Positions 1-64,000 of a DNA stretch of 64,000 nt are shown in pieces. Origin of the DNA: Flavobacterium sp. N1736 (GTDB lineage: Bacteria; Bacteroidota; Bacteroidia; Flavobacteriales; Flavobacteriaceae); NCBI RefSeq assembly GCF_025947065.1, contig NZ_CP109994.1:4092001-4156000 (forward strand), written 5' to 3'. The notes under the pieces were generated by a model, which did not search any database, was not told the origin of the DNA, and saw nothing but the letters and a program-made list of their open reading frames with translations. A program made the translations under genes and the position numbers. Numbering within the stretch: position 1 is the stretch's first letter; every line of letters starts with the position of its first letter.

Positions 1-696
1 TGTAAAGTTGATAATATTATCTAATAAAGTGTTTTTCCCATTTTTAAGATTCACGGATGTCAGATTATTGTCATTGCATAAAAAATAGATCAAAGCTGTG
101 TTTTTAGAAAGATCTAAATTTTTCATGAGGTTGTTATTACAAATAAAATACGTTAACAATGTGTTCTTTGATACATCAATTGTTTGTAGTTGATTTGCTT
201 CAAATGTCAGTTTTATTAAAGCCGTATTTTTGGATACATTCAAACTCGTTAATTTGTTGAATCCTGTGTGAAATGTTTCGAGAGCTATGTTTTTCGAAAC
301 ATCAATAGTTGTTAATTGATTGTTGTGAGACAATAATTCTTTTAATAATACATTACTCGAAATATTAAGGGCTGTCAATTTATTAATGCTGCAGTCTAAA
401 GATGTTAAAGCAACATTTTTAGAAAGATCCACATTTGAAATTAAATTATGTGAAAAATTCAACGTTTTTAAAGATGTAAAATCCTGAATACCGGTTAAGT
501 TAGAAATATTACCGTAAGAAATGTCCAAAGTAGTCAGTGATGTAACATTTGCGGTTAAAACCTTACCATCTGCAACTCCCGAATCAATGCCAAGAGCTAT
601 TAATTTGTTCTCAAAATTAATATCCGGTATTGAAGTATATTGAGCGTAAATAGAAAAATTTGCTAATAAAAGCAACAAAAGTAGTTTTGTTCTCAT
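1..696 (-). CDS. Leucine-rich-repeat surface protein, 3' end beyond window
   Basis: The reading frame stays open from an ATG at 694-696 to the window edge, giving 232 residues with no stop. It begins with a signal peptide (MRTKLLLLLLLANFSIYAQ), followed by the cap motif SIPDINFENKLIALGIDSG and then repeats of about 21-22 residues of the type LxxLDLSKNTAL. It is a paralogue of the 1819-residue gene immediately upstream on the same strand, and its first module aligns with that protein's first module. The visible end (LKNGKNTLL) is the usual end of a module. Secretion to the cell surface by T9SS is likely by analogy, but the sorting domain would lie outside the window. The ligand is unknown. Confidence 0.85.
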   Translation of the reverse strand, partial: MRTKLLLLLLLANFSIYAQYTSIPDINFENKLIALGIDSGVADGKVLTANVTSLTTLDISYGNISNLTGIQDFTSLKTLNFSHNLISNVDLSKNVALTSLDCSINKLTALNISSNVLLKELLSHNNQLTTIDVSKNIALETFHTGFNKLTSLNVSKNTALIKLTFEANQLQTIDVSKNTLLTYFICNNNLMKNLDLSKNTALIYFLCNDNNLTSVNLKNGKNTLLDNIINFT

Positions 697-720
697 AGAT
701 TACATTTATGGTTTTGGAAG

Positions 721-773
721 TACAAGAATACGAATTACAATTGGAATTTTATTACGGAAAGACGTATTAAAAA
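721..773 (-). repeat. Upstream block shared by both LRR genes
   Basis: This block, 25 bases upstream of the partial LRR gene, is nearly identical to 6414-6466, which lies 22 bases upstream of the large LRR gene. Both begin TACAAGAATACGAATTACAA on the plus strand, and both contain TTTTATTACGGAAA and GCGTATTAAAAA or a close variant. The coding regions have diverged far more, so the block was either copied recently with the gene or is held by selection as a shared promoter or regulator site. No clean TAnnTTTG box is visible in it. Confidence 0.6.
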
Positions 774-873
774 TGTAAATATTAATAATGCCGTTGTAGT
801 ACGCCAAATTAGATAAGCTACTTAAATTTAGCGCTATAAAGTTTTTCCTGCAAAGAGATTCCAAAGAAAAAAT

Positions 874-913
874 GCATAAAAAAAATCCCATTCGCCGCGA
901 CGAATGGGATTTT
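874..913 (-). terminator. Rho-independent terminator of the large LRR gene
   Basis: A perfect 13-bp stem is formed by 882-894 and 901-913, with loop CCGCGA. On the minus strand it is followed by a run of T. It sits 20 bases after the stop codon of the large LRR gene and separates it from the next LRR gene. Confidence 0.85.
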
Positions 914-932
914 ACTGTTTACAATTTAATTG

Positions 933-3900
933 TTATTTTATGATAATTTTTTTAGCCGAAGCTGCATCCTGATTGATTAAATAGATGTAATAAACACCTT
1001 TTGACAAACCGGATAAATTGATGGTATTATTTGTATTATTTGAGTCTAAAGTAAATGTTTTTACCAGTTGCCCCAATTCATTGTAAACATTTGCTTTGTC
1101 TAAAATAATATTGTCAATGTTTACCTCTCCGTTAGTTGGATTTGGGTAAATTGTAGCTTTTGCAAAAACAGAATCATCTACACCTAATGTTTTACATGTA
1201 TTAGAATAAGTTGTCGTCGATTCCTTGATTTGTGACCAATTCGCATTCGAATAAGCTACATTATCAACCTGAATACAACTTAGAGAAGTAAGTCCTAAAA
1301 AGGTTGTGTATAAACCAGAGTCAGCTTTTTTTCCGGTATTTGATGCTACAACAAAGTTTTCATTATTTCCGTTTTGGATATTTAAATATGTTAACGGATT
1401 AAAAATAACATGAGCCAGTGTAAGTTTTTTGTTATTCGACAAATCTAATGAAGTCAACTGATTTGATGAAGCGCTTAAATGCAGCAATTCCGGATTATTT
1501 TTTAGATCCAGCGCTTTTATTTGATTATTATAGCAATAAAGATCTTCCAGTTTGCTGTTATTAGAAACATTTAGCTCAGCTATATTATTTAATGAACATT
1601 CCAGCGCTATTAAATTTGGAAGGTTTGAAACATCAATTGTTGTTAAATTGTTACTTCCGCAAAAAAGTATTTCAATAGCAGGATTTGCCGAAAGATTAAT
1701 ACTGCTAAGTAAATTTCTGTCTGCGGCTATTATATGCAGGTTTTTATTTTGAGATAAATCGATTGTTTTAATCTGATTTAAACTAAAAGTTAGATTATAT
1801 AAGTCCTTATTCGAACTAACGTCTAAACTTGTTAATTGATTATCATGTAGCGACAATTTAGTCAGTAACTTGTTTTTACTAACATCAATGGTACTTATTT
1901 TATTAAAATTACAGTCTAAATACGTTAAGGCAGTAAATTTTTCAATACCGGTTAAGTTTGTAATATTACTATTAGAGAGATCAAGATAAGTAACTTTGCT
2001 AATATTTGAAGTTACAATTTTTCCATTTAATCCGTCCGTATCAATACCTAATGAAATTAATTTTTGTTCAAAATTACTATCAGGAATTAACGTATAATTA
2101 ATGCAGTCTAAGGTATAAGACGCCGTGCTGTCTTTAAGGTCTAACCATTTTTGATTGGCATAAATTTCATCATCGACAATAATACAAGTTAAATTAGAAT
2201 TCTTTACAAATGTAGAATTCAGATTTAAATTTTTATTGTTGCCATTTTTTAAATTCAAACTAACCAGATTATTACTGCTGCAATTGATAAAAGTTAATGC
2301 TTTATTTTTAGAAAGATCTAAAGAAGATATATAGCCTGAATTACAGTCTAATGAAATTAGAGCGGTATTTGCTGTAAGATCTAATTGATTTAAACCAAAA
2401 TTGGTATTAATTACCAGCGATGTCAATTTTGTATTTTTAGAAAGATCAACAGTGCTGAATTTATTTGACGAGCAATTCAAAGATTCTAAATTTATAAAGC
2501 TCTGAATACCGGTTAAATCAGAAATAGAGCCGGAAGAAACATTTAATGATGTCACCGTATTTATACTCGAAGTAAGGACTTTTCCATTTACTCCATCAGT
2601 ATCAATTCCTAAATCAATAAGTTTTTTCTCGAAATTACTATCAGGAATTAATGTGTAAACTGCCTGACACGGAGTTGTACTGTAAACAGCGATATTATCC
2701 TTACTTTTCCAGTTATAACTAGCAAACGAGGCGTTATCAACAAGAATACAAGTTAAATTTGGGTTTAACGTAAAATTAGTATCGTATAATGCAGTGTTGT
2801 TTCCGTTTTTTAAATTCAGACTTTCAAGCTGATTAGCATTACAATACAAAGTACCGAGCTCTTTGTTTTTAGTGAAATCAAGATTTTTTAATTGATTATG
2901 ATCGCAACGTAACACGTTCATAGCTGTATTGGCAGAAAGATCCAGATTTGTTAATTGATTATTTCCGCAAATCAGTTCGTTTAATAAAGTATTTTTTGAA
3001 AGATCCAGATTTGTCAATTGATTTTTTCCACAGTAAAGAGAAGCTAATAACAGGTTTTTAGATACATCAAGAGTTGTAAGTTTATTGTCTTCACAGTTTA
3101 AAACCTCCAGGCTTTTAAAGTCTTCTATACCCGTTAAATCTGAAATAGAACTTGAAATAATAAATAATTGAGAAATTGAAGCAATACTTTTAGTCAGTAC
3201 TTTTCCATTTTTTCCATCAGTGTCAATTTCATATTCGATAAGTTTATCTTCAAAATTAGAATCAGGAATCAAGGTAAAACCAGTGTCACAAAAAGTATCA
3301 GAATAAGTTGCTTCTTTATCTTTTTTCCATGTGATATAATTAGCAGTTGCTACAGCTGCATTATCAACCAAAATACAAAACAGGTTAGGATTGTACCCAA
3401 ATGAAGCTCTTATTATTTTATTATTGTTTCCGTTTTTTGCATTTACATATTCAAGATTATTTGTACTGCATTCAAAAATGGTCAATGCAGTATTTTTAGA
3501 AGCATCCAGGCTTTTTAATTTATTATCGGTACAGGACAATTGTTTCAACTCAAGATTACCGGAAACATCTAAAGTTGCTATTTTGTTATAATTACAAAGA
3601 AACCATGTTAACGTTATGTTTTTCGAAATATCGAGATTCGTTAATTGATTTGTAGAGCAATTTAAATTTATCAAAGCCGTATTTTGACCAACATCTAAAG
3701 TCGCTAATTGATTTTGAGAACAATCTAAATAAGTCAATGCCTTATTTTTTGACACATTTAAACTTGTTAGTTTATTTCTGTCGCAAGATAAGGTCGTTAA
3801 AGCCGTATTTGATGAAAAATCAAGATTTGTAAAAGAATTAGAATAACAGGTTAATTTTGTTAAAGCAGTATTTTTAGAAAGATCCAGAGCTGTCAGTTTG

Positions 3901-6392
3901 TTCGATGGAATGAGCAATTCTGTTAAATTGGTGTTTTTTGACAAATCTATCGTTGTCATGATATTACTGCTACAATTTAAAACATTCAAATCTTTAAAAC
4001 TTTGAATTCCTGTTAAATCAGATATTAAACTGCTCGCCACATTTAAAGAAGTTACGCCTAAAACGCTTGATATAGCGACCTGACCATTTTTACCATCTTT
4101 ATCAATACCCAATTGAATTAATTTATCTTCAAAATAAGAATCCGGAATTAAAACAGAACAAGTAACTTCATTATAGCTTGCGATATTCTCTTTTGAATCT
4201 GCCCAATTTATATTAGAATAAGAAGCATTGTCTACTACAATACAAGTCAGTTTTGGGTTGTTTTTAAAATCCGGTTCAATCAGAAGATTGTTTTTACCAT
4301 TTTTCAAATTCAGGTATTCAAGTTTATTTCTGTTACAGTTTAAATCGACTAGAGTAGTGGTTTTAGAAAAATCCAATACCGCAAATTGATTGCCCCCACA
4401 GTCTAAAGTTTTTAAAACTGTGTTTTTAGAAATATCTAATGTTTTTAATTGATTTCCATTAAAATTAAAACTAAGCAGTTTTGTGTTTTTAGAAACATTA
4501 ATGTTCAAAAGCTGATTGCTGGCACAATTGAAATTGATAACATTGATATTCTGCGAAACATCTATAGAAGTTAAATTATTATTGCTGCAGATTAAATCTG
4601 TTAACAAAGTGTTTTTAGAAAGATTTAAAAAAATCAAATCATTTTTATCACAGTCTAAATAAGTCAGGTCATAATTTTGAGAAAGATCTAAAATACTTAT
4701 GCTGTTTTCAAAACATATTAACGTTTTCAAAGAAGTAAAATTTTCAATACCCTTTAAATCGCTAATTGAACTTGCAGATACATCCAGCGTTGTTATCGTA
4801 CTAATATTTGCAGTTAACACCTTTCCGTCAATACTGCCGGAATCAATGCCAAGAGCAATTAATTTAGTTTCGAATTTAACATCTGGAATTAAAGTATAAA
4901 GATCGCAAGTAGAGTGATTAAAGCTTGCTGAAGCATCTTTTTTAGTTGCCCAGTTTGTATCAGAATACGATTTATTATCTACCAGAATACAGCTTAACGA
5001 TGGATTTGTTCTTAAATCAATAGTTTTTAAAATACTATTGTTGTTATTTTTTAAATTCAAACCCGTCAGACTATTATTGGAACAGTTTAAACTTTTTAAA
5101 GAAGAATTCAGGCTGAAATCTAATTGAGTTATTTTATTAGAAGCACTTGAAAAATTAACCAATGCTAAATTTTTTGATGTATCAAGTCCTGTCAGTAGGT
5201 TAGAATCGACTTTTAAATCAGTCAGCGCAATATTATTTGTAACATTCAGATTTGTCAACTTATTTGATGATGCATCTATATTAAACAATTTTAGATTTTT
5301 AGAAACATCTAAATTTGTCAGCTGATTAGAGGAACAATATAAAACTTGTAAATCGGCAAAATCTTCAATTCCCGTTAAGTCTGCAATAGAACTAGACGCA
5401 ATACTAAGTGATCCAACTCTTGAAATACTAAACGTTAAAACTTTTCCGTTTTTTCCGTCCTTATCAATGCCGTCAGCAATTAATTTATTTTCAAAATTTG
5501 AGTCAGGAATCGCGGTATAACCATAACAATTTGTACTAAAAACAGATGTTGCTTCTTTTAAACTTAGCCAATAACGATTAGAATAGATTGGATCGTCGAC
5601 CTGAACGCATGAAAGACCATAATTTCGTCTAATATCAAAAACAGTAAAATTGACATTATTGCCATTTTTTAAGTTTAAAGAAGTCAGAGAAGACACATCA
5701 TTACACTTGAATGCCGTTAATTTTGGGCAATAAGAAATATCGATACTTTTAATTCCTGAACCTGAACAATCTAAATTAAGTAACTCCTTATTTTTAGAAA
5801 GATCTAATACCGTTAATGTTGGATTCGAGCAGATTAGACTTTTCAATGCCGTATTGCTAGTTACATCTAAACTTGTTATTGGGCAATATGAACTGTAAAC
5901 ATCGGTTAACAATACATTTTTAGAAATATCTATACTTGTAATTTTATTAGCGCCAAAATAAAAGGTTTTTAAGGCAGTATTGCTGGTGACATCTAAACTA
6001 ACTAATTCACTTTTTTGAAGATCTAACGAATTTAAGTTAGTATTCTTTGAAAGATCAATTGTAGTTAACTTACTGGAAGAAACAGACAAAGAAGTCAAAG
6101 CTGTTAATTTTGTAATATCTAATGTTGTAATGTTGTTTTCGCCACAACTAAGCGTTACTAAACTAACAAAGTCCTGAATACCTGTTAAATCCGTAATGGA
6201 ACTATTATGTACATCTAAAACTGTTAATTTAGAAATTTTAGAGGTAAGAACTCTACCGTCAGTAACACCAGAATCAATACCGGAAGCGATTAATTTTTTC
6301 TCAAAATTAATATCAGGAATTAAAGTGTATTGGGCGTAAATAGAAAAATTGGTTAAGAATAGAAATAAAAATAAGAGTAAAGTTTTTTTCAT
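933..6392 (-). CDS. Giant seven-module leucine-rich-repeat protein with T9SS sorting domain
   Basis: The protein has 1819 residues. A signal peptide (residues 1-21, ending SIYAQ) is followed by seven modules starting near residues 22, 291, 498, 746, 1037, 1245 and 1432. Each module opens with a cap of the form LIPDSNFExKLI, GID, GKVLT, continues with 21-22-residue repeats (LTxLDLSKNTAL, LxCxxNQL), and closes with LKNGNN, NPxLxCIxVDN and a final Cys. Residues from about 1737 form a type A T9SS sorting domain (IYPNPTNGEVNID, ending KKIIIK). The protein should be exported by Sec and then T9SS to the surface or medium, where LRR solenoids usually bind proteins or glycans. No catalytic domain is visible. 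It is a tandem paralogue of the partial gene at 1-696. Confidence 0.92.
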   Translation of the reverse strand: MKKTLLLFLFLFLTNFSIYAQYTLIPDINFEKKLIASGIDSGVTDGRVLTSKISKLTVLDVHNSSITDLTGIQDFVSLVTLSCGENNITTLDITKLTALTSLSVSSSKLTTIDLSKNTNLNSLDLQKSELVSLDVTSNTALKTFYFGANKITSIDISKNVLLTDVYSSYCPITSLDVTSNTALKSLICSNPTLTVLDLSKNKELLNLDCSGSGIKSIDISYCPKLTAFKCNDVSSLTSLNLKNGNNVNFTVFDIRRNYGLSCVQVDDPIYSNRYWLSLKEATSVFSTNCYGYTAIPDSNFENKLIADGIDKDGKNGKVLTFSISRVGSLSIASSSIADLTGIEDFADLQVLYCSSNQLTNLDVSKNLKLFNIDASSNKLTNLNVTNNIALTDLKVDSNLLTGLDTSKNLALVNFSSASNKITQLDFSLNSSLKSLNCSNNSLTGLNLKNNNNSILKTIDLRTNPSLSCILVDNKSYSDTNWATKKDASASFNHSTCDLYTLIPDVKFETKLIALGIDSGSIDGKVLTANISTITTLDVSASSISDLKGIENFTSLKTLICFENSISILDLSQNYDLTYLDCDKNDLIFLNLSKNTLLTDLICSNNNLTSIDVSQNINVINFNCASNQLLNINVSKNTKLLSFNFNGNQLKTLDISKNTVLKTLDCGGNQFAVLDFSKTTTLVDLNCNRNKLEYLNLKNGKNNLLIEPDFKNNPKLTCIVVDNASYSNINWADSKENIASYNEVTCSVLIPDSYFEDKLIQLGIDKDGKNGQVAISSVLGVTSLNVASSLISDLTGIQSFKDLNVLNCSSNIMTTIDLSKNTNLTELLIPSNKLTALDLSKNTALTKLTCYSNSFTNLDFSSNTALTTLSCDRNKLTSLNVSKNKALTYLDCSQNQLATLDVGQNTALINLNCSTNQLTNLDISKNITLTWFLCNYNKIATLDVSGNLELKQLSCTDNKLKSLDASKNTALTIFECSTNNLEYVNAKNGNNNKIIRASFGYNPNLFCILVDNAAVATANYITWKKDKEATYSDTFCDTGFTLIPDSNFEDKLIEYEIDTDGKNGKVLTKSIASISQLFIISSSISDLTGIEDFKSLEVLNCEDNKLTTLDVSKNLLLASLYCGKNQLTNLDLSKNTLLNELICGNNQLTNLDLSANTAMNVLRCDHNQLKNLDFTKNKELGTLYCNANQLESLNLKNGNNTALYDTNFTLNPNLTCILVDNASFASYNWKSKDNIAVYSTTPCQAVYTLIPDSNFEKKLIDLGIDTDGVNGKVLTSSINTVTSLNVSSGSISDLTGIQSFINLESLNCSSNKFSTVDLSKNTKLTSLVINTNFGLNQLDLTANTALISLDCNSGYISSLDLSKNKALTFINCSSNNLVSLNLKNGNNKNLNLNSTFVKNSNLTCIIVDDEIYANQKWLDLKDSTASYTLDCINYTLIPDSNFEQKLISLGIDTDGLNGKIVTSNISKVTYLDLSNSNITNLTGIEKFTALTYLDCNFNKISTIDVSKNKLLTKLSLHDNQLTSLDVSSNKDLYNLTFSLNQIKTIDLSQNKNLHIIAADRNLLSSINLSANPAIEILFCGSNNLTTIDVSNLPNLIALECSLNNIAELNVSNNSKLEDLYCYNNQIKALDLKNNPELLHLSASSNQLTSLDLSNNKKLTLAHVIFNPLTYLNIQNGNNENFVVASNTGKKADSGLYTTFLGLTSLSCIQVDNVAYSNANWSQIKESTTTYSNTCKTLGVDDSVFAKATIYPNPTNGEVNIDNIILDKANVYNELGQLVKTFTLDSNNTNNTINLSGLSKGVYYIYLINQDAASAKKIIIK

Positions 6393-6660
6393 AAATCAGG
6401 TTTAGGTTTGCTACTACAAGAATACGAATTACAATTGAAGTTTTATTACGGAAAGGCGTATTAAAAAGGCTTTTCGTTTAATCTTAATATTAATTCAAAA
6501 AACCACAAAAATCAGTTTGTAAATAAAAGCTTTCTTTTACCGATAAAAATGCCTTAAATTGCCGCATTTAAATCATAACACAGTGTTAATCGTTAGTTTT
6601 TTGTAACAAAAAAGTATAATTTAGACCCATCTTTTAACTTTACATTTATAATATAGATAC
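6393..6660. promoter_or_regulatory. Divergent intergenic region between LRR gene and S8 peptidase
   Basis: This 268-base spacer carries the 5' signals for the LRR gene (minus) and the S8 peptidase (plus). The block at 6414-6466 is the copy of 721-773. On the plus side, TAACTTTA at 6635-6642 is one base off the TAnnTTTG -7 box, but no TTG lies at the usual distance, so the start of transcription is not settled. No further gene is visible. Confidence 0.45.
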
Positions 6661-8295
6661 ATGAGTCATATAAAACCTCTCAAATTATCTGCTTTTGCAT
6701 TACTTGTACTTGCAGGCTGTAGTGTTAGTTTGCAAGCACAAACATCTACTACCAAACAAATAATTACAGCTCCTTTAACAGTTGTTAAAAAAGCACCTCT
6801 TAGCGAAAATGAACTAAAAAGATGGAGTCATCTTGACCTGATCAAAGATTCAATTCCGGGAATGAGCGTTGACAGGGCTTACGCCGAATTACTGCAAGGA
6901 AAAACAGGTAAAAAAGTAATTGTAGGTATTGTTGATTCCGGTGTTGATATCGAGCATGAAGATTTGAAAGGAATGATCTGGACAAATCCTAAAGAAATTG
7001 CAGGTAACGGAATCGATGACGATAAAAATGGTTTTATTGATGATGTTCACGGATGGAATTTTCTTGGAAACGCCGTAGGTGAAAATCTTGAAATGACCCG
7101 TATCATCAAAAAGAAAGATGACGGTTCTGCCGAATATAAAGAAGCTTTAGCGCAGTATACAAAAAAATATGAAGACGCTTTACAAGGTAAAGAAAGAATT
7201 GATTATTTATTGAACGCACATAAAACAGTAAAGGCAACTTTAAATAAAGACAAGTATACGATTGAAGACTTAAAATCTATTACTTCAACAGATCCAAACG
7301 TTGTAGATAGTAAAGATTTAATGATAAAAATTCTTACCAACGCAGGTCCAACATTTGATCCTGAGGCGGAATTTGAAGATTACAGAGAATATATTTACGA
7401 TCAGTTAAACTACAACTTAAACAAAGAATTTGACGGAAGAAAAGTCGTAGGAGATAATCCGGAAGACATTAAAAACAATCATTACGGAAATAATATAGTT
7501 TTTGGTCCGGATAAAGAAAAAGCACTTCACGGAACTCACGTTGCCGGAATTATTGCACAAGTTCGTGGTAATAATTTAGGTGGAGACGGAGTTGCCAATA
7601 ATGTTGAAATTTTAACTGTTAGAGCCGTTCCGGACGGAGACGAATATGATAAAGATATTGCTTTGGCAATTCGCTATGCAGTTGATAATGGAGCAAAAGT
7701 AATCAACGGAAGTTTCGGAAAAAGTTTTTCTCCACACAAACAATGGGTTTATGACGCCATAAAATATGCTGCTAAAAAAGATGTTTTAATAGTTCACGCA
7801 GCAGGAAATGACGGTTATAATATTGATGAAACAAAAAACATCAATTATCCAAACGACGCTGAAGATAACATCAAAGAATTTGCTGATAACGTGCTTACAA
7901 TTGGTGCCATTAATAAATCATACGGACCAAATGTAGTAGCTGAATTTTCAAATTTCGGAAAAATAAATGTTGACGTTTTTGCTCCGGGAGAAGAAATCTA
8001 TGCAACAGTTCCAAACAATAAATACAAATATTTACAAGGAACCTCAATGGCGTCTCCAAATGCAGCAGGAGTTGCAGCGTTGATTCGTTCTTATTATCCA
8101 AAATTAAAAGCATCACAAGTAAAACACATTTTAATGGATTCAGGAGTGGCACTTCCAGCAATGGTAGTTTTGGGCGAAAATCCAGATCCGGCTCAGGAAC
8201 CAACACCGGTTTCATCTGCTGAATCATCAAAAACAGCTAAAATGGTAAACGCTTACAACGCTTTATTGATGGCAGAAAAAATGTCTAAAAAATAA
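6661..8295 (+). CDS. Subtilisin-like S8 serine peptidase, lipoprotein
   Basis: The protein has 544 residues. The N-terminus has a lipoprotein signal with lipobox LAGC (Cys20), so it is probably anchored in the outer or inner membrane facing the periplasm or surface. The catalytic triad is clear: Asp92 in VGIVDSGVDIEHEDL, His290 in HGTHVAGIIA and Ser462 in GTSMASPNAAGVAALI. The Asp-His spacing of about 200 residues is much longer than in classical subtilisins. The insert is charged and holds NGIDDDKNGFIDD, which looks like a calcium loop. There is no propeptide domain of obvious type and no T9SS tail. It is followed by its own terminator and then an M1 peptidase. The substrate is unknown, and general protein turnover is likely. 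Confidence 0.92.
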   Translation: MSHIKPLKLSAFALLVLAGCSVSLQAQTSTTKQIITAPLTVVKKAPLSENELKRWSHLDLIKDSIPGMSVDRAYAELLQGKTGKKVIVGIVDSGVDIEHEDLKGMIWTNPKEIAGNGIDDDKNGFIDDVHGWNFLGNAVGENLEMTRIIKKKDDGSAEYKEALAQYTKKYEDALQGKERIDYLLNAHKTVKATLNKDKYTIEDLKSITSTDPNVVDSKDLMIKILTNAGPTFDPEAEFEDYREYIYDQLNYNLNKEFDGRKVVGDNPEDIKNNHYGNNIVFGPDKEKALHGTHVAGIIAQVRGNNLGGDGVANNVEILTVRAVPDGDEYDKDIALAIRYAVDNGAKVINGSFGKSFSPHKQWVYDAIKYAAKKDVLIVHAAGNDGYNIDETKNINYPNDAEDNIKEFADNVLTIGAINKSYGPNVVAEFSNFGKINVDVFAPGEEIYATVPNNKYKYLQGTSMASPNAAGVAALIRSYYPKLKASQVKHILMDSGVALPAMVVLGENPDPAQEPTPVSSAESSKTAKMVNAYNALLMAEKMSKK

Positions 8296-8315
8296 AAAAC
8301 ATACAGTACTAATCC

Positions 8316-8347
8316 AATGGAAGAGTGTAAACTCTTCCATTTTTTAT
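8316..8347 (+). terminator. Terminator after S8 peptidase
   Basis: An 11-bp perfect stem is formed by AATGGAAGAGT at 8316-8326 and its complement at 8331-8341, with a 4-base loop, running into a T tract. It lies between the S8 peptidase and the M1 peptidase, so the two are probably separate transcripts or attenuated readthrough. Confidence 0.8.
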
Positions 8348-8357
8348 TATAACAACT

Positions 8358-10238
8358 ATGCATAAAATTATTCTACTTTCTTTTTTGAGTTTTGGTTTAA
8401 ACTCAGCGTTTGCACAAAATGCTCCGTATTGGCAACAACATGCCGATTATAAAATGGAGGTTTCGATGGATGTAAAAAACTATCAGTATAAAGGAAAACA
8501 AGAATTGGTTTATACCAATAATTCATCAGATACTTTAAAGAAAGTATTTTATCATTTATATCCAAATGCGTTTCAGCCGGGAAGCGAAATGGATGCGCGT
8601 TTGCATTCTATAAAAGATCCAGATGGAAGAATGGTAAACAAAGTAAAAGGTGCAGATGGTAAAGATGTAAAACAAAGCCGCATTGAAACGTTGAAACCAA
8701 ATGAAACAGGATTTTTAAAAATCACAAATTTCAAACAAGATGGCGCAACGGCAGAAACAAGAACGTCGGGAACAATTTTAGAAGTGACTTTGGCGAAACC
8801 AATTTTACCAAATTCTAAAACAACATTTACGTTAGATTTTGACGGACAAGTTCCGGTACAAATTCGTCGTTCAGGAAGAAATAATAATGAAGGAATTGAA
8901 CTTTCAATGTCACAATGGTATCCAAAATTGGCCGAATTTGATTTTGAAGGCTGGCATGCAGATCCATATATTGCGAGAGAATTTCACGGTGTTTGGGGAA
9001 ATTTTGATGTAAAAATTACAATCGACAAAGACTACACAATTGGCGGTTCAGGATATTTACAGGATAAAAACGAAATTGGTCACGGTTACGAAGATGCCGG
9101 TGTAACAGTTACTTATCCTAAAAAAGCAAAAACATTAACATGGCATTTTATTGCGCCAAATGTTCACGATTTTACCTGGGCAGCTGACAAGCAATATACA
9201 CATGATGTTGTAAAAGGACCAAACGATGTTGATTTGCATTTTTTCTATAAAAATGATCCAAAAACAACTGCAAATTGGAAACAATTAGAACCTTTAATGG
9301 TAAAAGTAATGGATTATTACAACCATAAAGTTGGTGCTTATCCGTATAAACAATACTCATTTATTCAAGGTGGAGATGGCGGAATGGAATATGCAATGTG
9401 TACTTTAATGTTAGGAAGCGGAACTCTTGAAGGAATTTTAGGAACTGCAACACACGAATTAGGACATTCATGGTTTCAGCATATTCTGGCTTCAAACGAA
9501 TCAAAACACCCGTGGATGGACGAAGGTTTTACAACCTATATTGAAGACAGCGCTTTGAACGAACTAAAAGGAGATAAAAAAGAAGTAAATCCGTTTAAAG
9601 GAAATTATAACGCTTATTATAGCTTGGTAAATTCCGGAAAAGAACAGCCACAAACAACACACGGTGATCGTTACGACGAAAACAGACCTTACAGTATTTC
9701 AGCTTATGTAAAGGGAAGTATATTTTTGTCGCAATTGGCTTATGTTATTGGACAAGAGAATTTAGATGCCACTTTAAAAAGATATTTTAACGATTTTAAA
9801 TTCAAGCATCCAACTCCAAATGATATCAAAAGAACAGCAGAAAGAGTTTCAGGAGCTGAATTGGATTGGTATTTAATTGACTGGGCAGAAACGGCAAACA
9901 CAATCGATTACGGAATTAAAGACGTAGCTGATAATGCAGGAAAAACGACGGTAACTTTAGAAAGAATTGGAAGAATGCCAATGCCAATTGATTTGACTGT
10001 AGAATATACAGACGGAATTTCTGAAAGTTTTTATATTCCGTTAAGAATGATGAATTTCATTAAACCAAATCCAAACCCGAACGTAAAAAGAACCGTTTTG
10101 GATGACTGGGCATGGGCAATGTCGAACTATAGTTTTACTATCGATAAAAGCAAAACAGCAATTAAAAAAATCACCATAGATCCAAGCGGATTAATGGCTG
10201 ATGTAAAAGCCGCCAATAATGTTTATGAGGTGAAATAA
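8358..10238 (+). CDS. M1-family zinc metallopeptidase, exported
   Basis: The protein has 626 residues with a signal peptide ending SAFAQ. Gluzincin signatures are complete: HELGH at residues 366-370 and the third zinc ligand Glu389, 19 residues after the second His, in WMDEGFTTYIED. The upstream GGMEYAMCTL matches the substrate N-terminus-binding GxMEN-like motif of M1 aminopeptidases. The N-terminal half has the beta-sandwich look of the family (YKGKQELVYTNNSSDTL). It should remove N-terminal residues from peptides in the periplasm or at the surface. The gene lies 62 bases after the S8 peptidase on the same strand, which suggests a protein-degradation pair, although a terminator separates them. 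Confidence 0.92.
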   Translation: MHKIILLSFLSFGLNSAFAQNAPYWQQHADYKMEVSMDVKNYQYKGKQELVYTNNSSDTLKKVFYHLYPNAFQPGSEMDARLHSIKDPDGRMVNKVKGADGKDVKQSRIETLKPNETGFLKITNFKQDGATAETRTSGTILEVTLAKPILPNSKTTFTLDFDGQVPVQIRRSGRNNNEGIELSMSQWYPKLAEFDFEGWHADPYIAREFHGVWGNFDVKITIDKDYTIGGSGYLQDKNEIGHGYEDAGVTVTYPKKAKTLTWHFIAPNVHDFTWAADKQYTHDVVKGPNDVDLHFFYKNDPKTTANWKQLEPLMVKVMDYYNHKVGAYPYKQYSFIQGGDGGMEYAMCTLMLGSGTLEGILGTATHELGHSWFQHILASNESKHPWMDEGFTTYIEDSALNELKGDKKEVNPFKGNYNAYYSLVNSGKEQPQTTHGDRYDENRPYSISAYVKGSIFLSQLAYVIGQENLDATLKRYFNDFKFKHPTPNDIKRTAERVSGAELDWYLIDWAETANTIDYGIKDVADNAGKTTVTLERIGRMPMPIDLTVEYTDGISESFYIPLRMMNFIKPNPNPNVKRTVLDDWAWAMSNYSFTIDKSKTAIKKITIDPSGLMADVKAANNVYEVK

Positions 10239-10255
10239 GCATCTAAATAAGCTAA

Positions 10256-10296
10256 AAGAAAAAGCCCTTAAAATATTTTTAAGGGCTTTTCTTTTT
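10256..10296. terminator. Bidirectional terminator between M1 peptidase and DUF418 gene
   Basis: A long hairpin built on AAAAGCCCTTAAAA and its complement lies between the converging ends of the M1 peptidase (plus) and the DUF418 gene (minus). A or T runs flank both sides, so it can act in both directions. Confidence 0.8.
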
Positions 10297-10308
10297 AAAA
10301 TAAATCTA

Positions 10309-11508
10309 TCAAACAGGTTTTACATCTGTTATAATTTCGCTTTGTGCTGTCTTTTTTAATGGAAACATCTTTCGGTAACTTAATACCCTCCAAAGCCATT
10401 CTACAGGACCATAATTGTATTTTGAAAGCCACCATTTGCTTATAAATAACTGAATTGTAAAAACGAAAATAGCCAGGAAAAAGTAAAACCAATAAGGCAG
10501 AGTATTGTAAATTTTGAAACCCATTCCCGAAAAAAGAAAAGCAGCAATAATATTTTGCATTAAATAATTGGTCAAAGTCATTTTGCCGCTAACCCTGAAA
10601 TAACTAAAAATTGTTTTCAGTTTTCCATTGGTATATAATAAACAGATTCCCGATGCAATAAATATCATGGTATTTATTATGATCCAAAAAACAGGATGAA
10701 AATATGTAAAAACAAATTTCTGTTTAATTGCGATTTCAAAAAGAACACCAGCAATTATGGCTAAAATCAGTGTGATAATAACCGTTTTTTTTAATCCTTT
10801 TTTAAATTCAGGCAAACGATTAAAAAAGTTAATTCTTTGAGCATAAAAACCTAAAAGCATAAGAGCAAACATCACAACGTGCACCGTAACAGCATAACCA
10901 AGACTAATCATTTCCTGATAATAAGTGCCCAGCAAATTAAATTTGAATACATCGAGCCAGTTATCAGAGTAAAATAATTTTAAGTATGTAGCGGTCGATT
11001 GCACATCCGGCAATGTTTGTTTGATCGAATTAATATAGGCACTAAGAAACGGAATTATTAAAAGAAGTATTCCGCACGTTCTTAGAATTGTTTTAGATGA
11101 ACTCTTATAAAAGAATAAAAGCAATAACCCTAAAAAAGCATAATCTTTTAAAATATCACCCAGCCAAAAAGCCGAATTTATAAAAGCAAAAATAAAAAGG
11201 ATAAACATTCTCCAGCAAAAAAAAGAAACAGGATTTTTGCCTTTCTCCGCAACATTATTAATAAGAACAGCAAATCCATATCCAAACAAAATGCTTAACA
11301 AAGTCCAGGATTTAGCAGAAAAAATATACAGATTAAAATAGCTGATAATCTGAGAAAAAAGACCTTTTTTTAAAATAAAACGTTCTAATCCAATATAGCG
11401 ATAATCAACATAATTTCCTATTGCGACTCCCAACAGGGCCCAGCCTCTTAAAATATCAACAATAGCTGTTCTTTTATCTTCCTGAATTGGCAAAAATGAA
11501 TTTGTCAT
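10309..11508 (-). CDS. DUF418 multi-pass membrane protein
   Basis: The protein has 399 residues with about ten hydrophobic segments. The N-terminus (RTAIVDILRGWALLGVAIGN) and the C-terminal region with MTLTNYLMQNIIAAFLF are typical of DUF418 proteins, which are related to acyltransferase-3-like membrane proteins. The C-terminus ends in a charged cytoplasmic tail. The biochemical role of DUF418 is not established. The related fold suggests a transporter or acyl-transfer role, but nothing here decides it. Upstream, TACTTTTG on the minus strand (11578-11571) is a good -7 box without a matching -33 element. The gene is transcribed alone, ending at the shared bidirectional terminator. Confidence 0.85.
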   Translation of the reverse strand: MTNSFLPIQEDKRTAIVDILRGWALLGVAIGNYVDYRYIGLERFILKKGLFSQIISYFNLYIFSAKSWTLLSILFGYGFAVLINNVAEKGKNPVSFFCWRMFILFIFAFINSAFWLGDILKDYAFLGLLLLFFYKSSSKTILRTCGILLLIIPFLSAYINSIKQTLPDVQSTATYLKLFYSDNWLDVFKFNLLGTYYQEMISLGYAVTVHVVMFALMLLGFYAQRINFFNRLPEFKKGLKKTVIITLILAIIAGVLFEIAIKQKFVFTYFHPVFWIIINTMIFIASGICLLYTNGKLKTIFSYFRVSGKMTLTNYLMQNIIAAFLFSGMGFKIYNTLPYWFYFFLAIFVFTIQLFISKWWLSKYNYGPVEWLWRVLSYRKMFPLKKTAQSEIITDVKPV

Positions 11509-11625
11509 AGATTTAACTGGTTTTTTGGTTTTTATAATTATTTTGGTTTAAACTATTAGTAAAAGAGCTTCAAAAGTAAGAAAATTATAAGACCATGCGT
11601 TTTTATCTGAAAATAAAATTCATAA

Positions 11626-11674
11626 AAAAAAGCCTGTTGTTTCAGAAATTTTTTTCTCAAACAACAGGCTTTTT
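11626..11674 (-). terminator. Terminator of the DUF885 gene
   Basis: A 16-bp stem (AAAAAGCCTGTTGTTT at 11627-11642 with its complement near 11659-11674) and a T run on the minus strand lie just after the DUF885 stop codon. Confidence 0.8.
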
Positions 11675-11699
11675 CAAAATAAAAAACGTTGCATTTTAA

Positions 11700-13463
11700 C
11701 TACAAAATAGCGCCCCAGGTTTTTTCGTCTTTCAATAATATTTCTCTCAGGATTCGTATTGGCGGAGTTCCGTTATCCAGCATTGCATCATTAAATTTCT
11801 GCAAACTATAATTGCTTCCTTCCTGCTTTTTATAATCTTCTCGAAGTTTTAAAATCTGCAATTTTCCTAAAGTATAAAATAAATAACCCGGATCATAAGT
11901 ACCGCGCATTGCCTCTTGTCGCGAAGGTTTATCGCCCTGGTACCAATTGTCCATAAAAAATTTTGTCGCTTCATCAACCGTCATTCCGTGACAATGCGTT
12001 TTTATAGAAACACATAAACGACAAATACGCAAAAGCGCATCTCCGGATTGTGCCAAACGATATTTAGCCGCTTTAACAGGATCTCCGGTATTTCCGTATC
12101 CGGCATCAATCATCATTTTTTCAGTATAATGCGCCCAGCCTTCCACATAAGCGTAACTCATAAATACCTTTTGAATTTTAGAAGTTTTAGCAGCATTCGA
12201 ATGTAAAAACTGCGTGTAATGTCCCGGATATGCTTCGTGAATGGAAACAATATCTGTCGTATAATAATTAAACTGCGCCAGCCATTCTTCCTGTTGTTGC
12301 GGAGTCCATTTTGGATCTACAGGAGTGATATAATAAAAAGCCTGAGTCGCTTTCGTTTCAAACGGGCCGGGAGAATCCATTGAAGCCGTACTTGTTGCTC
12401 TTGCATAAGCCGGAGTTTCCTGAATTTTAACACGAACATCAGAAGGCATCGTCGTAATTTTATGATCAATTACATATTGACGAATTGCTTCAATATTCTT
12501 TCTTGCATGCGGAATCAAATCGGCAGCAGTTGGATGTTCTTTTTGCATGTCATTATAAACATCAACCGGTTTTTTATTCGGGTTGATAATTTTTGCTGCA
12601 TTATTAAAAGATTGCTGTTCTTTTTTTAATTCTTGCAAACCAATGGCTAAAATGGCATCTGGAGACAATTTAATTTCTTCCTGATACAGCAGCATTTTTT
12701 TATAATTTTCTACACCAATAGCATATTTGTTGTTCGCTTTAGGTAATTTTTCTTTTTCTAAATAAGAAGCGTAATCATTAATGGCAGCGATTGCTTTTTT
12801 ATTTGTTTCATTAAAAGCCTTCATTAAACTATCATTTTTTACCCCTTTTAAAGCTATTAAAAGATCGTTTCCTAAAAATGAAGCGGAACCTCTTGCAATG
12901 TTAATCGCTAAATTAATATGTGGCAGCGCCAGAGAATCCTGCAAAGTTTCTTTAGCTTCCTTAAACAATCTTGGAGCCTCTTTTTCAATTGCAATAATCG
13001 ATTTTATCTGTTGTTCGATAGGAGCAAAATTGCGTTGAATATAAATATTAACATCAATAACTCCGGCATAAACCATTGGGTTTTTATGGTAAACCTTTAA
13101 ATCTTCAATGCTGTATAATTCACTCTTTGCATTCGATTTAAGGATTTTCCAATCGTAATACGTTTTTTTACTTAAAGCAGAAGAATCAATTGCGGTCAAT
13201 TCCTGATCGAACTTTTTAAGAGAAGCAGTTCGTTTGTCCAGATCACTTTTGCTGTAATGACCTAATTTGCCATCATATTCATGCAATCCCAAATAAACAC
13301 CCAATTGCGGACTCCATTGAAGACTTTCAGTAATATATTTTTCAGATAATTTTAGAAAAGCTTCGTCGCCGGATCCGGAAGAAGCATCAGTATTGTCTTG
13401 TTTTTTGTTGCAGCTAAAGAGAACAAAAAGCAAAGTAAAAGAAAAAATAAGCGGTTTTTTCAT
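11700..13463 (-). CDS. DUF885 lipoprotein, probable zinc peptidase
   Basis: The protein has 587 residues with a lipoprotein signal (lipobox LFSC followed by NKKQDN). It belongs to the DUF885 family. The key motif HEAYPGHYTQF at residues 409-419 has His409, Glu410 and His415, the HExxxGH type expected for a metal-dependent hydrolase. WAHYTEKMM further on may provide another Glu ligand. Family members are annotated as predicted peptidases with little direct biochemistry. The processed protein should sit in an envelope membrane. A weak promoter candidate (CAAAAATA at 13524-13531 on the plus strand, with CAA 15 bases further) lies upstream. It is a single-gene unit with its own terminator. Confidence 0.88.
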   Translation of the reverse strand: MKKPLIFSFTLLFVLFSCNKKQDNTDASSGSGDEAFLKLSEKYITESLQWSPQLGVYLGLHEYDGKLGHYSKSDLDKRTASLKKFDQELTAIDSSALSKKTYYDWKILKSNAKSELYSIEDLKVYHKNPMVYAGVIDVNIYIQRNFAPIEQQIKSIIAIEKEAPRLFKEAKETLQDSLALPHINLAINIARGSASFLGNDLLIALKGVKNDSLMKAFNETNKKAIAAINDYASYLEKEKLPKANNKYAIGVENYKKMLLYQEEIKLSPDAILAIGLQELKKEQQSFNNAAKIINPNKKPVDVYNDMQKEHPTAADLIPHARKNIEAIRQYVIDHKITTMPSDVRVKIQETPAYARATSTASMDSPGPFETKATQAFYYITPVDPKWTPQQQEEWLAQFNYYTTDIVSIHEAYPGHYTQFLHSNAAKTSKIQKVFMSYAYVEGWAHYTEKMMIDAGYGNTGDPVKAAKYRLAQSGDALLRICRLCVSIKTHCHGMTVDEATKFFMDNWYQGDKPSRQEAMRGTYDPGYLFYTLGKLQILKLREDYKKQEGSNYSLQKFNDAMLDNGTPPIRILREILLKDEKTWGAIL

Positions 13464-13568
13464 ATAGTTTTGGATTTGAAATTTTATGGTTTAACAGAAT
13501 GATATTCAGTAAAATATCTATATCAAAAATAATAAAATTTCAAACCCAAAACAGAAATAGGAGTATTA

Positions 13569-14507
13569 TTATCCCAAATGTTCCAACATATCTTTTGTCA
13601 TCGATTCAAGATCAAAAGTATGTTTCCAGTTCCAGTCTTCCCTTGCTTCAGCATCATCAATACTTGCCGGCCAGCTATCTGCAATTTTCTGACGGAAATC
13701 AGGTTCGTAAGTAATCGTAAATTCAGGAATATGTTTTTTAATTTCAGCAGCAATTTCAGTTGGCGTAAAACTCATAGCCGCTAAATTGTATGAAGAATGT
13801 ATTTTGATTTTTTCTTCCGGAGCCTGCATAATAGCAATAGTTGCATTAATTGCATCATCCATATACATCATTGGCATTTTTGTTTCTGATGATAAAAAGC
13901 ATTCGTATTTTTTATCGGCAATAGCCTTATAAAAAATATCAACAGCATAATCAGTAGTTCCGCCGCCGGGAGGAGTAGACCAGCTAATTAAACCCGGATA
14001 ACGAATGCTTCGAACATCAACACCGTAAATATTATGATAATATTCGCACCATCTTTCTCCCGCCTGTTTGCTAATTCCGTAAACCGTAGAAGGCTCCATA
14101 ATCGTATATTGAGGCGTATTTTCTTTAGGCGTAGTTGGACCAAAAACAGCGATGCTCGAAGGCCAGAAAATCTTTTTTATTTTTTTTGCTTTCGCCAGAT
14201 TCAAAACATGAAAAAGAGAATTCATATTTAAATCCCAGGCAAATGCAGGATTTTTTTCGGCTGTAGCCGATAAAAGTGCCGCCATCAAATAAATATCCGT
14301 AATTTGATGTACTTCAACAAGATGTTCTATTTGATTGAAATCTAAAGCATTGACAACTTCAAAAGGACCTGAATTAACAACGTCAGTATTTAATTTTCGA
14401 ATATCAGAAGCAATTACATTTTCTGTTCCGTAGATTTTGCGTAATTTTTGGGTTAGTTCTGTCCCAATCTGACCGCAAGCCCCAATTATCAATATTTTTG
14501 GATTCAT
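13569..14507 (-). CDS. L-threonine 3-dehydrogenase, short-chain dehydrogenase type
   Basis: The protein has 312 residues. The N-terminal Rossmann motif is ILIIGACGQIGTEL, close to GxxGxxG. The catalytic pair YGISK places Tyr143 and Lys147, with WPSSIAVFGP ahead holding the Ser. The conserved PGLISWSTPPGGGTTDYAVD is characteristic of the UDP-galactose-epimerase-like threonine dehydrogenases found in Bacteroidota. It would oxidise threonine to 2-amino-3-oxobutyrate with NAD in the cytoplasm, feeding glycine formation. No 2-amino-3-ketobutyrate CoA ligase gene is in the window. A generic NAD-dependent epimerase is the alternative. A -7 box TATATTTG (minus, 14535-14528) lies 20 bases upstream of the start. 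Confidence 0.85.
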   Translation of the reverse strand: MNPKILIIGACGQIGTELTQKLRKIYGTENVIASDIRKLNTDVVNSGPFEVVNALDFNQIEHLVEVHQITDIYLMAALLSATAEKNPAFAWDLNMNSLFHVLNLAKAKKIKKIFWPSSIAVFGPTTPKENTPQYTIMEPSTVYGISKQAGERWCEYYHNIYGVDVRSIRYPGLISWSTPPGGGTTDYAVDIFYKAIADKKYECFLSSETKMPMMYMDDAINATIAIMQAPEEKIKIHSSYNLAAMSFTPTEIAAEIKKHIPEFTITYEPDFRQKIADSWPASIDDAEAREDWNWKHTFDLESMTKDMLEHLG

Positions 14508-14896
14508 TTGTGTAGATTTTAGTATTGCAAATATAACGTTTTCGCAAATAATTTTACTTTTCAGAAACTAAAATTATAAAATTAACAACAATGAAGTTGG
14601 TTTTTTAGATTATTCTCTATCAGTTAAACTTTGTGTATTGCTTAGAAAAAGGTTTGCCACAGATTAAAAAGATTAAAAAGATTAAAAAGATTTTATTTTT
14701 TAGAAATAGAAATATTTTTTCACACAGATTTAACAGATTTATTTTATTTTCTGATCTGCTGAATCTGCAAAATCTGCGGGAAACCTTTTTTTACTTTATC
14801 CCGACATCGCTAGCTTATTTTTTAAAATCTTTAGCAAAAATCAGAATTCGTAATTGTAAATTTACTTTGTAACTTTGTAGCTTAATGTTTTACCAA
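14508..14896. repeat. Intergenic region with imperfect inverted repeat and 9-base tandem repeats
   Basis: This spacer between two divergent genes has no supported gene. An imperfect inverted repeat (14646-14665 with 14771-14790; 18 of 20 bases pair) encloses four tandem copies of AGATTAAAA at about 14661-14695 and several AGATTTAACAGATTT-like words. The pattern resembles the palindromic intergenic elements scattered through flavobacterial genomes. TAACTTTG at 14870-14877 is a good -7 box for the downstream lipoprotein-mfd pair. TATATTTG (minus, 14535-14528) serves the threonine dehydrogenase gene. Confidence 0.6.
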
Positions 14897-15523
14897 ATGA
14901 AATATAAAATATCTCTTTTTTTACTTTTGATTTTCGTGCTAAATTCATGTCAGGATGAAAATGAAAAACGCCGTGCTGAAAACGAAAAAGAAGCCAAAAA
15001 GAAAGAAAAAATCTTTAATAACATTAATAAAGCCTGGGTTTTTATTGATGAACCAATCAATGAAGTTTCAGAAAAAAATGCCGGCGAATGGAAAGAATGG
15101 CGTGATTTTTTAGAAGAAATTGGAGAAAAACCACGAAAAACAATTGGAGCATTTCAAAAAAAAGCAACAGCAATTTCCAAGAAAGCGTTTGCATTAAATA
15201 ATAATATTCCGTCGCAATTTAATCAGCCCCAGATAAAAAGCCGAATTTCTATTTTGATTACAAAAGTCAAAATGATGGATTTATTTATTCATTTAAATCA
15301 AATTCCCGATGAGAAAGTAACTTTTTTAATTGGAGACATTAATAAAGAATTAGTTTCTTTAGAAAGACAAATGGATAACATTGTGGTAAAAAGTAAAATT
15401 CCTAAAGAACAGGGAGAAGAAGATTTCCTTAGAATGTTAGATACAACACGTGCTATTCCGAACACAAATACAGTTCCGGTTCCACCACAAAATATAGATC
15501 AAAAACCAGTAAAAGTTGAGTAA
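14897..15523 (+). CDS. Small charged lipoprotein of unknown function
   Basis: The start at 14897 is preferred over an in-frame ATG at 14885. It gives a normal lipoprotein signal (MKYKISLFLLLIFVLNSC), and the -7 box at 14870-14877 puts transcription initiation almost on the earlier ATG. The mature part (about 190 residues) is highly charged and helical, with a Lys/Glu-rich stretch after the Cys and a Pro-rich C-terminus (PVPPQNIDQKPVKVE). I do not recognise a domain. Its last eight bases overlap the TTG start of mfd, so the two are co-transcribed and probably translationally coupled. A functional link to repair is not implied by anything in the sequence. Confidence 0.8.
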   Translation: MKYKISLFLLLIFVLNSCQDENEKRRAENEKEAKKKEKIFNNINKAWVFIDEPINEVSEKNAGEWKEWRDFLEEIGEKPRKTIGAFQKKATAISKKAFALNNNIPSQFNQPQIKSRISILITKVKMMDLFIHLNQIPDEKVTFLIGDINKELVSLERQMDNIVVKSKIPKEQGEEDFLRMLDTTRAIPNTNTVPVPPQNIDQKPVKVE

Positions 15524-18500
15524 AAACGCCTTATATACTACATACGACAATTTGCCGAAAACACAGCAAATTGCCACACATTTACTAGAAAGTGGTCCCG
15601 TAAAAATGCATCTTAACGGATTGTTAGGATCGGCTATATCGTTTATAATTCGTGGTATTTTCAAAAAAACCGAACTGCCTTTTTTGATTGTCTTAGACAA
15701 TAAAGAAGATGCGGCATATTATCTGAACGATCTCGAACAAATGATTGGTGAGCAGGACGTATTGTTTTATCCCGCTTCATTTCGTCGTCCGTACCAAATT
15801 GAAGAAACAGATAATGCCAATGTTTTGCTTCGCGCTGAGGTTTTAAACCGAATCAATTCGCGCAAAAAACCAGCCATAATTGTTACATATCCCGAAGCAC
15901 TTTTTGAGAAAGTAGTGACGCGTCAGCAACTCGATAAAAACACATTAAAAGTCGCTTTAAACGATAAAATTTCGATTGATTTTATTAACGAAGTTTTATT
16001 CGAATACGAATTCAAAAGAGTAGATTTTATTACAGAACCCGGCGAATTTTCGGTTCGTGGAGGAATTGTCGATGTGTTTTCTTTTTCAAACGATCATCCG
16101 TATAGAATTGAGTTTTTTGGAAATGAAGTAGACAGCATCAGAAGCTTTGATGTAGAAACTCAATTATCTGTTGAAACACATAAAAAAATTACGATTATCC
16201 CGAATGTTGAGAATAAAATATTTCAGGAAAATCGCGAAAGTTTCTTAGATTATATTGCTGAGAAAACGGTCATTTTTATTCAAAATACTGACGGACTTTT
16301 TAGTCAGTTAGACAAACAGTTCGCAAGAGCAGAAGAAGCTTTTGAGAAACTTTCGGGAGAAATAAAACATGCTACGCCGGAACAATTATTCTTAAATCAG
16401 GCTTCGTTTATTAAACGTGCTTTAGATTTTTCTGTTGTAGAATTGGCTTCAAAGCCCATTTTCAAAACGACTAAAACATTCGATTTTCATATTCAGCCAC
16501 AACCATCTTTCAATAAACAATTTGATTTATTGCTGAATAATCTAAGTGATAATCATTTCAACGGATATAAAAATTATTTATTCTGTTCGAATGAAACTCA
16601 GGCTAAACGTTTTCATGATATTTTCGAAACTTTAGACGAAGCTAATTCTGAGAATATCCGCAAGCAATATCATACTATTGTATTGCCTTTATATCAGGGT
16701 TTTATTGACGAAGAAAATCAGATAACGGCTTACACAGATCATCAGATTTTTGAGCGTTATCATAAATTCAACATCAAAAACGGCTATTCTAAAAAGCAAA
16801 ATATTACGCTAAAAGAATTAACCTCGCTTTCGGTTGGGGATTATGTAACACACATCGATCACGGAATTGGTAAGTTTGGCGGATTGCAGAAAATTCAGGT
16901 TGAAGGAAAAACGCAGGAAGCCATTAAGTTGGTTTATGCAGATAATGATATCGTTTATGTAAGCATTCACTCGCTTCATAAAATCTCTAAATACAACGGA
17001 AAAGACGGAACGCCGCCGAAAATTTATAAGTTAGGATCGAACGCCTGGAAAATTTTAAAACAAAAAACCAAAGCGCGCGTCAAACATATTGCTTTCAACT
17101 TGATTCAGTTGTATGCAAAACGCCGTTTAGAAAAAGGGTTTCAGTTTGCGCCGGACAGTTATCTGCAAAACGAATTAGAAAGTTCGTTTATTTATGAAGA
17201 TACGCCGGATCAAACCAAATCGACACAAGAAGTAAAAGCCGACATGGAAAGCGATCGCCCGATGGATCGTTTGGTTTGCGGCGACGTAGGTTTTGGAAAA
17301 ACAGAAGTTGCGATTCGTGCCGCTTTTAAAGCGGTTGACAATAGCAAACAAGTCGCGATTTTAGTTCCAACAACTATTCTAGCGTATCAACATTACAGAA
17401 CTTTTACGGAACGATTAAAAGATATGCCTGTTTCTGTAGGTTACTTAAACCGATTTAGAACAGCAAAACAAAAAGCGCAAACCCTAAAAGATTTAGCCGA
17501 AGGAAAACTTGATATCGTCATTGGAACGCATCAATTGGTAAACAAGAATGTAGTTTTTAAAGACTTAGGTTTATTGATTGTCGATGAGGAACAAAAGTTT
17601 GGAGTAAACGTAAAAGATAAATTGAAGACCATTGCAGCAAATGTCGATACGCTGACATTAACGGCAACACCAATTCCGAGAACTTTACAATTCTCATTGA
17701 TGGCTGCAAGAGATTTATCTGTAATTACAACACCTCCGCCAAATCGTTATCCGATAGAAACAAATGTTGTTGGTTTTAATGAAGAAATTATTCGTGACGC
17801 GATTTCGTATGAAATTCAGCGAAACGGGCAAGTTTTCTTTATCAATAACAGAATCGAAAATATAAAAGAAGTCGCAGGAATGATTCAGCGTTTGGTTCCA
17901 AATGCCAGAGTAGGAATTGGTCACGGACAAATGGAAGGTGCCAAACTCGAAGAATTGATGTTAGGTTTTATGAACGGAGATTTTGATGTTTTGGTAGCAA
18001 CCACAATTATAGAAAGTGGTTTGGATGTACCAAATGCCAACACAATTTTCATTAACAATGCCAACAATTTCGGATTATCAGATTTGCATCAAATGCGTGG
18101 ACGAGTAGGACGAAGCAACAAAAAAGCATTCTGTTATTTCATCTGTCCGCCATATTCATCCATGACCGAAGACGCCAGAAAACGTATTCAGGCTTTGGAA
18201 CAATTCAGCGAATTGGGAAGCGGTTTTAATATTGCCATGAAAGATCTTGAAATTCGTGGTGCAGGAGATTTATTAGGCGGCGAACAAAGTGGTTTCATAA
18301 ACGAAATAGGTTTTGATACGTACCAAAAAATCATGAATGAAGCCATTGAGGAATTAAAAGAAAACGAATTCAAAGATTTATATCCGGCAGAAAACGATAT
18401 TGAAACCAAGGAATATGTAAAAGATTTACAAATCGATACTGATTTTGAGTTGTTGTTTTCTGATGAATATATCAATAATGTCACCGAGCGTTTGAGTTTG

Positions 18501-18881
18501 TACAACGAGTTGGGCGGCGTGAAAAATGAAGCAGAATTGGTCATTTTCCAAAATAAATTAATTGACCGTTTCGGTCCAATGCCTCCGCGTGCCAATGCTT
18601 TGATGAATAGTATTCGCATCAAATGGATTGCGACCAATATAGGAATTGAGAAGCTGGTGATGAAAAAAGGTAAAATGATTGGCTATTTTGTTTCAGATCA
18701 ACAGTCGGATTATTACCAATCGAAACGTTTTCATAAAGTGATAAAATTTGTGCAAACGCACAGTAATATTTGTACAATGAAAGAAAAAGAGACTTCAAAT
18801 GGGTTACGTCTTTTATTGACTTTCGAGAATGTAAAATCGACCAAACGAGCTTTGGAGTTGATGGAAATGTTGGGAGAGTAA
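15516..18881 (+). CDS. mfd: Transcription-repair coupling factor Mfd
   Basis: The protein has 1121 residues, in the normal length range. It is a superfamily 2 translocase that removes stalled RNA polymerase and recruits UvrA. The UvrB-like N-terminal part is followed by the RNA-polymerase interaction domain (GDYVTHIDHGIGKFGGL). The helicase motifs follow: Walker A GDVGFGKT with Lys595, DEEQ at 690-693, TATPIPRTL, and QMRGRVGRS near the end of the motor. The C-terminal domain closes the protein. The start is TTG at 15516-15518, overlapping the stop of the upstream lipoprotein gene by eight bases. No in-frame ATG occurs close by that would keep the conserved N-terminus. It ends at a strong hairpin shared with the converging amylase gene. 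Confidence 0.96.
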   Translation: MSKNALYTTYDNLPKTQQIATHLLESGPVKMHLNGLLGSAISFIIRGIFKKTELPFLIVLDNKEDAAYYLNDLEQMIGEQDVLFYPASFRRPYQIEETDNANVLLRAEVLNRINSRKKPAIIVTYPEALFEKVVTRQQLDKNTLKVALNDKISIDFINEVLFEYEFKRVDFITEPGEFSVRGGIVDVFSFSNDHPYRIEFFGNEVDSIRSFDVETQLSVETHKKITIIPNVENKIFQENRESFLDYIAEKTVIFIQNTDGLFSQLDKQFARAEEAFEKLSGEIKHATPEQLFLNQASFIKRALDFSVVELASKPIFKTTKTFDFHIQPQPSFNKQFDLLLNNLSDNHFNGYKNYLFCSNETQAKRFHDIFETLDEANSENIRKQYHTIVLPLYQGFIDEENQITAYTDHQIFERYHKFNIKNGYSKKQNITLKELTSLSVGDYVTHIDHGIGKFGGLQKIQVEGKTQEAIKLVYADNDIVYVSIHSLHKISKYNGKDGTPPKIYKLGSNAWKILKQKTKARVKHIAFNLIQLYAKRRLEKGFQFAPDSYLQNELESSFIYEDTPDQTKSTQEVKADMESDRPMDRLVCGDVGFGKTEVAIRAAFKAVDNSKQVAILVPTTILAYQHYRTFTERLKDMPVSVGYLNRFRTAKQKAQTLKDLAEGKLDIVIGTHQLVNKNVVFKDLGLLIVDEEQKFGVNVKDKLKTIAANVDTLTLTATPIPRTLQFSLMAARDLSVITTPPPNRYPIETNVVGFNEEIIRDAISYEIQRNGQVFFINNRIENIKEVAGMIQRLVPNARVGIGHGQMEGAKLEELMLGFMNGDFDVLVATTIIESGLDVPNANTIFINNANNFGLSDLHQMRGRVGRSNKKAFCYFICPPYSSMTEDARKRIQALEQFSELGSGFNIAMKDLEIRGAGDLLGGEQSGFINEIGFDTYQKIMNEAIEELKENEFKDLYPAENDIETKEYVKDLQIDTDFELLFSDEYINNVTERLSLYNELGGVKNEAELVIFQNKLIDRFGPMPPRANALMNSIRIKWIATNIGIEKLVMKKGKMIGYFVSDQQSDYYQSKRFHKVIKFVQTHSNICTMKEKETSNGLRLLLTFENVKSTKRALELMEMLGE

Positions 18882-18887
18882 AAAAAG

Positions 18888-18936
18888 TTGCCACGAATTT
18901 CACGAATTTGGTGTTAATTCGTGAAATTCGTGGCAA
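18888..18936. repeat. Perfect 21-base inverted repeat
   Basis: The arms 18888-18908 and 18916-18936 are perfect inverted copies (TTGCCACGAATTTCACGAATT) around a 7-base loop. It lies just after mfd and is of the palindromic intergenic type seen repeatedly in this window. A degenerate related piece (AATTCGTGGAATTAGTGG) follows at 18990-19007. Confidence 0.75.
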
Positions 18937-18947
18937 AAAAAATAAAA

Positions 18948-18981
18948 AAGGGCGTATGAAATTTTCATACGCCCTTACTTT
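18948..18981. terminator. Bidirectional terminator between mfd and amylase
   Basis: A 14-bp stem (AAGGGCGTATGAAA at 18948-18961 with 18963-18976) has A runs on the left and T runs on the right. It serves mfd (plus) and the T9SS amylase gene (minus). Confidence 0.8.
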
Positions 18982-19017
18982 TTAAATATTAATTCGTGGA
19001 ATTAGTGGTAAAAAAAA

Positions 19018-22000
19018 TTATTTAACAATCAGTTTTTTAGTCACATTAAATTCATTCGAATTAATATTTACGATATAAATTCCTGAAGATAAATGATGAT
19101 TAATTTGTCCTGAAGTTGAAAGTTTTTCTGTTAAAACAGTTCTTCCGTTCATGTCTGAAACTGTAATTAAAGCGGTATCGCCATTTTCTAATTCTGGCAA
19201 TAATATATGAAACTGATTGTCAGTAGATGGATTTGGATAAATACCAATTACTTTTTCAGAACTTAAAATTTCTTCTGTTTTAATAGATTTTCCTGTTCCA
19301 ACAGTTGTTGGTTCTAATTGCCATTGTGCACTGTACCAGCCATCTTGCGAGTTTCCGTATTGAGCAGAACCTGTTTGGTTTTCAACATGAATAATGTTTC
19401 CTGTTTGCCATCTGTTTCTGATTCTAACCCATGTTCCGTCGATATAATCACTAGACCATTGTGCACTCCAAAAAGTAGTATCGGTTACATTAGCCTGAAC
19501 ACTTCCGGTTTGACTTTCGATATTCATTAATTCGCCAGTTGCTACATTTTTAAGTACAAAATAAGTGGCATCGATCGCAATCTTTTGCCATTTGTAATTA
19601 TTGTTTGCAATAGTTGCTCCGTAACCCACATTTGCTCCGGCATCAGATAAATAAGCGCCAGTCCATCTGTTTTTGATGGTGTAATAATTTCCTGTTGGTG
19701 TTGACGCATTTACAGTTACTGTACAAGTTGCCGTTTTAGCTCCATCCTGCGTTGTAACTGTAATTGTTGCAGAACCTGTTGCTATAGCCGTTATTAATCC
19801 GGAAGTATTTACAGTTGCAACGGCAGTATTGCTTGAACTATAAGTTACAGTTTTATTCGTTGCTGTTGCAGGTGCAACTGTTGGCGTTACTTGTTGTGTT
19901 GCGCCCACTAATAATGTGGCAGTTGTTGGCGACAATGTTACTCCTGTAACCGCTACACCAGTTCCCGGATTAGTATCATACCAAGTCGCATTCATATACC
20001 AGCCAGTTTTGTTTCGGTTTAAATCTGCTGATTGACTTGTTCCGTCATTAAAAATTAAATTGGTCGAAGTTACATTGGTAAACGTATAACTGTACCAGCC
20101 ATTTCCGGCATTGGTCATGTTTACGCCCGGCCACGATGCGTCAACCAAAACTCCGGTTGGTAAAGCACTCCAATAATAAATTTTAATTCCGGTTCCCCAA
20201 GTTGATGGTTTGTAGAAATAAACCGTGAAATTAGTATTCGGATTTACAGTAATTGCTGCAATTGCGGTTTTGTTCCCGTCTTGCGTTGTTACTGTGATAT
20301 TTGCTGTTCCTGCTGAAATTGCTGTAACCAATCCAGATGCATTTACAGTTGCAACTGCTGTATTACTGGAACTCCACGTTACGGTTTTGTTTGTTGCATT
20401 TGCAGGCGCAATCGTTGCCGAAAGCTGTTGTGTATTTCCTGCATATAAACTTGCAGAAGTTGGCGAAACACTAACTGAAGCAACAGGAATTGCTGCAACC
20501 GTTATGGCAGATGTTGCGGTTTTATTTCCGTCAACAGTTTTAACCGTAATAGTTGTTGTTCCTGCAGAAACCGCTGTAACCAATCCAGATGCATTTACCG
20601 TGGCAACCGCTGTGTTGCTTGAAGTCCAGGTTACGTTTTGGTTTGTTGCATTTGCCGGAGCTAATGTTGCATTTAATTGCTGTGTAGATCCTAAACCAAC
20701 AGTCGCCGTTGTTGGACTAACCGAAACTCCTGTAACGGCTACAGCTGCAACATTTGTATTGGTTAAAACGATATATTGAAAAGCATTAAAAGATTGTATA
20801 GCTCCCGAAACCAATGTTACGTTAGCGCCAGTATAGGCATCTTTATAGGTTCCTGCCATTGCTGCCGGAATTACAAATGTTTTACTCGCATTTCTAAGGT
20901 TGGTCATTACAATAACTTTCTCTGTTCCTAATGTTTTTGTAAAGGCGCAAATATCATCACTTGCATACGGAGTCATTGTACCACGTCTGATCGCGGCACT
21001 GCTATTTCTAAAGTTAAGAATTTTAGCAAATTCCGGTGTAGCAGCTGTATTACTCCAGTTGATTTTTACACTGGTATAAGGCCATGGAATTACCTGATTG
21101 AAGGCTACTTCTTGCCCGCTGGTTAAAAAAGGAACTCCTTTCATATAACCCGAAACTAAGAAATTGGCAACTACTCCGGCATTACTTTTAAATACAGTAA
21201 AAGGAGCGGTATCGCTATTGTTTTCTGAGTCATGATTTGCGGTCCATCTTACTTCTTGCTGGCTTCCTGTTGCGTAGGTATATTCCATGTCGTTTGTAGT
21301 TTGGAATCTTGTAGAAACCGGACCTCCGCCTGCGACATTTTTCAAGGCATCGTAAAACCATTTGTCACCAAAATTCATATCAAATCCGGCTTGAAAATTT
21401 TGTAAACGATCTCCTTCGGCAAGCATTAATAAGTTATGGGAAGTGATTCCTCTTAAATTACTGATAATTTCTGTCCAGAAATCGATAGGAGGATTATTAG
21501 CAAAGTCACAACGATATCCGTCGATATTTGCTGCAAAAATCCAATAGCGCATGGCATCTTTCATTGCTGCACGAAGTGCCGAATTGTTAAGATCAAGCGC
21601 TGCAATATCACTAAAGTTTGCCAGCTGATTAATCGTTGTTCCGGTTCTTTGGTAATATTCCGGATGAGATACCGTCCACGGATGATCCCATGAAGTTCCG
21701 TTTACGGCAATATCAAGCATTACCGCCATACCTTTGGCATGCGCTGCATCGACCAGGTTACGCATGTCTGTAAGCGTTCCGTATTCTGAACCTACAGATT
21801 TATAATCTTTGATACAATATGGAGAGTTTGAACTCCTTGAATCAGTTCCATAAGGATAAATGGGCATTAAATAAAGCACATTGATTCCAAGTGATTTAAT
21901 GCGGTCTAAATCAGATGTAACTGCGGCTAAAGTTCCGGATGCACTATGCGGACGAATGTGAACCTGATAAATATTGGCGTCTCTCGGGTCCGGAACTCCT

Positions 22001-22119
22001 GTATATGGCGTGCCATATTGAGCCGGATCCTGGGCATAAACTGAACTTGCAAATAATAACAGAAAACAGACTATTGTTTTCGTGAAATGAAATAATCTAG
22101 TGGTAATTTTGATTTTCAT
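19018..22119 (-). CDS. Secreted multidomain GH13 alpha-amylase with T9SS sorting domain
   Basis: The start at 22119 is chosen because it opens a signal peptide ending SVYAQ; upstream in-frame ATGs would add a charged leader. The protein has 1033 residues. The GH13 barrel spans about 35-455, with nucleophile Asp205 (YRCDFA), acid/base Glu235 (LAEGDR) and Asp297 (NHDSE). It is followed by two BIG2 Ig-like domains (458-542, 543-627), a CBM26-like starch-binding region (628-705, IYYWSALPTG and WPG), a third BIG2 domain (about 721-800), a ricin-B-like module (about 810-940) and a type A T9SS tail (IYPNPSTDN to KKLIVK). It should degrade starch outside the cell. It is the last gene of the glucan locus, 286 bases after GH97. 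Confidence 0.92.
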   Translation of the reverse strand: MKIKITTRLFHFTKTIVCFLLLFASSVYAQDPAQYGTPYTGVPDPRDANIYQVHIRPHSASGTLAAVTSDLDRIKSLGINVLYLMPIYPYGTDSRSSNSPYCIKDYKSVGSEYGTLTDMRNLVDAAHAKGMAVMLDIAVNGTSWDHPWTVSHPEYYQRTGTTINQLANFSDIAALDLNNSALRAAMKDAMRYWIFAANIDGYRCDFANNPPIDFWTEIISNLRGITSHNLLMLAEGDRLQNFQAGFDMNFGDKWFYDALKNVAGGGPVSTRFQTTNDMEYTYATGSQQEVRWTANHDSENNSDTAPFTVFKSNAGVVANFLVSGYMKGVPFLTSGQEVAFNQVIPWPYTSVKINWSNTAATPEFAKILNFRNSSAAIRRGTMTPYASDDICAFTKTLGTEKVIVMTNLRNASKTFVIPAAMAGTYKDAYTGANVTLVSGAIQSFNAFQYIVLTNTNVAAVAVTGVSVSPTTATVGLGSTQQLNATLAPANATNQNVTWTSSNTAVATVNASGLVTAVSAGTTTITVKTVDGNKTATSAITVAAIPVASVSVSPTSASLYAGNTQQLSATIAPANATNKTVTWSSSNTAVATVNASGLVTAISAGTANITVTTQDGNKTAIAAITVNPNTNFTVYFYKPSTWGTGIKIYYWSALPTGVLVDASWPGVNMTNAGNGWYSYTFTNVTSTNLIFNDGTSQSADLNRNKTGWYMNATWYDTNPGTGVAVTGVTLSPTTATLLVGATQQVTPTVAPATATNKTVTYSSSNTAVATVNTSGLITAIATGSATITVTTQDGAKTATCTVTVNASTPTGNYYTIKNRWTGAYLSDAGANVGYGATIANNNYKWQKIAIDATYFVLKNVATGELMNIESQTGSVQANVTDTTFWSAQWSSDYIDGTWVRIRNRWQTGNIIHVENQTGSAQYGNSQDGWYSAQWQLEPTTVGTGKSIKTEEILSSEKVIGIYPNPSTDNQFHILLPELENGDTALITVSDMNGRTVLTEKLSTSGQINHHLSSGIYIVNINSNEFNVTKKLIVK

Positions 22120-22155
22120 AATTTTTGTTTTTTGCATGCTTGTCAGCATCTTCAA

Positions 22156-22441
22156 CTAAAATTCATTCTCACTCGCATTGTTTTTAAATTTGACAAACAT
22201 TTTGTGGTTAATAGTTTTCAAGTAGTAAAATTTTTAATCTTTTTTCGTTGAGTATAAGGCATAACAATTTTTATCTAACACATAGAAACATAGATTTTAT
22301 ATCTAAAAAAGAGTTCAAAAAAGAAACAAATTTCTTCACACATAGATAAACTATGTTTGTTTTAATTGAATGAAATGCCTTTTTTTTGAGTTTACAAAAT
22401 CTATGTTTCTATGTGTTAAAATAATTATGCACAACGAAGCA
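22156..22441. repeat. Spacer with 23-base perfect inverted repeat
   Basis: The spacer lies between the GH97 and T9SS amylase genes. The arms 22276-22298 and 22396-22418 are perfect inverted copies (core ACACATAGAAACATAGATTT) 97 bases apart. A partial copy (ACACATAGATAAACTATGT) between them makes a second palindrome. No gene and no clean -7 box for the amylase were seen here, so amylase transcription may depend on readthrough from GH97 or on a locus-specific sigma factor. Confidence 0.7.
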
Positions 22442-24643
<2,202 letters not shown>

Positions 24644-24667
24644 CTAATTTTTAAAGTTGCTTTTTTA

Positions 24668-26047
24668 TTAGTTTTTCAATACTAAATATTGAAAAGGTTC
24701 TAATGTTACTTCGGCATCAACGGTTACACTTGTTCCTGTGAAAGCATCTTTCCACGTTCCTTTTAAGGCAGGCGAAACCAAGTATTTTGCTGTTGAGCTG
24801 GTTAAATTTGAAAGTACTAAAACTTTTTCGGTATCGCTTATCATTGTAAAAGCGCTAACTGCATCGCTGCTGTATCCTGTATAAGTTCCTTTTTTAATGG
24901 CTTTGCTGGCATTTCTAAAGGCGATAATTTTTTTATACTCGGCAAGTATTTCTGTATCGGCAGTTGTCCAGTCAATAGGCGTGCGTGCGAAATAATTCAA
25001 TCTTTGCGCATATCCAATTTCCTGACCGTTATAAATCATTGGTACAGATTTTAAATAAGCTGCAACAACAAATGTAGCTACAGATCCTTTTTTGCCTCCA
25101 AAAAGTTCAAGTGGTGTTCCTTCTGAAAGATTTACGTCATGATTACTGGTGTATCTTACAATTTTGTTTTCAGGATTATAATTGTTTGCATATTCTGTAG
25201 CGTTAGAATCCTGAATTGTTGTGGCGGGTTTACTTTCTTTAAAAACTTTTTCTAATGTGCTGAAGAAATTGAATCCGAAAGTATAATCAAAACCAGAAGT
25301 AAAATGATTGACTTTTGAACCTTCGGCGAGCATTAATATTTTTTGATTCTTTTTGATAGCTCTTAATTTCGCGATCGCATCTGACCAAAATGTCTGCGGA
25401 ACCAAATCGGCATAATCACATCTAAAACCATCTATGTTTGTATTATAAATCCAGTATGACATGGCGTCGATCATAGCATCTTTCATTTCGGTATTATTGA
25501 AATCCAGCTGCGCAACATCAGTATAATTGGTTCCGGGAGGAATAATAATTTCTCCTTTTTCATTTTTTTGATACCAGTTTGGATGTTGTGTAATCCATGC
25601 ATTATCCCATGCGGTATGATTGGCAACCCAGTCAAGAATTACGGCCATATTTTTTTTGTGCGCTTCTTCTACCAAAACCTGAAGATCCTGCAAAGTACCA
25701 AAATCAGGATTTACGGCTTTATAATCCTGTACGGCATATGGTGAACCTAATTCGCCTGAGGCTTTTACTTTTCCAACAGGATAAACTGGCATTAAATAGA
25801 GCACATTTGCACCCAATTCCTGAATTTGTGTGAGTCGTTCCTGAACTCCTTTTAAGGTTCCTGCCTGACTAAAAGCACGAATGTTAACCTGATAAATTAT
25901 GGCATCTTCTTTATTTGGCATTTTATCGAAAGAGGTTCCATATTGGGTATAAGGAGAATCTGGAGTTGAATCGCTATCCGATGAACTACACGAAACAAAT
26001 GCTAACGCAAGCAGTAAGGTATAGACGATGTTTATATTTGATTTCAT
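24668..26047 (-). CDS. GH13 alpha-amylase lipoprotein, SusG-like
   Basis: An earlier in-frame ATG at 26119 is rejected. The ATG at 26047 gives a lipoprotein signal (LLALAFVSC) followed by SSSDSDST, an acidic/Ser-rich stretch after the Cys like the surface-export signals of Bacteroidota lipoproteins. The mature protein is a compact GH13 enzyme: YLMPVYPVG, GFRCDYAD with the nucleophile Asp, LAEGS with the acid/base Glu, and YTSNHDVN with the third carboxylate. It is a paralogue of the T9SS amylase but lacks all accessory domains. It should sit on the cell surface and cut starch for uptake by SusC/D. The gene follows the SusE/F gene by about 100 bases. Confidence 0.9.
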   Translation of the reverse strand: MKSNINIVYTLLLALAFVSCSSSDSDSTPDSPYTQYGTSFDKMPNKEDAIIYQVNIRAFSQAGTLKGVQERLTQIQELGANVLYLMPVYPVGKVKASGELGSPYAVQDYKAVNPDFGTLQDLQVLVEEAHKKNMAVILDWVANHTAWDNAWITQHPNWYQKNEKGEIIIPPGTNYTDVAQLDFNNTEMKDAMIDAMSYWIYNTNIDGFRCDYADLVPQTFWSDAIAKLRAIKKNQKILMLAEGSKVNHFTSGFDYTFGFNFFSTLEKVFKESKPATTIQDSNATEYANNYNPENKIVRYTSNHDVNLSEGTPLELFGGKKGSVATFVVAAYLKSVPMIYNGQEIGYAQRLNYFARTPIDWTTADTEILAEYKKIIAFRNASKAIKKGTYTGYSSDAVSAFTMISDTEKVLVLSNLTSSTAKYLVSPALKGTWKDAFTGTSVTVDAEVTLEPFQYLVLKN

Positions 26048-26150
26048 ATGTTTTGAATTTGGTTTAATAAGCAAGAGTTTAAGATAGCCTGCCTTTTGCT
26101 CAAAAAAGGCAGGTATCACTCAAACTAATCTAGCGTATTGTTGTGTTAGA

Positions 26151-27263
26151 TTATTTTTTAACGATGGTACAAGTTGCAGTTGCAGGATAACCTGTAGTTG
26201 CAGGATCTGTTTCGTTTATAGTATACGTTATTTCGTAAGTTCCTGCTTCATTAATGGTATATGCACCGCCATTGTCTTTATTGATCGTGTTGGTTGATGA
26301 ATCTGCAGGACCATAGTTTACATCCCAGTTATCGTTTAACCTAAATTTTAAAGCTCCCGGCAATAAATTAGCGGTTACTTTCCAAGTTTTGGTTTGATGA
26401 TCGTATGACATCGGAATTGAATGATTCCATCCGTAATTAGGATCACTGGCAGTTTGATCTGCAGTTGCAGATGCCGGTCCGACAATTCCCCATGCATAAG
26501 GAGCAAAACTCCATTTTGAGGTATTTAAGTTTACTTTAATTTGATAAGAACCTGAACCCGGAAGTGAAAAATCGGTATCGCTCATGTTTTTCAAATCAAA
26601 ATTAGTGGCACCTGCACCATAAAATTGTGCCCAGTTTCTGGCTATATTGAATTTAAATCCGGGACCAGCACCAACAGGAACGGTCATGTAACCCTGATAA
26701 ATTCCTTTTTGAATTGCAGTTAATGCAGCGGCAGTTTCGATAGCCCATCCCTGATAACTTCCCGGCATATAAATTTCGCCAAAAACTACGCTTTTTTCAT
26801 AAGGTGTTATGGTTAATGTGATAAGCTCAGAATAGATTTTTCTGTCCATAACGGCTTCTACACGAACAACTACTTTTCCTGCAACGCCAGGTTCAAGACC
26901 TAAGTCTATGGCGATTTTGTTTAAATCTCTGCCAATTAATGCTTTGCTTAAAACATCTTCGCCAACTTCAACTCGTTTGGCTTTTGGCCAGGTATTGGTG
27001 CCTCCTGTATCGCCAATTAAATCAAACTGAATAGCATAAGTTACAGGCGCGTCAATAGGAAATGTCACTTTAGGCCAGGACAGAAGTACAGCATTGGCAT
27101 CAGCATTATCTTCTGTTAATACGATTGTACCGGAAGAAGCGACAAGCTGAGAAGGAAAACTTACTGCTTTTAAGGTTGTTACGTCTGCAGAATCATTTTC
27201 GCAGGAAGCACCCAAAAAAAGCAAGCTCCCTAATATGAATAATTTATTTATATATTTTTTCAT
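26151..27263 (-). CDS. SusE/SusF-like starch-binding lipoprotein
   Basis: The protein has 370 residues with a lipoprotein signal (lipobox GASC, then ENDSAD). The N-terminal region (AVLLSWPKVTFP, TYAIQFDLIGD) matches the SusE N-terminal Ig-like domain. Two further domains follow (IYMPGSYQGW and LPGALKFRLNDNWDVNYG), the form of SusE/SusF starch-binding domains with aromatic residues for glucan binding. It should hold starch at the surface next to SusC/D without catalysis. It lies 11 bases after susD on the same strand and is clearly in the same operon. The family is variable, so I do not assign E versus F. Confidence 0.88.
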   Translation of the reverse strand: MKKYINKLFILGSLLFLGASCENDSADVTTLKAVSFPSQLVASSGTIVLTEDNADANAVLLSWPKVTFPIDAPVTYAIQFDLIGDTGGTNTWPKAKRVEVGEDVLSKALIGRDLNKIAIDLGLEPGVAGKVVVRVEAVMDRKIYSELITLTITPYEKSVVFGEIYMPGSYQGWAIETAAALTAIQKGIYQGYMTVPVGAGPGFKFNIARNWAQFYGAGATNFDLKNMSDTDFSLPGSGSYQIKVNLNTSKWSFAPYAWGIVGPASATADQTASDPNYGWNHSIPMSYDHQTKTWKVTANLLPGALKFRLNDNWDVNYGPADSSTNTINKDNGGAYTINEAGTYEITYTINETDPATTGYPATATCTIVKK

Positions 27264-27274
27264 GATGGTTTGTT

Positions 27275-28789
27275 TTATTGTGGGTAACCCGGATTTTGTT
27301 TTAGCGATGTATTCGCATTTATGGCAGCTGTTGGAATAGGAAACAGTTTTCTAAAAGCAGGAGATTCAGCTCTGAATTCGTTTGCCAATAAAAATTTATT
27401 AAAACGAATCATATCCTGTCTTCTGTGTCCTTCCCAGTTTAATTCAAAACCTCTTTCGTCATAAATATTATCCAGTGTTGGATTTGCATCAAGTGCATTA
27501 AGTCCTGCACGTTGTCTGATGGCATCAACAAAAGGTTTTGCTGCTCCGGGATTTCCTAAACGAACATTGCACTCGGCCATCATTAAAACGACATCAGCAT
27601 ATCTGTAAATTGGAAAATCGTTAGACGCTCCGCCTCCTGTATTTGTACCTGCCGGATAAAATTTTACATCACGAACCCCGGCTTGCGGATCTGCTCCCGG
27701 AAAATCTATAGACTGAACATCTAATGTATAATTAACTCCTCCTGGCTGAGGACCTGCTAAAAACTGTTTTTTGCGAATGTCATTGTCAGCATATTTCAGG
27801 TAAAATTCTTTAGGAACAATAGTCCCATTCCAACCGCTATAATTAAGTCCGGTAATACCATGAGCTCCATAAAGGCTTCTCACGGCGTAAACATTACGTG
27901 ATAAAACATCAATCGTTGCATAAATAGATAAAATAGTTTCATCCTGAGGTGAAACATCACCAAATAGTTCGAAGTATTTATTGCCAAGTGGATTAGTCGC
28001 ATCAGCAGCACTGGAGTGAAGTGAAAATCCGCCCTCGCTTACTTTATTACAAGCTGCTAAACATTCAGTCCATTTTGCTTCGCCTGTATAAACTTCGGCA
28101 TTAAGATATACTTTTGCCAATACGGTATAAGCTGCCCATTTGTTGAATCTTCCGTAATATTCTCCACCTTTGGTATTCGAAAGTAATTCGGCATTATCGG
28201 TCAGTTCTTTTACAATAAAAGTATAGACTTCTTTACGGCTTGCTTGTGGAATTTTATCTGAAGGAGTATCATTGTCTGTATAAAAAGGAACATTTCCAAA
28301 ATCATCAATCAACAAATAATAGAAAAAAGCACGTGTTACCTTAGCTTCGGCAATTTTAGAAGGATCTGCATGTGATTTTTCTAATAGGGAGATTGCTAAA
28401 TTGGCTTTAAAAATACATCTGTACAGCCAGTTCCAGGTATTGTTGATAATACCTTCGCTTGGTAACCAGCCGTGTTTATGGAAACGTGCAAAATCCTGTT
28501 GCCAGTTACCGTCATTTCTATGCGGAATAACCTGTTCGTCTGATGACATACAGTTCATATCATACCAGCCATTATCTGCTCCTGCATAACCAACACCAAC
28601 ATAACCATCTCTGGTAAATTCTCCCGGAATTTGGGCATAAATGCTTGCCAGCAAACTATTGGTTCCTTCGGGCGTTGCATAAAACTCATCTTCAGGATAT
28701 TGATCGTATACTGTTTCACTAACATCAGTACAGCTAATCAGGGCAAGGAAGCAAATACTTCCTGCCAATACTATATTTTTAATTTTCAT
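27275..28789 (-). CDS. susD: SusD/RagB-family glycan-binding lipoprotein
   Basis: The protein has 504 residues with a lipoprotein signal (lipobox ALISC). The SusD fold is recognised from the N-terminal YDQYPEDEFYATPEG, the TPR-like helices (AKVTRAFFYYLLIDDFG), the C-terminal RYADVVLMMAECNVRLG, and FELNWEGHRRQDMIRF near the end. It caps the SusC barrel and captures maltodextrin at the cell surface. The gene starts 8 bases after susC and is followed 11 bases later by the SusE/F gene. Confidence 0.95.
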   Translation of the reverse strand: MKIKNIVLAGSICFLALISCTDVSETVYDQYPEDEFYATPEGTNSLLASIYAQIPGEFTRDGYVGVGYAGADNGWYDMNCMSSDEQVIPHRNDGNWQQDFARFHKHGWLPSEGIINNTWNWLYRCIFKANLAISLLEKSHADPSKIAEAKVTRAFFYYLLIDDFGNVPFYTDNDTPSDKIPQASRKEVYTFIVKELTDNAELLSNTKGGEYYGRFNKWAAYTVLAKVYLNAEVYTGEAKWTECLAACNKVSEGGFSLHSSAADATNPLGNKYFELFGDVSPQDETILSIYATIDVLSRNVYAVRSLYGAHGITGLNYSGWNGTIVPKEFYLKYADNDIRKKQFLAGPQPGGVNYTLDVQSIDFPGADPQAGVRDVKFYPAGTNTGGGASNDFPIYRYADVVLMMAECNVRLGNPGAAKPFVDAIRQRAGLNALDANPTLDNIYDERGFELNWEGHRRQDMIRFNKFLLANEFRAESPAFRKLFPIPTAAINANTSLKQNPGYPQ

Positions 28790-28797
28790 CTCTTTTA

Positions 28798-31700
28798 CTA
28801 TTTAAATTTTACAGTTAAACCAAATGCAATACTTCTGGTGCGGGGATAAATTCCTTTGTCACCACCAAAGTTGTCTGCAGGGTTACCACTTCCACTTATA
28901 TTTAATTCCGGATCCATACCTGTATAATTAGTAATCAGCCATAAATTATTTCCTGTAAGAGAAAGTCGAATCGAATCAATATATTTATCAGTAAAACGGA
29001 AGCTGTATCCCGCTGTAATATTATCTAATCGGATGAAAGAACCGTCTTCTAACCATAAATCAGAAGCGTATGTAGAAGTAACAATTCCTTTGTCGACAGC
29101 ACTTTCCAAAACATTAGATTTACCAACGTTTTCCAGCATGCTTAGCCTTTGATTAAGGGCATTGTAGATTTTATTTCCTCCGGAACCTCTCCACAACATA
29201 GAAACATCAAAATCTTTGTATTTGTAAGATGGATTAAAAGCAAATGTATACGTTGGTAAAGCTGAACCTGCATAATAACGATCAGGGCTGTCAGCACTTT
29301 GATTGATTTCGCCTCCGCTTCCATCACGATCTGCTACGGTTTCCGCCTTATTGCCGTCTACGCCTGTAGATTGCAGAATATAAAATGCTCCCACTGGTTT
29401 TCCTTTTACCAAATAAGAGTTTGCAGCTCCCCAGCCTACGTAAGCAGTAGTTAAAGCTTCGCCATTATAACTTCCGCTTAAATTTAGGACTTCGTTTTTC
29501 ATAAAGGAAACATTTCCCGCTAGTGTAAGTGTGCTGTTTTCAGTTCGGATTACATCATAAGCCAAAGAAATTTCTAAACCTTTATTTGAAATACTTCCCA
29601 CATTCGCTTTTAGAGAATTATAGTCGTTGCTAACCTGAGATAATGTATAATCAAATAATAAATCATCTGTTCTGGAATCGTAAACGTCTACAGTACCTCT
29701 TAATCGATTGTCGAAAAGTGCAAAGTCAAGACCAATATTGGTTTGCTTTTTGGTTTCCCACTTCAAATCAGGATTATCATTTTGTTTTGTACCGTAATTC
29801 GTGATTTGCTGTCCGCCAAAATAAGTCAATCCGCGTTCGCCTATTAAAGCAATAGAATTTTGAGGAAGAAGACCTTGCTGATTTCCTGTTACACCATACC
29901 CTACACGCAATTTCAGTTCATTAAATAAATTTTTGGTTCCCATAAAAGGCTCCTTGTTTATTTGCCATGCTACTGATGCAGATGGAAAATCTCCCCATTT
30001 GTTATTTGCTCCAAATACTGATGCTCCATCTCGTCTGAAACTTCCTGTAAATAAATAACGATTAAGCAAGGAGTAATTAACGCGGCCTAGAAAAGACACT
30101 AATGTTCTGTCATTTTTATAGGATGACATATCGCCGGGTGAAACTTTTGAAAGATCACCAAACTGAAGCGCATTGTAAGTTGTTTTATCACTGATAAAGC
30201 CTTTTACCTGTGCATAATTTCCCTGATACGTTTGATTTTGCCATTCGTACAATGCCAGTGCATTTATGTTATGAACACCAAATGTTCCTTTGTAGGTAAG
30301 ACTGGCATTCGTCAATCTTTCATTTTGTTTTTTGTTTCTAATGTTTGCGTATCCTTTTTGATCGATTGCATAAGCATTTGTTGATGCAGCAGGAAGATAA
30401 TAACCATACATTTCGTTGGTTTTTCTCCAGCTTCCAAACCAGCTGGCTGTTAATCCTTTTGCCAGATCAAGATCAGCTTTCAGGCTTCCAAATAAATTAT
30501 CTTCTTGTTTTTCATTCGTAACTGTTTGAGCAGCTGCATAAGGATTTAAATATTGAAACACATTAGGATCTGTAAAATAACTTCCATCAGGATTTAAAAC
30601 AGGATCTGTTGGTCTCATTAAATAAGCATTTGTAATCAAATTAGACATATAGGCCGCTGTTCCGATGTCTCCAATGGTATTATTTCCATTAATAATACCA
30701 TTCGTTAAATTAAAAGTCAGTTTTAATTTATCGTCAAGACCCATTTGAGTTGCCTGAATACGACCAATGTATTTTTTATTACTGGAGTTAATTACGACAC
30801 CATCTTGTAAAATGGCCGTTACAGAAGCTCTGTAGTTAAATTTATCAGTTCCTCCGCCAAATGCTAAAGTATGTGTTTGTGTTAATCCGGTTTGAGTTAA
30901 AAGACCATACCAGTTTGTATCTGAACCATGATTTGATGAAGCCGGCACGCCTAAAGACTGCGCTGTTTTCCACCATTGGTCAGCACCCAGCATATCTAGT
31001 TTTTTAGGGATAAAATCTAATGATGATGAACCAATATATTCTATAGTTGTTTTTCCTGCTTTATTCTTTTTTGTGGTTACAATGATTACACCTGGCGCTC
31101 CTCTTGAACCATAAACGGCTGTAGCCGAAGCATCTTTTAAAACATCAATAGTTTCTATCTCACTTGGCGGAACCTGGTTTAATAAATCCATGTTTCCCTG
31201 AATTCCATCAACCACCACCAAAGGATCATTTCCTCCAATTAAAGAAGAAATACCACGAATACGAACACTTGGTCCTGAACCCGGTTCACTGCCAATTTGC
31301 GTAATATTTACACCGGCAGCTTTTCCGGCAATCAATTGTAATGGATTTACAATTGATCCCTGATTCATGTCTTTTGCAGCTATTGAAGAAACTGCTCCCG
31401 TAACATCTTTTTTAGCTACAGCGCCGTAACCAACTACAACAATTTCCTGCAAATTTGTAGCATCAGGAAAAAGCTGAATATTGATATTAGCCTGGGTAGC
31501 CGTTACTTTTTTTTCTTTATATCCTATAAAAGTTACAACAATTACAGAAGCGCTGCTTTCAACAGTAATTTTATATTTTCCGTCAAAATCAGTTACCATT
31601 CCGTTTTTAGTTCCTTCCTCAATAACCGAAGCTCCCGGCAAAGGCAAACCATTTTCATCCGTAATAATTCCGGAAACAGTTTGTTTTTCATATTGAATAT

Positions 31701-32073
31701 TTTCGGTTCTTAATTCCGGTTTTTTTAAGATAATTTGAGTATCGCGAACTTTAAATTCTGTTGGAGTTCCTTTAAAAAGTTTGTCTAAAACAATATTTAT
31801 TGGCTGATCTTTTACAGAAATAGAAATTACGCGGTCAAGATCGATATCATTCAGTTTGTAAATAAACCTGAAATCTGTTTTTTGTTCAATGGTCTCAATA
31901 ACCTTTTCGATTGTTGAATTGTTTAATTCAAGGGTTACTTTTGTTTTTTGGGCATAAGTATTTCCTCTAATATTAAACATGGCGACCAAAATAAGTAATG
32001 TTGTTAGTTTCAATTTTAGGTCATTTTGGAACACTCGGTATAAAAACCCAGTATTCTTTGATTTTTTTTTCAT
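28798..32073 (-). CDS. susC: SusC-family TonB-dependent transporter with STN signalling domain
   Basis: The protein has 1091 residues. The N-terminal signal is followed by an STN domain (about 45-115: IEKVIETIEQKTDFRFIYKL, IVLDKLFKGT), a carboxypeptidase-D-like regulatory domain (VSGIITDENGLPLPGASV), the plug (EIVVVGYGAVAKKDVTGAVS, VRIRGISSL, DPLVVVDGI, YGSRGAPGVIIVTTKK) and the C-terminal barrel. The STN domain is found in transporters that signal across the envelope to a FecR anti-sigma factor, and the FecR and sigma genes lie immediately upstream. It should import maltodextrins and report their presence. The 5' end is overlapped by a predicted antisense transcript. Confidence 0.95.
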   Translation of the reverse strand: MKKKSKNTGFLYRVFQNDLKLKLTTLLILVAMFNIRGNTYAQKTKVTLELNNSTIEKVIETIEQKTDFRFIYKLNDIDLDRVISISVKDQPINIVLDKLFKGTPTEFKVRDTQIILKKPELRTENIQYEKQTVSGIITDENGLPLPGASVIEEGTKNGMVTDFDGKYKITVESSASVIVVTFIGYKEKKVTATQANINIQLFPDATNLQEIVVVGYGAVAKKDVTGAVSSIAAKDMNQGSIVNPLQLIAGKAAGVNITQIGSEPGSGPSVRIRGISSLIGGNDPLVVVDGIQGNMDLLNQVPPSEIETIDVLKDASATAVYGSRGAPGVIIVTTKKNKAGKTTIEYIGSSSLDFIPKKLDMLGADQWWKTAQSLGVPASSNHGSDTNWYGLLTQTGLTQTHTLAFGGGTDKFNYRASVTAILQDGVVINSSNKKYIGRIQATQMGLDDKLKLTFNLTNGIINGNNTIGDIGTAAYMSNLITNAYLMRPTDPVLNPDGSYFTDPNVFQYLNPYAAAQTVTNEKQEDNLFGSLKADLDLAKGLTASWFGSWRKTNEMYGYYLPAASTNAYAIDQKGYANIRNKKQNERLTNASLTYKGTFGVHNINALALYEWQNQTYQGNYAQVKGFISDKTTYNALQFGDLSKVSPGDMSSYKNDRTLVSFLGRVNYSLLNRYLFTGSFRRDGASVFGANNKWGDFPSASVAWQINKEPFMGTKNLFNELKLRVGYGVTGNQQGLLPQNSIALIGERGLTYFGGQQITNYGTKQNDNPDLKWETKKQTNIGLDFALFDNRLRGTVDVYDSRTDDLLFDYTLSQVSNDYNSLKANVGSISNKGLEISLAYDVIRTENSTLTLAGNVSFMKNEVLNLSGSYNGEALTTAYVGWGAANSYLVKGKPVGAFYILQSTGVDGNKAETVADRDGSGGEINQSADSPDRYYAGSALPTYTFAFNPSYKYKDFDVSMLWRGSGGNKIYNALNQRLSMLENVGKSNVLESAVDKGIVTSTYASDLWLEDGSFIRLDNITAGYSFRFTDKYIDSIRLSLTGNNLWLITNYTGMDPELNISGSGNPADNFGGDKGIYPRTRSIAFGLTVKFK
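31914..31943 (+). promoter_or_regulatory. Candidate antisense promoter within susC
   Basis: TTG at 31914-31916, a 19-base spacer and TACTTTTG at 31936-31943 match the Bacteroidota consensus TTG-N19-TAnnTTTG exactly. It points against susC, toward the plus-strand terminator at 32122-32158. Such matches occur by chance in AT-rich DNA, so the weight comes from the pairing with that terminator. Confidence 0.45.
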
Positions 32074-32158
32074 AATTTTGTTAATTGATTGTAGTTAATT
32101 CGTTATATTCAATCACTTAGTAAATCGGAAATTGTTCGCAGCTCTTTCCGATTTTTTT
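31950..32158 (+). ncRNA. Candidate cis-antisense RNA over the susC start
   Basis: This is a predicted RNA of about 200 bases, from a start some 7 bases after the TACTTTTG box to the T run of the hairpin at 32122-32154. It would be complementary to the first 41 codons of susC, its start codon and about 85 bases of leader. No protein-coding frame explains a plus-strand terminator here. In Bacteroides, many glycan loci run by sigma/anti-sigma pairs carry such cis-encoded RNAs (DonS type) that repress the susC gene. This arrangement fits, but the RNA is inferred. Confidence 0.4.
32122..32158 (+). terminator. Plus-strand terminator upstream of susC
   Basis: A perfect 10-bp stem (AAATCGGAAA at 32122-32131 and its complement at 32145-32154) is followed by a T run on the plus strand only. 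On the minus strand the hairpin has no T tract, so it does not look like a terminator for fecR, which is transcribed that way. No plus-strand gene precedes it apart from the proposed antisense RNA. Confidence 0.65.
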
Positions 32159-32203
32159 ATTCCTGTAATTTTAATGTTTCATAAATTGTCATGTTTTTAG
32201 TGG

Positions 32204-33382
32204 TTATTTAATTAGTATTTGATTGTTTTTTATCGTGTAATTAATGCCATGAATGTCATTAAAATAACTCATTACATTTTCTATAGATTCTTCTTTAAAA
32301 CTTGCATTGAATTTTTCGTTCGCCAGTTTTTCATTTTTATTGATGATTGTAACATTATAACGTCTTTCGAGTTTTGTAATAATATTTTTAAAAGTCATAT
32401 TTCTAAAAGTCAGACCACCGTTTATCCATGAAGTATAAATATCTGTAATAACAGGTTTGGTGATAATTGTGGCATTTTCTTTATTGAAACTTCCTTTGTA
32501 ACCCGGTTTTAAAATCGTGTTTTTGTCAGCATTAAATTCTTCGCTGGTATTATACATTCCTACAGAACCTTCAACCAAAACAACATCTGTTGTAGCATCT
32601 TCAGGATAATTAGAAACATTAAAATGAGTTCCTAAAACGCGTACATTCAAATTATCAGAATTGACAATAAAAGGGTGTTTTTTGTCTTTGGCAACATCAA
32701 AAAAAGCTTCACCATCAAGAAAAACCTGTCTGTTTTCGCCCGCAATAAATTTTATCGGATATTTTAGAGTTGTTCCTGAATTCAGGTGAACAAGAGTTCC
32801 GTCTGATAATTGCAATTGGAATTTTTTACCGTACGGAATTTTGATGGTGTTGTAGGATACTTTCTCTAAATTGGAATTGTTTTCATAAACCAATTTGTTT
32901 CCGTTCTGATTTCCAACAACATTTCCTTTCGAATCTAAAACCTGAACCGAATTGTCTTCATGAATTATCTGAACTTTTCCATCTTCTAACTGCAAAACAA
33001 TATCAGTACTTTTAAAATCGAATTTTGGCTGAACTATTTCATTTTGGACATTTTGTTTGTAGAAAAATCCAATTCCCAATAAAACAACAACCGAAGCAGC
33101 AATTGCAATGTATTTTCTGAAATTTGATTTTTTAGCAGAAATAGGGATAACGGTTTCATTTTCTTTTGTTGAAGTCAAAATGTTCATAAAAATGTCATCT
33201 GCAGTTTGCGGATTCATCTTAGGCATTTCGCCCAAAAGATTTTGAATATCTTCGACAGAAGGAAAATCATCTGTGAGTTTATTTTTTTTGTAATAGGCAA
33301 TTACCTCGTTCGTTTCTTCGGGCGTACATTGGTTCAAAACAAACTTTTGTAATAGATTTTTTATTTCAGAATTTGAATTCAT
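32204..33382 (-). CDS. FecR-family anti-sigma factor
   Basis: The protein has 392 residues. An N-terminal cytoplasmic part (about 1-85, LLQKFVLNQCTPEETNEVIAY) is followed by one transmembrane segment (IAIAASVVVLLGIGFFY), the periplasmic FecR domain (IPYGKKFQLQLSDGTLVHLNSG, VFLDGEAFFDVAKDKKHPF, VLGTHFNVSNY) and a C-terminal domain that should contact the STN domain of SusC. It holds the ECF sigma factor inactive until SusC binds its substrate. It lies 130 bases upstream of susC on the same strand. Unusually, it is separated from the sigma gene by 400 bases containing a terminator and a repeat. Confidence 0.93.
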   Translation of the reverse strand: MNSNSEIKNLLQKFVLNQCTPEETNEVIAYYKKNKLTDDFPSVEDIQNLLGEMPKMNPQTADDIFMNILTSTKENETVIPISAKKSNFRKYIAIAASVVVLLGIGFFYKQNVQNEIVQPKFDFKSTDIVLQLEDGKVQIIHEDNSVQVLDSKGNVVGNQNGNKLVYENNSNLEKVSYNTIKIPYGKKFQLQLSDGTLVHLNSGTTLKYPIKFIAGENRQVFLDGEAFFDVAKDKKHPFIVNSDNLNVRVLGTHFNVSNYPEDATTDVVLVEGSVGMYNTSEEFNADKNTILKPGYKGSFNKENATIITKPVITDIYTSWINGGLTFRNMTFKNIITKLERRYNVTIINKNEKLANEKFNASFKEESIENVMSYFNDIHGINYTIKNNQILIK

Positions 33383-33782
33383 TAGGAATGATTTTATGTC
33401 TGGGTTTTATATAATACAGTTGAAAAGACTTTGAGTACTACTCAAACGTTGTAAATTTTTAAACTTTAACATTTTTGAGACAAGGAAATACTTGTGAAGT
33501 GTTGATTTTGCTGTCGTTTTTAATGAAAAATATTTTTAATTTTTTTTTATTATTGGGTCATTTTTTTGTCATTCTCGTTTTGTCATTTCGAGCGAAGGGA
33601 GAAATCACACAAGAAACCCGGCAAAGATTGTCTTTGCGAGGAACGAAGCAATCTCATTTGCTGAATCAATAATGACTCTCGTTAGTGAAGTTGCTTCGTT
33701 CCTCGCAATGACAAAACCGTTGTGGTTAAAACAAAAAAAATCACTCAAAAAGAGTGATTTAATTGGTTTAGGGTATTTTGGT
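33383..33782. repeat. Spacer between sigma and anti-sigma genes with MITE-like repeat
   Basis: This 400-base spacer holds a perfect 18-base inverted repeat (TTGCGAGGAACGAAGCAA at 33634-33651, complement at 33691-33708), preceded by TGTCATTTCGAGCGAAGGGA at 33581-33600. The words are those of a repeat family common between genes in Bacteroidota. Short frames crossing it on both strands are formed by the palindrome and are not supported as genes. The sigma-gene terminator lies at its right end. No TAnnTTTG box for fecR was found. Confidence 0.7.
33732..33760 (-). terminator. Terminator of the ECF sigma gene
   Basis: A 9-bp stem (AAATCACTC at 33738-33746, complement 33752-33760) with loop AAAAA is followed by a run of eight T on the minus strand, 22 bases after the sigma stop codon. 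It would uncouple the sigma gene from fecR. Confidence 0.8.
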
Positions 33783-34346
33783 TTAGATAATTTCGTCATG
33801 AACTTGAAAAAAGACCCGCATCGATTCTAATGCTTTGCTCATTTGGTTCCTGACTGTATTTATAGAGATGCCGAGTTCCTGACTTATTTCTTCGTAACTC
33901 ATGCCTTTCTTTCGTGACATTTTAAAAATTTGCTTTCGCTTGGGCGGTAATTGCTTCATGGCTTCTTTTCGAAGTTTTTTGCAATCGGCTTCGCGAATAG
34001 CATAATCTCCATATTCATGTGATTTCTGACTTCCATAAAAAATTTCTTCTTTTAGCAGCGCTTCATTTGCTGCTTTATTTAAGAAGTTAAAAGCCTGATT
34101 TCGTGCAATTGTAAAAATATAGGCTTTAAAAGATTGTTCCAGATTTAAGTTCTCGCGGTTTTGCCAGACTTTCATAAACACATCCTGAACGTTTTCTTCG
34201 GCAGCTTCTTTTGATCTTAAAATACTAATACTGTACCCATAGATATCCTGATAGTATAAATCAAAAAGAGTACGAAAAGCTTTTTCGTTGCCATTTTTGA
34301 GTTCACTCACCAATAATTTTTCGCTATGGTTATTTGCTTCTAACAT
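33783..34346 (-). CDS. ECF-type RNA polymerase sigma factor
   Basis: The protein has 187 residues. Region 2 is seen in AFRTLFDLYYQDIYGYSISI, AEENVQDVFMKVWQNR and FKAYIFTIARNQAFNFL. Region 4 has LPPKRKQIFKMSRKKGMSYEEISQELGIS, with the helix-turn-helix ending NTVRNQMSKALESM. This is the Bacteroidota sigma subgroup normally paired with FecR and SusC. It should direct transcription of the glucan locus when released by FecR. TATATTTG (minus, 34433-34426), with TTG 15 bases further upstream, is a possible promoter whose -33 element overlaps one arm of an inverted repeat. Confidence 0.94.
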   Translation of the reverse strand: MLEANNHSEKLLVSELKNGNEKAFRTLFDLYYQDIYGYSISILRSKEAAEENVQDVFMKVWQNRENLNLEQSFKAYIFTIARNQAFNFLNKAANEALLKEEIFYGSQKSHEYGDYAIREADCKKLRKEAMKQLPPKRKQIFKMSRKKGMSYEEISQELGISINTVRNQMSKALESMRVFFQVHDEII

Positions 34347-34652
34347 TAATTTAATTAGTCTTTAATTAAATCTAATTATATTATGATACTATCAAAATGT
34401 CTTGTCTGATATACTGACGGGTTAACAAATATATAAAAATATTATTCTCAATAAATGTTATTTAAAAAAACTTAATTCTGAATATTTTAATAGTTTTTAT
34501 GAAAACATGCCGTTAAGTAATTCTTAAAGTGCTTTTTATCAGCTTAATAGGTTTTTAAGCTATATTTTATAAATTAATTATAATCAAGGATATTTATTGA
34601 GAATATTCTTATTTTGAATTAAAATAAATGTTAATTTGCTAATGGATAAACC
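34347..34652. promoter_or_regulatory. Upstream region of sigma gene with 14-base inverted repeat
   Basis: This AT-rich spacer has no gene. TATTCTCAATAAAT at 34443-34456 and its inverted copy at 34592-34605 are 135 bases apart. The left arm covers the CAA at 34449-34451, which is the -33 TTG on the minus strand, of the candidate sigma promoter (-7 TATATTTG at 34433-34426). This could be a pair of operator sites or a chance repeat. Confidence 0.4.
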
Positions 34653-34693
34653 AAAAAAAATCCTACTATCTTTATTTTAGAAAGATAATAGGA
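34653..34693 (-). terminator. Terminator of the ACT-domain gene
   Basis: A 13-bp stem with one mismatch (34661-34673 with 34681-34693) is followed by a run of T on the minus strand, 46 bases after the stop codon of the ACT-like gene. Confidence 0.75.
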
Positions 34694-34739
34694 TGTTATA
34701 TAATGAATGAATCTTTTTGAAGATTGATTAAGTTTTGAC

Positions 34740-35396
34740 TTAGTTTTTCAGGTCTTTAATAACTTTAAAAGCAACATCAACCTGATCTTCACCAACTAAA
34801 ATAGTGAATTCATTTGAAGTCGAAATTACTTCGTTTATAATAATTCCTTCCCAAGCTAAACGCTGGAAAATGAAATAGTAAATACCCGGAACGACGATGT
34901 TTTCTTTTGGTAATTTTACGGTTATAGAAGCAAGATTATCTAATTTCTGAATTAGTTTTTCACGCATAAAATGTTTTTCAACCAAATGATTTACACTGCT
35001 ACTAACCACGATGTTAGTTTCATTTACACCACGAGATGAGGTATAAAAAATATCAGATAAAACATTAATATCAGAAATTAAATCGGCTTGTTTGTTCAAT
35101 ACGGTTTCTGAAGCAGCAAATGTGTAATCTGTTAATTCAGAACGAACTGTAATCTCACCAATATTCTTAATTACCTTATTAATTTTATGGTTCAATTTAA
35201 AATCTAATTCTTCTGTGAGTCGTTTTAGCGACATTACAACAGCGCCTTGTTTTACTTCCTTACCAAATTCACTTTCCAATTCGGTCATAATGTTCCGGGA
35301 AAGAGAAGTTAAGTTGATAATTCCGAGCGATAACGCATTTAATAAAAAGGGTTTTGTCTTGATGTAATTTTCTACAATTGAAGAAACGGTTTTCAT
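34740..35396 (-). CDS. ACT-like domain protein of unknown function
   Basis: The protein has 218 residues, cytoplasmic, with no signal peptide. The N-terminal half looks like a small DNA- or RNA-binding helical region (SSIVENYIKTKPFLLNALSLG, QGAVVMSLKRLTEEL). The C-terminal half (about 140-218: ASITVKLPKENIVVPGIYYF, WEGIIINEVISTSNEFTILV, VDVAFKVIKDL) resembles the ACT-type ligand-binding folds of aspartokinase, though no kinase domain is present. It may be a regulator that senses a small molecule, but that is inference. It has a strong promoter (35459-35489) and its own terminator, so it is a single-gene unit. Confidence 0.7.
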   Translation of the reverse strand: MKTVSSIVENYIKTKPFLLNALSLGIINLTSLSRNIMTELESEFGKEVKQGAVVMSLKRLTEELDFKLNHKINKVIKNIGEITVRSELTDYTFAASETVLNKQADLISDINVLSDIFYTSSRGVNETNIVVSSSVNHLVEKHFMREKLIQKLDNLASITVKLPKENIVVPGIYYFIFQRLAWEGIIINEVISTSNEFTILVGEDQVDVAFKVIKDLKN

Positions 35397-35458
35397 AATT
35401 CTTTTTTTTTTGTAACTTAATTGGGTTGGTTTAGTTGAATAGTTGTTATAAAACTTTG

Positions 35459-35489
35459 CAAATATAAATAAAAAAACAATTTGTTACAA
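35459..35489 (-). promoter_or_regulatory. Promoter of ACT-like gene
   Basis: On the minus strand, TTG (35489-35487), 20 bases, then TATATTTG (35466-35459) matches the Bacteroidota consensus. The leader would be about 55 bases. Confidence 0.55.
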
Positions 35490-35510
35490 ATATAACAATA
35501 AAAAATTATG

Positions 35511-35882
35511 TTAAAAATGATAAAATGCGTCGGTAAGATGTTCAATAGCAAATGATTCTCCGTTTTTCTGGATAGCCATAATGTCAAATCTAATATTTAT
35601 ATCATCACAAAAATCCTTTTCCCTATAGTTTATGTAGGCATTTACTGCTTTTATAAGAAGTTTGATCTTTTTTGCCTTCACAAAATCTTGTGGTAAACCA
35701 AAATCTGTGCTAGATCTTGTTTTTACTTCAATTACAGCTAAAATATTTTCTTTTTGCGCAATAATGTCTATTTCGGCTTTCTTAAAAGTCCAGTTTCTAT
35801 CCAGAATTTCATATCCGTTTTGAAGCAGATATTCTACAGCAAGTTCTTCTCCTTTTTTTCCGAGTTCGTTGTGTTCAGCCAT
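35511..35882 (-). CDS. YraN/UPF0102 family endonuclease-like protein
   Basis: The protein has 123 residues, the normal family length. LGKKGEELAVEYLLQNGYEIL is followed by AEIDIIAQ and AVIEVKTRS, the Glu/Asp/Glu/Lys pattern of the restriction-endonuclease-like fold (E-x-D and E-V-K). UPF0102 proteins are probable nucleases of uncertain biological role. The next gene upstream on the strand (LD-carboxypeptidase) is separated by a repeat-bearing spacer, so no operon partner is evident. Confidence 0.9.
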   Translation of the reverse strand: MAEHNELGKKGEELAVEYLLQNGYEILDRNWTFKKAEIDIIAQKENILAVIEVKTRSSTDFGLPQDFVKAKKIKLLIKAVNAYINYREKDFCDDINIRFDIMAIQKNGESFAIEHLTDAFYHF

Positions 35883-35887
35883 TTTTT

Positions 35888-36001
35888 AATTGTGAGTTGT
35901 GAATTGTGAATTGTGAATTTTTTATGCTGTAAATGATAATTGTACGCAAAGACGCGAAGTTGCAAAGAATTGAATCAAACTTTGCGACTTCGCGTCTTGC
36001 G
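35888..36001. repeat. Intergenic repeats upstream of yraN-like gene
   Basis: Tandem TGTGAATT words at about 35891-35919 are followed by a near-perfect inverted repeat. Its left arm CGCAAAGACGCGAAGTTGCA starts at 35945, and its complement lies at 35980-36001 with one mismatch and one deletion. The core CGCAAAGACGCGAAGTTGC is another of the palindromic element types in this window. Confidence 0.65.
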
Positions 36002-36057
36002 AGATTAGGATATGTGGTATTTAAAATTCCTTAGTTTAAGAAACTTCTGAGATAATA

Positions 36058-37038
36058 TTATTTTTGAAATGAAACAGTACTTCCGGATGCATTCACATCA
36101 ATTGTAACTGTGCTTCCCATAATTAAAGCTCTGTTGTCCTGAATATGTCCGGCAGGAAAATTAAAAATTACAGGAATATTGTATTTTTTGGTAACATCAT
36201 CAACAATTTCAACTGCATTTTTTCCCCAAGGCACCTCATTATCTTTCATTTTCGTCATGGCACCAACCACAATTCCTTTTAAGTTTTCGATGCATCCGTT
36301 TCGACGCAAATTCATCATCATACGATCAATATGATATAAATATTCGTCTAAATCTTCGATAAATAAAATTTTATCCTTGCAGTCTATCGCTGATTGTGAA
36401 CCTAATAAACTGTATAAAATAGATAGATTTCCACCAACTAATTCGCCTGTTGCAGTTCCAAAACGATTCATTTTATCCGGACCAACAGTATATGAAAGAG
36501 GTTCGCCAAACAAACTCGATTTCATAGAACTAATAGCCGCCGGAGTTGCACGCGGAATCGTTACCGGCATTACACCATGAATCGATTTATAACCCATTGT
36601 ATTTAAATGATTGTGCAAAACAGTAACGTCGCTAAAACCAATAATCCATTTTGGATGTTGTTTGAATTTGGTAAAATCTAAAAGATCAATCATTCTAACG
36701 GTTCCGTAACCACCTCGAACACACCAAATTGCTTTAATATTAGGGTTGTCTAATTGTTTCTGAAAATCGGCAGCGCGTTGTTCGTCTGTTCCTGCCAATT
36801 GATTAAAATCAAGTCCAATTGTAGTTCCAACAACGGCTTCTAAACCCCAACTGTGCAATAAATCGATTGTTGGTTTTAGATTATCATCGATGTTTTTTCT
36901 GGCAGTTGCCAAAATTGCTACGGTATCTCCTTTTTGTAAATAAGGTGGTGTTATCATGTTTTGTTGGGATTGACAGGTGAATGATTGAAAAGCAAAAATA
37001 AGAAATACGAATTTATAGCAAGCAAAGTGTTTCTTCAT
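36058..37038 (-). CDS. S66-family LD-carboxypeptidase-like serine peptidase, exported
   Basis: The start at 37038 is chosen because it opens a signal peptide (MKKHFACYKFVFLIFAF); an ATG eight codons earlier would add charged residues. The S66 fold is clear: GDTVAILATA at the N-terminus, WCVRGGYGTVRMIDLLDF, the nucleophile Ser in IIGFSDVTVLHNH, Glu in LFIEDLDEYLYHIDRMM and His in FPAGHIQDNRALIMG. Such enzymes cut the bond between meso-diaminopimelate and D-alanine in murein tetrapeptides during recycling, or related peptides. The signal peptide suggests action outside the cytoplasm, unlike LdcA of Escherichia coli. Confidence 0.88.
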   Translation of the reverse strand: MKKHFACYKFVFLIFAFQSFTCQSQQNMITPPYLQKGDTVAILATARKNIDDNLKPTIDLLHSWGLEAVVGTTIGLDFNQLAGTDEQRAADFQKQLDNPNIKAIWCVRGGYGTVRMIDLLDFTKFKQHPKWIIGFSDVTVLHNHLNTMGYKSIHGVMPVTIPRATPAAISSMKSSLFGEPLSYTVGPDKMNRFGTATGELVGGNLSILYSLLGSQSAIDCKDKILFIEDLDEYLYHIDRMMMNLRRNGCIENLKGIVVGAMTKMKDNEVPWGKNAVEIVDDVTKKYNIPVIFNFPAGHIQDNRALIMGSTVTIDVNASGSTVSFQK

Positions 37039-37116
37039 GTGACGGAAATTTTTCGTTTTCATATTTTTTCTTTTGCTTAAAATTATAAATTATTTTTTAA
37101 AGTTCTGGATTGAATA

Positions 37117-38190
37117 TTAACCACCGTAATTTTTTTGTAATTCTTCTAAAAGTATCAATAATCCTTTATCAGCTTCTTCAGACTGTACATTGGCAAACAG
37201 AATAAAAGCTTTGTTTATTGTGGGACAAATATACACTTTGGTTAAAAAAGTTCCCGGACTTCCGGTATGAAAAGAATATCTCAAATTATTTTTCTCTTTA
37301 ATTTCAGATTCCCATCCAAATGAATATTCAGGCAAACTATAATGCATTTTATTAAAATCATCAGCACTCAATATTTTTGATTTTCCTAATAAACCCTGCA
37401 ATTGCATTTGTGTAAATTTACAATAATCAGGCAAATTAACATTTATATTTCCTGCTGACGAAAGCCAATTAAGCTTATAATTCAACGCAGGTTTTTCGGC
37501 CTCTAAATTTTCATTATGTCCCCAGGGCTCATTTATATTTTTTACATTAGGCTGCCCAAAATCAAAATCGATTTGTAGACTTTTGCCTAATTCGTTTACT
37601 AAAGCTTCATAGGTTTTTCCGGTAGCTTTTTCAAGCATAAGTCCGGCGGCAACATAACTTGGATTTGACCAATAAACATCTTGTTTTTTTACAGGTATTT
37701 TTTGCTGAAAAAACCACTTTATGAACTCATAACGCTGTTGCTGATCGTTTCCTTTAATTTCGTCTTTTGTTGGAGTTTCATTGCCATAAGACCAAATACT
37801 AAGTTTAGCCCTAAAAGTTATAAAATCCTGTAAAGTAAAATTGTAGGTTTCGGGATTGCTTTTTGATTTTAGTTCCGGATATAAATCAAAGAATTTAGTA
37901 TTCCATTTTATCTTTCCTTGCTTAACCAAAACCGTTGCCAAATAGCTTGTAATAGTTTTTGTTATAGATCCTAAACGAAATCTGTCATTAAGATTGGCTT
38001 TAAAATTGGTGTTAATTCGTTGATTGCCTATAACCTGAATTTCAAAAATGGAATCTGACGAAATAACAGCATAAGCCAACTCAGGAATATGATGTTTTAC
38101 CAAGATAGTTTCTGCAAATGCACTATTTTTTTGGCTGTAAAAACTAATTGAAAAGATAAATAATACTACGGAAAAAAGGATTTTTTTCAT
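37117..38190 (-). CDS. Serine hydrolase of the beta-lactamase/PBP family
   Basis: The protein has 357 residues with a signal peptide (MKKILFSVVLFIFSISFYSQ). The SxxK motif is in RLGSITKTITSYLATVLVKQG. A YxN-like element occurs in VYWSNPSYVAAGLMLEKATG, and HTGSPG near the C-terminus is the third motif (HxG). This is the class C-like serine hydrolase group (peptidases, esterases and beta-lactamase-related proteins), so the substrate cannot be read from the sequence. It lies close after the S66 peptidase gene on the same strand, which may hint at cell-wall peptide work. It is transcribed away from the divergent endonuclease-family gene. Confidence 0.87.
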   Translation of the reverse strand: MKKILFSVVLFIFSISFYSQKNSAFAETILVKHHIPELAYAVISSDSIFEIQVIGNQRINTNFKANLNDRFRLGSITKTITSYLATVLVKQGKIKWNTKFFDLYPELKSKSNPETYNFTLQDFITFRAKLSIWSYGNETPTKDEIKGNDQQQRYEFIKWFFQQKIPVKKQDVYWSNPSYVAAGLMLEKATGKTYEALVNELGKSLQIDFDFGQPNVKNINEPWGHNENLEAEKPALNYKLNWLSSAGNINVNLPDYCKFTQMQLQGLLGKSKILSADDFNKMHYSLPEYSFGWESEIKEKNNLRYSFHTGSPGTFLTKVYICPTINKAFILFANVQSEEADKGLLILLEELQKNYGG

Positions 38191-38326
38191 TTTTTGATTC
38201 GGGAAATTGAGTCAGCAAGTTACAAGACAATTTGAAATAAAAAAAGTTAAACGAAAATTATAATACGTATAAATTTCTTACAAATAAATTAATGCTTTAC
38301 TTTAGAGCTTTATTCAATCAAAGTAT

Positions 38327-39427
38327 ATGTACACGCCAAAATTAAAGTTCTGTTTAGTATTCCTTTTTTTAGGTTTAATTGTTCACGCTCAATCTAAAAA
38401 ATACACGATTCATACGGTAGCTTTTTATAATTTCGAAAATCTTTTCGATACTATAAATGATCCAACAACGCACGATGATGAATGGACGCCAAAGGGAATT
38501 CAAAACTGGACGCATGAAAAATACCAGCAAAAATTACAAAACCTTTCCAGAGTTTTATCTGATATTGGAACGCCGGAAAATCTAAATGCACCAACATTAA
38601 TTGGCGGATCTGAAATTGAAAACAGAGGTGTTCTCGAAGATTTAATCAAACAATCTAAAATAGCGAATTACGATTACGGAATTATTCATTTTGATTCGCC
38701 GGATAAACGCGGAATCGATGTGGCATTATTGTATCAGAAGAAATATTTTAAACCTGCGACATATTCAAACATACCTTTATATATCTACAAAAATAAAGAG
38801 GTTTTAAAAGAGGAAAAAAAGGAGGAAACTGACAATGAAGAAGCACAAATAATACCTCAGAATAACCGAATCTTTACTAGAGATCAGCTTTTGGTAACCG
38901 GATTTTTAGAAGGGGAAGAAATCAGTATTATTGTCAATCACTGGCCTTCGCGATCGGGCGGAGAAAAAGCTTCGAGTAAATTTCGTGAAGAAGCCGGAAA
39001 ACTCAATCGAAAAATCATCGATTCGCTGCAGCGTATAAATCCAAATGCAAAAGTGATTACACTTGGAGATTTTAATGACGGGCCTTATAATAAAAGCATA
39101 AAGGAAGCTTTGGGCGCAAAAGCAAAAAGAGCGGAAGTTCCTGAATTTGGTGTTTTTAATCCTTTTGAAGAAATGTTTTATAAAGGAATGGGAACTTTGG
39201 CATTTCGAGATTCCTGGGATATTTTTGATCAGATTATTATAACTGAATCTTTGATAAAACCGGATTTTGAATCATTTAAATTCTGGAAAGCAGGCATTTT
39301 CAACAGATCTTATCTTATTCAGACTTCAGGAAAATATAAAGGATATCCGTTACGACACACTTTGACAGAAGTAGGTTTTAGTGATCACTTTCCGGTTTAT
39401 ATTTATTTGATAAAAGAGAAGAAATAA
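38327..39427 (+). CDS. Endonuclease/exonuclease/phosphatase-family protein, exported
   Basis: The protein has 366 residues with a signal peptide ending IVHAQ. The EEP fold is shown by VAFYNFENLFDTINDP, LIGGSEIENRGVLEDL with the metal-binding Glu, IIVNHWPSRSGG, VITLGDFNDGPYN with Asp and Asn, and the final FSDHFPVYI with the Asp-His pair. Members include nucleases, sphingomyelinases and inositol phosphatases. An extracytoplasmic nuclease or phosphodiesterase is likely here. The gene is followed by a repeat-filled spacer before the dioxygenase gene. Confidence 0.88.
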   Translation: MYTPKLKFCLVFLFLGLIVHAQSKKYTIHTVAFYNFENLFDTINDPTTHDDEWTPKGIQNWTHEKYQQKLQNLSRVLSDIGTPENLNAPTLIGGSEIENRGVLEDLIKQSKIANYDYGIIHFDSPDKRGIDVALLYQKKYFKPATYSNIPLYIYKNKEVLKEEKKEETDNEEAQIIPQNNRIFTRDQLLVTGFLEGEEISIIVNHWPSRSGGEKASSKFREEAGKLNRKIIDSLQRINPNAKVITLGDFNDGPYNKSIKEALGAKAKRAEVPEFGVFNPFEEMFYKGMGTLAFRDSWDIFDQIIITESLIKPDFESFKFWKAGIFNRSYLIQTSGKYKGYPLRHTLTEVGFSDHFPVYIYLIKEKK

Positions 39428-39430
39428 TGC

Positions 39431-39535
39431 GCAGTTTATAGTTTACAGTCACAGTTTACAGTCACAGTTTACAGTCGCAACTTACTGAAAACTGAAAACT
39501 GTGACTGAATACTGAATACTGTAAACTGAGACTGA
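39431..39535. repeat. 13-base tandem repeat and inverted counterpart
   Basis: Three tandem copies of GTTTACAGTCACA (the last with one change) fill 39441-39479. They are followed by TGAATACTGAATACTGTAAA and related words at 39507-39533 that are partly inverted copies. This kind of short word array between genes recurs in the window. No gene is visible in it. Confidence 0.7.
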
Positions 39536-39581
39536 AAACTTTTCATTAACTTAGCTACTTAGAAACTTAGTACCTTAAAAA

Positions 39582-40121
39582 ATGGCAATTGCAAAACCCT
39601 TCAACCTTACCAAATGGATAGACGAAAACCGTCATTTACTTAAACCACCTGTTGGAAATAAAAACCTTTATGTAGATTCCGGTGATTATATTGTAATGAT
39701 TGTTGCGGGTCCGAATGCTCGAAAAGATTATCATTATAATGAAACCGAAGAACTTTTTTATCAACTTGAAGGAAGTATAAAAGTGGTGATTCAGGAAGAT
39801 GGTGAGCGTAAAGAAATGGAATTAAATGCCGGAGATATGTACCTTCATCCTGCAAAAATTCCGCATTCGCCAGTTCGTTCTGAGGGGTCAATAGGTTTGG
39901 TGATTGAGCGCAAACGTGCCGGAAAAGGATATACAGATGGTTTGCTTTGGCATTGCGATAACTGTAATCATAAACTTTATGAAGTGTTTTTTGAACTTCA
40001 TAATATCGAAAAAGACTTCTTGCCGCATTTCGAACATTTCTATAATTCTGAAGATTTAAGAACCTGCGATAAATGTGGAACTGTAATGGAAACTGATCCT
40101 AGATTTGTTGCGAAGAAATAA
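39582..40121 (+). CDS. nbaC: 3-hydroxyanthranilate 3,4-dioxygenase
   Basis: The protein has 179 residues, the usual length of the bacterial enzyme. It opens 3-hydroxyanthranilate to 2-amino-3-carboxymuconate semialdehyde, which leads to quinolinate or further breakdown of tryptophan. The cupin iron ligands are His51, Glu57 (DYHYNETEELFYQLEG) and His95 (PAKIPHSPVR), with substrate arginines Arg47 and Arg99. Two CxxC pairs (WHCDNC and RTCDKC) form the rubredoxin-like second iron site typical of bacterial forms. No other kynurenine-pathway gene is next to it in this window. Confidence 0.94.
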   Translation: MAIAKPFNLTKWIDENRHLLKPPVGNKNLYVDSGDYIVMIVAGPNARKDYHYNETEELFYQLEGSIKVVIQEDGERKEMELNAGDMYLHPAKIPHSPVRSEGSIGLVIERKRAGKGYTDGLLWHCDNCNHKLYEVFFELHNIEKDFLPHFEHFYNSEDLRTCDKCGTVMETDPRFVAKK

Positions 40122-40140
40122 AATTAGATATACACAATTC

Positions 40141-40172
40141 AAACCCGACAGGTTTTTAAAACCTGTCAGGTT
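40141..40172. repeat. Palindromic element downstream of nbaC
   Basis: AAACCCGACAGGTTT and AAACCTGTCAGGTTT form a long hairpin with one mismatched position. The word pair is of an intergenic palindrome type common in flavobacteria. It may serve as terminator for the dioxygenase gene, but the following T run is weak. Confidence 0.65.
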
Positions 40173-40274
40173 TACAAACGTAACGATTGAATTTTGTTGA
40201 TATATAAGAAAGAATATTCCTGCTATTTACCTCAAAGTTTTTAATTTAATTCGTCTGGTTGATCAAAATATGAG

Positions 40275-40296
40275 TACATTTGTATCAGAAATGATA
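40275..40296 (+). promoter_or_regulatory. Antitoxin-gene promoter with adjacent palindrome
   Basis: TACATTTG at 40275-40282 is a perfect -7 box, though the nearest TTG (40259-40261) is only 13 bases upstream. It is followed at once by TATCA-GAAA-TGATA (40283-40296), placed at the expected transcription start. A second pair (TGATA at 40314-40318, TATCA at 40327-40331) lies in the start of the gene. An HTH antitoxin repressing itself here is plausible. Confidence 0.45.
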
Positions 40297-40312
40297 TAAA
40301 AACAATTCATAA

Positions 40313-40624
40313 ATGATACAGGAAATTATCACATATAAGAATATAGTAAATAGTATCGAGGATTTAATAGATAAGTCTCCATTTAAAAAAACGCATATTA
40401 TTGAAAAAGCAGGTATACCTAGTCCTACTTTTTATAGAAAGTTAAAGACTCATACTTTTACTCCGGACGAAATGCTTTCTATTGCAAAAATACTTTCTCC
40501 AGAAGAAAATTTTAGAATGGAATTGATCAAAGGAATTGAACAAGGTAGACGTGATATTGAAAATGGAGATTTCATTACTCATGAAGAAATGTTGCTTGAG
40601 TTGAAAAGCAAAAAAATGCTATAA
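40313..40624 (+). CDS. HTH-type antitoxin-like protein
   Basis: The protein has 103 residues. Residues 20-60 form a Cro/XRE-like helix-turn-helix (THIIEKAGIPSPTFYRKLKT, FTPDEMLSIAKIL). The C-terminal part (IEQGRRDIENGDFITHEEML) matches the toxin-binding tails of ParD/RelB-type antitoxins. Its stop codon lies two bases from the stop codon of a RelE/ParE-like gene on the opposite strand, so the pair is convergent rather than the usual antitoxin-toxin operon. It has its own promoter and a candidate self-operator. Confidence 0.75.
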   Translation: MIQEIITYKNIVNSIEDLIDKSPFKKTHIIEKAGIPSPTFYRKLKTHTFTPDEMLSIAKILSPEENFRMELIKGIEQGRRDIENGDFITHEEMLLELKSKKML

Positions 40625-40626
40625 AA

Positions 40627-40917
40627 TTATAAGTTCAAAAATTGTAATGGCTTTTGACGATTATCCTGTAAATTAAATATAAAAATAGAATCATTTCTTA
40701 TTTCGTAATATAAAGATGTGTGTTTTGAAATTACTATTTCATTACATCGTAAATCAATTTTATATTTTCCTAAATGCGGATTATTCTTTATTAAATTAAT
40801 GGTATGTACAACTTCGGCAACGAATTTTTGAGCTATCACCGAATTCCAATTTTGTTCTAAATATCCTTGATTATTATAAAACGCGTTTTTTGCTTCTTTT
40901 GACCAAATAATTTTCAT
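40627..40917 (-). CDS. RelE/ParE-family toxin
   Basis: The protein has 96 residues, typical toxin length. The fold is recognised from MKIIWSKEAKNAFYNN, YLEQNWNSVIAQKFVAEV, INLIKNNPHLGKY, RCNEIVISKHTSLYYEI and the closing SIFIFNLQDNRQKP. Family members inhibit gyrase (ParE) or cut mRNA on the ribosome (RelE), and the sequence alone does not decide which. It is transcribed toward the antitoxin-like gene, tail to tail, from a separate promoter candidate (TAAATTTG, minus, 40944-40937). The reading frame is intact. Confidence 0.8.
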   Translation of the reverse strand: MKIIWSKEAKNAFYNNQGYLEQNWNSVIAQKFVAEVVHTINLIKNNPHLGKYKIDLRCNEIVISKHTSLYYEIRNDSIFIFNLQDNRQKPLQFLNL

Positions 40918-40936
40918 TCATGAGATAATTTAATCA

Positions 40937-40944
40937 CAAATTTA
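40937..40944 (-). promoter_or_regulatory. Candidate -7 box of the toxin gene
   Basis: TAAATTTG on the minus strand lies 20 bases upstream of the toxin start. A TTG lies 14 bases further upstream, shorter than the usual spacing. It supports independent transcription of the toxin. Confidence 0.35.
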
Positions 40945-41003
40945 TAAAAATTAACTTACAAACACATAATTTTAATATTCGTTTACTTTATTATAACGAT
41001 TAG

Positions 41004-41963
41004 TTACAATTCAAATCTCTTACCTTGTTCCGGATAAATAATTTTCAATCCCAAATCATTTTGGGTTTTTAATTGCTCTTTAATTTTTACAATATTTTTA
41101 GTTGGAGGTTTCAAATGTGTAATAATAATTTTGAAACCTTTTAAAGAATCTTTCCCGGATAATTCTTCTAAAACATGCATTTCCTGCATTAAATGATTAG
41201 GCGTCAAATGACCAAACAAAAATTTGTCCGGCTGCTCATTTGGGAATGAAACTTCAATCAAAATTCCTTTTAATTGTTTTGTTTTAATAAGTGGCGCAAT
41301 TGCGGTCCATAAATCACGTAAATAATTGCTTTTTTCTACAGTATCTGGACCTGTATCGCCAAGATATAAAGCATAATTATCTTCATTTTTGATTAGAAAA
41401 GCAGTGCTTTCAAAAGGATTGACATGACTTAGCGGAAATGCTTTAACTGTCATCGTGGTATTTGTTAAAGGAGTTTCTTCTCCGATATTTAAAGTCTGGA
41501 AATGATATTTTTTGAGCGGAACTCCAACTCCCTGATCGCCAAAATTAGCCCAGGTTTGATCGTTGAAATAATGGTTTTCCATCATTTCCATGCATTTATT
41601 TGTAGCGTAAACTGTTTTTGAAGAATCGGCAGGTGAATTTATAATTAAGCCGGAAACATGATCTAAATGTGCGTGCGAAATTAAATATCCTTTTATATAT
41701 TTTCTTAAAACTTCACTTGTTGAAACTTTAAAAACTTTGTTGTCAATTGCTTTTTCGATTCCGGCATTTACCGTTCCTGCATCCAGGCAAATGAAATCTT
41801 TTGTATTCGTTGGAGCAATTAAATAAGCCGATAAATTTTTTTCATCAATTCCGCCTTTTGTCCCTAAAGGAACAATCTGAAAAGAAGATTTTTGTTCTTT
41901 CTGAGAAAATGCATTAAAGGAAATTAAAAAGAAACAAATTAAAAGTTTGTTGATAATGGTCAT
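41004..41963 (-). CDS. Class II 3',5'-cyclic-nucleotide phosphodiesterase, periplasmic
   Basis: The start at 41963 gives a clean signal peptide (MTIINKLLICFFLISFNAFSQ); an upstream ATG adds ten polar residues. The protein has 319 residues. The metallo-beta-lactamase-type motif SHAHLDHVSG is joined by YLGDTGPD, FPLSHVNPFESTAFLI and IIITHLKPP, the set seen in class II cAMP phosphodiesterases of the CpdP and yeast PDE1 type. It should hydrolyse cAMP or a related cyclic nucleotide in the periplasm. No linked cyclase is in the window. Confidence 0.87.
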   Translation of the reverse strand: MTIINKLLICFFLISFNAFSQKEQKSSFQIVPLGTKGGIDEKNLSAYLIAPTNTKDFICLDAGTVNAGIEKAIDNKVFKVSTSEVLRKYIKGYLISHAHLDHVSGLIINSPADSSKTVYATNKCMEMMENHYFNDQTWANFGDQGVGVPLKKYHFQTLNIGEETPLTNTTMTVKAFPLSHVNPFESTAFLIKNEDNYALYLGDTGPDTVEKSNYLRDLWTAIAPLIKTKQLKGILIEVSFPNEQPDKFLFGHLTPNHLMQEMHVLEELSGKDSLKGFKIIITHLKPPTKNIVKIKEQLKTQNDLGLKIIYPEQGKRFEL

Positions 41964-42079
41964 GTCTGGATATTTTTGTGATACAAATTTCATTAATTAA
42001 AGTGAATAAATAGGCGCTTATTTCTGAAATTCATATCAAATAACCCTAAATTTACGTTTATTTTAAAATCTCATTTAGA

Positions 42080-42109
42080 TTGTATTTCTAGTCGAAAACA
42101 ATATCTTTA
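42080..42109 (+). promoter_or_regulatory. Promoter of the ALDH7 gene
   Basis: TTG at 42080-42082, 19 bases, then TATCTTTA at 42102-42109, one base off the TAnnTTTG consensus. The leader to the ATG at 42146 would be about 30 bases. Confidence 0.5.
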
Positions 42110-42145
42110 CATAAAAATATAACAATTTTAACCAAAAAAGTTACA

Positions 42146-43699
42146 ATGACAACAATAGCATCGCAATTTGGAATGAATGAGGCTCTGGATAAATTGGGCA
42201 TCAAATTGATAAATGAAGGAACATCAACTGGTATCAATAATTTTTCGTCTGGAGGAATTTTAGATAGTTTTTCGCCGGTTGACGGAAAATTGATTGCTTC
42301 GGTAAAAATGTCAACTCAGGAAGATTACGAAAAAGTAATGCAGGCTGTAACAGAAGCTTTCAAAACATTTCGATTGATTCCTGCGCCACAACGTGGAGAA
42401 ATTGTACGTCAGTTTGGAGAAAAATTGCGCCAAAATAAAGACGCTCTTGGTAAATTGGTTTCTTATGAAATGGGAAAATCGTTGCAGGAAGGTTATGGAG
42501 AAGTTCAGGAAATGATTGATATCTGTGATTTTGCGGTTGGTTTATCAAGACAATTACACGGTTTAACAATGCATTCAGAAAGACCCGGACACCGTATGTA
42601 TGAGCAATATCATTCATTGGGAGTTGTTGGGATTATTTCGGCATTTAATTTTCCGGTTGCAGTTTGGTCGTGGAATACGGCTTTGGCATGGATTTCGGGT
42701 GATGTTTGTGTTTGGAAACCTTCTGAAAAAACACCTTTATGCGGTATTGCCTGTCAAAATATTATAGCGCAGGTTATTAAAGAAAATAATTTACCGGAAG
42801 GAATTTCTTGTTTGATTAATGGTGATTATCAAATAGGAGAATTGATGACGGCTGATATACGAATTCCGTTAATTTCTGCGACAGGTTCAACCCGAATGGG
42901 AAAAATCGTTGCGCAAAAGGTTGCGGGACGTTTAGGAAAATCTCTTTTAGAATTAGGTGGAAATAATGCCATTATTGTCACTCCTGATGCGGATATAAAA
43001 ATGACGGTAATTGGTGCTGTTTTTGGAGCTGTTGGAACGGCTGGACAACGTTGTACATCAACGCGAAGACTAATTATTCATGAAAGTATTTATGATAAAG
43101 TAAAAGATGCTTTGGTTGCGGCTTATAAACAATTACGAATTGGAAATCCGCTTGACGAAAATAATCACGTTGGACCGCTAATTGATACGCATGCAGTCGA
43201 AATGTATGCTATTGCTTTAAACAAAGTTGTTGCCGAAGGTGGAAAAATTTTAGTTGAAGGCGGTGTGCTTTCCGGTGAAGGTTATGAAAGCGGCTGTTAT
43301 GTAAAACCTGCAATTGCTGAGGCGCAAAATTCATTTGCGATTGTACAGCACGAAACATTTGCCCCGGTTTTATATCTAATTAAATATTCGGGAGATGTTG
43401 ATAATGCAATCGAAATTCAAAATGGAGTAGGACAGGGATTATCATCGGCTATTATGACAAATAATCTGCGTGAAGCTGAAAGATTTTTATCTGTAGTTGG
43501 TTCTGATTGTGGAATTGCAAATGTGAATATTGGAACTTCTGGCGCTGAAATTGGCGGCGCTTTTGGTGGGGAAAAAGAAACTGGAGGTGGACGTGAATCG
43601 GGTTCTGATGCCTGGAAAATTTACATGCGCCGTCAAACCAATACCATTAATTATACGACAAGTTTACCATTGGCACAAGGAATTAAATTTGATTTGTAA
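42146..43699 (+). CDS. amaB: ALDH7-family alpha-aminoadipic semialdehyde dehydrogenase
   Basis: The protein has 517 residues and belongs to the aldehyde dehydrogenase superfamily. Catalytic Cys303 is in GTAGQRCTSTRR and Glu269 in LLELGGNNAI, with the NAD loop at SATGSTRMGKIVAQ. The end (EIGGAFGGEKETGGGRESGSD) and overall layout are those of ALDH7, which oxidises piperideine-6-carboxylate/alpha-aminoadipic semialdehyde in lysine breakdown. No other lysine-degradation gene is adjacent, so the pathway role rests on family alone. Its stop is followed by a strong bidirectional terminator. Confidence 0.88.
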   Translation: MTTIASQFGMNEALDKLGIKLINEGTSTGINNFSSGGILDSFSPVDGKLIASVKMSTQEDYEKVMQAVTEAFKTFRLIPAPQRGEIVRQFGEKLRQNKDALGKLVSYEMGKSLQEGYGEVQEMIDICDFAVGLSRQLHGLTMHSERPGHRMYEQYHSLGVVGIISAFNFPVAVWSWNTALAWISGDVCVWKPSEKTPLCGIACQNIIAQVIKENNLPEGISCLINGDYQIGELMTADIRIPLISATGSTRMGKIVAQKVAGRLGKSLLELGGNNAIIVTPDADIKMTVIGAVFGAVGTAGQRCTSTRRLIIHESIYDKVKDALVAAYKQLRIGNPLDENNHVGPLIDTHAVEMYAIALNKVVAEGGKILVEGGVLSGEGYESGCYVKPAIAEAQNSFAIVQHETFAPVLYLIKYSGDVDNAIEIQNGVGQGLSSAIMTNNLREAERFLSVVGSDCGIANVNIGTSGAEIGGAFGGEKETGGGRESGSDAWKIYMRRQTNTINYTTSLPLAQGIKFDL

Positions 43700-43726
43700 T
43701 ACAGGATTCAAATTGACTAAATATAA

Positions 43727-43758
43727 AAAGGCTTCCAAATTTTGGAAGCCTTTAATTT
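43727..43758. terminator. Bidirectional terminator between amaB and pectate lyase
   Basis: A perfect 13-bp stem (AAAGGCTTCCAAA at 43727-43739, complement 43741-43753) is flanked by A and T runs between two converging genes. Confidence 0.85.
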
Positions 43759-43775
43759 TAGGAATAGATTAGTAT

Positions 43776-46610
43776 TTAGTTTTTAATAATTTTTTGGGTG
43801 AAAGAACCATCAGCCGTGAAAACTTTTGCTAAATAAGTTCCGGAGTTTAATTGGCTTATATCTGCACTTTCGCTTCCTTTCTGAATTATTTTCACAAGAG
43901 ATCCGAAGATATTGTAGATCAAAACTTTTTCTACTTTCTGATTATTGTCAGATAAATACAAAGTTCCAGATGCCGGATTTGGGTATAAGAATACTTTTGA
44001 TTCTGTATCACTTATAATTTCTACTTTGGCAACACGAAGCGTACCAGAATTATAAACAGTACTCATATAGAATAAATTAGCTGTGTCTTTTTTTGCTATT
44101 GTATGACTTCCTGCAGCAAGTGAAACGGTCACAATACCTCCAGAAGCAGTTTTATCTACATTGTCTACTTTAATTGTTGCTGCCGATTCAACAAATACCA
44201 GAGTAAGCGTACTTGCCTGAGTTGTTGTAAAAGTGATGCTCGTAGAAGATTCAATTTTAAGGCATTGTGTCAATGTTAAGCCGTTGTATGTTACTGTTCC
44301 TTTTGTTGTAGAAAGATTTCCGGTTATAGTATAAAAAGAACTTGTTTTTCCGGAAGCTGTAAAATTATGTATTTCATTTCCGGCTGGCGTTCCCGTTGTT
44401 ACTGTTATAGTTCCGGATCCTGTTGCAGGAGAACCCGATGTTCCTGTTGTAGCAATTGAGTAAGATACTGTAGCTGTTGGTGTACCGCTAATTGTGATTG
44501 TTTTAGCTGTTGTATTTTTTACAAAGCTAATTCCGGATGCAGGTAATCCTGTTACAGTTGCATCAGTTGCAGTTCCTCCCCATGTGTATACAACTGAGGC
44601 TATGGCAGTGCCACTCGCAACAGTTTGGTTGTTGTTTGCTGGTGAAGTCAGCGTTTGTGATCCTGCTGCAGTAACAGTTATAGTTCCGGATCCTGTTGCC
44701 GGAGTTCCTCCTGTCCCTGTTGTAGCGATAGAATAAGATACCGTTGCTGTTGGTGTTCCTGTAATTGTGATGGTTTTAGCTGTTGCATTTTTTACAAAAC
44801 TAATTCCAGATGCAGGCAATCCTGTTACAGTTGCATCGGTTGCATCTCCTCCCCAGGTAAAAACAATAGTAGCGATCGAAGTTCCGCTCGTAACTGATTG
44901 GTTGTTGTTTGCTGTTGATGTTAAAGTTTGGTTACTTGCAGGGGGATTTCCTTCGCCTTGCACTGCAACTAATGTTCCTGTATAATTGGTAAGTGCAGAT
45001 TTTAATGCTGTAATTACAAGAGAAGATGTATCGTCTGTTGCATTATTAAAAATCCATTTTAAGTCACCTCCCGAAACACGTCCTGCATATTGCGATGTTT
45101 TAGTTTTGGCAACAGCAGGCTGATCCACAACTAGATTTTTGACATATAAAGCTGCATCGGTATCGAAATTATTATAAGTGTTTGCACCAGATTTAGATTT
45201 AACAGCACTACTTACAGTTTCACCTCTTGATGTTGCTACATAAGCATCAAAATCTGTTGCCGAGCTAATTTTACCTGAAATGTTATATAAAGGATTCGGA
45301 TCATTATAAGCGACAAAACGCATGTTATTTGTTCCGTTTGAAGCATCAAAAGTGTTATTAAATGCTTTGATTGAACCTCCGGCTTCTCCGGAAAATGTTC
45401 CCATTGTTCCGGCATTATTTACCTGATTTGCTTCATCCCAAATATCAGTTCCCTGTAAAGATGTCATCATAGGATGTTTACTGTTGCGGAAATAATTTCC
45501 TTCTACAAAAACTGACGATCCCATAGTTGATCCGACGCCATATTTTGAAACTCCGTCGTAATAATTGTTATAAACATGTGCCGAATAGAAGCGAACACGA
45601 GGATGACGTGAATCAGAATGATCAAACCAGTTATGGTGATATGTAATATATAAACCAGTTGTAGTATCTTCGCTCAAGCCTAAAAGGCTTGCTTTTCCGT
45701 TATCCCAAAAGTGATTGTATGACAATGTGATATAAGTTGATGATTTATTGTCTAAAGCGCCATCACCTTTAATTTGGTCTGCGTCACTTCCTGCATTTCC
45801 ATAGAATAAATCACAGTTGTGAACCCAAACGTGATCGTTATCTTGTTGCATTCCAACATTATCGCCGGCAGTACTGTTGCAATTCATAAAACCAAGATTG
45901 CTAACTTCTATATTTGATGCTGATTTAAGTCGCACTCCCCATCCATTTGCAACAGCGTCTGTTCCTACACCTTCAATAGTTACGTAACTTGCAGCATTGT
46001 TTGCGTTTTCGATAACGACGTCTCCGCCTTCCATAACGGTCATGTCAGTAATATTTCCGATTAAACGAAAAATAAACGGACGCGTATCTTTGCCTTTTTT
46101 TATAGCATATAAAATATTTTGCAAGCCAACGCAAGGATTCGCGCTTGCGCCTGTAATATTCATAGATACCGTATTTTTTGTGTTTTGTGTAATGTAAACG
46201 ATTACAGCATTATCTTTTGGAGTTCCATCGGCTTTGTATCCGCCAGGAACTCTACCGCTTTCAAATGCAAAACCATTACGATCTTGTGCAACAGCTGTTA
46301 AACTGCCGGTTGTTGTGCCTGAGCCTTCTACTCCTGAGATAACTGGTTTAATTTTAACGGTGTAAGCACCGGCTTTTAATCCGGGAATGTCAGCGCGAAA
46401 ATAAGTGCCATAACTACGAATAAGCTGATCTTCAATTTTTTTATCTGTAAAACCGTTTCCGGTATAATACACATTGTAAGATTGTGCATTGCTAACAGGC
46501 TGCCATGTTACAAAAACAGATTCGAGCCAGCCGGAGGCTTCATTAATTTGCTGCGCCCAAGTTTGAGCAGCAAGGAACATAAAAACTAAAATAAGTAAGT
46601 TTTTTTTCAT
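43776..46610 (-). CDS. Secreted pectate lyase (PL1-like) with T9SS sorting domain
   Basis: The protein has 944 residues. A signal peptide (ending AQTWAQ) is followed by a fibronectin-III-like domain (about 22-110) and the right-handed beta-helix lyase domain (about 120-480). The latter has the disaccharide-lyase signatures [21 protein letters not shown] and [11 protein letters not shown], with the catalytic Arg. Two nearly identical Ig-like repeats (about 560-735), a further beta domain (about 735-860) and a type A T9SS tail ([14 protein letters not shown] to KIIKN) complete it. It should cut polygalacturonate by beta-elimination outside the cell. It is a single-gene unit with a promoter abutted by a LacI-type operator. 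Confidence 0.9.
44399..44940 (-). repeat. Tandem duplication encoding two Ig-like domains
   Basis: Two adjacent units of about 264 bases in the pectate lyase gene encode almost the same 88 residues ([34 protein letters not shown]). The DNA is also highly similar, which indicates a recent internal duplication. Confidence 0.75.
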
Positions 46611-46676
46611 AATGTTTAGTTTAAGTTAGTAAAATAAATTTTGTGGTTATTAAACTATTACAAAAAGTGGTTTTAT

Positions 46677-46690
46677 TGTAATCGATTACA
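46677..46690. promoter_or_regulatory. LacI-type operator abutting pectate-lyase promoter
   Basis: TGTAATCGATTACA is a perfect 14-base palindrome with the central CG and flanks of the LacI/CcpA operator consensus (TGWNANCGNTNWCA). It begins at the base next to the -7 box, so a bound repressor would cover the transcription start. No LacI-type gene is in the window. Confidence 0.65.
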
Positions 46691-46718
46691 CAAAAATAAG
46701 TAAAATTTCGATATTCAA
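46691..46718 (-). promoter_or_regulatory. Promoter of the pectate lyase gene
   Basis: On the minus strand, TTG (46718-46716), 17 bases, then TATTTTTG (46698-46691) match the Bacteroidota consensus. The leader would be about 75 bases. Confidence 0.65.
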
Positions 46719-46777
46719 AATTATTTTATCTTAAAAAAACATATATAATAAAAAAATGATAATTAATTTATATATTT

Positions 46778-46810
46778 TGTAATAAATTGCATTAAATGTA
46801 ATTTATTACA
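46778..46810. promoter_or_regulatory. Two further operator-like palindromes
   Basis: TGTAATAAATTGCA (46778-46791) and TGTAATTTATTACA (46797-46810) are copies of the TGTAAT-N2-ATTACA pattern, the first with one mismatch, 19 bases apart and about 100 bases upstream of the operator at the promoter. Looping between the sites is conceivable. Confidence 0.5.
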
Positions 46811-47143
46811 TATTTATATAAATCTTCCGTAAGTATTATTTTTACTACAGTTTTCAGTTTCGTTTATTTTAATTTTTAGAACTTTAATCTATGATTGAAG
46901 TATTTTCATGTCTCGTTAGAATGCAACATAAAAACAAAGAAAAATAGTGTTAATTTTTATATTTTTAAGTCGCGGTAGTAGTTAAAAATATATTTTTGTC
47001 AAATTTTTAAGTGAAGAAAGATCTTTAAGTAAGAATTAAAAGAAGTGAAATTTAATTTCTATAGAATTAATGGCATAAATCGAATACCTTTTTATGTAAA
47101 TTTTCCGGACAAAACTTTGATCTGATTATGTAGGTTTTTGCCA
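46811..47143. other. AT-rich spacer without visible gene
   Basis: The rest of the 587-base region between the pectate lyase and the Bax-inhibitor-like gene is AT-rich with no supported frame on either strand. Apart from the operator cluster and the terminator at its ends I see nothing definite in it. Confidence 0.6.
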
Positions 47144-47178
47144 CAAAAAAAGCCTTTTTGAATTTCAAAAAGGCTTTC
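47144..47178 (-). terminator. Terminator of the Bax-inhibitor-1 gene
   Basis: A hairpin built on AAAGCCTTTTTGAA and its complement is followed by T on the minus strand, about 20 bases after the stop codon. Confidence 0.8.
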
Positions 47179-47197
47179 TATTTTTTATGTAAAAGAA

Positions 47198-47971
47198 TTA
47201 ATTTTTACGGGATAGTTTTGATAATAATCTTAAAAACTCAATGTACAACCAAACCAGCGTTATCATTAAGCCCATTGCACCATACCATTCCATAAATTTA
47301 GGCATTCTTTGTTGTACTCCTTTTTCGATTTGATCGAAATCTAAGAATAAATTTAAAGCGGCAACAACAATTACAAATACACTAATACCAATACTCATCA
47401 TAGAATTTCCGTAATGTACAGGAGTAAAGCTTGTAAACATTGATACCAGCCATGAAATTAAATAATAAGTTGCGATTGCCAAAGTAGCAGCAACAACTAC
47501 TGATTTGAATTGCTCGGTTACTTTTACAATTTTAAATTTATATAAACCTAAACAAACTAAAAAAGTAACTAAAGTCGCTCCAACAGCGTTGATTACAATT
47601 CCAGGATACATGGCTTCAAAAATAGCAGATATTCCTCCAATAAATAACCCTTCAAATAAGGCGTAACCAGGAGCTAAATAAGGAGAATATTGTGGTTTAA
47701 ATGCTGAGATTACAACTAAAATAAGACCTACAATAGCACCACCAATTGTTGGAAGCATTGCATTCATTCCGTTAAATGCCATCCACCATGTTACCATAGC
47801 AGCTCCGCATAAAATTAAAAATAGAATAGCAGTTTTGTTGATTGTACCCGAAATACTCATTTCCTGATTGTAATCAATAATTTGTGCTTCGTGTACTTCT
47901 TGAGCTTTTGATACAGCATTTGATGAAAAACGCTTGTTGCTTAAAAATGGATTTTTTGAATTGAAGTTCAT
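47198..47971 (-). CDS. Bax inhibitor-1/YccA-family membrane protein
   Basis: The protein has 257 residues. A 50-residue polar N-terminus (NPFLSNKRFSSNAVSKAQ) is followed by seven hydrophobic segments. LAPGYALFEGLFIGGISAIFE and ALNLFLDFDQIEKGVQQRMP, with the paired acidic residues, are typical of the BI-1-like group that forms pH-sensitive calcium leak channels. The function in bacteria is poorly known. It is a single gene between the pectate lyase and the nuo operon. TATATTTG (minus, 48002-47995) is a -7 box without a -33 partner. Confidence 0.88.
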   Translation of the reverse strand: MNFNSKNPFLSNKRFSSNAVSKAQEVHEAQIIDYNQEMSISGTINKTAILFLILCGAAMVTWWMAFNGMNAMLPTIGGAIVGLILVVISAFKPQYSPYLAPGYALFEGLFIGGISAIFEAMYPGIVINAVGATLVTFLVCLGLYKFKIVKVTEQFKSVVVAATLAIATYYLISWLVSMFTSFTPVHYGNSMMSIGISVFVIVVAALNLFLDFDQIEKGVQQRMPKFMEWYGAMGLMITLVWLYIEFLRLLSKLSRKN

Positions 47972-48081
47972 AGTTTAAAACATTTAATTGTGTCCAAATA
48001 TATGGAGTTTTTTTGATGTGCGATTACTTCTGTATTTTTTTTAACATGATTTTTTCTTCTGAATTAGATTAGTATTTAAAT

Positions 48082-48113
48082 AAAAAATCCACCCGTTTAT
48101 TGCGGATGGATTT
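48082..48113 (-). terminator. Terminator of the nuo operon
   Basis: An 11-bp stem with one mismatch (48085-48095 with 48103-48113), followed by T on the minus strand, lies 24 bases after the nuoN stop codon and ends the operon. Confidence 0.75.
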
Positions 48114-48136
48114 ATGTATATTTTGAGTAGAATTTT

Positions 48137-49528
48137 CTATTTCAATAAATCTAAAACTAATGAAGGGAATAATCCTAAAGCAATATTTAATGCAATTGAA
48201 ATTATGGCAACAGCATAAATAAGAAATGGTTTTCCGGTACGTTCTTCGTTAGGTTCTTTAGAATACATCGCCAAAATTAATTTGAAATAATAACCAACAC
48301 TAATAATTGAGTTGATAACTGCTACTATTACTAAAGCAATATAACCTGCCTGTATCGTTTGGTTGAATAAAAATAATTTTGCAAAAAATCCTGAGAAGAT
48401 TGGAATACCAGCCATTGATAACAATGAACCTGTTAATATTGCTGCCAACAACGGATTAGTTTTTCCTAAACCATGAAAATTGGTAATATCTTCATTATCC
48501 TGATTTTTGCAAACGTATAAAATAACACTAAAAGCTGCAATTCCGGCTAATGCATAAGCTGCAGTATAATAAAGTAAAACTCCTGCTGAAGTTGCAATAC
48601 TTAGGAAAGTCATTAACATAAAACCTGCATGCGAAATTCCTGAGAACGCCAGCATACGTTTTACATTAACCTGACGCAACGCCATGATATTTCCAACGGT
48701 CATCGAGGCAATGGATATCGTTACAATAATATTTTCGAATGTTCCTAAAAGATCCTGATTATCCAGAGATGGAATAAAATTTAATCCCTCAATTAATTTA
48801 TAAAGTGTTGCAATTGCTACAACTTTAGCCAACGTACTCATCAAAGCAGTTGTTAATGCCGGAGAACCTTCGTAAACATCAGGAGCCCAAAAGTGAAAAG
48901 GAACAGCAGCGATTTTAAAGAACATACCAATAATCATTAAGATCATTCCAATAGGGAACCAGATTGGCAATTCTGCAGATAAAGAACTTTCATGAATTTC
49001 AGCAACATCAAAACTTCCCATTGCTCCGTAAATCAGACAAATTCCAAATAAAATAATTCCAGATGCGAAAGATCCCATCAAAAAGTATTTCATACCCGCT
49101 TCGTTACTTTTTAAGTTTAAACGCTCGCTTGCTGCTAATACATATAATGCAATAGATAAAATTTCGATTCCTAAGAAAAACATAGCAAGGTTTCCAAAAG
49201 AAACCATAGCAACACCACCAGCTAATAAAAATACTTTTATAGCAATAAAATCGGAGATTTTAGTTGGATGGTTCTCGTAAAAATTATGGCTTAATGCAAC
49301 CAGAAAAATAGTCAGGATAATAAACAATGACGAAAATGCAGTTGAGAATTTGCTCACTGTTATCATATTGTTATAGTAACTTCCTGTCGATCCAAATTCC
49401 GAAAAATTAAGAGCCAAGACAGCCAATAGACCTACTATTGTTACTGGAACAATGGCTTTTCTTAAATTAAGAATTTCAAATAATAGGCAGAAAATACCCA
49501 ATCCCGTAATTGCTATTAATGTATTCAT
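48137..49528 (-). CDS. nuoN: NADH-quinone oxidoreductase subunit N
   Basis: The protein has 463 residues and about 14 transmembrane helices. It is one of three antiporter-like proton-pumping subunits of complex I in the inner membrane. Family signatures are FLGIEILSIALYVLAA with the key Glu, FFKIAAVPFHFWAPDVYEGSP with the Lys and the discontinuous helix, and GIPIFSGFFAKLFLF. It is the last gene of the operon, 63 bases after nuoM, followed by a terminator. It works with NuoL and NuoM, which are homologous and adjacent here. Confidence 0.95.
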   Translation of the reverse strand: MNTLIAITGLGIFCLLFEILNLRKAIVPVTIVGLLAVLALNFSEFGSTGSYYNNMITVSKFSTAFSSLFIILTIFLVALSHNFYENHPTKISDFIAIKVFLLAGGVAMVSFGNLAMFFLGIEILSIALYVLAASERLNLKSNEAGMKYFLMGSFASGIILFGICLIYGAMGSFDVAEIHESSLSAELPIWFPIGMILMIIGMFFKIAAVPFHFWAPDVYEGSPALTTALMSTLAKVVAIATLYKLIEGLNFIPSLDNQDLLGTFENIIVTISIASMTVGNIMALRQVNVKRMLAFSGISHAGFMLMTFLSIATSAGVLLYYTAAYALAGIAAFSVILYVCKNQDNEDITNFHGLGKTNPLLAAILTGSLLSMAGIPIFSGFFAKLFLFNQTIQAGYIALVIVAVINSIISVGYYFKLILAMYSKEPNEERTGKPFLIYAVAIISIALNIALGLFPSLVLDLLK

Positions 49529-49591
49529 TTTTGCTTTTTTGATTTAGGAAACCAAAACTACTGATGTCCTACTTTATTTTTATTTAAAATA

Positions 49592-51031
49592 TTAATTTTT
49601 ATTGATAACGTTTAAAATCGTTTCTAAACTTGGTGTAATCAAATCTGTAATTGGTTTTGGATAAAATCCGAAGAACACTAATACAGCAATAATTACGACT
49701 AATGAAATTCCTTCGTTAACCGAAACATCTGCAAAAGTTTTAGGGTTTGTTTCGCCCAACATTACATTTTGAAACATTTTAAGCATATAATAAGCTCCTA
49801 AAATAATAGTTGTTCCGCCTAAAACAGCAAACCAAATATTAATTTGAGAAAGACTATACAAAACTGTAAATTCTCCAACAAAGTTAAAAGTACTTGGTAA
49901 AGCAACAGAAGCTAATACCAAAATTAAAAACATTGAAGTAAATTTTGGAGATTGAATACGAATTCCACCCATTTCGCTGATTTCTCTTGTTTCGAATCTT
50001 CTAAAGATAATTTCAGCAGCAAAAAACAATCCTACAACAACAAAACCGTGAGCAATCATTTGTAAAACAGCTCCGCGTAAACCATCAATTGTTAAAGTAT
50101 ACGTTCCTGCAGCAATTAATCCAACGTGTGCAAGAGAAGAATAAGCTAACAATTTCTTCAAGTCTTTTTGTCTTAAAGCGACAATTGATCCGTAGATAAC
50201 GCCTGCAATTCCTAAAGCGATAAAAATATTCATGTATTCTTTTGCAGCAAGAGGCGCAATTGGCAATTGCCAGCGAATAACACTATATAATCCCATTTTT
50301 AGCATAATACCGGATAAAAGCATTGTTCCAACAGTTGGTGCTTTTTGGTATACATTTGCCTGCCAAGTATGAAAAGGGATAATTGGAATTTTAATGGCAT
50401 AAGCTAAAAAGAATGCTAAGAATATCCAAAGCTGCTCACTTGCAGATAAATTTAATTTGTATAAATCTTCAATAAGGAAACTTCCGGCTTTTGTATACAA
50501 GTAAATAAAAGCAACGAGCATGAATAAAGATCCTGCAAGTGTGTAAATAAAGAATTTAATTACTGCTTTTCTACGTTCTTCTGCATCACCATTACCCCAA
50601 ATAAGAGCAATGAAGTAAATAGGAATAAGTGCTAACTCCCAGAAAATATAATATAAAAGACCATCTGCCGCAAGGAAAGTTCCTGTCATTGCAAAGGCCA
50701 TAAATAAAATCAAAGCATAAAAACCTTTTGCATTTTTGTATTCATTTCCAAAAGAAGAGAATATAATAATTGGCGTTAAAGCAACAGTTAACAAAAGCAT
50801 TGCCATACCCAAACCATCAGCATTTAGAGCAAATGAAATTTTAGGCTGCGTTATCCATGCATTGATTACACTGATGTTTTCGCCCGCACAAAAATGATTT
50901 AATAAAACAATTGAACAACCTAAAGCGATTAAGCTAAAGAACAAAGCTACTTTTGATGCTAGTTTGTCACCAACAAAATAAGTGGCAAATGCACCAATTA
51001 AAAGAATAATTAATATAAGAGAAACGTTCAT
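49592..51031 (-). CDS. nuoM: NADH-quinone oxidoreductase subunit M
   Basis: The protein has 479 residues and is an antiporter-like proton-pumping subunit with about 14 helices. FWELALIPIYFIALIWG holds the essential Glu of helix 5. IPIIPFHTWQANVYQKAP and VGTMLLSGIMLKMGLY hold the Lys residues of the channel, and LKKLLAYSSLAHVGLIAAG follows. The gene begins 10 bases after nuoL. The length is slightly shorter than the E. coli subunit (about 509), as usual for this phylum. Confidence 0.96.
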   Translation of the reverse strand: MNVSLILIILLIGAFATYFVGDKLASKVALFFSLIALGCSIVLLNHFCAGENISVINAWITQPKISFALNADGLGMAMLLLTVALTPIIIFSSFGNEYKNAKGFYALILFMAFAMTGTFLAADGLLYYIFWELALIPIYFIALIWGNGDAEERRKAVIKFFIYTLAGSLFMLVAFIYLYTKAGSFLIEDLYKLNLSASEQLWIFLAFFLAYAIKIPIIPFHTWQANVYQKAPTVGTMLLSGIMLKMGLYSVIRWQLPIAPLAAKEYMNIFIALGIAGVIYGSIVALRQKDLKKLLAYSSLAHVGLIAAGTYTLTIDGLRGAVLQMIAHGFVVVGLFFAAEIIFRRFETREISEMGGIRIQSPKFTSMFLILVLASVALPSTFNFVGEFTVLYSLSQINIWFAVLGGTTIILGAYYMLKMFQNVMLGETNPKTFADVSVNEGISLVVIIAVLVFFGFYPKPITDLITPSLETILNVINKN

Positions 51032-51041
51032 AGTTGTAAAA

Positions 51042-52931
51042 TTATTTAGCTAAAAATATATAGGAAACAATGGCACAAAGACCTAAAACAAAAGCAAAAA
51101 GATATAATCCTATGCTTCCGCTTTGTAGTTTTTTACCTTGAAAACCTATTTCATTGGTTACTTTTCCTAATCCGAAAACAAGAGCAGACAAACCTGTTTC
51201 GATGCTGTCTCTAAAGAATCTTGATAATGCGTTGATAGAACGAACGAATATTACATCGTAAGCTTCATCAACATAATATTTGTTATAAAGAACTTTAGCT
51301 AAACCAGTAATGTTTTCGTCAGATTCAGGAACATTGTCTTGTTTGAAGTATTTAATGTAAGCAATCAAAATACCTAATAATCCGCCTAAAACGGCAACTC
51401 CCATTAAAGTATATTCTGTTGCGCCTAAATGGTGTTCTTCACCCGCTGCTTTTATGAAAAGAGGTGCTAAATATTCATTTAACCAGCTATTTCCTGGTAA
51501 ACTAATTAGTCCGCCAAAAGTAGCAAGAACGGCTAAAATCATTAAAGGAAAAGTGATTAAACCATCGCTTTCATGTAAATGATGTTTTTGTTCTTCAGTT
51601 CCTCTAAAATCTTTAAAGAAAGTCAGGAACATTAATCGGAACATATAAAAAGCAGTCATAATGGATGCAATAGATCCAACAACATACAATGGAATGTTAT
51701 GGTGGAAAGCCGTTAACAAGATTTCATCTTTTGAAAAGAAACCGGAGAAAAACGGAACTCCTGAGATTGCTAATGAAGACACTAACATTGTCCAGAAAGT
51801 AACTGGCATTGCTTTACGCAAACCTCCCATTTTTCGCATATCCTGTTCTCCATGCAATCCGTGAATTACAGATCCTGAACCTAAGAATAAACAAGCTTTA
51901 AAGAAGGCATGAGTAATAACGTGGAAAACGGCAACTTCATAAGCACCAAATCCTAACGCTAGAAACATTAAACCTAATTGAGAAACAGTAGAGTAAGCTA
52001 AAACCTTTTTAATATCGGTTTGAACTAAACCAATTGTTGCAGCGACTAATGAAGTAATAGCTCCAATAACCGCAATAACAGTTTGAACATCCGGAGCTAA
52101 ATCAAATACAAAGTTTAATCTTGTTACCATAAAGATACCGGCTGTAACCATAGTCGCAGCGTGAATCAATGCAGAAACAGGAGTTGGTCCCGCCATCGCA
52201 TCCGGCAACCAAGTGTATAACGGAATTTGTGCTGATTTACCACAAGCTCCAATAAACAAACATAAAGCAGCTAAAGAAAGTAATGGTAAATTAAGATTTG
52301 TTGTTCCGGCAATGGCTGTTTTTAAAGTAGCATAATCTAAAGTCGAGAACATTGAACCAATAATGAACATTCCGATTAATAAACCTAAATCTCCAATTCG
52401 GTTCATAATGAAAGCTTTTTTCGCAGCATCATTGTAATCCTGGTTTTTATACCAAAATCCAATTAATAAATAAGAGCAAAGTCCAACACCTTCCCAGCCA
52501 ATAAATAAAACTAATAAGTTACTTCCGATAACAAGCGTAATCATGAAAAACACAAACAAATTCAAATAAGAGAAGAATTTGTGCATATTCTCATCATCAT
52601 GCATGTAACTAATAGAGTATAAGTGTATCAATGAACCAATACCGGTTACAAAAAGCAACCAAAGTAATGACAACTGATCTAATAAAAATCCAAGATTGAT
52701 GTGAAGATTACTAATCTGAATCCAGTCAAATAAAGTTATTTGAATGGCTTTTTCAGTTTGAGTAATTTGATTGAAAAAGAATAATGTTACAGCAAATGAA
52801 ACTACAACAGCGGCAGTTCCGATAATTCCCGAAACTGTTTTTCCTAAGCTTTTTCCAAAGAAAACATTGATTAAAAATCCTAAAAAAGGAGCTAATACTA
52901 AAACAAGAGCTAAATTGGTATCCATTTCCAT
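51042..52931 (-). CDS. nuoL: NADH-quinone oxidoreductase subunit L
   Basis: The protein has 629 residues. It is the distal proton-pumping subunit, with the antiporter core (GWEGVGLCSYLLIGFWYKN with the key Glu; LPDAMAGPTPVSALIHAATM; LAYSTVSQLGLMFLALG) and the long C-terminal lateral helix that runs along the membrane arm. It begins with no gap after nuoK, so translation is probably coupled. Nothing odd in length or motifs. Confidence 0.96.
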   Translation of the reverse strand: MEMDTNLALVLVLAPFLGFLINVFFGKSLGKTVSGIIGTAAVVVSFAVTLFFFNQITQTEKAIQITLFDWIQISNLHINLGFLLDQLSLLWLLFVTGIGSLIHLYSISYMHDDENMHKFFSYLNLFVFFMITLVIGSNLLVLFIGWEGVGLCSYLLIGFWYKNQDYNDAAKKAFIMNRIGDLGLLIGMFIIGSMFSTLDYATLKTAIAGTTNLNLPLLSLAALCLFIGACGKSAQIPLYTWLPDAMAGPTPVSALIHAATMVTAGIFMVTRLNFVFDLAPDVQTVIAVIGAITSLVAATIGLVQTDIKKVLAYSTVSQLGLMFLALGFGAYEVAVFHVITHAFFKACLFLGSGSVIHGLHGEQDMRKMGGLRKAMPVTFWTMLVSSLAISGVPFFSGFFSKDEILLTAFHHNIPLYVVGSIASIMTAFYMFRLMFLTFFKDFRGTEEQKHHLHESDGLITFPLMILAVLATFGGLISLPGNSWLNEYLAPLFIKAAGEEHHLGATEYTLMGVAVLGGLLGILIAYIKYFKQDNVPESDENITGLAKVLYNKYYVDEAYDVIFVRSINALSRFFRDSIETGLSALVFGLGKVTNEIGFQGKKLQSGSIGLYLFAFVLGLCAIVSYIFLAK

Positions 52932-53252
52932 TTATCCTTTTAAATTTTTTAAATTATCGATACTAATCGAACCTAAATTTCTAAAGATCGAAACTAAAAT
53001 AGCCAATCCAACTGCAACTTCTGCTGCTGCAACTGCCATCGAGAAGAATACAAAAACTTGTCCTTGCGCGTCTTGATGATACGTTGAAAAAGCAACAAAT
53101 AAAAGGTTAACAGCATTCAACATGATTTCGATAGACATGAAAACGATAATAGCGTTTCGTCTGTACAATACACCAAAAACACCAATACAGAAAAGTACAA
53201 CACTTAAAAAGATGTAGTTCTCAATACCTATTTGATTTAATATATTACCCAT
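52932..53252 (-). CDS. nuoK: NADH-quinone oxidoreductase subunit K
   Basis: The protein has 106 residues and three helices. [21 protein letters not shown] carries the conserved Glu of helix 2, and [21 protein letters not shown] carries the second Glu. These acidic residues link quinone chemistry to the antiporter-like subunits. The start codon overlaps the last base of nuoJ, and the stop abuts nuoL. Confidence 0.96.
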
Positions 53253-53791
53253 TATTTATTTAATTTTTCTTTTTTAGACAATAGTACTGTTCCAATCATT
53301 GCAACCAAAAGTAATACAGATGCAAATTCAAAGGGAACCATATATTCGTTCAATAATATTTTACCAAGTACTTTTATAGATTGAAAATCTTCACCGGTTG
53401 AATCGTAAGCGCCAACAATTGGTTTCGAATTGATAAAAATTGCAATCAATACAATGCAAATCAAACAGAAAGAAACAATAGCACCTAAACGTGTAATTCT
53501 AGGGCGGTGTACGTCTCGTTGTTCATTTAAATTCATCAACATAATCGTAAAAAGGAACAAAATCATAATTGCTCCGGAATAGACTATAATATGTACAATA
53601 GCTAAAAACTGAGAGTTTAGAAGTAAATAGTGACCGGCAATCGAGAAGAAACAAATCACTAAATAAATAGCACTGTGAATAGGGTTTCTGCTAAAAATAG
53701 TCAGGAAAGCCGTTATTACCGTGATAAACGCTAAAAAACAAAATATAACTTGAACAGTTGTTGCGTGTGCAAAATCAGGAATATGTATCAT
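53252..53791 (-). CDS. nuoJ: NADH-quinone oxidoreductase subunit J
   Basis: The protein has 179 residues and five helices. [25 protein letters not shown] and [20 protein letters not shown] are the conserved helices, the latter including the pi-bulge segment involved in coupling. It begins immediately after nuoI and overlaps nuoK by one base, showing tight operon packing. The length is normal. Confidence 0.95.
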
Positions 53792-54337
53792 TTAGTTAGC
53801 ATTATTAAGTTGAGCATTTTTGATAGCCACGTCAAGAGGCATCACTAATCTGTCTTTTCCAAAAATGAAATCTTCTCTTTCATAACTAGAAGGAACCAAT
53901 ACTTTTGATGTTGTTAAGTAAATAGCATCTTTTGGACACGCTTCTTCACATAAACCACAAAAAATACAACGTAACATATTGATTTCATATATCGAAGCAT
54001 ATTTTTCTTCTCTGTATAAATGTTTTTCGTCAGCTTTACGTTCAGCAGCTTTCATCGTAATGGCTTCTGCCGGACATGATAAGGCACATAATCCGCAAGC
54101 AGTACAGTTTTCACGACCTTGCTCATCACGTTTCAACTGGTGTTGACCACGATATACCGGACTCATTTCACGCACTTGTTCAGGATAGTGAATCGTCACT
54201 TTTTTTGTGAATAAGTGTTTAAGAGTGATAAGCAATCCTTTCACAATCGCCACAAGATACATTCGCTCTAAAAAAGTCATCTCTTTATTAGAGACCATCT
54301 TTTTTCTACCCGATAATGATATAGTTTCTATCGACAT
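53792..54337 (-). CDS. nuoI: NADH-quinone oxidoreductase subunit I
   Basis: The protein has 181 residues and carries two 4Fe-4S clusters that pass electrons toward quinone. Both binding motifs are complete: CTACGLCALSCPAEAI and CIFCGLCEEACPKDAI. An amphipathic N-terminal segment (AIVKGLLITLKHLF) docks it on the membrane arm. Unlike its tightly packed downstream neighbours, it is separated from nuoH by 585 bases holding a structured RNA-like element and an ORF6N relic, so its translation is not coupled to nuoH. Confidence 0.96.
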   Translation of the reverse strand: MSIETISLSGRKKMVSNKEMTFLERMYLVAIVKGLLITLKHLFTKKVTIHYPEQVREMSPVYRGQHQLKRDEQGRENCTACGLCALSCPAEAITMKAAERKADEKHLYREEKYASIYEINMLRCIFCGLCEEACPKDAIYLTTSKVLVPSSYEREDFIFGKDRLVMPLDVAIKNAQLNNAN

Positions 54338-54356
54338 TTTTTTAATTTTTATTTTG

Positions 54357-54437
54357 AAGCTTAGTCCTGCTATCCGCTATATTTTTTATTTTTTAAAGAA
54401 AAAAACAAAAGGATGTCGCTTTTATCAGGGCTAGGAC
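54357..54437 (-). ncRNA. Structured RNA element upstream of nuoI, Flavo-1-like
   Basis: Read on the minus strand, GTCCTAGCCCTGATAAAAGC followed by GACATCC, an A/T-rich variable part, and ATAGCGGATAGCAGGAC closes as a stem-loop: GTCCT (54437-54433) pairs with AGGAC (54368-54364). The conserved words (TAGCCC, GACATCC, AGCGGATAGC) and order match my memory of the Flavo-1 RNA motif described in Flavobacteria, whose function is unknown. It lies about 20 bases upstream of the nuoI start codon on the same strand. The family assignment needs a covariance search. Confidence 0.5.
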
Positions 54438-54456
54438 ACTTTGGTATTAATGAAAT

Positions 54457-54829
54457 TTATTTTTTATAACCAATTTTAGTTCTTTCGATTTTATTTTCCT
54501 GTTTATCCATTAACTCATCAAGATAAGTAAAGACTAATTCGATATTTTTACTCTGATTCGATAATTTTGTTTTTATCTCTAACATATCGTATGCCTCCCC
54601 AACTTGAGGTGCCAATTTGGCTCCTCAAGATTTCGCTTTCAATTTCAGTCAATTCAAACATAAAATCTTCTGGAAATCTTTCTATATTTCTACGAACCTG
54701 TCTTTTGAGTTGCTTAGTTTCTACTCCATAAAGTATGGCTAATTCAGAATCAAGCATTACCTTTTGTCCTCTAATAAGCAATATTTTGCTAACTATGAAC
54801 CCTTCCGTAATCATTAATTCTTCACTCAT
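54457..54829 (-). pseudogene. Decayed ORF6N-domain gene inside the nuo operon
   Basis: The reading frame 54548-54829 encodes the ORF6N N-terminal domain (LIRGQKVMLDSELAILYGVE, LKRQVRRNIERFPEDFMFEL, RSQIGTSSWGGIRY) but then stops after ten unrelated residues. A second frame, from 54585 to the stop at 54457-54459, encodes MLEIKTKLSNQSKNIELVFT and then YLDELMDKQENKIERTKIGY, which matches the usual C-terminal end of these proteins. The middle (about 50-60 residues, including the normally following AFTEQGVAMLSS segment) is missing, so an internal deletion with frameshift is inferred. ORF6N proteins are phage- or mobile-element-linked DNA-binding proteins. Confidence 0.72.
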
Positions 54830-54922
54830 TCCGTTATTTGTTATGCAGCGGTCATAATTTACAACCGTTTTTTTGTTTAGATATCACAAAATGTGATACC
54901 TAAAATTCTACGCAATTTTATT

Positions 54923-55978
54923 TTAGAACCCTAAAGCTGCAGCAATATCGTGTCTTAATATAACCGCACCCGTAATCATAATATTAATGATTGAAAGAGG
55001 TATCAAAATTCTCCATCCTAAGTGCATTAATTGATCGTATCTAAATCTTGGAATCGTCCAACGCACCCACATATAGAAAAATATGAAAAAGCATAATTTT
55101 GCAAACAATACTGCAATTCCTAATGTATTAGCAATATTTACTCCAGCATGTTCTGTCATCCAGCTCATTCCCGGATAGTTATACCCACCAAAGAATAGTA
55201 CTGAGATAATTGTTGCAGAAATAAACATACTCGCATATTCAGCAAATAAATAGAATCCCATTTTCATGGATGAATATTCTGTATGGTAACCTCCAATCAA
55301 TTCATTCTCACATTCTGCCAAATCAAAAGGTGTTCTGTTGGTTTCTGCAAACGAGCAAATTAAGAAAATCAGGAAAGATACAGGTTGGTATAAAACATTC
55401 CAGTGCCATTCTGATTGTTGTAAAGAGATTTCTTTTAAGCTTAAAGTTCCGGTCATCATTAACAATGCAATCATTGACAATCCCATAGGAACTTCATACG
55501 AAACCATTTGCGAGGCTGCACGAACAGCGCCCATTAATGAGAATTTATTGTTAGAAGCCCATCCACCAATCATGATGCCGTAAACTCCAACCGAAAGTAC
55601 TCCAAAAATATACAATAAAGCAATGTTAATATCCGTTGCCTGTAAAATAACATCTCGTCCAAAAACGTGTAATTTGTCTCCCCACGGAATTACTGCACTT
55701 GTCATTAAAGCTGTACTCATTGCAATTGCCGGTCCAACAACAAACAAAAATTTGTTAGGTGTATTTGGGAAAAATTCTTCTTTTGAAAATAATTTCATAC
55801 CATCAGCAAGAGGTTGTAATAATCCTCCCCATCCGGCACGGTTTGGTCCTACACGATCCTGAAGAAAAGCCGCAACTTTACGTTCAGCCCATGTAGAGTA
55901 CATCGCCATAATCATTGTTACGGCAAATACCACAACAATTACAACACTTTTTTCTATAATAAATGCACCATCCACCAT
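54923..55978 (-). CDS. nuoH: NADH-quinone oxidoreductase subunit H
   Basis: The protein has 351 residues and eight or nine helices. It forms the membrane side of the quinone chamber. YSTWAERKVAAFLQDRVGPN and GGLLQPLADGMKLFSKE are the conserved cytoplasmic loops. AETNRTPFDLAECENELIGG, followed by EYSSMKMGFYLFAEYASM, carries the acidic funnel, and MWVRWTIPRFRYDQLMHLGW ends the protein. It begins 2 bases after nuoG. Downstream, the operon is interrupted by the ORF6N relic before nuoI. Confidence 0.96.
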   Translation of the reverse strand: MVDGAFIIEKSVVIVVVFAVTMIMAMYSTWAERKVAAFLQDRVGPNRAGWGGLLQPLADGMKLFSKEEFFPNTPNKFLFVVGPAIAMSTALMTSAVIPWGDKLHVFGRDVILQATDINIALLYIFGVLSVGVYGIMIGGWASNNKFSLMGAVRAASQMVSYEVPMGLSMIALLMMTGTLSLKEISLQQSEWHWNVLYQPVSFLIFLICSFAETNRTPFDLAECENELIGGYHTEYSSMKMGFYLFAEYASMFISATIISVLFFGGYNYPGMSWMTEHAGVNIANTLGIAVLFAKLCFFIFFYMWVRWTIPRFRYDQLMHLGWRILIPLSIINIMITGAVILRHDIAAALGF

Positions 55979-55980
55979 CG

Positions 55981-57012
55981 TTAAGAATTTTTGTTGTTTG
56001 TGTTTAATGGAATTTCAGCCATACTAATTTTTTTACGGTCAATATCTCTTCCTAAAAGAATATTTTTTTCTGTAGCGATTTCTACTTTCTCTAATTTTTG
56101 AGTGTAGTTATTTTGGTTGATAACAGAATCTTTTTCAAATTCTCTTGGTCCTTCAATAACCCAGTCATTAACATTTTTGTGGTCAAAACGGCAAGAGTTG
56201 CAAATAAATTCTTCAACTTCATGATACTCATCTTTGCGACCTGTAACACGTTGAATTTCTCCTCCAAACATCCAAACTGTTGTTTTTCCGCAACATCCCG
56301 GAGTTGTACATTCTCTGTGTGCGTTATAAGGTTTGTTAAACCAAACTCTTGACTTGAAACGGAAAGTTTTATCTGTTAAAGCTCCTACAGGACAAACGTC
56401 AATCATGTTTCCGGAAAACTCATTATCAATAGCTTTAGAAATTCCAGTCGAAATATTAGCGTGATCACCACGATCTAATACTCCGTGAACTCGGTTATCT
56501 GTCAATTGATCTGCAACTTGTACACATCTCTGGCATAAAATACAACGGTTCATATGTAATTGAATATTTGGACCAATATCTTCTGGTTCAAATGTTCTTT
56601 TTTCTTCAATAAAACGTGATTTTGGATTTCCGTGTTCGAAACTTAAATTTTGCAAATCACATTCACCCGCCTGATCACAAACCGGACAGTCTAATGGGTG
56701 ATTGATCAATAAAAATTCTGTTACAGATTTACGGGCTTCCATAACTCTGTCAGAAGATTTACTGTTTACTTCCATTCCGTCCATACATCCTGTTACACAA
56801 GATGCCATAAGTTTAGGCATTGGTCTTGGGTCAGATTCACTTCCTTTAGAAACTTCAACTAAACAACAACGACATTTACCGCCGCTGCCTTTTAATTTTG
56901 AGTAATAGCACATGGCTGGCGGAACCAAATCTCCACCAATCATACGTGCAGCCTGCAGGATTGTTGTTCCTGGTTCTACGTCTATACTTTGACCGTCTAT
57001 GGTTACTTTCAT
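55981..57012 (-). CDS. nuoG: NADH-quinone oxidoreductase subunit G, short form
   Basis: The protein has 343 residues, against roughly 700-900 in most bacteria. The N-terminal 2Fe-2S ferredoxin domain (MCYYSKLKGSGGKCRCCLVE), the His/Cys-ligated cluster (HPLDCPVCDQAGECDLQNL), and the two-cluster region (CILCQRCVQVADQL, NMIDVCPVGALTDK) are intact, followed by the start of the next domain (CTTPGCCGKTTVWMFGGEI). The large molybdopterin-oxidoreductase-like C-terminal domain is absent. The gene abuts nuoH by 2 bases and no remnant of that domain follows, so this is a genuine short form, as seen in flavobacteria, rather than a recent truncation. Confidence 0.92.
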   Translation of the reverse strand: MKVTIDGQSIDVEPGTTILQAARMIGGDLVPPAMCYYSKLKGSGGKCRCCLVEVSKGSESDPRPMPKLMASCVTGCMDGMEVNSKSSDRVMEARKSVTEFLLINHPLDCPVCDQAGECDLQNLSFEHGNPKSRFIEEKRTFEPEDIGPNIQLHMNRCILCQRCVQVADQLTDNRVHGVLDRGDHANISTGISKAIDNEFSGNMIDVCPVGALTDKTFRFKSRVWFNKPYNAHRECTTPGCCGKTTVWMFGGEIQRVTGRKDEYHEVEEFICNSCRFDHKNVNDWVIEGPREFEKDSVINQNNYTQKLEKVEIATEKNILLGRDIDRKKISMAEIPLNTNNKNS

Positions 57013-57094
57013 CTCTTTATTTTGTTTTTGTAGTTTCAGATTTAAAGTTTCAGGTTGAACTTGAAACTAAAAAATCTTGAAACTTGAAACTATT
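57013..57094. repeat. Spacer nuoF-nuoG with TTGAAACT words
   Basis: The 82-base spacer repeats AGTTTCA and TTGAAACT words in both orientations (57031-57090), able to fold into a hairpin. It is one of several repeat-filled gaps inside the nuo operon. Confidence 0.55.
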
Positions 57095-58462
57095 TTAAAC
57101 TGTTTGTTTTCCTACTAAATGTTTCACTTGCGAGAAAGGTTCAGCAACAAAGTGATCTCTATTTCTAATTTTTTCAGGGAAACGAACATGGTATTCAAAT
57201 TCATCTCTAAAATGACGAATTGCTGCGGCTACTGGCCATGCTGCTGCATCTCCAAGCGGACAAATTGTGTTTCCTTCTATTTTACTTTGAATGCTCCACA
57301 ATAATTCGATATCCTCTTCACGGCCCTGACCGTTTTCGATTCTCCATAATATTTTTTCCAACCATCCCGTTCCTTCACGGCAAGGTGTACATTGTCCGCA
57401 AGATTCGTGGTGGTAAAAACGAGCAAAATTCCAAGTGTTTCGTACCACACAAGCAGTGTCATTATAAACGATAAATCCTCCTGAACCTAACATAGATCCG
57501 GTAGCAAAACCACCATCACTTAAAGATTCGTAAGTCATTAAACGATCTTCTCCATTTGCTGTTTTGAAAATTAATTCAGCCGGTAAAATTGGCACAGATG
57601 ATCCTCCCGGAACAAAAGCTTTTAAAGGTCTGCTAGAAGACATTCCGCCTAAGTATTCGTCAGAATTCATGAATTCATCAACGCTTAATCCTAATTCAAT
57701 TTCATAAACCCCAGGATTTTTAATATGTCCTGAAGCAGAAATTAATTTAGTTCCTGTTGAACGACCGATTCCGATTTTAGCATAATCATCACCAGAATTG
57801 TTAATGATCCAAGGCACAGCTGCGATTGTTTCTACATTGTTTACCACAGTTGGATTTGCCCAAAGACCTGAAACCGCTGGAAAAGGTGGTTTGATACGAG
57901 GATTTCCTCTTTTACCTTCCAAAGATTCTATAAGTGCAGTTTCTTCTCCGCAAATATATGCTCCGGCTCCACAGTGAACATGTAATTCTAAATCGTAACC
58001 TGTACCTAATATATTTTTTCCTAACCAGCCTGCAGCTTTAGCTTCGGCGATTGCTCTTTCTAAAATTTTGAAAACCCACATATATTCTCCACGAATGTAG
58101 ATATATGATAAGTTAGCGCCTAAGGCAAAACTTGAAGTAATCATTCCTTCGATCAATAAGTGAGGAATAAATTCCATCAAATAACGATCTTTGAAAGTTC
58201 CCGGTTCAGACTCGTCGGCGTTACAAACTAAATGTCTTGGTTTTCCTGATTTTTTGTCAATAAAACTCCATTTCATTCCCGCAGGGAACCCTGCACCACC
58301 ACGACCACGAAGCCCTGATTTTTTTACTTCTTCAACAACTTCGTCTGGTGTAAGTGTTTTTAAAGCTTTTTCTACAGATGCATAACCACCATTTTGGCGA
58401 TATACTTCGTAGGTTTTAATACCAGGAACATTGATTTTATCTAATAATATTTTTTGTGACAT
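57095..58462 (-). CDS. nuoF: NADH-quinone oxidoreductase subunit F
   Basis: The protein has 455 residues. It holds the NADH site, FMN and one 4Fe-4S cluster, the entry point of electrons. LRGRGGAGFPAGMKW and GAGAYICGEETALIESLEG form the nucleotide-binding part, NPTVVNNVETIAAVPWI follows, and ESCGQCTPCREGTGW plus a later Cys (NTICPLGDAAAWP) bind the cluster. It starts 1 base after nuoE, as usual for this electron-input pair. Confidence 0.96.
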   Translation of the reverse strand: MSQKILLDKINVPGIKTYEVYRQNGGYASVEKALKTLTPDEVVEEVKKSGLRGRGGAGFPAGMKWSFIDKKSGKPRHLVCNADESEPGTFKDRYLMEFIPHLLIEGMITSSFALGANLSYIYIRGEYMWVFKILERAIAEAKAAGWLGKNILGTGYDLELHVHCGAGAYICGEETALIESLEGKRGNPRIKPPFPAVSGLWANPTVVNNVETIAAVPWIINNSGDDYAKIGIGRSTGTKLISASGHIKNPGVYEIELGLSVDEFMNSDEYLGGMSSSRPLKAFVPGGSSVPILPAELIFKTANGEDRLMTYESLSDGGFATGSMLGSGGFIVYNDTACVVRNTWNFARFYHHESCGQCTPCREGTGWLEKILWRIENGQGREEDIELLWSIQSKIEGNTICPLGDAAAWPVAAAIRHFRDEFEYHVRFPEKIRNRDHFVAEPFSQVKHLVGKQTV

Positions 58463-58463
58463 A

Positions 58464-58994
58464 TTATTTATCGTGTAATATTATTTTATCATCTCTGCAA
58501 TCAGCGATTAACTGATCGATTTTTTCTTCTGTCAATTTTTCTTTGTAGAAATCACCTAACTGCATCATCGGAGCATATCCGCAAGCACCTAAACATTCTA
58601 CACCGGCAATGGTAAACATTCCATCCGGAGTTGTTTCGCCCATTTTAATACCTAATTTTTCAGAAGTATAATCCATTAAATTTTCGGCACCATTTAAACA
58701 ACAACAAGAAGTCTGGCAGAATTCGAACATGTATTTTCCAATTGGCTTTTGGTTGTACATGGTATAAAAAGTAACCACTTCGTAAACCTCAATTGGTTTG
58801 ATGTGCAAAATTTCAGCAACTTTATCCTGCAGCTCTGTACTTAACCAGTTATCGTGTGCATCCTGCACTTCGTGCAAAACAGGTAATAATGCTGATTTTC
58901 TTTTGTCTTCAGGATAATGACTAATCAATTCATTGATGCGAGTCATCAATGCTTCAGTCATGTTTATTTCTTGTTTGTAATGTTTTCTTTCCAT
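58464..58994 (-). CDS. nuoE: NADH-quinone oxidoreductase subunit E
   Basis: The protein has 176 residues. It has the thioredoxin-like fold with one 2Fe-2S cluster, ligated by Cys in CQTSCCCLNGAE and CLGACGYAPMMQ. VLHEVQDAHDNWLS and VYEVVTFYTMYNQKP are conserved helices. Whether translation starts here or at the second Met (12th residue) is not decided by any ribosome-binding site. It forms the flavoprotein module with NuoF, whose gene follows after 1 base. Confidence 0.94.
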   Translation of the reverse strand: MERKHYKQEINMTEALMTRINELISHYPEDKRKSALLPVLHEVQDAHDNWLSTELQDKVAEILHIKPIEVYEVVTFYTMYNQKPIGKYMFEFCQTSCCCLNGAENLMDYTSEKLGIKMGETTPDGMFTIAGVECLGACGYAPMMQLGDFYKEKLTEEKIDQLIADCRDDKIILHDK

Positions 58995-59154
58995 TCTTAA
59001 TTTTAGATTTTAGATTTTAGATTTTAGATTTTTCCAATCTTTGTCCGTAATCCATATTCTGCAATCTTTTATTTATTTAGATTTTAGATTTCTGATTTTA
59101 GATTTTTCAATCTGCAATCTATCCCGAAGCTTCGGGACTAAAATCTACAATTTT
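58995..59154. repeat. Spacer nuoD-nuoE with TTTTAGATTT array and palindrome
   Basis: The spacer holds TTTTAGA words in tandem (58999-59035 and 59078-59106) and a perfect 16-base palindrome TCCCGAAGCTTCGGGA at 59122-59137. The same words recur between nuoB and nuoA. No gene is visible. The hairpin may affect message stability between the two halves of the operon. Confidence 0.65.
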
Positions 59155-60393
59155 TTAGGCATCTAATTCTCCGGCAATAACGTTTAAACTTGATAGAATA
59201 ACAATTGCATCAGATAATAAAGAGCCTTTGATCATTTCAGGATATGCTTGATAATAAATGAAACAAGGTCTTCTGAAATGTAATCTATATGGCGTTCTGC
59301 TTCCGTCTGTAACTAAATAGAATCCTAATTCTCCATTTCCTCCTTCAACTGCGTGATAAATTTCTGCAACTGGTACAGGAACTTCTCCCATTACAATCTT
59401 AAAGTGATAAATTAAAGATTCCATTGAAGTATATACATCTTCTTTTGGAGGAAGGTAATAATCAGGAACTTCTGCATGATATTCATTTCCGGCTGGCATT
59501 TTTTCTAGTGCCTGACGAATAATACTTAAACTTTCCCAAACTTCAGCATTACGAACACAGAAACGATCGTATGTATCACCTGATTTTCCAACAGGAACAC
59601 TAAATTCGAAATCTTCGTAAGAGGAGTAAGGTTGTGCAACACGAACGTCGTAATCAACTCCCGCTGCACGTAAGTTTGGACCTGTAAATCCGTAAGCCAT
59701 TGCTTGCTCTGCTGAGATTGCACCTACGTCTACAGTTCTGTCAAGGAAAATTCTGTTTCTTTCAAATAAGTTAACAAATTCTTGCCAGGCGACAGGAAAA
59801 TCTTTTAAAAAGATGTCTAGTTTTCGGAAAGCTTCTGGTGACCAGTCTCTTTCGAAACCACCAATTCTTCCCATATTTGTTGTTAAACGAGCACCACAAA
59901 TTTCTTCGTAAATCTCGTAAACTTTTTCTCTAAATTGAAAAACGTACAAGAAACCAGTGTAAGCACCAGTATCTACACCTAGAATCGAGTTACAAATCAA
60001 GTGATCTGTAATACGAGCCAGTTCCATTACAATTACTCTTAGATATTGTGCTCTTTTAGGAACTTCAATTCCTAATAGCTTCTCTAATGTCATCCACCAT
60101 CCCATATTATTTATAGGAGACGAACAATAGTTCATACGGTCTGTAAGAGGTGTAATTTGATAAAAAGGACGATTTTCGGCGATTTTTTCGAAAGCTCTGT
60201 GAATGTAACCAATAGTTGGTTCAGCCTCAAGAATTCTTTCACCATCCATCAACAGGATATTTTGAAAAATACCGTGGGTTGCCGGGTGTGTTGGACCTAA
60301 ATTTAGTACTGAAAGCTCGCTTCCGTCTTCGTTTAGTTTCTCCTTAATTATTTTAGCATATCGATGCTCTGGTGGTAATAATAGTTCTGACAT
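59155..60393 (-). CDS. nuoD: NADH-quinone oxidoreductase subunit D
   Basis: The protein has 412 residues. With NuoB it forms the quinone-reduction site at the junction of the two arms. LGPTHPATHGIFQNIL carries the conserved His near quinone, followed by YCSSPINNMGWW, LVCNSILGVDTGAYTGF-like and GFTGPNLRAAGVDYDVR. The C-terminus ends LSSLNVIAGELDA, with the conserved Asp of the nickel-hydrogenase-related fold. It lies 25 bases after nuoC. A 160-base repeat-filled gap follows. Confidence 0.96.
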   Translation of the reverse strand: MSELLLPPEHRYAKIIKEKLNEDGSELSVLNLGPTHPATHGIFQNILLMDGERILEAEPTIGYIHRAFEKIAENRPFYQITPLTDRMNYCSSPINNMGWWMTLEKLLGIEVPKRAQYLRVIVMELARITDHLICNSILGVDTGAYTGFLYVFQFREKVYEIYEEICGARLTTNMGRIGGFERDWSPEAFRKLDIFLKDFPVAWQEFVNLFERNRIFLDRTVDVGAISAEQAMAYGFTGPNLRAAGVDYDVRVAQPYSSYEDFEFSVPVGKSGDTYDRFCVRNAEVWESLSIIRQALEKMPAGNEYHAEVPDYYLPPKEDVYTSMESLIYHFKIVMGEVPVPVAEIYHAVEGGNGELGFYLVTDGSRTPYRLHFRRPCFIYYQAYPEMIKGSLLSDAIVILSSLNVIAGELDA

Positions 60394-60418
60394 TTTATAA
60401 TGTTGAATTATTTATTTT

Positions 60419-60940
60419 TTAGCAATTTGTTGTTGTTCTTCCAAAGAATCTGTCATCTTTATCTGTTCTTCCACTATCTTCCATCGGGAATTGCTTGCGC
60501 ATTGGGAACGATATCATTTCATCCATATTCAAAATACGTTTCAATTGCGGATGTCCAATAAAGTTAACTCCGAAGAAATCGTAAGTTTCTCTTTCCATCC
60601 AGTTTGAACTTAAAAAAATATTTGAAATGGTTTTTATTTCCGGTTTTTCACCATTAAGGTAAACCTTAATTCTGATACGTTTGTTTTCGTACCAGTTATG
60701 TAGATGATATACTATTGCAAACTGACGATCTATTTCGTTATCCGGGTAATGAATACCACATAAGTCTGTTAAGAAGTGAAAACGTAAATCAGAGTCATTT
60801 TTCAAAAAAAGAATTAAAGCTGTGATTTTATCAGCGGTAGTTTCCAGTGAAAAAATATCTCTTTCTTCTTGAAAGTTAAAAACACTTGCGTCAAATGTTT
60901 CTGTAAGTTTATCCTGAATCAGGGTATTTTCTAAAGCCAT
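60419..60940 (-). CDS. nuoC: NADH-quinone oxidoreductase subunit C
   Basis: The protein has 173 residues. FHFLTDLCGIHYPDNE and FAIVYHLHNWYENKRIRIKV form the core, and SSNWMERETYDFFGVNFIGH, FPMRKQFPMED is the family signature at the C-terminus. It is a structural subunit of the peripheral arm, not fused to NuoD as it is in E. coli. It starts 1 base after nuoB. Confidence 0.95.
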   Translation of the reverse strand: MALENTLIQDKLTETFDASVFNFQEERDIFSLETTADKITALILFLKNDSDLRFHFLTDLCGIHYPDNEIDRQFAIVYHLHNWYENKRIRIKVYLNGEKPEIKTISNIFLSSNWMERETYDFFGVNFIGHPQLKRILNMDEMISFPMRKQFPMEDSGRTDKDDRFFGRTTTNC

Positions 60941-60941
60941 T

Positions 60942-61490
60942 TTATGAAATGTTATAAGAAGCTAATAATTCTTGATATTCTGGTGAGCTTCTGCGTCTCA
61001 CAGATTCGCTTTTTACCAATTCCTGAAGTTTCATTACACCATCAACAATTTGTTCCGGTCTTGGCGGGCATCCCGGTACGTAAACGTCAACGGGAATTAC
61101 TTTGTCTATTCCTTGTAAAACTGAATAAGTATCAAAGATTCCTCCTGATGAAGCACAAGCTCCAACTGCAATTACCCAGCGAGGTTCTGACATTTGTTCG
61201 TAAACTTGTCTTAAAATAGGTGCCATTTTTTTAGAAATAGTTCCCATTACTAACAACATATCTGCCTGACGAGGAGAGAAACTCACACGCTCTGAACCAA
61301 ATCTTGCCAAATCGTAATGAGAGGCCATTGTTGCCATGAATTCGATACCACAACATGAAGTTGCAAAAGGCAATGGCCATAATGAGTTAGCTCTTGCTAA
61401 ACCTACTACATCATTTAGTTTTGTAGCGAAGAAACCTTCTCCTACAACTCCTTCCGGCGGCGCAACCATATTTACATTTGAATCGCTCAT
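60942..61490 (-). CDS. nuoB: NADH-quinone oxidoreductase subunit B
   Basis: The protein has 182 residues. It carries the terminal 4Fe-4S cluster N2 next to quinone. The tandem cysteines are in [16 protein letters not shown], the third in [14 protein letters not shown] and the fourth in [13 protein letters not shown]. The start gives a short polar N-terminus before [20 protein letters not shown] 153-base spacer with TTTTAGATTT repeats separates it from nuoA. Confidence 0.96.
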
Positions 61491-61643
61491 TTTATTTTAG
61501 ATTTCTGATTTTAGATTTTAGATTTGGGAAATCGTAAAAGTTAAAATCAATTTTTTTAAATCAGTACATTAATTCGAAGAAGTCAAATTTTAAATTGTGG
61601 TTTTATTTAATCCAAAATCACCAATCTAAAATCTAAAATCGTG
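61491..61643. repeat. Spacer nuoA-nuoB with TTTTAGATTT repeats
   Basis: TTTTAGATTTCTGATTTTAG at 61497-61516 and inverted AATCTAAAATCTAAAATC at 61622-61639 bracket the spacer. It has the same word family as the nuoD-nuoE gap. No gene is visible. Confidence 0.6.
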
Positions 61644-62009
61644 TTATTCCCAGTCTAATGCTTTCTTTTTGATGATGTAGAAAAAACCAACTAAAAGCAA
61701 AGCCATAAAAACAATCATTTTTAACATTCCTTCAACTCCTAATTCTTTGAAGTTTACTGCCCAAGGATAAAGAAAAATTACCTCTACATCAAACAATACA
61801 AATAAAATAGCTACAAGGAAGTATTTTACTGAAAATGGAATACGGGCGTTACCAACAGATTCGATTCCGCATTCGAAATTTTTATCTTTAGTTTCAGAAG
61901 TTCTTTTTGGGCCTAATTTTCCGGAAATGATGATAGTTCCTACCACAAAACCAACAGCCAGAATGAACTGCATTAAAATAGGAAGATAGCTGTATTGATC
62001 AGATTGCAT
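61644..62009 (-). CDS. nuoA: NADH-quinone oxidoreductase subunit A
   Basis: The protein has 121 residues and three helices. NFECGIESVGNARIPFSVKY is the conserved loop with the Cys involved in the quinone-access region, and FLVAILFVLFDVEVIFLYPW is helix 2 with the acidic pair. The start at 62009 is preferred over an in-frame ATG at 62057, since the promoter -7 box (62049-62042) lies downstream of that codon. The shorter form also removes an atypical charged leader. It is the first gene of the complex I operon. Confidence 0.94.
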   Translation of the reverse strand: MQSDQYSYLPILMQFILAVGFVVGTIIISGKLGPKRTSETKDKNFECGIESVGNARIPFSVKYFLVAILFVLFDVEVIFLYPWAVNFKELGVEGMLKMIVFMALLLVGFFYIIKKKALDWE

Positions 62010-62041
62010 AAACTTAGGGTTTTTACTTAAAAAATGAGCCA

Positions 62042-62072
62042 CAAAGATAGGTCTCAACTCTGTAAATCACAA
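62042..62072 (-). promoter_or_regulatory. Promoter of the nuo operon
   Basis: On the minus strand, TTG (62072-62070), 20 bases, then TATCTTTG (62049-62042) is a full match to the Bacteroidota consensus. The leader to the nuoA start at 62009 would be about 26 bases. Confidence 0.65.
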
Positions 62073-62171
62073 GCTAAAAAAGGATTTAAGTGTAGTGCAA
62101 AAGGGTGAATAATTGTAATTTTTATTGATTATAAATAACAATGTTCTTTTTTAAGTTTTTTTTAAGATTTG

Positions 62172-62209
62172 AGCAAAAAAAAACGTTTCGAAATAAATCG
62201 AAACGTTTT
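62172..62209 (-). terminator. Terminator of the cold-shock gene
   Basis: A perfect 12-bp stem (AAAACGTTTCGA at 62180-62191, complement 62198-62209) is followed by a long T run on the minus strand, between csp and nuoA. Confidence 0.85.
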
Positions 62210-62250
62210 GAACCATTCAGAGGCAAAAAAAATAAATTGCTATATTTTTC

Positions 62251-62445
62251 TTAGATTACTGCTACTTTAGCAGCAACTTTCCCTTTTCTTCCTTCTTCTT
62301 CTTCATAGCTTACACGGTCACCTTCGCGTAATTCTTCCGCGTTAATTCCTGAAGCGTGAACGAAGATATCTTTTCCTGTTTCTTCGTCTGTAATGAATCC
62401 ATAACCTTTAGATTCATTGAAAAATTTTACTGTACCTGTACGCAT
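62251..62445 (-). CDS. Cold-shock domain protein
   Basis: The protein has 64 residues and is a single cold-shock domain. The RNA-binding motifs are KGYGFI (RNP1) and IFVHAS (RNP2). TGTVKFFNESKGYGFI at the start and EEEEGRKGKVAAKVAVI at the end are typical of CspA-type chaperones that bind single-stranded RNA. The predicted leader is only about 23 bases, so it lacks the long cold-sensing leader of E. coli cspA if the promoter is right. It is a single gene with its own terminator. Confidence 0.95.
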   Translation of the reverse strand: MRTGTVKFFNESKGYGFITDEETGKDIFVHASGINAEELREGDRVSYEEEEGRKGKVAAKVAVI

Positions 62446-62474
62446 TGTAATTGTAATAATAATTTATAATGAAG

Positions 62475-62507
62475 CAAATGTAATATATAAATTCATACAA
62501 AAGACAA
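62475..62507 (-). promoter_or_regulatory. Promoter of the cold-shock gene
   Basis: On the minus strand, TTG (62507-62505), 22 bases, then TACATTTG (62482-62475) is a full -7 consensus. A second TTG at 15 bases is a less likely partner. Confidence 0.55.
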
Positions 62508-62672
62508 TAAGGTGTTAATTTTTTGTAAAAATTATTGATTCACAGTGTTTTCGCTATTTATATTGCATCAATTTTGATATGGAACTATTTATTTTGAGAA
62601 TCATTAATTGTAGGAATAAAAAGTAAGAAATTTTTAAATTATCTTCAAAAAGTATTTTTATATTTTACTAAG

Positions 62673-62710
62673 CAAAAAAAAACTGCAGTTATTTTTTAAC
62701 TGCAGTTTTT
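62673..62710 (-). terminator. Terminator of aspS
   Basis: A 14-bp stem (AAAAACTGCAGTTA at 62678-62691, complement 62697-62710) is followed by a T run on the minus strand, about 22 bases after the aspS stop. Confidence 0.85.
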
Positions 62711-62731
62711 GTATTTTAAATTTCTTATATA

Positions 62732-64000
62732 TTATTGAATATCAACTTTAATATGAAGCTCTTTTAATTGCGCGTCATCAATTTTTGCAGGAGCATCGAT
62801 CATAACATCACGTCCTGAATTGTTTTTTGGGAACGCGATAAAATCTCTAATCGTTTCCTGACCTCCTAAAATAGCCACTAATCTGTCCAATCCAAAAGCT
62901 AAACCTCCGTGTGGCGGTGCTCCAAATTGAAAAGCATCCATTAAGAAACCAAACTGAGCTTTTGCTTCTTCTTCGGTAAAGCCTAAATATTTAAACATTA
63001 ATTGCTGAGTTGCTTTATCGTGAATACGAATTGATCCTCCGCCAATTTCATTTCCGTTTAAAACCATATCGTATGCATTTGCACGAACTTTTCCCGGTTC
63101 TGTTTCTAACAAAGCCATATCTTCTGGTTTTGGAGATGTAAACGGGTGATGCATGGCGTGATAACGACCACTTTCTTCGTCAAGTTCTAATAACGGGAAA
63201 TCTACAACCCATAAAGGAGCAAATACTTCAGGATTACGTAATCCTAAACGAGTTGCCAATTCCATACGAAGTGCAGAAAGCTGAGCACGTGTTTTATCAG
63301 CCGGTCCCGAAAGTACAAAAATCATATCTCCGGGTTTTGCTCCCGTAATTTTTGCCCATTGCGTTAAATCTTCCTGATCGTAAAATTTATCTACAGATGA
63401 TTTAAAAGTTCCGTCGTCGTTACATTTTGAATATACCATTCCGGATGCACCAACTTGCGGACGTTTTACCCAGTCAATTAATCCATCAATTTCTTTACGG
63501 GTATAATTTCCTGCTCCCGGAACTGCAATTCCAACTACTAATTCCGCAGCATTGAATACCGGAAAATCTTTGTGTTGTGCAAATTCGTTTAACTCGCCAA
63601 ACTCCATTCCAAAACGAATGTCCGGTTTGTCGTTTCCGTATGTTTTCATAGCATATTCATAGGTAATTCTTGGGAATTTGTCTACTTCAATACCTTTAAT
63701 TTCTTTTAGTAAATGTCTTGTCAAACCTTCAAAAACATTCAAAATGTCTTCTTGCTCCACAAAAGCCATTTCGCAATCGATTTGTGTAAACTCAGGCTGA
63801 CGGTCTGCACGTAAATCTTCGTCACGGAAACATTTCACGATTTGGAAATATTTATCCATTCCACCCACCATCAACAATTGTTTGAAAGTTTGTGGAGATT
63901 GTGGCAATGCATAAAATTGTCCTTCGTTCATACGGCTTGGAACAACGAAATCTCTTGCACCTTCCGGAGTTGATTTAATTAAGTATGGAGTTTCAACTTC
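62732..64000 (-). CDS. aspS: Aspartate--tRNA ligase, N-terminus beyond window
   Basis: The frame is open to the right edge, so the visible 423 residues are the C-terminal part of a protein of normally about 580. Class II synthetase motifs are present: motif 2 around [20 protein letters not shown] and motif 3 in [16 protein letters not shown]. The insert between them ([17 protein letters not shown] and later) is the bacterial GAD domain. It charges tRNA(Asp) with aspartate in the cytoplasm. The segment upstream of the ATG at 63931 continues in frame ([20 protein letters not shown]), showing that this Met is internal and not the start. Confidence 0.97.

Follow-up and report, generated by a model that had tools for sequence, protein, structure and literature searches.

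DonS-type antisense RNAs are often present at PULs under the control of an ECF sigma/anti-sigma pair, a description which the locus analysed here fits. As far as the available part of the source tells, DonS is a member of a family of cis-antisense RNAs of 78–128 nt which lie opposite to susC homologs and lower their expression (PMC7366714); for Bacteroides thetaiotaomicron, the accessible portion of a further study reports 32 PUL-associated antisense RNAs, several of them anticorrelated with their PUL (PMC10994844). Repression of susC translation in trans is ascribed to the FopS sRNAs in the sections available of another report (PMC11697453). In Flavobacterium psychrophilum, which belongs to the same genus as the present organism, 287 transcribed regions antisense to 281 genes are on record; the accessible text of that publication cites B. 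fragilis work for PULs and describes no antisense transcription at FecR–SusC junctions (PMC9723704). A search of the open literature turned up no paper on antisense RNA at the FecR–SusC junctions of Flavobacteriaceae.

We consider it likely that the present locus encodes an antisense RNA resembling DonS, about 74 nt in length (32085–32158, plus strand), which extends over the susC leader and probably represses susC. Like the members of the DonS family in B. fragilis and B. thetaiotaomicron, as these are portrayed in the excerpts at hand, the predicted RNA is short, antisense to a susC homolog and placed over its 5′ region; its predicted 74 nt, counted from an inferred 5′ end, fall slightly short of the length range of that family given above, a point weighed against the antisense RNA. 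The conserved antisense terminator and the candidate promoter box lie in the fecR–susC gap, opposite the susC 5′ region where DonS-type RNAs are encoded, a correspondence of position only. The hosts of DonS represent another bacterial family, and the likeness is one of description between DonS and an RNA predicted from sequence. The available DonS descriptions give no −7 box on the start codon, no shared terminator loop and no strand-biased wobble pairs, and these three features were likewise not found described in the accessible texts of the open literature searched. FopS and GibS, together with RbpB in B. thetaiotaomicron, are also short, carry a terminator hairpin and act at the 5′ ends of susC mRNAs according to the available part of the source (PMC11697453), but they do so in trans via a 5′ seed, whereas the window RNA would be encoded in cis opposite its target.

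The window, the whole stretch of 64,000 nucleotides that was analysed, corresponds to positions 4092001–4156000 of a 5.1 Mb single-contig genome. Its minus strand carries a run of genes for an ECF sigma factor, FecR, a SusC homolog with an STN domain, SusD, a SusE-like protein, GH13 and GH97 members and a second GH13-type protein. The ECF sigma gene (33783–34346; Sigma70_r2 and Sigma70_r4_2 domains) and fecR (32204–33382; FecR and FecR_C domains) are situated, as judged by these domain matches, directly upstream of susC, the presumed target (28798–32073; STN, CarbopepD_reg_2, Plug and TonB-dependent beta-barrel), and the gap between fecR and susC amounts to 130 nt (32074–32203). A search of named genomes yielded 79 related loci, 68 of which have the STN form and make up, together with the window, a set of 69 orthologs; Flavobacterium johnsoniae is represented by an ortholog, L046. 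The leader alignment contains 68 rows with 34 distinct leaders of 92 nt, because one locus (L097) offers only 39 nt upstream.

The gap accommodates a perfect inverted repeat, whose arms at 32122–32131 and 32145–32154 form a hairpin of 10 bp with a 13-nt loop (TTGTTCGCAGCTC) and which ends on the plus strand in seven T at 32152–32158. This element (32122–32158, plus strand) is predicted from its fold, its repeat, its orthologs and its counterparts at other junctions to be the terminator of the antisense RNA. The sequence-only reading had recognized the hairpin and its T run and had correctly noted that no plus-strand gene is present (ORFs of at least 100 aa are absent from this strand at the site); the position is specified here as the fecR–susC gap, outside susC. 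It had further held that the hairpin functions on the plus strand only, which is true of the T run and not of the bare fold, for which −11.4 kcal/mol (z −3.25) was calculated on the plus and −10.1 kcal/mol (z −3.43) on the minus strand. As both strands fold, the direction must be read from the T run and from the relatives. A scan with E. coli-type promoters and loops of up to 8 nt is blind to a hairpin with a 13-nt loop and was left unused. An Rfam search of five loci of the own genome with E values up to 5 produced three weak hits, all away from the junction hairpins, so that a match to a known RNA family was discarded; an ECF promoter inside the hairpin was likewise dismissed upon inspection by eye, its spacing being inconsistent between loci.

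Across the 68 aligned orthologs hairpin and T run are near-invariant, the loop included. On the sense strand there is little or no variation in the A run, the nine pairs of the inner stem and almost the entire loop, and much of the susC leader down to the ATG is conserved likewise; the 40 nt upstream are for the most part variable. Of the 68 rows, 49 no longer form the outermost stem pair (32154/32122), and the inner stem displays just two departures, A·C and C·A on the sense strand, which are equivalent to wobble pairs on the antisense strand. The near-invariance of hairpin, loop, T run and the start-codon box described below, while the upstream sequence varies, was counted for the antisense RNA. 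A loop conserved to the same extent as its stem is unneeded by a terminator and would rather suit a folded element in the leader of the susC mRNA, serving stability, translation or protein binding, with the start-codon sequence as a translation start context and with no antisense RNA involved. We regard this alternative as unlikely; the A run ahead of the hairpin has no obvious role in the sense strand, yet reads as a T run in the antisense strand.

The survey of related junctions started from 80 that were listed on the basis of FecR_C matches in 41 Flavobacteriaceae genomes; six more from the own genome gave 86 parsed junctions. After omission of rows with no open downstream frame, with a frame shorter than 190 codons or with too short a gap, 85 rows were counted for the box, 83 in an earlier terminator run and 82 with the terminator finder. 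With this simple finder antisense terminators were detected at 48 of the 82 Flavobacteriaceae junctions listed (shuffles 10.6) and sense terminators at 7 (shuffles 0.8), figures which refer to high-scoring FecR_C matches, several per genome, that are related by descent and not independent. The earlier run gave 46/83 and 7/83, respectively. In the 110 nt upstream of fecR, taken as control, antisense terminators were found in 3 of 86 cases versus 1.9 in shuffles and sense terminators in 1 versus 2.2. Outside the Flavobacteriaceae, in samples drawn likewise from high-scoring FecR_C matches, 29 of 40 junctions listed were counted in a phylum sample, from which three Flavobacteriaceae junctions were left out by design, and 21 of 40 listed in a class sample. 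Antisense terminators amounted to 12 in the former (shuffles 4.8; sense 2, shuffles 0.9) and to 11 in the latter (shuffles 2.3; sense 5, shuffles 0.8), 10 of these 11 stemming from a single family, f53, whose genomes show the same junction layout. A terminator is accompanied by a box, either exact or deviating by one mismatch, at 7 junctions of the phylum sample and at 9 of the class sample. The antisense terminators within and outside the Flavobacteriaceae were counted for the antisense RNA. Counted against it were the sense terminators, which also exceed their shuffles in the Flavobacteriaceae and class sets, and the 34 of 82 Flavobacteriaceae junctions at which the finder detected no terminator.

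The sequences of the stems vary between loci and pairing, loop motif and T run persist. In the own genome, where junctions L112–L116 were assessed, L114 (906443–906646) and L112 (1300356–1300565) exhibit the same layout of A run and hairpin with a different stem and a similar loop on the sense strand (GCTGAGAACA in L114 and GCTGTAACA in L112, compared with GCTGCGAACA at the window locus); the terminator layout is absent from L113, L115 and L116, which was counted against the antisense RNA. Wobble pairs in 68 junction hairpins, read in antisense orientation, show a G·U to A·C ratio of 116:4, compared with 143:55 in ten shuffles of the set; pairs had been scored irrespective of the strand, and the bias was not a selection criterion. 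For hairpins with at least 3 GC pairs the ratio is 50:2 versus 30:6 in shuffles. We read the bias as a sign that it is the antisense strand which folds, with composition accounting for part of it, and it thus speaks against an element of the mRNA leader. A perfect inverted repeat near the expected sense promoter might also be bound as DNA, either by a regulator or by the ECF sigma factor itself. This explanation is most improbable, since the stems change from one locus to the next without loss of pairing, loop motif and T run, and since a strand bias of wobble pairs is meaningless for duplex DNA.

Thirty-six hairpins of a common type, termed class A, were aligned, and 93.8% of the cells are paired, with 72 cells changed on both sides (shuffles 12.4); as the set had been picked as hairpins, these values are less a proof of pairing than an illustration of how diverse the stems are that surround a common loop. 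The consensus fold yields −17.9 kcal/mol in antisense versus −10.0 kcal/mol in sense orientation, which again argues against a leader element of the susC mRNA. A covariance model (R1) detected 51 hits in 41 genomes, among them 44 within 500 nt downstream of FecR_C, of which 43 are on the opposite strand. These 44 comprise 34 training sequences, 9 new ones, one of which (L204) is nearly identical to a training sequence, and 1 that lies opposite a trained one. Four of the seven hits away from FecR_C were inspected; two are positioned at SusC starts and two resemble ordinary terminators. The model produced zero hits in the own genome, where the loop is longer, a result counted against the antisense RNA. 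Hairpins similar to class A also precede SusC-like genes without an adjacent FecR_C match at L278 and L281. A further type of junction terminator in antisense orientation, class B, is built from GGGATAAAG and CTTTATCCC with a long loop, often ACTTTGGACGGT, and is preceded by a hairpin formed by TTAGTTAG and TTAATTAA; it is found at L151–L153, L159–L161, L167, L169, L171, L173 and others. The class B pattern is present at 18 of 83 boxed junctions, aligns poorly and gives three consensus pairs with −0.37 kcal/mol.

The promoter originally proposed for the antisense RNA is a TTG-N19-TACTTTTG box inside susC, and it does exist on the plus strand at 31914–31943, with TTG at 31914–31916 and TACTTTTG at 31936–31943. 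Its role as a promoter finds no support. The general pattern TTG-N17-21-TAnnTTTG occurs at 14 sites on both strands of the window, compared with a mean of 13.3 (range 8–22) in 30 shuffles, and corresponds at this place to the complement of Thr-Lys-Val codons in the STN domain of susC. The full box is kept in 27 and lost in 42 of the 69 orthologs, its −7 part being kept in 36, and its survival tracks the free choice between the Val codons GTA and GTT. Synonymous codon identity among the orthologs, 0.592 for the whole gene, reaches 0.679 in codons 43–46 below the −7 part, a value attained by 113 of 799 windows and hence unremarkable, and 0.785 in codons 51–54 under the TTG (14 of 799 windows as high); the constraint near the gene start has already fallen off there. 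An antisense RNA of about 215 nt starting from this box is, although the window and the 27 orthologs offer the full consensus at the right distance, very improbable considering its chance frequency and its frequent loss, and the box was ruled out as the start of the RNA. Of the conservation in relatives that the sequence-only reading had called for, the hairpin shows it and the promoter box does not. Its prediction of a cis-antisense RNA at the susC 5′ end is upheld by the comparative evidence at the hairpin end and fails at the promoter within susC, so that the idea appears right in kind and probably right at the window locus.

A better promoter candidate is provided by the sequence TAATTTTG at 32073–32080 on the plus strand, which overlaps the first base of the susC ATG and is singled out by orthologs and junctions. 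In F. psychrophilum, according to the accessible text, the −7 box recognized by sigma-A is TAnnTTTG and occupies −12 to −5 (PMC9723704), which would place the antisense start near 32085. The conserved block from box to T run in the 68 orthologs delimits the predicted RNA, and a start at the start-codon box would generate a transcript of about 74 nt over the leader and not of about 200 nt over the coding start as initially assumed; start site and length first proposed are probably wrong. The first predicted hairpin of the antisense RNA (32081–32120, plus strand; core 32086–32091 with 32110–32115), based on the fold and an inverted repeat (I1), begins 4 nt upstream of the predicted 5′ end. In the sense strand the complementary CAAANNT-ATG is present in all 69 orthologs. 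Among the junctions listed, 44 of 85 have the exact sequence, 26 have it with one mismatch and 15 are without, compared with 6 and 53 of 437 control gene starts for exact and one-mismatch sequences, respectively; the junctions were searched at any in-frame ATG within the first 26–30 codons (6 of the 44 exact boxes are not at the first start codon) and the controls at the first ATG only. The 26 junctions with one mismatch only and the 15 lacking the box were counted against the antisense RNA. With ATGs within 90 nt searched, 20 SusC-like genes of the own genome without an adjacent FecR_C match contain no exact box and three with one mismatch, and the box is missing in all 11 relatives whose match is without the STN part, which were chosen by the absence of STN and not by their fecR neighbourhood.

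The start-codon box is not accompanied by a −33 element: no TTG is found at N17-23 from it in the window, and among the junctions this spacing is not enriched (12/70; neighbouring bins 18, 6 and 8). CAAANNT-ATG could therefore serve translation instead, which fits a functional mRNA leader. This possibility is also favoured by the fold of the sense leader, for which 32081–32160 gives −13.5 kcal/mol (z −3.13) on the minus strand beside −16.1 kcal/mol (z −3.25) on the plus strand, and the fact that both strands fold about equally in the window was counted against the antisense RNA.

A second hairpin just within susC (32029–32056, minus strand), spanning codons 6–15, belongs to the sense strand, where it folds with −13.4 kcal/mol (z −3.51) compared with −7.3 kcal/mol (z −0.92) on the plus strand, and it likewise lends weight to structured mRNA. 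In the same stretch 59 of 85 junction genes contain a hairpin of at least 6 Watson-Crick pairs, in comparison with 38.4 in shuffles and 38 in a control stretch, a count in which the finder missed the window's own hairpin because of a mismatch. The hairpins just inside the junction genes differ in sequence, and their G·U to A·C ratio on the sense strand is 41:14 (shuffles 212:248). Synonymous identity is 0.895 in codons 2–6, 0.859 in codons 6–16 and 0.818 in codons 17–37, values unmatched by windows elsewhere. Unusual synonymous conservation among the orthologs is seen in codons 17–42 (about 31948–32025, minus strand), well beyond this hairpin.

Enrichment of junction motifs also suggests a tentative ECF promoter of susC on the minus strand (32179–32205), composed of AACC at 32202–32205, N16 and TTTATGA at 32179–32185. 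In the interval from the fecR stop to the hairpin, GCCTATG occurs in sense direction at 21 of 134 junctions, in antisense direction at 0 and in the control at 2. The motif common to the junctions is AACC ... (G)CCTATGA with a loose spacing of AACC. AACC and the GCCTATG-type motif may, as a weak indication, represent the ECF promoter of susC; in that case the sense start and the susC ATG would leave room between them for the antisense unit. A position of the terminator between susC and this promoter would also be expected of an insulator that halts stray antisense transcription ahead of ECF promoter and fecR, the RNA itself being non-regulatory, and antisense start sites in B. thetaiotaomicron mostly gave short weak transcripts according to the available part of the source (PMC7366714). 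For insulation alone, conservation of the loop and of a box on the start codon would be unnecessary, and we judge this reading quite improbable.

For the antisense RNA we propose the following scenario: RNA polymerase with the housekeeping sigma factor would start at the −7 box over the susC start codon, transcribe the susC 5′ leader in reverse direction and presumably stop at the intrinsic terminator before reaching fecR. The resulting RNA would be complementary to most of the susC leader and would most likely hold susC and the genes behind it at a low level as long as strong sense transcription by the ECF sigma factor, itself under FecR control, has not set in. Repression, deduced by analogy with DonS in Bacteroides, might proceed either by pairing with the leader, which hides the translation region or invites cleavage by RNase, or by collision of polymerases, or by both.

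The susC-antisense RNAs known from Bacteroides were found there by RNA sequencing. If the present assignment is true, the unit is recognizable from sequence, occurs in the majority of FecR-linked SusC junctions in the Flavobacteriaceae sample and reaches other families, with a fixed geometry consisting of a box on the ATG and a shared loop. It is conceivable, albeit a long shot, that the FecR-linked SusC loci of the Bacteroidia share an old antisense unit with start-codon box, leader-length RNA and near-palindromic loop of the TGTTGCAGCA type, and that the loops or a common RNA-binding protein link the loci into a network for ranking glycans. In such a cross-locus network sense expression and antisense initiation would compete directly at the start codon. 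At the level of the single locus, the antisense RNA, if real, would put an RNA-based lock on top of the sigma/anti-sigma regulation by which soil, freshwater and gut bacteria govern their glycan uptake.
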